NCBI GenBank assembly: GCA_003224055.1
Contig: QHYE01000065.1
Coordinates: 1 to 32,223 of the forward strand
Length of the DNA stretch: 32,223 nt
Source: Acidobacteriota bacterium
GTDB taxonomy: Bacteria > Acidobacteriota > Terriglobia > Acidiferrales > UBA7541
Direction of reading: 5' to 3'
Every line of letters begins with the position of its first letter. Position 1 is the stretch's first letter. A program made the position numbers and the translations under genes. The notes beneath the pieces were generated by a model. The model was not told the origin of the DNA. It saw nothing but the letters and a program-made list of their open reading frames with translations, and made no database searches. Shown here in pieces: positions 1-32,223 of this stretch.

Positions 1-2
1 CG

Positions 3-362
3 AGGCGCCGGGGTGTCCCGAATGGCGCCATTCGCAATCAGATGTTCCGAGCCTTTCCGAAAAAACCGTACCGCCAACGCGCCAAGATCGAAAGCATCTG
101 CTCGGCCGTCAAACGCAAGCTCTCTTCGCGCGCGCCCGGACGTAGTCTAGCCACCCAGATTCGCCAAGCCCTACTGCTCGGCCTTGCCTACAATCTCTAC
201 TGTTTGAGGCATCGCTTCCCTCAGAGAGGATGTCAACAGAGCCGAAAAAAGCCGGGGATGATTCTCCTTCTGGAGTTTATTCCAGGCTTTCCGCGACGAA
301 AATCATCTCCGGGGAGTCATCCCGGACAGGCGTCCGATCGAAATCTCCGTACAGTGCAGTAA
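3..362 (+). pseudogene. C-terminal fragment of a DDE-type insertion sequence transposase
   Basis: The frame is open from the left edge of the window, so the N-terminal part is missing. Its first ~70 codons (to about position 212) read like the C-terminus of an IS4/IS5-superfamily DDE transposase: a YRQRAKIES motif whose Glu would be the third catalytic acid, a following SAVKRKL basic helix, and a hydrophobic ALLLGLAYNLY end. After about position 212 the frame continues to a stop at 360-362 but no longer looks like transposase, and it overlaps the end of the methyltransferase gene on the other strand, so the tail is probably read-through into flanking DNA. It may therefore be a decayed copy. 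No terminal inverted repeat can be identified because the other end is outside the window. Confidence 0.65.
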
Positions 363-1065
363 CTTTGAATCCGCAGCGCACCAGCAAGTGCTCGACTTCA
401 TAGCGGAAGAAATACCGCAGCGTCCATGCGAACACCAGCCGTTCCTTGCGTCCTCCCGGATGCACGACGGAAAAAATCATCTCCACGTCGTTCCGTTGCT
501 CCGCGCGATGAAACGCCGCCACGCGCTCGGTGATCCGCACCTGGCGGCCGTCCGGCGCTTTGTATTCGGAGACCAGCATCTCGCGGTGATGCACCGGGTC
601 GTGCATGCGCTCCGCGTCCGTCTGGAATACATCCAGAATCAGCCGCCCTTTCGGCATGAGATGCTTCCGCACACATTCCAGGCAATCCATCTGCTGCCGC
701 ACTTCCAGCAGGTGTTGAAATGCGCGGAAAGGAATAATCGCCAGCCGGAATCTTTCGCCCAAATCGAATTTCGCCATGTCGCCCTGGACCAGGTGAACGC
801 GTTCGCGCGCTTCCACGCGAAGCCCACCGCGTTTTTTCACGGCGCGTTCCAGCATGCGTTCAGAAAGCTCGAGTCCCGTGATCCGTTTCCCCGCCTCCGC
901 CACCGCCATGGTGACGCGTCCCGTGCCGCAGCCCAGTTCCAGCACGGGATCGCCGTAATCGCGCGCGGCATCGCGATAAAACGCCACGTCCTGCAGCCGC
1001 TTTTGTACCACCGGCGACTCGTCGTAATAATCCGCGATAAACGAATCGTAAAGCGCCGAGCTCAT
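277..1065 (-). CDS. Class I SAM-dependent methyltransferase
   Basis: The product (262 aa) is a small Rossmann-fold methyltransferase. Motif I is clear as VLELGCGTGRVT near residues 41-52 and binds S-adenosylmethionine. A GLELSERML segment follows as motif II, and VQGDMAKFDL fits the acidic post-II region. The second half (LRYFFRYEVEHLLVRCGFKV) is the usual C-terminal strand of these enzymes. I start it at the ATG at 1065; a TTG four codons upstream is also in frame, but ATG is preferred. The substrate cannot be read from the sequence. It lies 48 bases downstream of the RidA gene on the same strand and could be co-transcribed with it. Confidence 0.85.
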   Translation of the reverse strand: MSSALYDSFIADYYDESPVVQKRLQDVAFYRDAARDYGDPVLELGCGTGRVTMAVAEAGKRITGLELSERMLERAVKKRGGLRVEARERVHLVQGDMAKFDLGERFRLAIIPFRAFQHLLEVRQQMDCLECVRKHLMPKGRLILDVFQTDAERMHDPVHHREMLVSEYKAPDGRQVRITERVAAFHRAEQRNDVEMIFSVVHPGGRKERLVFAWTLRYFFRYEVEHLLVRCGFKVTALYGDFDRTPVRDDSPEMIFVAESLE

Positions 1066-1113
1066 TTGCTTTCTCAAGTTCCAGACCGTTTTCTGTGTGT
1101 CGCGATGTCGACG

Positions 1114-1503
1114 CTACTCAGAAACCACTGCGTCCGCTTCGATCTCCACCAGCATCTCCGCCGCGATCAGCTTGCTCACTTCCACCATGCTCGTCGCCGG
1201 ACGAATCGCCCCAAAAAATTCGCCGTGCGCGCGGCCCACTTTTTCCCATTCGGCGATGTTGGTCACGTAGATGCGCGTCCGGACGACGTCCTTCAGGCTC
1301 GCGCCCGCTTGCATAAGCGCCGCCTCGATATTCTTAATCGTCTGCACGGTCTGTGCCTGCGCATCGCCAACGCCGACGATTTTGCTGTCCGCCCCGGTCG
1401 CCGTCGTTCCGGACACCGAAATCGTGTTACCCATCCGCACCGCGCGCGAGTACCCCACAATCGGCTCCCACGGCGCGCCGCTCGAAATATTTTGCCGGCT
1501 CAA
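1114..1503 (-). CDS. RidA family (YjgF/YER057c/UK114) enamine/imine deaminase-like protein
   Basis: The product (129 aa) has the usual length of the family. RidA proteins hydrolyse reactive enamine/imine intermediates, chiefly 2-aminoacrylate released by PLP-dependent enzymes acting on serine or cysteine. Visible family features are the N-terminal [14 protein letters not shown] stretch, the [13 protein letters not shown] helix, and RTRIYVTNI, in which the Arg corresponds to the conserved carboxylate-binding residue. The C-terminal Glu position of classic RidA reads [11 protein letters not shown], which is typical. The frame extends to an ATG at 1548, but the family N-terminus and a good ribosome binding site both point to the TTG at 1501-1503. 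It is divergent from a cystathionine beta-synthase gene, a likely 2-aminoacrylate source. Confidence 0.88.
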
Positions 1504-1509
1504 GAGTAT

Positions 1510-1515
1510 CTCCTT
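1510..1515 (-). promoter_or_regulatory. Ribosome binding site that fixes a TTG start for the RidA-family gene
   Basis: On the minus strand AAGGAG lies six bases before TTG at 1503-1501. This is a near-consensus Shine-Dalgarno site at good spacing. The upstream in-frame ATG at 1548 has nothing comparable and would add 15 residues not expected in this family. Confidence 0.65.
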
Positions 1516-1547
1516 TGCCCTGTCCGCTGCGTCGCTATCAGGCAGCA

Positions 1548-1556
1548 TGCTAAACT
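1548..1556 (+). promoter_or_regulatory. Possible extended -10 promoter element for the cystathionine beta-synthase operon
   Basis: TGCTAAACT resembles an extended -10 element (TGnTATAAT), with four of six core matches. No convincing -35 lies 16-18 bases upstream (the bases there read TGCGTC), which an extended -10 can tolerate. It lies in the divergent gap between the RidA and CBS genes. Prediction by eye only. Confidence 0.25.
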
Positions 1557-1565
1557 GGAAGAATT

Positions 1566-1628
1566 ATGGCACAGCCCGGAAGCCCCGTTGGCCCGTCGCT
1601 CTGCCCGAGACATCGGAATGAAATGTAA
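1566..1628 (+). CDS. Possible 20-codon leader peptide overlapping the CBS start
   Basis: An ATG at 1566 preceded by GGAAG (1557-1561) opens a 20-residue frame, MAQPGSPVGPSLCPRH and so on, which ends at TAA 1626-1628. It overlaps the first codons of the CBS gene, whose own ATG at 1618 has no clear Shine-Dalgarno site. This arrangement would suit translational coupling, and the peptide holds one Cys codon. Short frames like this arise easily by chance, so it is only a candidate. Confidence 0.22.
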   Translation: MAQPGSPVGPSLCPRHRNEM

Positions 1629-3006
1629 CAACATTTTGGAAGCCGTCGGTCACACGCCGCTGATCCGCCTGAACCGCATCAATCAGGGCCTGAAGCCGCA
1701 GATGTACGTCAAAGCGGAGTTCACCAATCCCGGCGGCTCGGTGAAGGACCGCATCGGCATCACCATGATTGATGAGGCCGAAAAAAAGGGCCTGCTCAAG
1801 CCCGGCGGGACCATTATCGAAGGCACTTCCGGCAATACCGGCATGGGGCTGGCACTGGTCGCGGCCGTGCGCGGGTACAAATGTGTTTTCACCACCACGG
1901 ACAAGCAGTCCAAGGAAAAAGTCGATCTCCTGAAAGCGCTTGGTGCCGAAGTGATCGTTTGCCCCACCGCCGTCGAGCCGGAAGATCCGCGCAGCTATTA
2001 TTCCGTTGCGAAAAAACTCGCTCGTGAAATTCCCAATTCCTACTACCCAAATCAATACGACAATCCCATGAATCCGGAAGCGCACTACCAGACGACGGGC
2101 CCGGAAATTTGGGAAGACAGCGAAGGAAAAATCACGCACTTTGTTTGCGGCGTGGGCACCGGCGGTACGATCAGTGGTGTCGGAAAATATCTGAAAGAAA
2201 AGAATCCCAGCGTCAAAATCGTCGGCGTCGATCCCTACGGTTCGCTGTACTACGATTTCTTCAAGACCGGGAAAACCATCAAGGGCAAGACCTACGTCGT
2301 GGAAGGCATCGGCGAGGATTTCTTTCCGACGACGATGAATTTGAAAATCCTGGACGACATCATCCAGGTGATCGATGAAGAATGTTTTGTTTTCGCGCGC
2401 CGGCTCGCGAAAATGGAAGGCCTCTTCACCGGCGGCTCCGGGGGCGGATGCATTTCCGGCGCGCTACGACTGGCCAAAGATTTGGGACCGAACGATTTTG
2501 TTGTCGCACTGCTGCCGGACACCGGCATGCGCTACCTCAGCAAAGTTTACAACGAGGAGTGGATGCGCGAGCGCGGCTACGTGGATGCCGCGACGGCCAT
2601 CACGGTCGCGGAAGTCGTCAACGCCAAACACGCGCTTGGAAAGGTCCGCGAGCTGATCGTCGCGCGCCCGTATCAGACGGTTTTCCACGCACTGAAAACC
2701 ATGCAGGAGCAGGACATCTCGCAGATTCCCATTTTCGAAGAGAACATTCCCATTGGCACAATCTACGAGGACCAGATTTTGAATCTCGCGTTACAGGGCA
2801 AGGATCTTCGCAAGCTTGTTGTTCGCGAGGTAATGAGCAAGCCTTTGCCGCAGGTGCCGGCAACCGCGCCCGTCGAGCGCATCACCCATATCCTGAGCCA
2901 TGAGAATCCCGCAGTCTTTGTGGACATGGGTAATGCGCATTTCGAGATCCTCACCAAGTACGATCTCATGAGCACCGTCGCCAGCCTCATGGAACAAAAA
3001 CGCTGA
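1618..3006 (+). CDS. Cystathionine beta-synthase / cysteine synthase-type PLP enzyme with C-terminal CBS domain pair
   Basis: This 462-residue protein is a fold-type II PLP enzyme of the cysteine synthase family followed by a tandem CBS (Bateman) module. PLP-binding Lys43 sits in NPGGSVKDR, the substrate-carboxylate loop is EGTSGNTG, and the phosphate-binding glycine loop is GVGTGGTISG. The catalytic domain covers about residues 1-325 and the CBS pair about 340-455. It lacks the heme-binding extension of animal CBS. It most likely joins serine and homocysteine to cystathionine, but O-acetylserine-using cysteine synthases are close relatives and cannot be excluded. The frame is open far upstream (antisense to two genes); ATG 1618 is chosen because the family N-terminus (NNILEAVGHTPLIRL) starts there. 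The next gene starts 46 bases downstream, suggesting an operon. CBS domains often bind adenosyl compounds, so allosteric control is plausible. Confidence 0.9.
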   Translation: MKCNNILEAVGHTPLIRLNRINQGLKPQMYVKAEFTNPGGSVKDRIGITMIDEAEKKGLLKPGGTIIEGTSGNTGMGLALVAAVRGYKCVFTTTDKQSKEKVDLLKALGAEVIVCPTAVEPEDPRSYYSVAKKLAREIPNSYYPNQYDNPMNPEAHYQTTGPEIWEDSEGKITHFVCGVGTGGTISGVGKYLKEKNPSVKIVGVDPYGSLYYDFFKTGKTIKGKTYVVEGIGEDFFPTTMNLKILDDIIQVIDEECFVFARRLAKMEGLFTGGSGGGCISGALRLAKDLGPNDFVVALLPDTGMRYLSKVYNEEWMRERGYVDAATAITVAEVVNAKHALGKVRELIVARPYQTVFHALKTMQEQDISQIPIFEENIPIGTIYEDQILNLALQGKDLRKLVVREVMSKPLPQVPATAPVERITHILSHENPAVFVDMGNAHFEILTKYDLMSTVASLMEQKR

Positions 3007-3052
3007 GCGTGTTTCCCCACGGCGCAATCTCTTTAGACAGGAAAATGGAACT

Positions 3053-4882
3053 GTGAAGATTCACGATTTTAACGGACGGCTTAAAGAATCAATTCTTATC
3101 GCCGATGGCGCGATGGGCTCGATGCTGCACGAAGCCGTGGGCACGCAGCGCTGCTTCGACGAGCTCAACGCCACGGAACCGGAAGCCGTCTTTCGCGTGC
3201 ACCAGGCCTACATCGAAGCCGGCGCGCACATCATCGAAACCAATACCTTTGGCGCGAATCGCTTCAAGCTCGTGCCCCTCGGCCTCGGCGACGAAGTCCA
3301 ACGGCTCAACAGCCGCGGCGTGAAGATCGCCCGCGAAGCGCGCGAATCCGCCGCGCGCGAAGTGCTTATTGCCGGCTCCATCGGCCCGCTGGGGCTCGGC
3401 GTGCAGTCGCGCCACCCCGAGCCCCAAGAAATTCTAGACATTTTTCACGAGCAGGCGCTTGCGCTCGAGGAGCGCGGCGTGGATTTCTACATTCTGGAAA
3501 CATTTTCTTACATCGAGGAATTGCTCATTGCCATTGATGCCATTCGCTCTTTCTCCGGCTTGCCGATCATCGCGCAGCTCACCTACTCCGAAGAAGGCAC
3601 GACGTACGGCGATGTTCGTCCCACTGATGCCGCCGCGCAATTGAAAGGCAAGAATGTTCAGGTCATCGGCGCGAACTGCACGCTCGGCCCGCAGGCGCTT
3701 TTGCCGATTTTGCAGGAGTTGACCGCCGTGGATGATCTTCGCGTCAGCGGCATGCCCAACGCAGGATTTCCGAAGCGCGAAGGCGACCGCATTGTCTATC
3801 CGAAATCCTCGCCGGAATACTTCGCGCTCTTCGCGCGCGAAGCGGCTGCGCTCGGCGTGCGCATTCTTGGCGGCTGCTGCGGAACCACGCCTGCGCATAT
3901 TCGCGCGATGGCCGATGCCGTCAAGTCGCTAAAGCCGGTCACGACTCATGCCGCCGCGCATTCCGTCGAGGTGCTGGCAAAGCCGGCCCCGGTTACGCAC
4001 CGCGATCCGGAAAGCAAGTTCTGGAAAAAACTCAAGGCCAGTCAATTCACGGTTTGCGTGGAAATCGATCCGCCCAAGGGGCTCTCTCTCGATCGCATCT
4101 TCGAGCAGGTGGACAAAGTCATGGCGTCGAAAAAAGTCGACGCCATCGACATCAATAGCGGCGCCATGGCGCGGGTCGGCATGGATGCGCTGGTCGTTGC
4201 CGGCGCTCTTGAAGCGCGCGGCGTCGAAACCGTTCCGCACCTCACCACCCGCGATCAAAACATCATCGGCCTGCAAGCCGCGCTACTCGGCGCATGGACG
4301 GTCGGCGGCGTTCGAAACATTCTCGCGATTACCGGCGATCCACCGTCGGTCGGCGACTACCCGGAAGCTAGCGGCGTCTACGAAGTGGACTCCGTCGGCC
4401 TCGTGAAAGTCTTGAATCGATTGAACCAGGGCACCGACTGGGCTGGAAAGACTCTCGGCGGCGCAACAAATTTTGCCATCGGCGTTGCCGTCAACCCGGT
4501 GGCCGACGATCTCGACAACGAAGTCGAACGCTTCCACGCCAAGATCGAAGCCGGCGCGCACTATGCCATGACGCAGCCGATCTTCGATCCGGAGCACTGG
4601 CACGCGTTCCTGAAAAAACTCGGCGGCAAGCCGGCAATTCCGATCTTGATCGGCATTTGGCCGTTGAACAGTTACAAGCAAGCGTTGCGCTTGAATAATG
4701 AGGTTCCCGGAATCGTGATCCCTGCATCCTTGCTGAAATCCATGGAATCCGCCGGCGCTGCCGCCCGTGACCGCGGATTCGAGGTTGCCCGCGACATGCT
4801 CGCCTGGGCCCGCACCGAACTGGCCGGCGCGTACCTGATTCCGCCGTTCAAGCGCTACGAAGAAATTCTGGAGATTTTATAG
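3053..4882 (+). CDS. Bifunctional homocysteine S-methyltransferase / 5,10-methylenetetrahydrofolate reductase
   Basis: A fusion of two folate/methionine enzymes (609 aa). Residues ~1-295 are a homocysteine S-methyltransferase barrel with the zinc ligands visible as Cys209 (GANC) and Cys275-Cys276 (GGCCGTTP), plus an ADGAMGSML start. Residues ~323-605 are a methylenetetrahydrofolate reductase barrel (FTVCVEIDPPKG; NILAITGDPP; MTQPIFD; IPILIGIWPL), an FAD enzyme making 5-methyl-THF. The same arrangement is known in proteins such as Bacillus subtilis YitJ. No cobalamin-binding or pterin-binding domain follows, so how the methyl group reaches homocysteine is unclear from the sequence. Translation starts at GTG 3053 with AGGAAA about ten bases upstream; a nearby ATG at 3045 is out of frame. 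It probably shares an operon with the CBS gene just upstream, placing remethylation and transsulfuration of homocysteine together. Confidence 0.92.
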   Translation: MKIHDFNGRLKESILIADGAMGSMLHEAVGTQRCFDELNATEPEAVFRVHQAYIEAGAHIIETNTFGANRFKLVPLGLGDEVQRLNSRGVKIAREARESAAREVLIAGSIGPLGLGVQSRHPEPQEILDIFHEQALALEERGVDFYILETFSYIEELLIAIDAIRSFSGLPIIAQLTYSEEGTTYGDVRPTDAAAQLKGKNVQVIGANCTLGPQALLPILQELTAVDDLRVSGMPNAGFPKREGDRIVYPKSSPEYFALFAREAAALGVRILGGCCGTTPAHIRAMADAVKSLKPVTTHAAAHSVEVLAKPAPVTHRDPESKFWKKLKASQFTVCVEIDPPKGLSLDRIFEQVDKVMASKKVDAIDINSGAMARVGMDALVVAGALEARGVETVPHLTTRDQNIIGLQAALLGAWTVGGVRNILAITGDPPSVGDYPEASGVYEVDSVGLVKVLNRLNQGTDWAGKTLGGATNFAIGVAVNPVADDLDNEVERFHAKIEAGAHYAMTQPIFDPEHWHAFLKKLGGKPAIPILIGIWPLNSYKQALRLNNEVPGIVIPASLLKSMESAGAAARDRGFEVARDMLAWARTELAGAYLIPPFKRYEEILEIL

Positions 4883-4959
4883 AGGCTGAACCAACCGGTC
4901 GAAAACGCTTGTCCACTTCGGCCGAATTCATCCATGAACTCTATTTGCAGGAGCCATTG

Positions 4960-5445
4960 CTACTGTTTTGCCCCGACCGCGCTTGTGTGATCGTGAATGA
5001 TTTTCCAGCCGTCCGGAAACTTCTGCCACACCAGCGTGAACACTCCCCCGATGTCGCCGCTCTCGCGCTTCAAGTGCCATTGGCCAAGAACGAGCGCCGC
5101 GTCCGGCCCCAGAAAACGAAATTCCAAATCCGAGAATTCCAACTGGCCCATCGCGGCGTGATTCGGGTAGCTCTTCTTGTACCGCGCCAGCACGCCATCC
5201 CACCCGCGAGATACGCCGCTGCTTCCGGAAAAAGTGAGTTCCGGCGAACGCCAATATCCAACCAGAAAGGCGTCTACGTCACCGCGGTTCCACGCGGATT
5301 GCTGCGCGCTGAGCACGTCGTTAATTGCTCTTGTGTCGGCGTCCCGTCCCTTGTCCGGAGTTCCGAGAAGACGAACGCTACCGAACACGACGAGCACCAC
5401 CGTAAATCCACTTGCCAATAGAACGGATCGAAAACTCACGCGCAT
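4960..5445 (-). CDS. Secreted or membrane-anchored DUF4440 / SnoaL-like (NTF2-fold) protein
   Basis: The 161-residue product begins with a basic residue and a hydrophobic stretch (LLASGFTVVLVVFGSV) that serves as a signal peptide or anchor. The rest has the DUF4440 pattern of the NTF2-like fold: an N-terminal helix (AINDVLSAQQSAWNRGDVDAF), then strands around ELTFSGS, DLEFRFLGPDAALVLGQW and GGVFTLVWQKFPDGWKIIHDHTS. These proteins are small cone-shaped pockets used as enzymes or binding domains; the ligand cannot be inferred. GGAG lies seven bases before ATG 5445, a good start. It converges with the methyltransferase/MTHFR gene. Confidence 0.8.
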   Translation of the reverse strand: MRVSFRSVLLASGFTVVLVVFGSVRLLGTPDKGRDADTRAINDVLSAQQSAWNRGDVDAFLVGYWRSPELTFSGSSGVSRGWDGVLARYKKSYPNHAAMGQLEFSDLEFRFLGPDAALVLGQWHLKRESGDIGGVFTLVWQKFPDGWKIIHDHTSAVGAKQ

Positions 5446-5642
5446 GAGTTGGCTCCTTCACAAGAATTGGAGTGTAGGGAGGATAGTCGAGGAAAGGAGG
5501 CTATACAAGGCCCACGCGCGAATCGTGCGACCTGTATGTCATTCATTTCCAATGGGTTACGCCTCCAGTTCTAGCCTCTTGGTACTTCCGGGCTATAGGC
5601 GCCTATTTTTCCGGCTGGCACACTCCCTTTAGAGGCTGAGGG

Positions 5643-6047
5643 ATGTTCGCCGCCATGCTATTTACGATCTCCATAGTCGCGCTGGCCCAGTTCGGCTTGT
5701 ACTACTGGCGCGCCGTGCTCTCCGGTGTGGCCGCTCAGCCGGTCTCCGACCGGGTCTTGAGTGCGGCTCACGTGGAGAACGGGCGCGTAACCTCGCAGCA
5801 TTTCGAAACCCTTGCCGGACTGCATGAGCTGACCCCCGATCTCTATCCAAATCGCGGCGGGCTCGGCCTCGTGCGCTTCTACCATCGCGTGGTGCAAGCT
5901 GTGGACGCCCTTGCCGGTTCGCGCATTCCCGCTATTGCCGCCTGGAGCAATCGCGAACGCGGCATCTGTGCGCGCTACGCCGCTGTCCAAGTGGATCGCC
6001 GCCTCCAAGCCAACCTCGAGCTCGCCGCTTCTCTCCGCTCCTGCTAA
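5643..6047 (+). CDS. Small hypothetical protein with an N-terminal membrane segment
   Basis: I do not recognise a named family. The 134-residue product starts with a single hydrophobic segment (about residues 5-20, LFTISIVALAQFGLYYW) and continues as a soluble domain rich in Arg, Ala and Leu. AGAGG lies seven bases before ATG 5643, which supports this start over an ATG four codons later. It ends 17 bases before the end of fabH, which runs the other way. The antisense frame over the same region is longer in places but has no recognisable composition or ribosome binding site. Confidence 0.55.
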   Translation: MFAAMLFTISIVALAQFGLYYWRAVLSGVAAQPVSDRVLSAAHVENGRVTSQHFETLAGLHELTPDLYPNRGGLGLVRFYHRVVQAVDALAGSRIPAIAAWSNRERGICARYAAVQVDRRLQANLELAASLRSC

Positions 6048-6064
6048 CTCAATCATCGCCTCTC

Positions 6065-7060
6065 TCAATACGCCCAGCGCAGCAGGATGCCGCCGGTCGT
6101 ATATCCTGCCCCCACGGTCACAATGAGCACCAGATCGCCCTTGCGCAGGCGTCCTTGGTCCACTGCGTCCCGCAGGCCCAGAGGAATGGTTCCTGCCGTC
6201 GTGTTTCCGTACTTGTCGATGTTCACCATAACTTTGGAATCATCCACGCCCAGGCGTTCCTGCGTGGCGCGAATGATGCGCAGATTGGCCTGGTGCGGCA
6301 CCAGCAGCTTTAGGTCGTCTTTCGTGAAGCCATTCCTTTCAAGGAGATGCGTGGACATCTCTGCCATCCGCCGCACCGCGTACTTGAACACTTGCGAACC
6401 TTCCTGATGCACAAAGTGCATCCCCTTCGCAATGGTCTCTGGTGAGGACGGGTTCAGCGAGCCCCCTCCCGGCATATACAGAAACGCTCCCCCCGACCCA
6501 TCCACGTCGTGTTCAAAATCAAGGATGCCCTCATTCGAACCTGCAGGTTCGACCAGCGCGGCTCCCGCGCCATCGCCAAACAGCACGCACGTCGCGCGAT
6601 CCTTGTAATCCAGGATGGAAGTCATCGTATCGCTGCCGATCACCAGCGCTTTCTTGTGCGTGCCCGCGCCCACAAATTGCGCGCCCACCGTCAGCGCGTA
6701 GGCAAAACCGGAGCATGCCGCCGACAAGTCAAAGCCCCAAGCCTTCTTCGCGCCAATGCGGTTCTGCACCAGGCAGGCGGTAGCGGGAAAAAACATATCC
6801 GGCGTAACGCTGGCGAGCACGATCAGGTCGATCTCTGCGGCATCCGTCTTCGTATGCGCCAGCAAGGTTTTTGCGGCTTCAGTGGCCAGATGCGAGCTGG
6901 CCATGCCTTTCTCCGCGACGTGGCGTTCCCGGATGCCGGTGCGCGTGCGAATCCATTCGTCGTTGGTCTCGACGAGTTTCTCCAGGTCCGCATTGGTCAT
7001 CACTTTCGGCGGAACGTACCCGGCTACACCCGTAATTTTTGCCGCGATGCGGTGAGACAT
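6065..7060 (-). CDS. fabH: 3-oxoacyl-[acyl-carrier-protein] synthase III (beta-ketoacyl-ACP synthase III)
   Basis: FabH condenses acetyl-CoA or a branched acyl-CoA with malonyl-ACP to start fatty acid synthesis in the cytoplasm. The 331-residue protein has the full Cys-His-Asn triad: Cys116 in SAACSGF, His256 in VPHQAN and Asn286 in [19 protein letters not shown] and the C-terminal [15 protein letters not shown] are also typical. The start ATG at 7060 is preceded by AAGGAG at five-base spacing. No other fatty acid synthesis genes are nearby, so this is an isolated copy. Whether it is the housekeeping enzyme or a specialised starter-unit enzyme cannot be told from this window. Confidence 0.96.
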
Positions 7061-7149
7061 GACACTCCTTGCGAATTTCTTCCCGGAACAAAAGAATCTG
7101 AATCTTAAGCGATAGCGCAGGGGCGTTACAAGACGCAGCCGCGTTCTCT

Positions 7150-9510
7150 TCAGTACCGCAGCAGGTAACTCACCTTGACAAAGAATAGACGGCTGGTGGA
7201 ATTGTTTGGTGGTCCCTGTACGGTGATGGGCACCGGCGCTCCCGCACGCAGGTTCAGATCGCTATATCCATTGTTGTAGCCAAGATAGACGGCCGTCCCC
7301 GGATGCAGCAGATATGTCAGGAGCACGTCGGTGGTGAATTGCTTCGTCGGCGCAAAAGGCCCGTTCACGTCATCCGAACCGCCAAGGCTCCTTTGCAGAT
7401 CAAAAAGCTGTGTGTTGGCGATCGTCCCGTTGTAATCCAGGATCAGCCGCAAGGAAAGTTCCTTCGTGAACTGATAATTGAATTTCGTGCGGTTCAGGTA
7501 GTTGTTGAAGATGCTGTGCCCAGGCGAAAACGGCGGTGGCACCGAGCCATCACGCGTTCCCAGTCGATAGTAAATCAGCGTTTCATCCAATCGTAGCCGC
7601 GACGAGGGCCGCAGCGTAAATCCGAAATTCACGCGCTGCACGTTTCCCAGGAACGGCGGTACTCCCGGCGGCGAGAAGAAATTCTCGCCAGTTCCCCGGG
7701 CGTAACGAGCCGATAAGGAGATCCATTTGTAGGGCTGTGTCGCAAGGAAAAGGGACGTACTGTGCTTCCGGAACTCAAAATTGCCCAAGCGTTCGTAAGC
7801 CTCTCCTCGATTGATGCTGAAGGTTGTTTGTTTTCGCAGGTCCACCTGGAATCCTAAACCCGCCCCCCAGTCCTGCAGAACGCCGTTGTGATTCCAGTCC
7901 ACCGTTTCGCTGACGGTGGGCCCAAAATCGATGACCTTTCCAGTGTTCGGCCGCCAGAAATACGCTGCGAAAGCGTTGTTCTGGCGGATATCGATGCGGT
8001 TGACGAATCCGAGTTCGGTGCAGAAATTGGGCGAGAAATCGTTGTAGTTGGTGGTGAACACAAAATGGCGGCCGCTGTACGACGCGTCCGCCCACAGCGC
8101 ATTCCCTTGCTGCGATCCGAATCCTTGCGCGTTTTGCTGAAACGACAGGCAATTTTGTCCCGGCTGAGCATTCTGCCGCGTCCAACTGTGCACCCCTTGA
8201 ACATCGGCGACCCAGTTCTTGGAGAATTTCAGCCGCGCATCGATTGAGGCCACGCGGTTGCTGGTGTCGGCAAAATCACGGCTCGAGAAAAAGCCGCCAA
8301 TGTAGGACTGATTGCCGAACTCGCGTGTCACACGTACCACGCCGTCCACCGCTCGCGTATCGTACGGACCGCTTGTAAATCCCTGGCCCGGCTGCCGGTC
8401 GTCAATGGCCAGTGCGCCCAGCGTCCATTTCCCCAGCTTTCCCGTCATGCGACTACCGAACTGCGGGTGGGCAATCTGGCGCGAGAAAAAAAGATCAATC
8501 GGGGTGGCGAAAAACCCTGCGTTCTCGATGAAGAAAGGGCGCTTCTCTGGGAAAAAAACCGCAAACCGCTGATTGACTGTGACCTGCGGGTCGTCGGATT
8601 CCACCTGGCTGAAGTCCGGATTCAGCGTGAAGTCAAACGAGAGCGAATCCTTCACCACGAATTTGGCATCGAGGCCGGCGCGGTGTTCAAATTTGTCCAA
8701 GAACATAGGCGGTGCGCCGCCACCCGGTTGATTCAAAAAATGATCGCTGGCAAGAAGGCCGTACGGAATGAGCTGAATGTTGCGCCCCGGCGACACGTTT
8801 TCAATCCCGCCGACCGGCGCGAACTGCTGGGTCAGCCCTTCCACCCGCTGCGTCACGTAGGGCCAGTAGTCGTACTCGCTCTTGCGCAGAATCGTGCGAT
8901 ACAGCGCCACCCCCCAGGTTTGTTCAGGACCGTGCGAGAAACGCAGGCTCTTGAACGGAATGGAGAAGAAAACAACATAGCCATCCTTTGTCACGCGGCC
9001 GGAACTACCCCATAACGTGTCGAAGCTGAGATCGTAGCCCTGGCCTTCGGTGTAGATCGCATCGGTCTGCACTCCCAGCGGATTCGAGAAAAAGAAATAC
9101 GCGCGGTGAAAATCCCGGAAGGTATCGAGCAGAACACCCACACCGTCGTCCTGATCGGATCCTTCGCGCCGGGAAAGATGCGCGCGCACGGCGCCGCTTT
9201 CATCCTGGCAAACGAACACCACATAGAGATTCTTGTCGTCGTAGGAAAGGTAGGCCGTCGTTGGTTCGGTGGCCGGTGCGCCGTCGCCGGGCGAGTTCTG
9301 CCGGAAATCGGTCACCGTAAGTTCCGCCTCGCGCGGCTGATTTTCAAGGAAGTCTTCGAGCTTTGGGGCCCGGTGAACGCGCGGAATCCTGGAAAGTGGG
9401 ATCTTCGCCGTGTCCGGGGCGGGGCGTAGCGGTACCTGCGCGGAAACTCCCGTTGCCGCCGCGAGCACCAGCGCAATTCCAAGAAGAGTCGTCCGGATGA
9501 GAGGTCCCAT
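7150..9510 (-). CDS. DUF5916 family outer-membrane protein with N-terminal CBM9-like domain
   Basis: The 786-residue product starts with a signal peptide ending near residue 25 (GVSA-Q). About residues 40-230 resemble a carbohydrate-binding family 9-like beta sandwich ([44 protein letters not shown]). The remainder follows the DUF5916 pattern, including [16 protein letters not shown] and SRQIAHP, and continues as alternating aromatic strands that end in Phe-X-Lys-Val-Ser-Tyr-Leu-Leu-Arg-Tyr, an outer-membrane beta-barrel type of C-terminus. Such proteins are common in Acidobacteriota and Bacteroidota; their substrate is not known. No clear Shine-Dalgarno site precedes ATG 9510. fabH follows 89 bases downstream on the same strand, possibly as a separate unit. 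Confidence 0.85.
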
Positions 9511-9623
9511 TAGGGAATACTTTGTATAGCTTCTATTGTTTCTTCACGCAAACGCTAAATGGTACAGATTCTGTAAAGTATCGCGCGAGTACTGCGAGGG
9601 TTGAAGGACTCCCGCCTCGTTCA

Positions 9624-10037
9624 TCAAGAACCGACAGACTGGATTTCATATCGCCATGAGACGGCTGCCGTTTTCTTGAGCATGGCCGCCACCGAGCAAT
9701 ACTTATCCTCGCTGAGCTGAATGGCGTGCTTCACCGCCTTGTCCTCGAGCTGCCCGCGGAGGAGGTACACAATTTCCAGCTTCTTCCAGACGGTAGGAGG
9801 CTCCGCGGCACGCTCCCCCGAGCAAATCACTTCCAGCGACTCCAGCTCTTGCCGCTTCTTCCCGAGGATGCTCATGATGTCCGTTGCCGTGCAGGCCCCC
9901 AAGGCCATTAACACCAGTTCCATCGGTCCCGGAGCGGTGTTCGAGTCGCGACCCGAATCAATGCTAATCGCGTGCCCAGAAGGGCTGGTCGCGACAAATT
10001 GTTCCTCACCGATCCACTCTACGGATGCAGTCTGCAT
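9624..10037 (-). CDS. OsmC family peroxide-detoxifying protein
   Basis: The product (137 aa) has both reactive cysteines of the OsmC/Ohr family: Cys49 in LGACTATD and Cys114 in DKYCSVAAML. It also has the expected GPMELVLMAL helix before the first Cys. OsmC proteins reduce organic and inorganic hydroperoxides using these two thiols and work as homodimers in the cytoplasm. The shorter OsmC-type helix pattern (CTATDIMSILGKKR) suggests the OsmC/YhfA side of the family rather than Ohr. The frame is open for 42 codons further upstream, but the family N-terminus begins at ATG 10037 (MQTASVEW), preceded by a G-rich stretch. It is divergent from the small secreted protein gene. Confidence 0.9.
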   Translation of the reverse strand: MQTASVEWIGEEQFVATSPSGHAISIDSGRDSNTAPGPMELVLMALGACTATDIMSILGKKRQELESLEVICSGERAAEPPTVWKKLEIVYLLRGQLEDKAVKHAIQLSEDKYCSVAAMLKKTAAVSWRYEIQSVGS

Positions 10038-10224
10038 GGCGCCCCCTGCAGAAAGAATAGCAGGCGGAAGCGAGAGGAACGATCTGGATATGGAAAGCTG
10101 CACAAGCCGGCACGCAGCGGTGTGTTGGCCCCTCGCAGGAATCGCCGTTCGTCTTAGCCCCACGACCCGCGGCAGATTTCAGCGTATGATTCGGAGCGCA
10201 GCAGAGAAACTACGGGGGGCGGCG

Positions 10225-10710
10225 ATGCAACTGAAAAGGGCAGTAATGCGGTGGAACGGGGTGCTCGTTTTTGCGCTGGCAGCGGCGTTGTTGACGGGGC
10301 ACGGACTATTGAGTGCGAAGCAGAACGCGATGGCTGCTGAAGCGAAAGAACAACCCTATGTGATCGAATATTACTACAAAGCGAAATGGGGCCACGCCGA
10401 CGAGTTCCTCGCACTCTTCAAGAAAAACCACTATCCCGTGCTCAAGAAGGAAATGGAACTGGGGCGCATGTTGAAAGTAACCATGGCCGCTCCGCGCTAT
10501 CACGCCACCGAAGACGGGCGCTGGGATTTCCGCGTGACCATCGTTTACAAGAACGCCGCAACCGCCAACGACAATTTTGACAGCGCTGCTCTGATCAAAC
10601 AGCTCTATCCCGACCAGGACACTTACAAAAAAGAAGAGCAGCGGCGCTTCGAAATCCTCGATTCGCACTCGGATGTGCCCATCAAGGACATGGATTTGGA
10701 CGGGAAGTAG
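10225..10710 (+). CDS. Secreted hypothetical protein, possibly dimeric alpha/beta-barrel fold
   Basis: The 161-residue product has a signal peptide (MQLKRAVMRWNGVLVFALAA, cleavage probably near residue 38-40). The mature part, starting YVIEYYYKAKWGHADEFLALFKK, has a strand-helix pattern resembling NIPSNAP/ABM-like ferredoxin-fold proteins (strand, then a helix bearing Lys/His, then a strand VTMAAPRYH). This fold assignment is inference; I cannot name a family. ATG 10225 is favoured over ATG 10186 because GGGGGG lies five bases before it. It converges with the c-di-GMP enzyme, and a hairpin overlaps the junction. The resemblance to the NIPSNAP protein at 30.8-31.2 kb is loose. Confidence 0.65.
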   Translation: MQLKRAVMRWNGVLVFALAAALLTGHGLLSAKQNAMAAEAKEQPYVIEYYYKAKWGHADEFLALFKKNHYPVLKKEMELGRMLKVTMAAPRYHATEDGRWDFRVTIVYKNAATANDNFDSAALIKQLYPDQDTYKKEEQRRFEILDSHSDVPIKDMDLDGK

Positions 10711-10716
10711 CGCTTA

Positions 10717-10737
10717 TCCTGAACCGGCTCTTCAGGA
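10717..10737. terminator. Inverted repeat at a convergent gene junction
   Basis: TCCTGAA (10717-10723) and TTCAGGA (10731-10737) form a perfect 7-bp stem with a 7-base loop between the ends of two convergent genes. It overlaps the stop codon of the c-di-GMP enzyme gene. No T-run follows on either strand, so it is at best a weak or Rho-assisted terminator. Confidence 0.3.
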
Positions 10738-13700
10738 ATTGCGCGGGCCGGTGGTGGTCGCCACTTCGATGACCGGGTTGGGCAGCGTGCGCAGCGTTCG
10801 AACGAAAATTGCGACGATCGCCCCATCGAACTGCGCGTTGGCACATCGTTCCAGTTCCGCCAGGGCGTCGCCGGCCTTGCGCGCCTTCTTGTAAGTGCGG
10901 TCGCTGGTGATGGTGTCGTAGGCGTCGGCGATGGCGATGATACGCGCTCCGAGCGGGATTTTTTCGCCCGCAAGGGCTTCGGGGTAACCCGAACCGTCAA
11001 AATACTCGTGGTGATGCAGGACCATCTCGCGAATCCGCGCCAGCGGTGTGAGCGGGTCAAGAATCTTGGCGCCAAACTTCACGTGGGACTTCATCGTTTC
11101 CCATTCGTCCGGATTCAACGGGCCGCTCTTGTTCAAGATGTTTTCCGGAATGCCCACCTTTCCGATATCGTGCAGCACCCCGCCCAGCCGGATTTCCTCG
11201 ACTTCCGCGTCGGACATTTCCATGGCCTCGGCGATGAGCGCGGCGTAGGCGGATACTTTCTGCGAGTGCCCTTGCGTGTAGTGGTCTTTCGCGTCGATCG
11301 CGAAGGCCAGCGACGTCACGGTATCCAGCACCGCCTGCGGCAAGGCCTGGGGTCCTTGCACCGGGGTCGTGGAGGGCTTGCCGCCTCCGATTTCGGTGGC
11401 CGCGAGCGATTCCGTGAACTGCGTCAGGCGCTGGTATATCTCCTCGAAAGCCTCCGGACCGGTGGAGAAGAGTCTCTTTAGCGTCACCCCCAGATAGGCT
11501 TCGAGCACGTCGCGCTTCCACTTTTTCGCTTCGTTGGGGTCGAAATGATCCGCCGTCGAAACCGCGTTGCCGCCCTGATGCTTCGAAAGATACATCGAAG
11601 CGTCGGCTACCTGAATCAGCTCCTGCGGCGAGGAGCCGTGCAACGGGTAGCACGCGATGCCGAAACTCGCGCTTATGTTTTTTTCGCGGAGCAGCGGATC
11701 CGCGGACACCCAGCCTCGCAGTTTGCTGGCCAGCTGCCTTGCGTGCTCCATGTTGGTTTCCGGCATCAGGATCACGAACTCGTCCCCGCCATAGCGCGCC
11801 ACGACATCCGAGCGGCGGCAATTCGTTTCCAGAATGTGCCCCACGCGCTGCAAGACCAGGTCGCCTTCCAGATGCCCGTAAAAATCGTTGACGAACTTGA
11901 ATCGATCGAGGTCCATCAGCACCAACGCAAATGCCCGGCCCGCGCGCGTCGAGCGCTTCCACTCGGCCGACAGCGCTTCCATGAAGAACCGGTGCGTCTT
12001 CACGCCGGTGAGTCCATCGGTGATGGCCTGCTCCTGGGCTTTCTGGAACGAAAGTGAATTGTGACGTGCTCCTGCGATCAGATCGGCCAGCGTCCGCAGA
12101 AGCAGTATTTCCTCCTCGGAGAAATCGATGGGCGTTGCAGATTCGACATACAAGATGCCGTGGAGCTGCTCCGCGTAGAAAACAGGCAGCGCGATCGCCG
12201 CCACCGAATCGGGCAGGACAGGCTTAAGCGCGCTGTCCGCGTGAGACGCTGCGTGATATGCCGCCAAGTGGCCATTGCGGGCGACTTGTCCGATCAGGCC
12301 CGCACCCAGCGGGATGCGCTGCCCGAGCGCACCGCGGCGCTTGCCAGCTTCCGCCTGGATGACAATCTCGCGCGTCGAATACTCGAGCACGCCGATGCCG
12401 ATGTGATCGTAGGTCAGGCCGTCTTCCAGTTGCTCCGTGATTTTCGCGAGCATCTCATCGGGATTCAGAGTGGCGATGGCGTTGCGCGAGATGGTGTTCA
12501 GCAGCGAGAGGTGCCGTGCTTTCGTGCGCTCTTCCTGGAAAAGTCGCGCGTTCTCGATAGCGATACTCGCTTCGCTCGCCAGAACCCGCAGCAGCTCGAG
12601 ATGGCCTTCGTCAAAGGTCCGTTCGTGGTTGGAGAAGACGGCCATCGCTCCGATGGCGTGGTCGTAGGCCACCAGCGGGACGCCGCAGAAGCATCCTTTG
12701 TCGCGCATCGGCTCAACGCCGAGTTTTTTCACCTCGGTCACGAAATTGTCGCGGATCAGAACAGGCTGCCGCGTGCGGATGATGTATTCGGTGAGGTGAT
12801 TCCCAGCCGGCCGCGTGCGCTTGGGCACACGCGAGCCGTCGATCATTTCCAGATCGAAACGCATTTCGTCGCGCAGCGGATCGAATTCGGCAATGTAGAA
12901 ATTCTCCACGTCGAACAGGCGGCGGAGTTCTTCCCACACTTTGCGCATCAAGTCTTCTTTGTTGAGCGTCGAGCTCAGCGCGCGCCCGATTTCGTTGAGC
13001 ACGTGGAGTTCTTCGGAGCGCCGCGAAGTTTGCTGGATCAAGTAGCTGTTCTCGACGGCCATGCCGATCTGATGTCCCAGCGCTAGGAGCAGCCGCAACT
13101 CCGCGGGAGTGAATCGCCGGCTGTCTTGCGTGCCGAGGAGCAACACGCCAAAAGCTTGCTCCTTCGCTTGAAGGCTGATGGCCACCACGCTGCGAAGCCC
13201 CTGGGCCAGAGCCAGGTCGCGGAATCGCCGGATGGATTGTTCTTTTTCCAGCGCGGAAAGCGAATCATCGCGCAGGTCGCGGAAACCCAGCAGCCCGCCG
13301 AGGCGCGACACCAAATTCACCAGGTAGTCGTCCAGACCTTCGTTCTGCGCAGCGCGGCAAAAATCATCGCTGAGTCCCACGGCAACGACGGATGTCGGTC
13401 CTTGCGGATCCCCGTGATGCAGAAAGAGCGCCCCGGCCGGGAGCCGGACCACGCCGAGCACGCGGTCCAGCGCCTGCGATAGCATGCGCTGGATTTCGCC
13501 GCCGACGAGACTGGAAGTCGCCAGGTTCAGATTCGAAAGCGCCAGCATGTTGCGCTCGATGCGCCGCTTTTCTTCTTCGTACAGCGCCATCACCATCAGC
13601 ATCGCCACGAAGGCGCAAGGCGCCGCCGCAACCACGTTGATGCTCGCACCTTGCAGCTCCGGCGAGCCGTTCAGGAAATGGAGGGAGACCCACAGAACTC

Positions 13701-14217
13701 CCCACGAAGCGAAGGAGACACCTAACAGCCGGTCCGCCAGCGTTTCCTGCCGCCGGCTTTCTTGCCAGAACACGACGGCCACGGCGACGTACAGCATGGA
13801 GGCAGGAATAACTTCAGAAATGGCGATCACGTTGACGGCGTTGGCCGCCGCCCACAGCCCCAAAAACACAGCCAGCACAAGCGCGGGAATTCTCCATGGC
13901 TTTCGCTGCGAATAGATTTGTGCGCCTAGAAAAAAAAGCAAGCCGGAGAGCGTGTACAGCCAATGATCCAGCGCGTTTTCGAGCGCGCTCGACGGCGTTC
14001 CTTGGGACAATGCCTGTCCCAGATAGTGAAGCCCGAAAACGCTCCAGCCCGCAGTCCAGAGAAGCAGATAGGTCTGGCGCTTGATGCTGTAAATATACGC
14101 AAAAAATCCAGCCACCAGTGTGGTGGCAAGCAAGAGTGCCAGCGAAATGAAATTCTGGTGCATTAAGGACGCGATCGATTCCCCGTCCACCATCCCGACG
14201 GCTAGTTCCCCGGACAC
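10732..14217 (-). CDS. Membrane-anchored c-di-GMP enzyme: 7 TM, three GAF, GGDEF and HD-GYP domains
   Basis: The 1161-residue protein can both make and break cyclic di-GMP by its motifs. About seven transmembrane segments (residues ~21-215) lead into a basic linker. Three GAF-like sensor domains follow (~235-395, ~405-565, ~580-735). The GGDEF domain (~745-900) has intact Gly810-Phe814 (GGDEF) and an inhibitory I-site Arg801-x-x-Asp804 five residues before it. The HD-GYP domain (~965-1140) keeps His1016-Asp1017, HHE at 1069-1071 and DGSGYP at 1074-1079. Such proteins switch surface attachment and motility; which activity dominates cannot be told. GTG 14217 gives the longest protein, but no Shine-Dalgarno site is visible; ATG at 14193 or 14163 could be the true start, the latter removing the first 18 residues. 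Confidence 0.93.
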   Translation of the reverse strand: MSGELAVGMVDGESIASLMHQNFISLALLLATTLVAGFFAYIYSIKRQTYLLLWTAGWSVFGLHYLGQALSQGTPSSALENALDHWLYTLSGLLFFLGAQIYSQRKPWRIPALVLAVFLGLWAAANAVNVIAISEVIPASMLYVAVAVVFWQESRRQETLADRLLGVSFASWGVLWVSLHFLNGSPELQGASINVVAAAPCAFVAMLMVMALYEEEKRRIERNMLALSNLNLATSSLVGGEIQRMLSQALDRVLGVVRLPAGALFLHHGDPQGPTSVVAVGLSDDFCRAAQNEGLDDYLVNLVSRLGGLLGFRDLRDDSLSALEKEQSIRRFRDLALAQGLRSVVAISLQAKEQAFGVLLLGTQDSRRFTPAELRLLLALGHQIGMAVENSYLIQQTSRRSEELHVLNEIGRALSSTLNKEDLMRKVWEELRRLFDVENFYIAEFDPLRDEMRFDLEMIDGSRVPKRTRPAGNHLTEYIIRTRQPVLIRDNFVTEVKKLGVEPMRDKGCFCGVPLVAYDHAIGAMAVFSNHERTFDEGHLELLRVLASEASIAIENARLFQEERTKARHLSLLNTISRNAIATLNPDEMLAKITEQLEDGLTYDHIGIGVLEYSTREIVIQAEAGKRRGALGQRIPLGAGLIGQVARNGHLAAYHAASHADSALKPVLPDSVAAIALPVFYAEQLHGILYVESATPIDFSEEEILLLRTLADLIAGARHNSLSFQKAQEQAITDGLTGVKTHRFFMEALSAEWKRSTRAGRAFALVLMDLDRFKFVNDFYGHLEGDLVLQRVGHILETNCRRSDVVARYGGDEFVILMPETNMEHARQLASKLRGWVSADPLLREKNISASFGIACYPLHGSSPQELIQVADASMYLSKHQGGNAVSTADHFDPNEAKKWKRDVLEAYLGVTLKRLFSTGPEAFEEIYQRLTQFTESLAATEIGGGKPSTTPVQGPQALPQAVLDTVTSLAFAIDAKDHYTQGHSQKVSAYAALIAEAMEMSDAEVEEIRLGGVLHDIGKVGIPENILNKSGPLNPDEWETMKSHVKFGAKILDPLTPLARIREMVLHHHEYFDGSGYPEALAGEKIPLGARIIAIADAYDTITSDRTYKKARKAGDALAELERCANAQFDGAIVAIFVRTLRTLPNPVIEVATTTGPRNS

Positions 14218-14363
14218 AAAACCACGAAAAAACAGTCATACCCCTATGTGAATCGACAATTCCGCGCCGCCCAAAGACAATCGCGCGAGCGGGCGGAAAG
14301 CCCGTCGACACACAGAACCAAGTACTTGCGATTATGAAGTACCAGTTTTTCTGGAAGCAAGCG

Positions 14364-14379
14364 TACCAGCGTACTGGTA
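14364..14379. promoter_or_regulatory. Palindrome, possible operator upstream of the c-di-GMP gene
   Basis: TACCAG, four bases CGTA, then CTGGTA. A further GTACCAG copy lies just to its left (14338-14344), itself followed by CTGG, so the GTACCAG half-site occurs twice in one direction and once inverted. It lies about 150-180 bases upstream of the c-di-GMP gene start, a plausible place for a regulator site. No regulator is identified. Confidence 0.35.
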
Positions 14380-14516
14380 GCCAAAGATACAGCAACAACA
14401 CCGGGGGTAACGGATTCAATACAAATGGGGTTGCATCCTTATCCCACTTGTTTAGGCATTGGCGCGCGCTCCCCCGGAGCAACGCCTTTTGACAATGCAA
14501 TCTGCCCGCAAAGCAA

Positions 14517-14543
14517 AGAGGCCCCGGAAGTTTCGAGGCCTCT
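14517..14543 (-). terminator. Hairpin terminator of the efflux operon
   Basis: On the minus strand AGAGGCC and GGCCTCT form a perfect 7-bp stem around a 13-base loop, followed by TTTGCTTTGC. It lies 16 bases after the stop of the last operon gene (TolC family). The T-run is interrupted, so strength is uncertain, but the position and stem fit an intrinsic terminator. Confidence 0.65.
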
Positions 14544-14558
14544 TCGGGTTGAACGGAA

Positions 14559-16181
14559 TCATCTTGTTGGTTCTATGATCTGGATGTGATGGTGCTCCAA
14601 CAAATCCCCCGTCGCGTGGTCCAATTGGGCTACGGCAACCTGGAAATTAACCTGGGCCTGAATGACATTCAGCTCTGCTTGGGCGAGTTGAGTTTGGGCA
14701 TCGAGAACAAAAAAGACCGGCTCGGCGCCCAATTCGTATTTTCGTTCGTCCGCATGAAGGTTTTCCCTCGCCAGGGCCACAGCGACTTTGGCTGCTTCCA
14801 TGGTGAGTTTGGCCTCTTCGAGTGCGTGCACTGCATTCGTAACCTCCAGCGTAATGCTCTGATTCGTCTGACGTTCCTGATACTGGTCGCGCCGCCGGCC
14901 GACAAGCGCATCGGCCAGATTGGCTTGTGCGGCGTGATTTCTCACCGGGAGGGTCAGCGAAAGCGTGGCGCCGTAGGCTGGATACGTGAACTGGAAGACC
15001 TGGCTCAGGCTGCTGCTTAGGCCTGTGTTGCCTGCCGCCGCGCTATTTCCTGCGAGTCCGTTACCGGCATAGAAGCCGGAAACCTCGAGGTCCGGTTTCA
15101 AGTTGTTGTGCGCGAGACGAATCGTCAGCTCGTCGCCGGCGAGCTGCTGCCGCGCGGCTTCGAACTCCGGGCGGTTCGCCAGAGCGCGCGAAAGAGCCGT
15201 GGCGATATCCATGCTCGGCAATTCACCCAAGGGCTCAGGTTGGTCCGTCAGTTCAAGGTCGAAAACGCGAATCGCGGGATCAAGATCGGCGCCGATGCTC
15301 CGCCGGAACTGGTCTTCGGCCTGTTTGAGCGAATACTCTGCTTGTATGACCCCGACGCGCCTGGAGGCGACTTGAGATTCAGAGCGATAGATATCCAATG
15401 GAGGCAGCGCGCCAAGGCTCAGGGCCCTCTTGTCGTGAGCGTAACTCTTCTGCGCCCCCTCCAGTGACTTCCGCTGTACCGTAAGATTCTCTCGCGCAAG
15501 AACAACGCTCCAATAATTTCCCGCAGTTTGGAGAATCACGCGGTTCACTTCTGCCTGAAAAGTCGCGCGGGCCTGTTTCAGGCTTCGCTGCGCGATCAGA
15601 ATGGGCGCGCGATTCGGAAAGAGCCCGCGGTTGCGAAACAGCGGCTGCGTAACCGTAAATTGGAGGGCGGTGGCGAGAGAAGGATTCAGAAAATTAAACG
15701 AGCTGTTGGTTGAGAACTTGTTGGCGTTGAAGGAAGTTTGGAAATTCGTGCCTGTCAGGAAAGTTTGTGAGTAGCCGATCTGCGTGGTCTGGTTCAAAGT
15801 ATTCAGAATCGATGCGCCCTGCAGCTGTGTGGACGTGGGCGATTTCGTCCGTTGATCGGCAAAACTCGATGTCAACAACGGATCGAACGGTGCATGCACG
15901 CGACTAAGATTGTTTTGCGCGAACTCAATCTGGGAGCGGTCGAGTTGAATGTCGGTGTTATTCGAAAGGGCCACCCGGATGGCGTCGTCCAGGGAGAGAA
16001 CTAGCTTGCCGTTCGCGGTGTGATCTTGCAAGCCTTGCGGAGGGAGGAGCGGCGGTGCGGGCTTCTGGCGACCGCTGATGCCCAGCAGCGTCTCCAGCCG
16101 CGAAGCGTTTTGCGCCCGCACCGAAAAGCTGGACGCCAGTATCAAAGCGATCAAAATAAACAAGGAACGCACCGCTCTCAT
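14559..16181 (-). CDS. TolC family outer-membrane efflux channel
   Basis: The 540-residue product has a signal peptide (FILIALILASSFSVRA-Q). It then shows the two-fold repeated OEP pattern of TolC proteins: LSLDDAIRVALSNNTDIQLDRSQIEFAQNN near the start, and a second repeat around MDIATALSRALANRPEFEAARQQLAGDEL. Long Ala/Gln/Glu-rich helices fill both halves, forming the trimeric periplasmic tunnel, and the short aromatic and Ser/Thr stretches form the barrel. GGGGGTG lies five bases before ATG 16181. It is the last gene of the operon, 38 bases after the permease gene, and supplies the outer-membrane exit of the efflux complex. Confidence 0.9.
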   Translation of the reverse strand: MRAVRSLFILIALILASSFSVRAQNASRLETLLGISGRQKPAPPLLPPQGLQDHTANGKLVLSLDDAIRVALSNNTDIQLDRSQIEFAQNNLSRVHAPFDPLLTSSFADQRTKSPTSTQLQGASILNTLNQTTQIGYSQTFLTGTNFQTSFNANKFSTNSSFNFLNPSLATALQFTVTQPLFRNRGLFPNRAPILIAQRSLKQARATFQAEVNRVILQTAGNYWSVVLARENLTVQRKSLEGAQKSYAHDKRALSLGALPPLDIYRSESQVASRRVGVIQAEYSLKQAEDQFRRSIGADLDPAIRVFDLELTDQPEPLGELPSMDIATALSRALANRPEFEAARQQLAGDELTIRLAHNNLKPDLEVSGFYAGNGLAGNSAAAGNTGLSSSLSQVFQFTYPAYGATLSLTLPVRNHAAQANLADALVGRRRDQYQERQTNQSITLEVTNAVHALEEAKLTMEAAKVAVALARENLHADERKYELGAEPVFFVLDAQTQLAQAELNVIQAQVNFQVAVAQLDHATGDLLEHHHIQIIEPTR

Positions 16182-16219
16182 CGTTCACCCCCAAGGGATT
16201 CTCCCGCGGACAGTTGCCG

Positions 16220-17500
16220 CTATTCGTACCGAATCGCTTCGACGGGATCCAGCCGCGCAGCTTTGACCGCAGGGTATATTCCGAAGATCAGACCGACGGA
16301 AATGGAAACGACAAAAGCCAGAAGAATCGAGCTGATGGTCACGATGGTGGACCATCCGGCAAGCCAGGCGATAAGTTGTGACATCGCGAATCCAAGAACG
16401 ACGCCCAGCAGACCGCCGGCGAAAGAGATCAGGACCGCTTCGATGACGAATTGCCGGATGATGTCCCATCGCCTGGCGCCGACTGCGCGGCGCACGCCAA
16501 TTTCGCGAGTGCGCTCGAGGATGGCCGCCAGCATGATGTTCATGATCCCGATCCCGCCGACGAGAAGGGAAATGGAAGCAATGGCAACCATGACGGTGTT
16601 GAAGAGCTGTTCCGTGCGCTTCTGCTGGGCCAGTAACTCGGCCGGGACGATGACGTTGAAGTCCCCAGCATTGCGATGCGAGGAATTCAGAATGCCGCGA
16701 ACCACTTCGGCATCGGTGCTGCTGGACTCTGGCGATGAAAGATGAAGGTAGAGGCCATCGATCTCGTCCTTTAGGGCACTTTGTGAGTCTTCGAGACGAT
16801 ATAGGACTGCGTTCAAAGGCGCGTAGACGAGATTGTTCATGTCCTCGGTACGAACCCCCGAGACTTCGGTCTGCGGGGCGAGCTGCGGTGCGACGATTCC
16901 GATCACGTGGCACCATTGTTCGTTGAGTTTGATGTATTCCCCGATCGCGGAAGCGGCCCCAAACAGACTGTCCTTCGCCGCAGCTCCGAGGACGCAGACC
17001 GGCGCCGCCGCCGCATTCTCCGAGCCGTCGAAGAAACGGCCTTCCGTGACCTGCAGATGGCCGATCGCCAGATAGCTTGGCTCGACCCCGTAAACGATGG
17101 GAGTGTCTTGTTGCGGTTTGGGGAGAAGCTTTGCCGGAGTAAACCGTTTGCGCGGCGTGCCATCCTGAATGTCAGGTACATTTTTTCGAATGATCTGGTA
17201 ATCGTTGAGCGTAAGGCCAGGTGAATTTTTCCGGACTTTCTGCAGCTCCTGCCAATTGTGCGCTTCCTTGGCCTCCACGATGAGATTGCGAACCCCAAGC
17301 TGTTCGATGAAGGCCATGACCTTCTGCTGCGCTCCAGCCCCGATGGAGAGCATCGCCACAACCGCTGCGACGCCAAAAATCATACCCAGCATGGTCAAGA
17401 GTGAGCGCAGCTTGTGGCTGGTCAGGTTTTCGAACCCAAAGACAATATCGGGCAGCCACTGCTGCAGGGATCTCGGCTCGGCTATGGAACTGGGCTTCAT
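16220..17500 (-). CDS. MacB-type ABC transporter permease without ATPase domain
   Basis: This 426-residue protein is the permease half of the MacB/FtsX family. A first transmembrane helix (~32-55, LRSLLTMLGMIFGVAAVVAM) is followed by a MacB periplasmic core domain (~60-290) and three C-terminal helices (~300-325, ~350-375, ~385-410). It ends with the family hallmark DPVEAIRYE. MacB proper carries an N-terminal ATPase, which is absent here; an ATPase must come from another gene. The frame could start at 17569, but that would overlap the preceding gene by 53 bases; ATG 17500 leaves a 16-base gap and starts at MKPSSIAEP. Neither start has a good Shine-Dalgarno site. Its partners are the three upstream adaptors and the downstream TolC protein. 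Confidence 0.88.
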   Translation of the reverse strand: MKPSSIAEPRSLQQWLPDIVFGFENLTSHKLRSLLTMLGMIFGVAAVVAMLSIGAGAQQKVMAFIEQLGVRNLIVEAKEAHNWQELQKVRKNSPGLTLNDYQIIRKNVPDIQDGTPRKRFTPAKLLPKPQQDTPIVYGVEPSYLAIGHLQVTEGRFFDGSENAAAAPVCVLGAAAKDSLFGAASAIGEYIKLNEQWCHVIGIVAPQLAPQTEVSGVRTEDMNNLVYAPLNAVLYRLEDSQSALKDEIDGLYLHLSSPESSSTDAEVVRGILNSSHRNAGDFNVIVPAELLAQQKRTEQLFNTVMVAIASISLLVGGIGIMNIMLAAILERTREIGVRRAVGARRWDIIRQFVIEAVLISFAGGLLGVVLGFAMSQLIAWLAGWSTIVTISSILLAFVVSISVGLIFGIYPAVKAARLDPVEAIRYE

Positions 17501-17516
17501 CGTTGCATGCGGGGCT

Positions 17517-18827
17517 TCAATTTGAGCCCGGACCCAGGCTGGGACTTGAGGTCCCGCTGCTCTTGCCATTGCCGGTGGGCTTCTTCTCTGGGTTCACCAA
17601 AGCGACCACCGTTCCGGGAGAAATGCCAGTGAGGATCGCGCGGCCTTCGCTCACCGCGCGGACTTTGACTTCCTGCATTTCGAAACTACGGTTACGTTTG
17701 CAATACACTACCTTTTTTCCGCCGTGCTCAAAGACAGCTCCGCCAGGGATGGAAACCGCGCGGGAAAGATTGTCTCCGAGAATGTTTAGGCGAAGGGCGA
17801 AGCCGGGGCGCAGACGCGGGTCCGTGCGGTCGAGCTCCACGGCCACGTCAAACTTGTGCTGGGCGTTGTCATCCCAGAATTGGTGGCTCGTCGCTCCGCC
17901 AACGGTTTGCACTTTACCGGAGAACGTTTCGCCTGGAAGCGCATCGATCTTCATTTCTACGGATTGGCCGGCTTTGAGGTTGATGCGATCGGTTTCATTA
18001 ACTTGCGCCGAGACTTCCAGGTGAGAAATGTCGATCACTTCGGCGATCGAGCTTCCCGGATTTACCTGATCGCCGACGTGATAGTCGGGGAGCGTCATCC
18101 CATACATGAAAAATCCACCCGTGGAATCCCTATTGCCGTGGATCACCACGAGACCGTCGATGGGAGCGGTGACGTGCATGTTCTTGATGTTTTGTTCGGC
18201 TTGGTCCATGGCCAGGCGGGCCTTGTGACGTTTTTCTTCGGTGATGGCCAGCGCCGCCTGGTTTGAGGCGCTGTGGGATTGGACATCCTGCTGCAGCTGG
18301 GCCTGGGCGCGCTTGGCTTCATCGAGCGCAAGCAGGTTCTTCTGCGCGTCAATGGGGCTTACCAGTTCGTTCTTGCTGACTTCTAGCTCCGCGCGGCGCA
18401 CCGCGTATTTTGCTTTCAGGAACGCGGTCTGGTCCTCCGCCGTCTGTACGGCTGCGTCGGCCTTGGCTTTGACGATTTCCTGATCTCCTTGCAGGAGGTC
18501 GCTGCGATTTTGTCCGAGATTGTATTCCTGCTGGCTGGGGTCGAATTCGAGAACGACGTCGCCGGCGTGCACCTGCGCGCCGGAACGCGCCAGTGTGACG
18601 ATTTGCAAAGTGCCTCCAGCGATGGGCGGCGCAATGATCGTTCTCGATTGGGAGGTGCGGAGAACTCCCGTCGTGATAACTTTGAGTTGCAGATCTACCT
18701 CTTTGACGGTCGCCGTTGGAACCTCAGAATCCGTCGCCAGAACCGTAGTTTGGCGGCACGCGAAGCAGCTTCCTCCCGCCGCGAAGGCAAGGAGGAATGC
18801 GCGTACTCTTGAGCGGCTGTTCCACAT
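17517..18827 (-). CDS. HlyD/MacA-type periplasmic membrane fusion protein (third of three)
   Basis: The 436-residue adaptor begins with a hydrophobic secretion segment (AFLLAFAAGGSCFAC), possibly with a poorly matching lipobox. A lipoyl-like half follows (GGTLQIVTLARSGAQVHAGDVVLEFD), then a long coiled-coil hairpin (~115-235, Gln/Ala/Lys-rich), then the second lipoyl half (HVTAPIDGLVVIHGN) and a beta-barrel region (SAQVNETDRINLKAGQSVEMKIDALPG). The C-terminus is a Ser/Gly/Pro-rich tail. Adaptors of this type bridge the inner-membrane permease and TolC. It starts nine bases after the stop of the second adaptor. Confidence 0.9.
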   Translation of the reverse strand: MWNSRSRVRAFLLAFAAGGSCFACRQTTVLATDSEVPTATVKEVDLQLKVITTGVLRTSQSRTIIAPPIAGGTLQIVTLARSGAQVHAGDVVLEFDPSQQEYNLGQNRSDLLQGDQEIVKAKADAAVQTAEDQTAFLKAKYAVRRAELEVSKNELVSPIDAQKNLLALDEAKRAQAQLQQDVQSHSASNQAALAITEEKRHKARLAMDQAEQNIKNMHVTAPIDGLVVIHGNRDSTGGFFMYGMTLPDYHVGDQVNPGSSIAEVIDISHLEVSAQVNETDRINLKAGQSVEMKIDALPGETFSGKVQTVGGATSHQFWDDNAQHKFDVAVELDRTDPRLRPGFALRLNILGDNLSRAVSIPGGAVFEHGGKKVVYCKRNRSFEMQEVKVRAVSEGRAILTGISPGTVVALVNPEKKPTGNGKSSGTSSPSLGPGSN

Positions 18828-18836
18828 GAAAATTCT

Positions 18837-20084
18837 CTATTCCGCCAGCGTTGGATCTTTCAGGGCCAATTGCTCTCCCGGCTGCAACCCTTTTGCGATC
18901 AGCGCCTCATCACCGCTTCGACGCAATACCTCGACCGTAGTCTCTTCGAATTTCGAGCCACGCCGCACATAGGCAACCGTCCGGCCCGCTTTCCGGAAGA
19001 GTGCGGAGGACGGAATCACGATTCCGCTGGAGACGCGCTCTACCGCTACCCGGACGACCGCACCCATTCCCGGCGCAAGGCGCGCATCGCTGTTCGAGAA
19101 GGCTACTTCCACGGAGAAATTTCTGGGAACGGGCCATCCCGCGCCGAAATCCAGGCTGGCAGTAGGGCTGATTGTGTCAATGCGCCCCTCAAAACTTCCG
19201 TCGGGAACGGCATCGACCCGCACCGTGCCGGTTTGGCCTAATTTCAACTGCCCCCTTTCCGCTTCTTCCACGCGCGCGGAAATCTTGAGCTTGGAAGAAT
19301 CGGGAAGCTCCGCAATGGCCGCGCCCGGCCACGCGCGGTCTCCCGGCTTGAACGGAGTGGGGCCACCCTGCGGCTGCCAGTGATTTTGCAGTGCCACAAC
19401 TCCATCGAGGGGCGCCCGCAATGCAAGGGAAGCCAGGCTGCGCTCATCCTGCTGTACCTGGAAAGCTGCCTGATCGTGTTTCTGCTGTTTGCTGGCAAGA
19501 TCCGCACCTGCGGCAGAGCGGTCCGCCTTGAGCTTGGCCTCGGTTTCCTTCACCTTCTGCTCCGCATCCGCGAGCTTCAGTTTCGCCTCTTCGCCCTCTA
19601 TCACCGAAACAATCTCCTGTTTGCTGGCATCCAGGCGCGCCTTCTGAACGTCGAACTTTGCTTTCATCACGTCGGTGAGGTCCTGCTCTTGCTTCAAACG
19701 CGCGGCTGCCCGCGATTGATGAATCTCCGCTTCCGCTGATTTGAGCGCGGATTGATCCTGAGCGAGCTTTTGCCTTACAGTCGTGTCGTCAAATTCGACC
19801 AGGACATCTCCTTTCTTGACCTTCGCTCCATTTGCCGCAAGTCTCATGATCTGCAGATCGCCCGCGCCGTACGGCGCTGCGATGATCACCGAGCGGAGTG
19901 CCTTGACCTCGCCTTTGACTTCCAGATAATCAACAAATTCCTTTCGCTTCACCTCGGCAGTCGAGAATTTCGCCGCCGGTCTGGCCAGACGGAACGCGCC
20001 AAAGACAAGACCACCGAGGAGCAGCGCTGCAGCGGCGGTTAGGGCCCTCTTCCCGGGCCTCCCTTTTTTATCCTGGCCAATCAT
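18837..20084 (-). CDS. HlyD/MacA-type periplasmic membrane fusion protein (second of three)
   Basis: The 415-residue product has an N-terminal membrane helix (~13-31, ALTAAAALLLGGLVFGAFRL). The first lipoyl half ends in KVKKGDVLVEFD, a coiled coil covers ~105-215 (ALKSAEAEIHQSRAAARLKQ and similar), and the second lipoyl half is LRAPLDGVVALQNHW. A beta-barrel (ISARVEEAERGQLKLGQTGTV) and membrane-proximal domain (IVIPSSALFRKAGRTVAYV) follow. Its ATG overlaps the stop of the first adaptor gene (ATGA, 20081-20084), with GGAG upstream inside that gene, so translation is coupled. It is about as divergent from its two neighbours as from other HlyD proteins by eye. Confidence 0.9.
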   Translation of the reverse strand: MIGQDKKGRPGKRALTAAAALLLGGLVFGAFRLARPAAKFSTAEVKRKEFVDYLEVKGEVKALRSVIIAAPYGAGDLQIMRLAANGAKVKKGDVLVEFDDTTVRQKLAQDQSALKSAEAEIHQSRAAARLKQEQDLTDVMKAKFDVQKARLDASKQEIVSVIEGEEAKLKLADAEQKVKETEAKLKADRSAAGADLASKQQKHDQAAFQVQQDERSLASLALRAPLDGVVALQNHWQPQGGPTPFKPGDRAWPGAAIAELPDSSKLKISARVEEAERGQLKLGQTGTVRVDAVPDGSFEGRIDTISPTASLDFGAGWPVPRNFSVEVAFSNSDARLAPGMGAVVRVAVERVSSGIVIPSSALFRKAGRTVAYVRRGSKFEETTVEVLRRSGDEALIAKGLQPGEQLALKDPTLAE

Positions 20085-21361
20085 TGTCGGTCCGCTCCTG
20101 GCTGCTCCTCGACCGCCACTCGCCGGATCGTGTCTCCCTCCGATAGCCCGGAATTGACCACTGCCTCGAGATCGTTGCGGGACCTTGTTTCCACGCTGCG
20201 CTTTTCAAAGCCAACTCTGGTTTTCAGCCAAACAAAGGAATGCCCGGCTTCCATGCCGATACTCTGCCAGGGAACAACTAGAACCTTTTTTTGTGTGCCG
20301 ACATCGAGATCGAGCGCGGCAGAAAGGTCGGGCAAAAGCCTGGGATCCGTCCCCTGAACGGAGAAGCTCGCCGTGAAAGTTCGTACTGCTTCCGTAAATT
20401 GCCCCGTATGGCCGAGCGGCGAGATTTCCTCAAGCACCGCCGGGAGGGTCATGCCCGGGTAGGCATCCAGGTGCATCTCTGCATGCTGGCCCGCATGTAC
20501 TTTCAGAAGATCCACTTGATTCAACTGTACGCGGACCTCCATTTGTGACGGATCCACCACCTGCAAGAACGGCACGCCGGGCCGCACCTGGTCGCCCTGT
20601 TGCACGGTGCCCATGCGGCCGCCGAGCCAGATGGTGTTATAGACGACGACACCGGGCATGGGGGAGTGAACCACCATTTTTGCAGCGTTCCCTTGCGCGT
20701 AACGCATTGCTTCCAGCGCCCGGTCGCGCTGAATTTCCTGAATCCGAATAGTTGCGGCCGCGGCGGCGCGTTTCAGCTGGTAGGTTTCTTTGAGCTGCTT
20801 GAGTGTGGCTTGAGCTTCGTCGAGAGCTTCCTGATTTTTCTCGGCATCGATGCGCGAGACGATCTCATTTTTCTGGAGCTCCAGTTGCGCGCGTTTAAGC
20901 TCGTCTTCCGCCTGTTTCATCGCCGTATCGTCTTTGGAGCTCGCGATGGCTTCTTCCGCTCGTTTCTGGGCCACCTGCCCAACGAGGCTTTCGTAGGCGC
21001 CTTTTTTCTCCAGGTAGTCTTTCGTCTGGGCCTGCGGATCGAATTCAACCAGGAAGTCGCCTTTTTTTATGTGCGTGCCGGCGGGAGCCAGTTTGGTGAT
21101 GACCATGGATCCCACTTGAGCTCCTTCGAGCTTCGGAGCCAAGACCACGAAGGAACGCGAAGCTTGGGTTATCCCATTGAGCCGCAGAGATTGCGAGAAG
21201 TCCCTTCTTTCCACCCGGATGACGGATTCCTCGATATTCGTCGCCGATCGCCCCGGCCGGAAATGAGCAAACAGGAAGGGAGTCGTCACAAGGAGCAACA
21301 GGGCGGACGCACGAAGTGTGAACGATTTGGCTCCGTTGTCGCGTTGGGATGCTTGGTCCAT
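20081..21361 (-). CDS. HlyD/MacA-type periplasmic membrane fusion protein (first of three)
   Basis: First gene of the operon, 426 residues. It has an N-terminal membrane helix (~17-32, RASALLLLVTTPFLFAHF), first lipoyl half HIKKGDFLVEFDPQ, a charged coiled coil (~115-230), second lipoyl half VVHSPMPGVVVYNTIW, beta-barrel MEVRVQLNQVDLLKVHAGQHAEM, and a membrane-proximal end with VLVVPWQSIGMEAGHSFVWL. ATG 21361 has only a distant purine-rich site upstream. The operon promoter should lie in the 381-base gap towards gltX; I did not find a convincing one on this strand. Confidence 0.9.
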   Translation of the reverse strand: MDQASQRDNGAKSFTLRASALLLLVTTPFLFAHFRPGRSATNIEESVIRVERRDFSQSLRLNGITQASRSFVVLAPKLEGAQVGSMVITKLAPAGTHIKKGDFLVEFDPQAQTKDYLEKKGAYESLVGQVAQKRAEEAIASSKDDTAMKQAEDELKRAQLELQKNEIVSRIDAEKNQEALDEAQATLKQLKETYQLKRAAAAATIRIQEIQRDRALEAMRYAQGNAAKMVVHSPMPGVVVYNTIWLGGRMGTVQQGDQVRPGVPFLQVVDPSQMEVRVQLNQVDLLKVHAGQHAEMHLDAYPGMTLPAVLEEISPLGHTGQFTEAVRTFTASFSVQGTDPRLLPDLSAALDLDVGTQKKVLVVPWQSIGMEAGHSFVWLKTRVGFEKRSVETRSRNDLEAVVNSGLSEGDTIRRVAVEEQPGADRQ

Positions 21362-21742
21362 CGCGTCGCAACTATCCTGGGAAGATCAGACGCACCGTGC
21401 TCAAACTGGGCTGTTGGATTTCAAATGGAGGCAAATGGTTGCGTCCTTCGAATCCTGCTAATCCCGCCCTCTCGTAGTCCCAGAGTTTACCGCAGAAGTA
21501 AGACCACGAACATAATCGAATTGAATGGACCACGCGCTCCGGCCTGTCCCACCTGGCAATTGCTCTTTTCAAGCGAATTCTAAATCATCTCGTCGCAAGC
21601 AAGACCCCTGTCCTCGCGCAGGTGAACGTCGATTCGAATTCTCGAAGGCTTAACCGCTTCCACAAGACCGGCTCAATTGGACGCAGTTAGACGGTTTCGC
21701 TAGACTGAGGGATTCAATTCGAACGGAAAGACACCGCAGAAA
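21362..21742. other. Divergent noncoding gap between the efflux operon and gltX
   Basis: About 380 bases. It holds a fair promoter for gltX near its right end. The rest has no credible coding frame on either strand and a TTCGAATTCTCGAA palindrome-like stretch near 21634-21647. The efflux operon promoter must be here but is not obvious. Confidence 0.6.
21677..21706 (+). promoter_or_regulatory. Candidate sigma-70 promoter of gltX
   Basis: TTGGAC (21677-21682), an 18-base spacer, and TAGACT (21701-21706). These match the -35 and -10 consensus at four of six positions each. The start codon follows 37 bases after the -10 element, a normal leader length. Confidence 0.5.
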
Positions 21743-23251
21743 ATGAGTGACATAACCAGCAAGTCTCGCGGAGTGAGAGTGCGTTTTGCGCCTTCCCCTA
21801 CCGGCTATTTGCACGTGGGGGGAGCGCGAACGGCGCTCTTTAACTGGCTTTTTGCGCGCGGCCAGAGCGGCACCATGATCTTGCGCGTCGAGGATACGGA
21901 CGCGGAGCGCAACAAGCCGGAATTGGTGCAAGGAATCCTGGATGGTTTGCAGTGGCTGGGAGTGGATTGGGACGAGGGGCCGTTTTACCAGTCGCAGAGA
22001 ACCGAATTGTATCGCGCAGCGGCGAAAAAACTCTTGGCGAATGGCACGGCGTTTTTGTGCTACTGCCCCGCCGAAAAATACGCGGGCGGGGACCACGCGG
22101 AACCTGGGCAAGACGAAGAGCCGAAGGGCGGCGGGCCGCGCCGCGTCACGCGTTGTACTTGCCGCGACGGCAAGCCTTCGAATCCCGATGTGAAACCGGC
22201 TATCCGCTTCAAGGTGCCGCTGGGCGGCACGACAAAATTTCTCGATGCAGTGTTCGGCGAACGTGAATTCTCGAATGACGAAATCGAGGATTTCGTGTTG
22301 CTGCGTTCCGGCAAGGGCGAAGAAGAATTTGGCCAATCCATGTACCAGCTCGGTGTGGTGGTCGATGACATCGACATGCGCATCACCCACGTGATTCGCG
22401 GCGCCGACCATATTTCGAATACGCCGAAGCAAGTCCTCCTGTACCGCGCGCTGGGCGCGCAGCCGCCGGTATTTGCGCACGTGCCGCTGATTCTCGGTGC
22501 GGACAAATCGCGCCTTTCGAAGCGGCACGGCGCGACCGACGTCAACATGTACCGCGCGGAAGGATTCCTGCCCGAAGCATTTCGGAATTTTCTTGCGCTG
22601 CTCGGCTGGTCACCGGGCGGCGATGAGGAATTCATTCGAACAAAAGACTTGATCGAAAAATTCTCGCTTGCGGGCGTGAGCCGTACCAACGCGGTTTTCG
22701 ACCGGCCGAAACTCGAATGGTTCAACACACAATATCTGCAGAAATTGCCGATCGAGGAATTGCTCCCCGAAGTCGAAAACGAATTAAGGCGCAGCGGCCT
22801 CTGGAAACCTGAGTGGGCGGCCGGCGCCGCTCCGGGTCCCGACGGACGCGACCACGCGTGGTTCGCGAAAACCGTGGATCTGCTGCGGCCGCGCGTAAGG
22901 CTGTTGCCGGATTTTTCTTCGTGGTCGCGCGCCTTTTTCAGCGACGATTTCCTTCGCGATCCCGCGGCCATCGCAAAATTCTGGAAAGATCCGAAAACGC
23001 CGGAACTCCTCGCGAAACTCGCGGACGCGCTGGAAGCGCTCAGCGAGTGGAACCACGACGCTTGCGATCATGCGTCGCGTGCCGTTGCCGAAGCGGGCGG
23101 AGTCAAAGCCGGCTTGCTTATTAATGCGACGCGCGTGGCGATCGTGGGCCAGGCGGTTGCGCCGCCGCTCTTCGATACGATGGTCGTGCTCGGCCACCAG
23201 CGCGTCGTGCGACGCTTGCGTGATGCCGTTTCCACTTTTGGCAAATCCTAA
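21743..23251 (+). CDS. gltX: Glutamyl-tRNA synthetase
   Basis: The 502-residue class I synthetase attaches glutamate to its tRNA. The HIGH-type motif is PSPTGYLHVGG at residues 17-27, and the KMSKR-type loop is LSKRHG with Lys260. The zinc-type cysteine pairs are visible as CYC and CTC about 28 residues apart (near residues 107-140), with a Gly/Pro/Glu-rich insert between them. The C-terminal half is the usual anticodon-binding all-helical region. A fair promoter lies upstream. If the organism lacks GlnRS, this enzyme may also mischarge tRNA-Gln for transamidation; the window gives no evidence either way. Confidence 0.96.
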   Translation: MSDITSKSRGVRVRFAPSPTGYLHVGGARTALFNWLFARGQSGTMILRVEDTDAERNKPELVQGILDGLQWLGVDWDEGPFYQSQRTELYRAAAKKLLANGTAFLCYCPAEKYAGGDHAEPGQDEEPKGGGPRRVTRCTCRDGKPSNPDVKPAIRFKVPLGGTTKFLDAVFGEREFSNDEIEDFVLLRSGKGEEEFGQSMYQLGVVVDDIDMRITHVIRGADHISNTPKQVLLYRALGAQPPVFAHVPLILGADKSRLSKRHGATDVNMYRAEGFLPEAFRNFLALLGWSPGGDEEFIRTKDLIEKFSLAGVSRTNAVFDRPKLEWFNTQYLQKLPIEELLPEVENELRRSGLWKPEWAAGAAPGPDGRDHAWFAKTVDLLRPRVRLLPDFSSWSRAFFSDDFLRDPAAIAKFWKDPKTPELLAKLADALEALSEWNHDACDHASRAVAEAGGVKAGLLINATRVAIVGQAVAPPLFDTMVVLGHQRVVRRLRDAVSTFGKS

Positions 23252-23272
23252 TCGTTCCTCCTTCAAAAAAAA

Positions 23273-23833
23273 CTAACGCCTGGACTCACCGTTGCGGAAA
23301 ATCTCCGCATGCGCCGGTTTGGAGACGGAAGTTGAGGCCGCGACGTTGACGACTGCGTCCAGAGTCAATGTGACCGGCGGCAGGCAGATTTCGCTGCTGC
23401 AGGCCTGATAGCGAAGTTTCAGCGGGATGTGCTGTTCGCCGAGCGGGGCATTGGCGAGGGCGGTAACGGGCATGAATAGCGTCACCGTGTCCTGGTAGAC
23501 GTTCAGCGGTATTTTGCTGAAGGCAAATTTTTCGAGTTTGCCTTTGGGATAGGCGACTTCGCCGGCTTTGAAGCCGGCGGGGAGTTCGGACTTGAGGTCC
23601 GTGGCGATGAGATAGTCTTCGGATTTTTCGCGAGCGTTGACGTGGAAGCCGGGACGAATTTTCATCACGACGGCGATTTGGAAGGAACTGCCGCGCGCGG
23701 CGGGATCGAGCGAGGCGTAAATTTCCGGTTTGACGACATCGCGTCCGGAAGGAATCTGCGAAGTGACCACATGCGGCAGGGCTGCACATAGCCCCAGGAG
23801 CGTGACGAAAAAAATTGTTTTGCTAGATATCAC
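23273..23833 (-). CDS. Secreted single-domain protein related to the DsbD N-terminal (alpha) domain
   Basis: The 186-residue product has a signal peptide (~1-25). The rest matches the periplasmic N-terminal domain of the thiol:disulfide interchange protein DsbD. The redox pair is Cys145 and Cys150 in YQACSSEICLPP, equivalent to the Cys pair that hands electrons from DsbD to periplasmic partners such as DsbC. The membrane and thioredoxin domains of DsbD are absent, so it must work with a separate electron donor or has another role. It starts at GTG 23833, whose bases overlap the stop of the frataxin gene (GTGA), so the two are translated as a coupled pair. The last ~20 residues are a basic tail. 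Confidence 0.8.
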   Translation of the reverse strand: MISSKTIFFVTLLGLCAALPHVVTSQIPSGRDVVKPEIYASLDPAARGSSFQIAVVMKIRPGFHVNAREKSEDYLIATDLKSELPAGFKAGEVAYPKGKLEKFAFSKIPLNVYQDTVTLFMPVTALANAPLGEQHIPLKLRYQACSSEICLPPVTLTLDAVVNVAASTSVSKPAHAEIFRNGESRR

Positions 23834-24162
23834 AGGGTCACCTGGGTGCCGAGCTGTTGGGAGACGACGCGGCCCATGACGGCGTAGAGATCTTCGCCGG
23901 TTTTTTCATGGACGAAAGTGTTGCGCGGCTCGTTCCACCCGAGCTTGAAGCTGGTGGAAAGCGCGGAGATCCAGATTTCGCGGACGGGGGTGTTGGGGGA
24001 GATCACGAATTTGGCCTCCTCGGGCTCCTCGAAAATGACTTCGAGCTTTCCGCTTTCGCCTTCGACGTCAAAGCCGTGTTCATCGCCCAGGACCAGGAGG
24101 CGCTTCTTGAGATCTTCGAAAGCGGCGTCCGCTTTACGCTGAAAGTCTTTTTCATCGAGCAT
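23830..24162 (-). CDS. cyaY: Frataxin-like iron-sulfur cluster assembly protein CyaY
   Basis: The 110-residue product has the length and pattern of bacterial frataxin (CyaY), which binds iron and tunes cysteine desulfurase activity in the ISC pathway. Features include an acidic N-terminal helix (DEKDFQRKADAAFEDLKKRL), an acidic strand (DVEGESGKLEVIFEEPEEAKFVIS), EIWISALSTSFKLGWNE, and a C-terminal helix (DLYAVMGRVVSQQLG). The frame runs upstream to 24483, but that part is the composition of the noncoding repeat region; ATG 24162 matches the family start. No isc or suf genes are in the window. Outside proteobacteria CyaY is less common, so this is slightly unusual for an acidobacterium. Confidence 0.82.
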   Translation of the reverse strand: MLDEKDFQRKADAAFEDLKKRLLVLGDEHGFDVEGESGKLEVIFEEPEEAKFVISPNTPVREIWISALSTSFKLGWNEPRNTFVHEKTGEDLYAVMGRVVSQQLGTQVTL

Positions 24163-24374
24163 GGATTTAGGGTACCTGAAGAGAGTGAGTCGTGGGTAGT
24201 GGGAGAGGAGCCGAAGCAAAGAGGTAAGGAGGTAATGAGATAACGAATGAGGCGGGGGAGGAGTAAGTTCCGGAATGGGAATTGTTGGCATACACCCGGC
24301 AGTTTTCATATGAGTGGCAAGCAAAGGACTTACAGGATACGGAACTTGGAAGAGTGCGCAACGAATAGAAAACA

Positions 24375-24524
24375 GGGGATTTGCAAATGCACTTTTTGCG
24401 CGAAAAAGTGAGCAGAGAAGCAAGAATGGAGGGCGAGAGATACGCAGGGCCCCTACACCCCCAGGCATTTGTAAGGATGTCAAACGAAAGGGGTTGCGGG
24501 AGGGGGCATTTGTAAATGACGGGG
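24375..24524. repeat. Cluster of three GCATTTG(C/T)AA repeat copies
   Basis: GCATTTGTAAGGATG at 24465-24479, GCATTTGTAAATGACGGGG at 24506-24524, and, inverted, GCATTTGCAAATCCCC at 24375-24390. Two copies share ATTTG(C/T)AAAT and the G/C-run flank. They look like members of a short interspersed palindromic element family. Confidence 0.5.
24390..24410. repeat. Perfect 8-bp hairpin
   Basis: CACTTTTT, loop GCGCG, AAAAAGTG. It adjoins the inverted GCATTTG copy. The A/T-rich stem makes an RNA terminator unlikely; a cruciform or protein site is possible. Confidence 0.6.
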
Positions 24525-24537
24525 ATTAAAAGAGTTG

Positions 24538-24560
24538 CGGTGACGGGTTTTTCATCACCG
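24538..24560. repeat. 6-bp hairpin with T-rich loop
   Basis: CGGTGA, an 11-base loop with five T, then TCACCG, immediately followed by TGACGG which repeats the first arm's flank. Function unknown. Confidence 0.45.
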
Positions 24561-24579
24561 TGACGGAATCGAATCGAGA

Positions 24580-24651
24580 CTGGGGAAGAATCCTTCCACT
24601 CGTCCGCCGCGGCGGGCTTGCTCAGGATGCGCATCCTTGGCCGGATGCGCA
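24580..24651. repeat. Palindromic intergenic element
   Basis: Two perfect 12-bp palindromes, CCGCCGCGGCGG (24604-24615) and GGATGCGCATCC (24625-24636), with a second GGATGCGCA copy at 24643-24651. The flank AATCCTTCCACTCG and GCTCAGGATG resembles a widespread intergenic repeat often seen in environmental Acidobacteriota assemblies; that resemblance is from memory. Confidence 0.5.
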
Positions 24652-24916
24652 ATGCGGATGGCAGGGGCAAGCGCATACGGAATGGTCGCATGGGAAGTAC
24701 CGACTGTCAACTACTAACTACTTAGTGATTCGAATGGAATGTCGTATCCGGGACACAGCAGGGGTGCAAGTTGGAGGATGGAAAGGACTTGCGGGAGGGA
24801 TGAGAGTTGAGAAAATCTTGGAGATCTGGTGACGGGTCAAAAGCCGAGCCTCGACCGGAGCAGGCGCTACCTAAGAGTGCGCGAACGTTCTCCATTGGTT
24901 ACGTCTGGGCTACGCG

Positions 24917-24944
24917 TTTAACTTCACTGGAAAGCATCTATATC
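24917..24944 (+). promoter_or_regulatory. Weak candidate promoter of the nuclease-helicase gene
   Basis: TTTAAC, a 16-base spacer, and TATATC, 49 bases before the start codon. Three and four consensus matches only. Confidence 0.25.
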
Positions 24945-24992
24945 GTGGATAGGCTAATGTCCGGCGAAGAATCAGCTTAAACTTTTCATCCT

Positions 24993-27900
24993 ATGAAGAT
25001 TGTTGGGCAGCAAATTCGACTCGCGGGGTCAGACCTGAGCAACCACCTCGCCTGCCGTCATTTGACCACGCTGGAGTTGCAGGTGGTGCGAGGCGAGCGG
25101 GCCGCACCGGATTGGGCTGACCCGGACCTTGCGATCATTCTGGAACGTGGTGACAGGCACGAGAAAGACTATCTCGCACATCTGGCTGCGCAGGGACTCA
25201 CAGTCGAGAATCTGGGGCATATCGATCACAAAGAAGAAGCGCGGCTGCTGGCGGAGACGCTAGCGCTGATGGATCGCGGCGCGCAAGCGATCGCGCAAGG
25301 GGCGCTGAGCGACGGGGGATGGTTTGGGCGGCCGGATGTGCTGCGTCGCGTTGCAACGCCGAGCAAGCGATGGAAGTGGTCCTACGAAGTGGTGGATACG
25401 AAGCTGGCGCGAGAGACGAAGGCGACGACGATCCTGCAACTGTCGCTATATTCGGAATTACTGGCGAAGATTCAGGGGACGGTGCCGGAGTTTTTGTGGG
25501 TGGTGCCGCCGGGCGAAGGGTTTGCGGGAGAGAAATATCGCGTCTCGGAGTATGCGGCGTACTCCCGGTTTGTGATGAAGCGATTGCGTGGGGCCGTGGG
25601 CGAGGGTGCGAGCAAGGAAACTTATCCAGAGCCGGTGGAGCACTGCAATGTGTGCCGGTGGTTCAAGGAGTGCGACGCGAGGCGGCGAGCGGACGATCAT
25701 TTGTCGCTGGTGGCGGGAATCCGGAGGCAACAGCGGGATCAGTTTGAAGAGTGGAATGCGGAAACGATGGCCAAGCTGGCGGCGCTGCCGATTCCGCTGC
25801 GAGAACGGCCGAAGCACGGGTCGAAGGCAGGATACGAGAAGGTCCAGAAGCAGGCGCGGGTGCAGGTGGAGGGACGGACAGAAAAGAAGCTGAAGCATGA
25901 ACCGATCCTGCCCGTGGCGGAAGGAATGGGATTTTGCCGGCTGCCGGAGCCTTCAGTGGGCGACATGTTTGTGGATCTGGAAGGCGATCCGTTTGTGGGA
26001 GAGAACGGGTTGCAGTATCTCTTTGGGTTTGCGGTGCTCGATGTGCGGGGAGAATTGAAATACGAAAAGCGATGGGCTTTGAATCGTGAGGAGGAGAAAA
26101 AGGGATTTGAATGGATGGTGGACGAAATCATGCAGCGGCGGGAAGCAAATCAGAAAATGCACGTGTATCACTTCGGCGGGTACGAGCCGGGAGCGTTGAA
26201 GCGATTGATGGGGATGTACGCGACGCGGGAAGACGAAATCGACCGGATGCTGCGAGCGGGCGTGCTGGTGGATTTGCATCAGGCGTTCAAGCAAGGAGTG
26301 CGGGCGAGCGTGGAAGAGTATTCGCTGAAAAAAGTGGAAGCGTTTTACGGATTCGAGCGGAAGACGCCGCTAGAAGCGTCGCGAGCGGCGATGCGATATG
26401 TGGAGCACCGGTTGGAATTGGGCTGGGGAGATGAGGAATTGCCGAAGCCGATTCGCGAGGCGATGGAAGGATACAACGCGGACGATTGCCTTTCGACGGC
26501 GAAGCTGCGGGATTGGCTGGAGGAGGAAAGGAAAAAGTTGGAGGAAGACGGAGCGAGCGTGCCACGATTCGCGGACAGGGATGAGGAGGCATCCGAAGAA
26601 CTAGATGAGAGGCAAAAGCGAGTTGCGGAGCTGACAGAAGAACTAACGACGGGAATGCCGGCGGACTCGAAGGAGCGAAGCAAAGAGCAGCAGGCGCAGT
26701 GGCTGTTGGCACAACTTTTGGATTGGCACAGGCGGGAGGACAAAGCGACTTACTGGGAGGGTTACAGGCTGGCGGAGCTCAACGATGAGGATTTGCTCGA
26801 AGACCGGGCGGGACTGGCGGGGCTGAGGTTATTGGAGCAGGTGCTCGTTGAACGAAAGATTCCTGTGGATCGTTATACATTCGAGAAGCAGGAGACGGAA
26901 GCACGCGTGGCGAAGGACCTGTATTGCAAGCGCGAAAAGTTCGGAAGCGTGGTGGCAATCGACCCGGTGAAACGCACAATTGATGTTAAGAAGACGAGAA
27001 AGACAGCCGAATTGCATCCGACTGCGGTGTATGTGTGGGAGCGGCCCTTTAATGTAAAGGAACATTCAGAGGCGCTCTTCCGGATCGGCGAGTGGGTGGC
27101 GGCGAATGGTATCGATACCGCCGGAAGATATCGTGCGGGGCGAGATTTGTTGCTGCGGAAGCGGCCGCGGCTCGCGAGAGGCGAGGTGCTGGAACCGCAC
27201 ACGGGAGAAGAGCCCAAGAGCACAGTGTGCCGGATTGCCTCGGCTCTTAAGGACTCCGTGTTTGCGATCCAGGGGCCTCCGGGTGCGGGGAAGACATTCA
27301 CCGGGGCGCGGATGATCTGCGAATTGGTGAAGGACGGAAAGAAGATCGGAATTACGGCGCTAAGCCACAAGGTGATCCGGAAGCTCCTGGAAGAGGTGAC
27401 GGATGCAGCGAAGGAACAGGAGCAGAGTGGCGTGCGGTGCATGCAGCGGTCGGATACGGAAGAGCCGAGCGAGGACATTGCCATGGCGAGGAGGAACGAT
27501 GAGGCATGGGCGGCCCTAGAGTCCGGCAAAGCAAACGTGTCGGGAGGAACGTCGTGGCTGTGGTCGCCGGAAGCGGCTTTTGAAGCAGTGGATATGTTGT
27601 TCATTGATGAGGCGGGACAGATGGGACTGGCGGATGTGCTGGCGGTGTCGCAAGCGGCGAAGAGCCTTGTCCTGATTGGCGATCCGCAACAATTGGAGCG
27701 GCCTCTGAAGGGAAGCCATCCGGACGGCGCCGAGAAATCGGCACTGGAGCATTTGCTGGGCGAGCGCAAAACGATTTCGGGGGACATAGGGTTTTTGCTG
27801 CCGGAGACGTGGCGATTGCACCCGAGGGTATGCGAGTTTACATCGGGCTTTTTTTATGAAGGGCGGCTAGCGTCGCGGGAATTTTTGCGGAATCGAGTGC

Positions 27901-28424
27901 TGGAAGGACACGCATGGCTGAACGGAGCGGGATTGTGGATTGTGCCGGTCGCGCATGAGGGGAGCCGGAACTCGAGCGCGGAGGAAGTGGAAGTGGTGGC
28001 CCGGATTGTGGAGGGATTGCTGAAGCCGGAAGTGAAATGGTTCTACGGGGCGGGGAATAGCCGGCGACTGAAGGAAGAAGACATTTTGATCGTGGCGCCG
28101 TATAACGCGCAGGTATCGGATCTGTGCGCGGGGCTGCCGAAGATGCGGATTGGGACGGTGGACAAGTTTCAGGGTCAAGAAGCACCCGTGGTGATTTATT
28201 CGCTGACAACGTCGTCGCCGGAAGAAGCGCCGCGTGGGATGGAGTTTTTGTACAGCTTGAACCGTCTGAACGTGGCGACCTCGAGGGCGATGACGACGGT
28301 AGTTTTGGTGGGCAGCCCGAAGCTCTTCGAACCAGAATGTAGAACGCCGCGGCAGATGCAACTGGCGAATGCGTTTTGCGGTTACCTGGAAATGGCTGTC
28401 ACACGCAATCCCGCCTCGATTTAG
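24993..28424 (+). CDS. TM0106-type RecB-like nuclease fused to RNase H-like and SF1 helicase domains
   Basis: The 1143-residue protein combines three nucleic-acid activities. Residues ~1-230 are a PD-(D/E)XK (RecB/Cas4-like) nuclease with Asp115, Glu132 and Asp135-x-Lys137, plus four cysteines (Cys21, Cys218, Cys221, Cys227) in the layout of an iron-sulfur nuclease. Residues ~320-510 are a DEDD-type RNase H-like domain (Asp328-x-Glu330; Tyr494 and Asp498), as in YprB-like proteins. Residues ~640-1135 are a superfamily 1 helicase of the Upf1/Dna2 type: Walker A GPPGAGKT at 761-768, Walker B Asp872-Glu873, GDPQQL at 896-901, DKFQGQE at 1057-1063 and ATSRA near 1095-1099. I base the family name on the known TM0106 RecB-like family; its role (repair or defence) is not established. 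It stands alone, between a repeat-rich gap and a terminator. Confidence 0.88.
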   Translation: MKIVGQQIRLAGSDLSNHLACRHLTTLELQVVRGERAAPDWADPDLAIILERGDRHEKDYLAHLAAQGLTVENLGHIDHKEEARLLAETLALMDRGAQAIAQGALSDGGWFGRPDVLRRVATPSKRWKWSYEVVDTKLARETKATTILQLSLYSELLAKIQGTVPEFLWVVPPGEGFAGEKYRVSEYAAYSRFVMKRLRGAVGEGASKETYPEPVEHCNVCRWFKECDARRRADDHLSLVAGIRRQQRDQFEEWNAETMAKLAALPIPLRERPKHGSKAGYEKVQKQARVQVEGRTEKKLKHEPILPVAEGMGFCRLPEPSVGDMFVDLEGDPFVGENGLQYLFGFAVLDVRGELKYEKRWALNREEEKKGFEWMVDEIMQRREANQKMHVYHFGGYEPGALKRLMGMYATREDEIDRMLRAGVLVDLHQAFKQGVRASVEEYSLKKVEAFYGFERKTPLEASRAAMRYVEHRLELGWGDEELPKPIREAMEGYNADDCLSTAKLRDWLEEERKKLEEDGASVPRFADRDEEASEELDERQKRVAELTEELTTGMPADSKERSKEQQAQWLLAQLLDWHRREDKATYWEGYRLAELNDEDLLEDRAGLAGLRLLEQVLVERKIPVDRYTFEKQETEARVAKDLYCKREKFGSVVAIDPVKRTIDVKKTRKTAELHPTAVYVWERPFNVKEHSEALFRIGEWVAANGIDTAGRYRAGRDLLLRKRPRLARGEVLEPHTGEEPKSTVCRIASALKDSVFAIQGPPGAGKTFTGARMICELVKDGKKIGITALSHKVIRKLLEEVTDAAKEQEQSGVRCMQRSDTEEPSEDIAMARRNDEAWAALESGKANVSGGTSWLWSPEAAFEAVDMLFIDEAGQMGLADVLAVSQAAKSLVLIGDPQQLERPLKGSHPDGAEKSALEHLLGERKTISGDIGFLLPETWRLHPRVCEFTSGFFYEGRLASREFLRNRVLEGHAWLNGAGLWIVPVAHEGSRNSSAEEVEVVARIVEGLLKPEVKWFYGAGNSRRLKEEDILIVAPYNAQVSDLCAGLPKMRIGTVDKFQGQEAPVVIYSLTTSSPEEAPRGMEFLYSLNRLNVATSRAMTTVVLVGSPKLFEPECRTPRQMQLANAFCGYLEMAVTRNPASI

Positions 28425-28452
28425 GTGATAACTTTACCCTCTCAAAACAAGA

Positions 28453-28472
28453 GGGCGGACCGAAGTCCGCCC
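28453..28472. terminator. Bidirectional hairpin terminator between convergent genes
   Basis: GGGCGGAC, loop CGAA, GTCCGCCC: a perfect 8-bp GC stem. On the minus strand the loop reads UUCG closed by C-G, the very stable tetraloop, followed by TCTTGTTTT; on the plus strand CTTTGAG follows. Flanking CTCAAA and TTTGAG can extend the pairing. It sits 28 bases after the helicase stop and serves minus-strand transcripts from the BNR gene too. Confidence 0.8.
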
Positions 28473-28510
28473 CTTTGAGAAAGTTGCAAGAGCTGGTACA
28501 GCCATGTGGC

Positions 28511-28594
28511 TTAGAGCTGGATCTCCCAGACGCCGCGACCGTAGGTGGCAATGCGGAGGAAGCTGCCATCGGGCGGCATGTAGAGGTCATCCAC
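28511..28594 (-). pseudogene. C-terminal remnant of a BNR/sialidase-like secreted protein
   Basis: A 27-residue stretch ending in a TAA at 28511 reads DLYMPPDGSFLRIATYGRGVWEIQL when divided around its Gly-Ser; the ATYGRGVWE end is the characteristic C-terminus of BNR/exo-alpha-sialidase-like beta-propellers. It lies 43 bases after the stop of the intact BNR gene and in another frame, and has no start or body of its own. Probably the tail of a deleted or recombined paralogue. Confidence 0.6.
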
Positions 28595-28637
28595 AGAACC
28601 TGCAGATTCGTCAGAAGCTAAGATCAGAAGCGTGGGA

Positions 28638-30545
28638 CTAGAAGCTGTCCGAACGAACGACAACATCCTGCTGGTGGCTCGCGGTGCCGGCAACCCACTG
28701 AACGCCGCCGAACCACACGAAGTTCTGCACGTTATTGCTATCGGTCCAAAAGGCGTGGAAGACGTCGTCGGCCCCCGCCGCGATGTCCGTATAATCGCCG
28801 AAGAACGTGCCGCGGAAGCCGTAACGAGTGTTGATGGGCTGGGTCGTTACGGTATTGGTCACGCCGCTGGTCAGGTCTCTCACCACATAGTCCAGGCGTG
28901 CATTGTTAATGAAGGGGCCGAGCGTCTTGCAGCTTGCGCCATTCAGGCTCGGCGCGCCGAACGCCGCACAAGTTTGCCAGGGTGAGACCACGTCGGCAGC
29001 GTAGGCCGACATGTAGACGCGTCCCGTGGGTGAGACTGATACCGCGGGGAACAGCGTGTCCACTCGCCGAGCGGCGGGCGCGTTCAGCGTGCTTCCGTCC
29101 GGCTGAGTCACTGGATAACCGATGGCCGTGCGCGTGGAAGCATCGACGGACGGCAGGACCAGCGCGGGGGCGCTCCACGTTGCGCCGCCGTCGGTAGACT
29201 TGCTATAGAGCGACGCCGCATGGCATCCGGTGTTTGTGCGCGTCGGGCACAGGCCCCCGCTGTTACTCATCATCGAGGACCAGGCGACATACAGGTCCCC
29301 GTTGGGCGCAACGCCAGCGGCCGGAAAGCTGTTGACGCGGAATGACGTATTCGCCGCCGGGATGATGTCCACTAGCGGAGACACCGCCACCGGCTCGCTC
29401 CAGTTCCTACCGCCATCAGTCGATTTGACTACCCAAATGCTGTCGAAAGTGGCGAGCCGAGTCGCCGCGTCCCAAAAGACATAGACGGTGCCATCCGGAC
29501 CGACCACCGGCCGCGAGCCCTGGCCATACAGGACGTTGCTGACGATGAGCTGCGGATCACTGAAGGTGCGCCCGCCGTCGCGCGACACTGCCACCGCAAT
29601 GGGCGACTGCACGTAATGACCGTTGTGCGGATTGAAAATAAACCGCGTCCAGGTCACATAGACGTTGTCGCGAAAGGGACTCGCGGCATGGGAATCCACG
29701 GCGATCCATTCCTTGTCATTGATTGTGGAAGGGGCCTTGGTTTGGTTGATGAACACCGGCGCCCCCCAAGTCAGGTTCCCGTTGCTGTCAAAGGTTCCTT
29801 TGTTCACAGCGACTGTGTTGGCTGGCGAGGTGCGGTCAAACCCCAGACCCGAATAATAAACGTTGCCACGGCTATCGAAGGCCACAGCGGGATCTCCACC
29901 GGCGTCGTACGGTCCTCCGGTCAAATGTTCAACTCCGGGAATCAATGTCCCCAAGCTTGTCCCGTCGAGTTTGGAAGCGCAGCACCAGGTCTTGCCGCCA
30001 TCGTTGGAGAAATACGTCCCCGAGTAGCCGTCGCCCACAGCACTGCACGGTATTGCCCCGATGCTGCAGTTCCAGGTGAGAGTTACGTAGTCGTTCGCAC
30101 CAGCAACGATGCGCATCGGCTTGTTGGGATCCACCGCAATGGCCGTCTCATTTTGGGGAGCTCCCGCCGTATCCTGGTTCACAGTCACGTCCGGCGCGAG
30201 GACACTTGTGCCGTCTAGCGGGCTGGACAAGATTTGGAAAGGAGTGACGGGAATTGAAGAGGGGCTGGAGATCAGGTCGCTCAGATCGGATTCCTGCTCG
30301 ATAAACGCGGAGAAGCGAATCTGCAAGCCAGCTGTGCCATTTACCGACGCCACCTTGCCAGCCAGAGTGGTGATGTCATAAGTGACCCCGGAGTTGTCCG
30401 TAGTGGTGGTCTTCTGGTCTGCGGCGGCCTGCGCGGTCTGTGATCCGACGGTTCCCGGCAGCGTCAACGCGGCGCCGGCTGCCACCAGCAAAAAAAGAAG
30501 AAGTGCGAGCTTGCGTGTTTTTACGCTGCTCGGAGAAGCATTCAT
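28638..30545 (-). CDS. Secreted BNR/Asp-box repeat (sialidase-like beta-propeller) protein
   Basis: The 635-residue product has a signal peptide (~10-40, LALLLFLLVAAGAALTLPG). It carries at least four Asp-box motifs of the S-x-D-G-G-x-T/N-W/F type, at roughly residues 182 (SNDGGKTW), 323 (SRDGGRTF), 376 (STDGGRNW) and 450 (STDGGATW), with repeated PAVAFDSRGNVYYSG and PDGTVYVFWDAAT type blades. This is a sialidase-like propeller fold. The catalytic Arg triad of true sialidases is not evident, so enzymatic activity is uncertain; binding or a structural extracellular role is as likely. GGGAGG lies five bases before ATG 30545, and a good promoter lies about 100 bases upstream. Confidence 0.85.
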   Translation of the reverse strand: MNASPSSVKTRKLALLLFLLVAAGAALTLPGTVGSQTAQAAADQKTTTTDNSGVTYDITTLAGKVASVNGTAGLQIRFSAFIEQESDLSDLISSPSSIPVTPFQILSSPLDGTSVLAPDVTVNQDTAGAPQNETAIAVDPNKPMRIVAGANDYVTLTWNCSIGAIPCSAVGDGYSGTYFSNDGGKTWCCASKLDGTSLGTLIPGVEHLTGGPYDAGGDPAVAFDSRGNVYYSGLGFDRTSPANTVAVNKGTFDSNGNLTWGAPVFINQTKAPSTINDKEWIAVDSHAASPFRDNVYVTWTRFIFNPHNGHYVQSPIAVAVSRDGGRTFSDPQLIVSNVLYGQGSRPVVGPDGTVYVFWDAATRLATFDSIWVVKSTDGGRNWSEPVAVSPLVDIIPAANTSFRVNSFPAAGVAPNGDLYVAWSSMMSNSGGLCPTRTNTGCHAASLYSKSTDGGATWSAPALVLPSVDASTRTAIGYPVTQPDGSTLNAPAARRVDTLFPAVSVSPTGRVYMSAYAADVVSPWQTCAAFGAPSLNGASCKTLGPFINNARLDYVVRDLTSGVTNTVTTQPINTRYGFRGTFFGDYTDIAAGADDVFHAFWTDSNNVQNFVWFGGVQWVAGTASHQQDVVVRSDSF

Positions 30546-30621
30546 GTAGACCTCCCGATGAAGGATTCAGCTTGCAGGAATGGAAGATGGCTGGACAAGC
30601 GTAGGACGCGGTCGTCCGAAT

Positions 30622-30654
30622 GGTTAGCCCACCCCGCAGCCGGGAATGCTAACC
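30622..30654. promoter_or_regulatory. Inverted repeat overlapping the BNR gene promoter
   Basis: GGTTAGC (30622-30628) and GCTAACC (30648-30654) form a perfect 7-bp inverted repeat 19 bases apart. The right arm overlaps the predicted -10 element and spacer of the promoter, and the interior contains a further CCCG/CGGG pairing. The position suits a repressor operator. Confidence 0.4.
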
Positions 30655-30674
30655 CTCTATTACTTCGCTGTCAA
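30646..30674 (-). promoter_or_regulatory. Candidate sigma-70 promoter of the BNR gene
   Basis: On the minus strand a perfect TTGACA (30674-30669), a 17-base spacer, then TAGCAT (30651-30646), four of six matches to TATAAT. It is about 100 bases upstream of the start codon. Confidence 0.6.
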
Positions 30675-30772
30675 TAAGAACCGGCAAATGGAGATTTAGT
30701 GGCTGTTTTACTTGAGCTAGAGAAAATGGAAATCTAAAAATCGGAATTCGATCAAAGAACAGAGCGTCATAG

Positions 30773-31210
30773 TTAGCGGAGCGGCGGGGAGAAGTCGGTC
30801 AAAACGAGATACGTGGAATCGATTTTCTCGACCAGCTTGCCGTTGGCTTCGGATTTATCGCGCACGCTCTGCCATTCGGGATCATCGCGGAAGGCCTGCC
30901 AGTTGGCGGCGGCGGCTTCCCGGCTGGGATGCGCGATGATGTAGATGAGAGTCTTGCTCTTCAGAGGTTCGTCGGTGGGCGTCCAGTAGGCTATGTTCTT
31001 GATTCCATGCTTTTCGAAGAGCTGCATGGTGTGCTCGCGAAAACGCCGCAGCAGGTCGTCCAGCTTGCCGTCGTAGGTGTGATAGACGCGGAGTTCGTAG
31101 ACGGTGGAGGTTGGTCCGGGGCCGGGCTTCTCTAGTTCCGAGGAGGCCCAAGCTGCGGCAGGGAGAAGTGCTGCTGCAGGAAGCGATTGAAGCAAGGTTC
31201 GTCTTTTCAT
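30773..31210 (-). CDS. Secreted NIPSNAP family protein
   Basis: The 145-residue product starts with KRRTLLQSLPAAALLPAAAWA, which looks like a signal peptide with a twin-arginine type motif, though a Sec signal is possible. The remainder matches the NIPSNAP domain of the dimeric alpha/beta-barrel fold: VYELRVYHTYDGKLDDLLRRF, KHGIKNIAYWTPTDEP, LIYIIAHPSREAAAANW and FRDDPEWQSV. The molecular function of bacterial NIPSNAP proteins is unknown. It is divergent from the DUF2235 gene across a 164-base gap. Confidence 0.88.
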   Translation of the reverse strand: MKRRTLLQSLPAAALLPAAAWASSELEKPGPGPTSTVYELRVYHTYDGKLDDLLRRFREHTMQLFEKHGIKNIAYWTPTDEPLKSKTLIYIIAHPSREAAAANWQAFRDDPEWQSVRDKSEANGKLVEKIDSTYLVLTDFSPPLR

Positions 31211-31374
31211 GGCAGGGATTCTAGCAGAAGTCTTGGGCGATGCGAAGATGTGCCGACGAGGGAGGCACGGTTTTTCTGACGATTCGCGAGGAACAAATCG
31301 AGAGAGTCGTAGTCCGGGTAATGTAAACTTTCCGGCATAAGCAATCGAGCGGAGCGAACCGAAAGGTGGTGGCG

Positions 31375-32223
31375 ATGGGAAAGAATATTATTGTTTGCTG
31401 CGACGGGACGGGAAACCAGTTTGGGGAACAGAATTCGAACGTCTTGAAACTGTACACCACGCTGCTGATCCAGCCGGAAGTGCAAACGGCGTATTACCAC
31501 CCGGGCGTGGGAACGATGGGCGCGAGGAACGCGCTGAGCGCGCTGGGGAAGTGGTGGACGCGCGTGAGAGGGCTGGCGTTTGGGTATGGACTTTCGGACA
31601 ACATTGCGGACGCCTACCAATTCCTGATGAAGGAATATGAAGAGGGCGACCGCGTCTATCTGTTTGGTTTCAGCCGCGGCGCGTACACGGCGCGGGCCCT
31701 TGGCGGGCTGTTGCACATGTTCGGCCTGCTGCGACAGGGAAACGAAGGGCTGATTCCCTACGCCCTGAGGCTGTACAAGAGCAGAAAGAAAAATAAGTTC
31801 GAGCTGGCGAGGGGATTCAAGCTCATTTTCTCGCGGCCATGCGCGCCGCATTTCCTGGGGCTTTGGGACACGGTGAGTTCGGTGGGGTGGGTGCTCGACC
31901 CCATCGGATTGAAGCCTGGAGCGCTGCCGTACACTTCGCAATTTCCCGATGTGCCGATTGTGCGGCATGCGGTGTCCATCGATGAACGGCGCGCGTTTTT
32001 CAGACAGAATCTGATCCATTTGCCGCCGCCGCCCACAGAGCAGGATTTGAAACAGGTGTGGTTTGCGGGCGTGCATTCCGATGTGGGAGGGAGTTATGCA
32101 GAGCTGGAAAGCGGGCTGGCGAAGATTGCGTTGCGGTGGATGATCATTGAGGCGGCCAAAGCAGGGCTGCAATTGAATGAGAAGAAAGTGAATGACATCT
32201 TAGGCGCGGATCCGCACTTTGCG
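31375..32223 (+). CDS. DUF2235 family alpha/beta-hydrolase, partial at the window end
   Basis: The frame runs 283 codons from ATG 31375 to the last base without a stop, so the 3' end lies outside the window. Family marks are clear: CCDGTGNQ at the start, the nucleophile elbow GFSRGA at residues 98-103 (Ser100), GLWDTVSSVG around Asp165, and FAGVHSDVGGSY around His234 and Asp236. DUF2235 proteins have an alpha/beta-hydrolase fold; some are phospholipase effectors of type VI secretion, but others stand alone, and no secretion genes are seen here. AAAGGTGG precedes the start at normal spacing. There is no N-terminal signal peptide. Confidence 0.88.
   Translation, partial: MGKNIIVCCDGTGNQFGEQNSNVLKLYTTLLIQPEVQTAYYHPGVGTMGARNALSALGKWWTRVRGLAFGYGLSDNIADAYQFLMKEYEEGDRVYLFGFSRGAYTARALGGLLHMFGLLRQGNEGLIPYALRLYKSRKKNKFELARGFKLIFSRPCAPHFLGLWDTVSSVGWVLDPIGLKPGALPYTSQFPDVPIVRHAVSIDERRAFFRQNLIHLPPPPTEQDLKQVWFAGVHSDVGGSYAELESGLAKIALRWMIIEAAKAGLQLNEKKVNDILGADPHFA

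Follow-up and report, generated by a model that had tools for sequence, protein, structure and literature searches.

What would a bacterium do with one protein that joins two different nucleases to a helicase motor? The question is raised by an open reading frame in the window, by which we mean the whole 32,223-nt stretch analysed here (contig QHYE01000065.1, assembly GCA_003224055.1). The host is a soil Acidobacterium. The frame encodes 1143 aa and is intact, with no stop inside it. The initial annotation, made from the sequence alone, had described a nuclease, an RNase H-like domain and an SF1 helicase in a single chain of the TM0106 RecB-like family, and proposed that it might process DNA ends, R-loops or invading DNA.

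Architecture and conservation

All three segments were recovered, each by profile and by fold (Table 1). Family assignment held as well: NCBIfam TIGR03491 matched residues 13–509 with 255.5 bits, above its curated cut-off of 97.45. The AlphaFold model of the protein has a pLDDT of 90.6 and a pTM of 0.83.

Table 1. Features of the nuclease-helicase gene and its surroundings, in window coordinates
Feature	Residues	Coordinates	Strand	Basis
Whole gene: TM0106-family RecB-like nuclease + UPF1-like helicase		24993..28424	+	ORF, TIGR03491, AlphaFold model
Cas4/AddB-type PD-(D/E)XK nuclease, putative four-cysteine iron-sulfur site	1-236	24993..25700	+	Fold, conservation
Mostly helical linker between both nuclease domains	237-320	25701..25952	+	Secondary structure of models; no family of its own assigned
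DEDD-type 3'-5' exonuclease-like domain, kin of family-B DNA polymerase proofreading domain	321-528	25953..26576	+	Pfam, fold, conservation
Helical stalk + small beta-barrel as in UPF1/IGHMBP2/Dna2	535-735	26595..27197	+	Inferred from aligned range
SF1 helicase core	740-1135	27210..28397	+	Pfam, fold, conservation
Variable segment with this gene and BNR-repeat protein gene, absent at same site in G014		24180..30773		DNA comparison
BNR/sialidase-like repeat protein		28638..30545	-	BNR_2 2.5e-9
Left flank gltX - DsbD_N-domain gene - cyaY (frataxin), ancestral to site		21743..24179		Synteny

Residue conservation was counted in an alignment of 111 rows, the window protein and 110 homologues, with fragments kept (101 rows reach at least 1000 aa) and gapped rows excluded at each position. 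The initial annotation had named homologues lacking the catalytic residues or cysteines as evidence against a dual-nuclease role. Its reading passed this comparison because the homologues conserve the four cysteines and the residues of both active sites to near invariance. A chance ORF was rejected on residue conservation, and a degraded or inactive nuclease on the conserved active sites.

Residues 4–236 match the Cas4 part of 7mi4 (Z 15.2, 191 residues, 3.5 Å). The domain has the PD-(D/E)XK core residues D115, E132, D135 and K137, followed by Q149 and Y153, and one N-terminal (C21) plus three C-terminal cysteines (C218, C221, C227). The core residues, the cysteines and helicase K767 all lie where the initial annotation had placed them, as does the gene itself. 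D115 and K137 are each present in 103/103 rows; D135 is nearly as constant (101 D, 2 E), and E132 is Glu in 92, Asp in 9 and Gln in 2 of the same 103. The cysteine pattern, likened beforehand to that of Cas4/AddB iron-sulfur nucleases, is near-invariant, with C21 kept in 101/102 and each of the others in 105/106. The lone exception is a homologue (L046) that has lost all four at once while keeping D115 and K137. Such joint loss fits one shared metal site, and we regard a 4Fe-4S cluster at the four cysteines as putative.

The middle domain matches Pfam RNase_H_2 (residues 325–509, 3e-18), and residues 321–528 superpose on residues 135–343 of 1tgo (Z 14.8, 179 residues, 3.2 Å). DEDD 3'-5' exonucleases of the polymerase-B type carry the motifs D-x-E, D and Y-x3-D. 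Here the candidate residues are D328, E330, E398, D427, Y494 and D498. The expected DEDD motif set was borne out in its fold and in its first and third motifs (D328/E330 in 108/108, Y494-x3-D498 invariant, D498 in 110/110), but the second motif is an equally invariant Glu (E398, 109/109) and not Asp. A search of the PDB with a sequence profile of the nuclease half gave 0 matches up to E = 1, and the link to polymerase B therefore rests on the fold and on the passages of PMC3985635 that treat COG2251.

A full SF1 helicase occupies the C-terminal half, as had been claimed. AAA_12 (2.6e-24) and AAA_11 (1.2e-11) together span residues 748–1109, and residues 565–1143 match the UPF1-like helicase IGHMBP2 (4b3g; Z 29.6 over 510 residues). 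That match begins within the probable stalk, where the model has helices between 535 and 603 and then strands between 607 and 681. Core residues are in place (Walker K767, DE 872–873, Q900, R941, R1098), and K767 is found in 109/109.

UPF1, IGHMBP2 and SEN1 are among the best helicase matches, and these helicases have RNA-bound structures. This favours an RNA or RNA–DNA hybrid target, such that the helicase would strip RNA and the exonuclease degrade phage or host transcripts or R-loops. Cas4 and Dna2 both cut DNA, however, and it is these two that the N-terminal nuclease resembles; the middle domain matches proofreading domains of DNA polymerases. We consider an RNA target improbable and predict DNA as the substrate, even with UPF1-like helicases present in the CoCoNuT defence systems, described as predicted RNA-targeting in passages of PMC11090510.

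Over its whole length the closest fold to the window protein is Dna2, which supplies the top three Foldseek matches in the PDB (∼1250 columns including gaps, E 3.2e-27 to 6.8e-25). Dna2 is a repair and replication enzyme, which argues for accessory DNA repair: the protein would be a damage-induced, Dna2/AddAB-like machine for end resection or flap processing, with no dedicated anti-phage role. The distribution of the gene bears on this reading.

Distribution and change of position

The family is widespread, patchy and accessory. The gene has a match in 34 of the 61 genomes searched, and of 119 genomes sampled from the phylum 14 carry the family, own genome included in both; within the genus, 22/36 genomes have a strong match. 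The best 80 genome loci are mostly near full length, and rows of the tree bear 12 phylum labels. Fifty-seven plasmid records carry at least 80% of the protein, named there merely 'putative nuclease'. Only 3 of 50,697 phage records match, in the helicase part only, and no PHROG was found for the nuclease half; a typical phage gene was rejected on these grounds. One IMG/VR contig (L022) has a 43% identical copy covering query residues 152–1133, in a scan able to reach only close relatives.

The gene also changes chromosomal position between relatives. DNA similarity to the corresponding locus of a relative with an empty site (L172 in genome G014, which has no match to the gene) ends at 24,179 and restarts at 30,774, with ∼150 bp between in the relative. 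Of the 19 genus genomes examined, 18 keep the left-flank gene order, with gltX and the DsbD_N gene some kilobases apart in a few, and none of 19 relatives has a copy of the nuclease-helicase at its gltX site. Neighbours within 5 kb are common to 2 of 78 pairs among 13 genus loci of the gene, versus 130 of 171 pairs among 19 gltX loci. A few wider clusters are common to some genus loci. The position changes, the empty site and the seldom-shared neighbours rule out a core repair gene with a fixed location; patchiness, plasmid carriage and mobility are likewise unusual for core repair and weigh against the repair reading above. So does a separate 991-aa open frame with a PDDEXK_1 (RecB/AddB-type) domain in the same genome, which means that the window gene is not the sole such enzyme there.

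The other gene of the variable segment, encoding the BNR-repeat protein, is a passenger or neighbour with no sign of partnership. It was found in 3/36 genus genomes, own genome included; in one of the others (G019) it lies on a different contig from the nuclease-helicase gene, and in the second (G010) it occurs without that gene.

Within the window the gene does stand alone, as first described, among housekeeping genes. The palindrome-dense gap reported beside it finds weak support: 5 short perfect inverted repeats were counted in the left gap, whereas same-length stretches average 1.8 (sd 1.8) and 8 of 79 reach that count. These are weak, short repeats. Scans found no tRNA at the gap, no Rfam family at gathering score, and 0 promoters where 1.4 were expected.

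Neighbours and likely role

Defence neighbours of the homologues are frequent but not constant. A complete Shango system (SngA-SngB-SngC) lies directly before the gene in a Bradyrhizobium locus (L055) and directly after it in a Mucilaginibacter locus (L064), and SngB/SngC homologues adjoin it in a third (L056). On an Ensifer plasmid (L023), DrmD-like and TmtA-like genes are directly upstream. Near other plasmid copies we found SIR2 with an ATP-binding protein, ubiquitin-like operons, TIR with a CBASS phospholipase, Abi and HEPN genes. Such placements suggest that the protein could be an accessory to other systems and inactive alone, for instance as the fourth gene in certain Shango operons. 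Against this, no conserved partner emerged, as no neighbour family was common to more than 6 of 106 loci, and the window copy is solitary; we judge this distinctly improbable.

Defence-island enrichment, the survey that the initial annotation had proposed, was strong in one controlled batch and absent in the other. We used 35 of 43 genomes, hand-picked for contig room, and for each locus compared the four closest ORFs of 120 aa or more (simple longest-ORF rule) with four elsewhere on the same contig. The two batches were divided by list order and not by any property. PADLOC output gives families rather than proteins, so protein counts are lower bounds. In batch 1 (22 loci), 151 PADLOC families were matched in 88 neighbours versus 3 in 88 controls, coming, by label, from 11 or more different neighbours. 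Batch 2 (13 loci) showed no enrichment, with 16 families in 52 neighbours versus 26 in 52 controls. In batch 2 the control matches appear to come from generic models (kinase, WYL regulator, helicase). For the genus, 16 loci taken without a matched control gave 29 families from 64 neighbours. The 'invading DNA' suggestion thus gains from homologues often lying beside defence genes and from batch 1, but not from batch 2 or from the window's own housekeeping neighbours.

Batch 2 and those window neighbours, which are not defence genes, favour repair instead. So do one plasmid copy that lies among genes for SOS-response peptidase, AlkB, DinB and error-prone polymerase, another adjoining SbcCD-like repair genes, and divergent WYL regulators beside four plasmid copies. 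Several copies are nonetheless embedded in defence operons, and on balance we hold the repair reading rather unlikely.

Breadth of the family, shifting position and frequent defence neighbours suggest that the protein may help to destroy invading DNA. With middling confidence we favour an accessory DNA-end-destroying enzyme, directed most likely against phage, plasmid or other incoming DNA. A UPF1/Dna2-type motor would load on single-stranded DNA at an end, move 5'-to-3' and open the duplex; the iron-sulfur Cas4/AddB-like nuclease would cut the threaded strand, and the polymerase-B-type exonuclease would trim 3' ends. A helicase and two nucleases so arranged could, we propose, let a single protein remove both strands. 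Nuclease and unwinding activity, polarity and this division of labour are predictions, as is an anti-phage role. More tentatively, the protein could be the bacterial equivalent of Dna2, encoded by a single gene that hops between positions, with two nucleases of opposite end preference, acting as a stand-alone anti-phage or anti-plasmid DNA shredder and also as a degradation module shared by unrelated defence operons (Shango, others). If the defence reading is true, this would be a single-gene system in which one motor carries two nucleases, one Cas4-like and one of proofreading type.

Comparison with known systems

We found no experimental or functional study of the TM0106 RecB-like family in the full text of open-licence papers, and the PADLOC version used has no model of its own for the family. 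The layout is in print: passages of PMC3985635 (2014) describe COG2251 as a DUF83 PD-(D/E)XK-like domain with a polymerase-B-related PF13482 domain, often with a tandem AAA pair, and predict 3'-5' exonuclease activity. The window protein is thus a member of a known family, TIGR03491 and COG2251 being probably one and the same from their common layout; the TIGR03491 model spans the nuclease half only. Neighbourhood, mobility and a defence role lie outside those passages.

Among defence systems, Mokosh gave the PADLOC match MkoA (3.5e-44). The best stretches for MkoA and MkoC (838–1121 and 932–1126) fall in the UPF1-like helicase segment that the proteins have in common and leave both nuclease domains outside; with no whole-length match to either, Mokosh membership was ruled out. 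Shango membership was ruled out too, as no Sng model was among the 13 PADLOC families matched at E up to 1. Shango, in the passages of PMC10250203, comprises three genes with TerB, ATPase and helicase domains; it neighbours homologues in three loci, and the TM0106-family protein is none of its components.

With Cas4/AddB nucleases the window protein shares the Cas4 fold, the catalytic residues and the one-plus-three cysteines, but its nuclease is part of a chain that also has an exonuclease domain and a helicase. Among the window neighbours scanned, CRISPR and AddAB genes were absent. With the proofreading domain of family-B polymerases it shares the exonuclease fold and the third motif, but it has no polymerase, and Glu398 replaces the Asp of the second motif.

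Dna2, according to passages of PMC4716839, has an iron-sulfur AddB-like nuclease, then stalk, beta-barrel and UPF1-like SF1B helicase, and the window protein likewise combines an iron-sulfur-type nuclease, stalk, beta-barrel and SF1B helicase in a single chain. It differs in lacking the N-terminal OB domain (its nuclease fold begins at residue 4, and the alignment at Dna2 residue 125). Domains of the model match Dna2 singly, but joint superposition is poor (670 residues, rmsd 27 Å); in the predicted domain placement, the nuclease half may not be seated on the helicase as it is in Dna2, where the two form a single tunnel. The window protein also has an extra polymerase-B-type exonuclease between nuclease and helicase. 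It offers a simple bacterial relative in which to study nuclease-helicase coupling in Dna2-type enzymes.

Domains, predicted fold and active sites

The three-part fusion proposed in the initial annotation was borne out by an intact ORF, by TIGR03491 and Pfam matches and by fold matches. By sequence, solved relatives were found for the helicase part only, mainly UPF1/NAM7, SMUBP-2, SEN1 and relatives, and Dna2; a sequence profile of the nuclease half (residues 1–530) had no PDB match at E up to 1. An AlphaFold model built from 60 near-full-length homologues had a mean pLDDT of 90.6 and a pTM of 0.83. Foldseek ranked three Dna2 entries first among PDB matches to the whole model, over ∼1250 columns, followed by IGHMBP2 and UPF1. 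VIA-align placed IGHMBP2 on model residues 565–1143 (510 residues, Z 29.6) and Dna2 (5eaw) on residues 9–1143 (670 residues) at an rmsd of 27 Å, which we read as predicted domains that fit those of Dna2 one by one in a different arrangement. When residues 1–530 were modelled apart (pLDDT 93.7), residues 4–236 matched Cas4 (7mi4; Z 15.2, 3.5 Å, 191 residues) and residues 321–528 matched the proofreading domain of a family-B DNA polymerase (1tgo; Z 14.8, 3.2 Å, 179 residues). For the middle segment, initially labelled RNase H-like, polymerase-B-type exonuclease is a better name than RNase H-like alone, judged from the predicted 1tgo-like fold.

Coordinates of the nuclease-helicase, its domains and associated features
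Feature	Coordinates	Details
Nuclease-helicase ORF	window 24993–28424 (+)	1143 residues, no internal stop
TIGR03491 (NCBIfam)	residues 13–509	255.5 bits, cut-off 97.45
RNase_H_2 (Pfam)	residues 325–509	
AAA_11/AAA_12 (Pfam)	residues 748–1109	
cyaY longest frame	window 23830–24483	frataxin domain at residues 109–215
BNR-repeat gene	window 28638–30545	in 3/36 genus genomes
Cysteine-less homologue (genome G056)	L046:8411–11695	
Shango genes, Bradyrhizobium	L055:3993–9974	SngA (5e-88), SngB (1.3e-171), SngC (4e-249), immediately before gene
Shango genes, Erythrobacter	L056:6526–10001	SngB and SngC homologues, before gene
Shango genes, Mucilaginibacter	L064:13433–18976	SngA (1.5e-28), SngB (1.2e-159), SngC (9e-210), immediately after gene

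Conservation was counted, gaps omitted, in 111 aligned rows: the window protein and 110 homologues, 79 of the rows coming from genome contigs, 8 from plasmids and the remainder from other genomes and one viral-collection contig. Homologues without the catalytic residues or cysteines had been named beforehand as evidence against a defence or dual-nuclease role; both sets proved near-invariant. Cysteines 218, 221 and 227 were retained in 105 of 106 rows and C21 in 101 of 102. In the Cas4-like nuclease, D115 and K137 were kept in 103/103 rows, with some variation at E132 (E in 92, D in 9, Q in 2), D135 (D in 101, E in 2) and H56 (H in 95, F in 8). The exonuclease retained D328 and E330 (108/108), E398 (109/109), Y494 and D498 (110/110), and D427 (D in 107, N in 2); its second motif residue is thus Glu (E398), where Asp is usual. 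Helicase residues K767, D872, E873 and Q900 were invariant (109/109), and D1057 and Q1060 were found in 107 of 108 rows. The sole cysteine exception, L046, has lost all four and kept D115 and K137, making it a natural test of the predicted iron-sulfur cluster's role.

Genomic position and distribution

Of 19 genus genomes examined, 18 have the same left flank of gltX, the DsbD_N-domain gene and cyaY (frataxin), with some kilobases separating gltX from the DsbD_N gene in a few of them. No copy of the nuclease-helicase was found by tblastn (E up to 1e-3) in 20 stretches at this gltX site, some of which stop at contig ends. Comparison with 12 relatives showed DNA similarity breaking off, each time, between positions 24163 and 24241 of the window. 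One relative with no match to the gene (G014) resumes similarity at window position 30774 after ∼150 bases; this stretch is an empty site. A neighbour within 5 kb was shared by 130 of 171 pairs of the 19 gltX loci, against 2 of the 78 pairs formed by 13 genus loci bearing the gene, and the window locus had such a neighbour in common with 12 of 18 gltX loci and 0 of 12 gene loci.

The BNR-repeat gene occupies the same variable segment as the nuclease-helicase. The longest cyaY frame probably carries a spurious N-terminal extension; with the frataxin domain at the tabulated residues and similarity ending near 24180, the gap before the nuclease gene would be ∼0.8 kb.

Within the genus, 22 of 36 genomes, its own included, yielded matches with E no higher than 1e-60, one of them only 147 residues long. 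Three of these matches (∼44–46% identical) represent a second fusion lineage (∼43–46% identical), present in G003, G027 and G029 and, alongside the first, in G011 and G017. Across the phylum, the TIGR03491 family scored above cut-off in 14 of 119 sampled genomes, again counting its own; open frames in four of the 14 are 464–545 aa, room for the nuclease half only. At least 523 stretches of genome contigs encode a relative, from a scan with two helicase patterns whose matches may have the helicase alone in common; the best 80 were retained, mostly near full length. Matches were also found in 129 plasmid records, 57 with at least 80% coverage, and in three phage records, helicase part only.

Grouping in a FastTree tree of 100 rows partly followed phylum: the 71 rows with a phylum label required 19 changes, compared with a minimum of 11 and a shuffled mean of 40.2. 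The excess over the least possible number suggests, and does not prove, gene transfer between phyla. Near-identical gene copies at two loci titled as different families (L077, a Flavobacteriaceae MAG; L078, Cloacibacterium) are explained either by recent transfer or by how the two bacteria were named.

Defence and repair neighbours

The window gene is preceded by PALP/CBS, methyltransferase/MTHFR, GGDEF/HD and efflux genes, gltX, DsbD_N and cyaY, and followed by BNR-repeat and NIPSNAP genes; no defence island was found among them. For 35 loci, those among 43 genomes that had contig room, the four nearest ORFs were compared with four from elsewhere on the same contig, counting PADLOC families (not proteins) at E up to 1e-15. 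Batch 1 (22 loci) had 151 families in 88 neighbours versus 3 in 88 controls; batch 2 (13 loci) had 16 in 52 neighbours versus 26 in 52 controls. The formal outcome is defence enrichment in batch 1 and none in batch 2. Batch 2 neighbours matched type I restriction, type II methylase, JetD and PD-T4-1; its controls matched PD-T4-6, mad6, C3a189 (models mostly matching two proteins each), WYL, MkoA and PglW, hits that in our reading are generic: kinases, regulators and one helicase. For 16 genus loci, window included, a count without matched control gave 29 families among 64 neighbours. Phospholipase effector, E2, viperin, SoFic and ZorA/ZorB were among these families, and the ZorA/ZorB hits may be generic proteins of flagellar-motor type.

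Three genomes from two phyla have Shango genes adjoining the nuclease-helicase gene, with the full SngA-B-C set shown by PADLOC in Bradyrhizobium and Mucilaginibacter. Twelve of the 57 plasmid regions were examined, by product name except for an Ensifer plasmid (L023), where a DrmD-like helicase (3e-103) and a TmtA-like protein (6.5e-51) lie immediately upstream. Six, this one included, have clear defence-type genes: ubiquitin-like operons (L028, L029), SIR2 with an ATP-binding protein (L030), TIR, restriction endonuclease and CBASS phospholipase (L187), and Abi with HEPN (L188). In four (L024–L027) the signs are weaker, for example HEPN, toxin-antitoxin or HNH genes or a restriction gene some way off, and two (L186, L189) have no defence-type genes by product name. 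Divergently oriented WYL regulators adjoin the gene in four regions (L026, L028, L186, L187); separately, genome loci L104, L111, L112 and L114 have a common neighbour cluster, WYL-like by eye.

Repair genes also occur beside plasmid copies: SOS and translesion genes adjoin L186, and SbcCD-like genes lie immediately downstream in L026. That the nuclease-helicase is a repair enzyme is the main rival reading, one we hold to be rather unlikely. We give about an even chance to its being an accessory anti-mobile-element enzyme. The defence or dual-nuclease interpretation made initially stands in part, favoured by the conserved sites and by the defence genes often lying near homologues, and disfavoured by the window neighbours and the lack of enrichment in batch 2.

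Comparison with known systems

The nuclease-helicase is a member of a known family, and its layout is not new: excerpts of PMC3985635 already group COG2251/PF13482 with polymerase-B exonucleases, predict 3'–5' exonuclease activity, and describe a DUF83 PD-(D/E)XK-like domain as well as, in many cases, AAA domains in tandem. The full-text literature, with few subscription papers covered, yielded no functional study of TM0106, TIGR03491/PF13482 or the product name.

According to excerpts of PMC4716839, the Upf1-like subfamily, with Dna2 alongside, belongs to the SF1B branch, which moves 5'-to-3', and in Dna2 the strand threads through the nuclease, where the iron-sulfur element keeps the crossover loop in place. 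From this polarity and threading we infer a scheme in which the motor would open DNA ends, the Cas4-like cutter would act on the threaded strand, and the exonuclease-type domain would trim 3'–5'. No Dna2-type tunnel is seen in the predicted nuclease-helicase model. Other defence systems also contain UPF1-like helicases, according to excerpts of PMC11090510.
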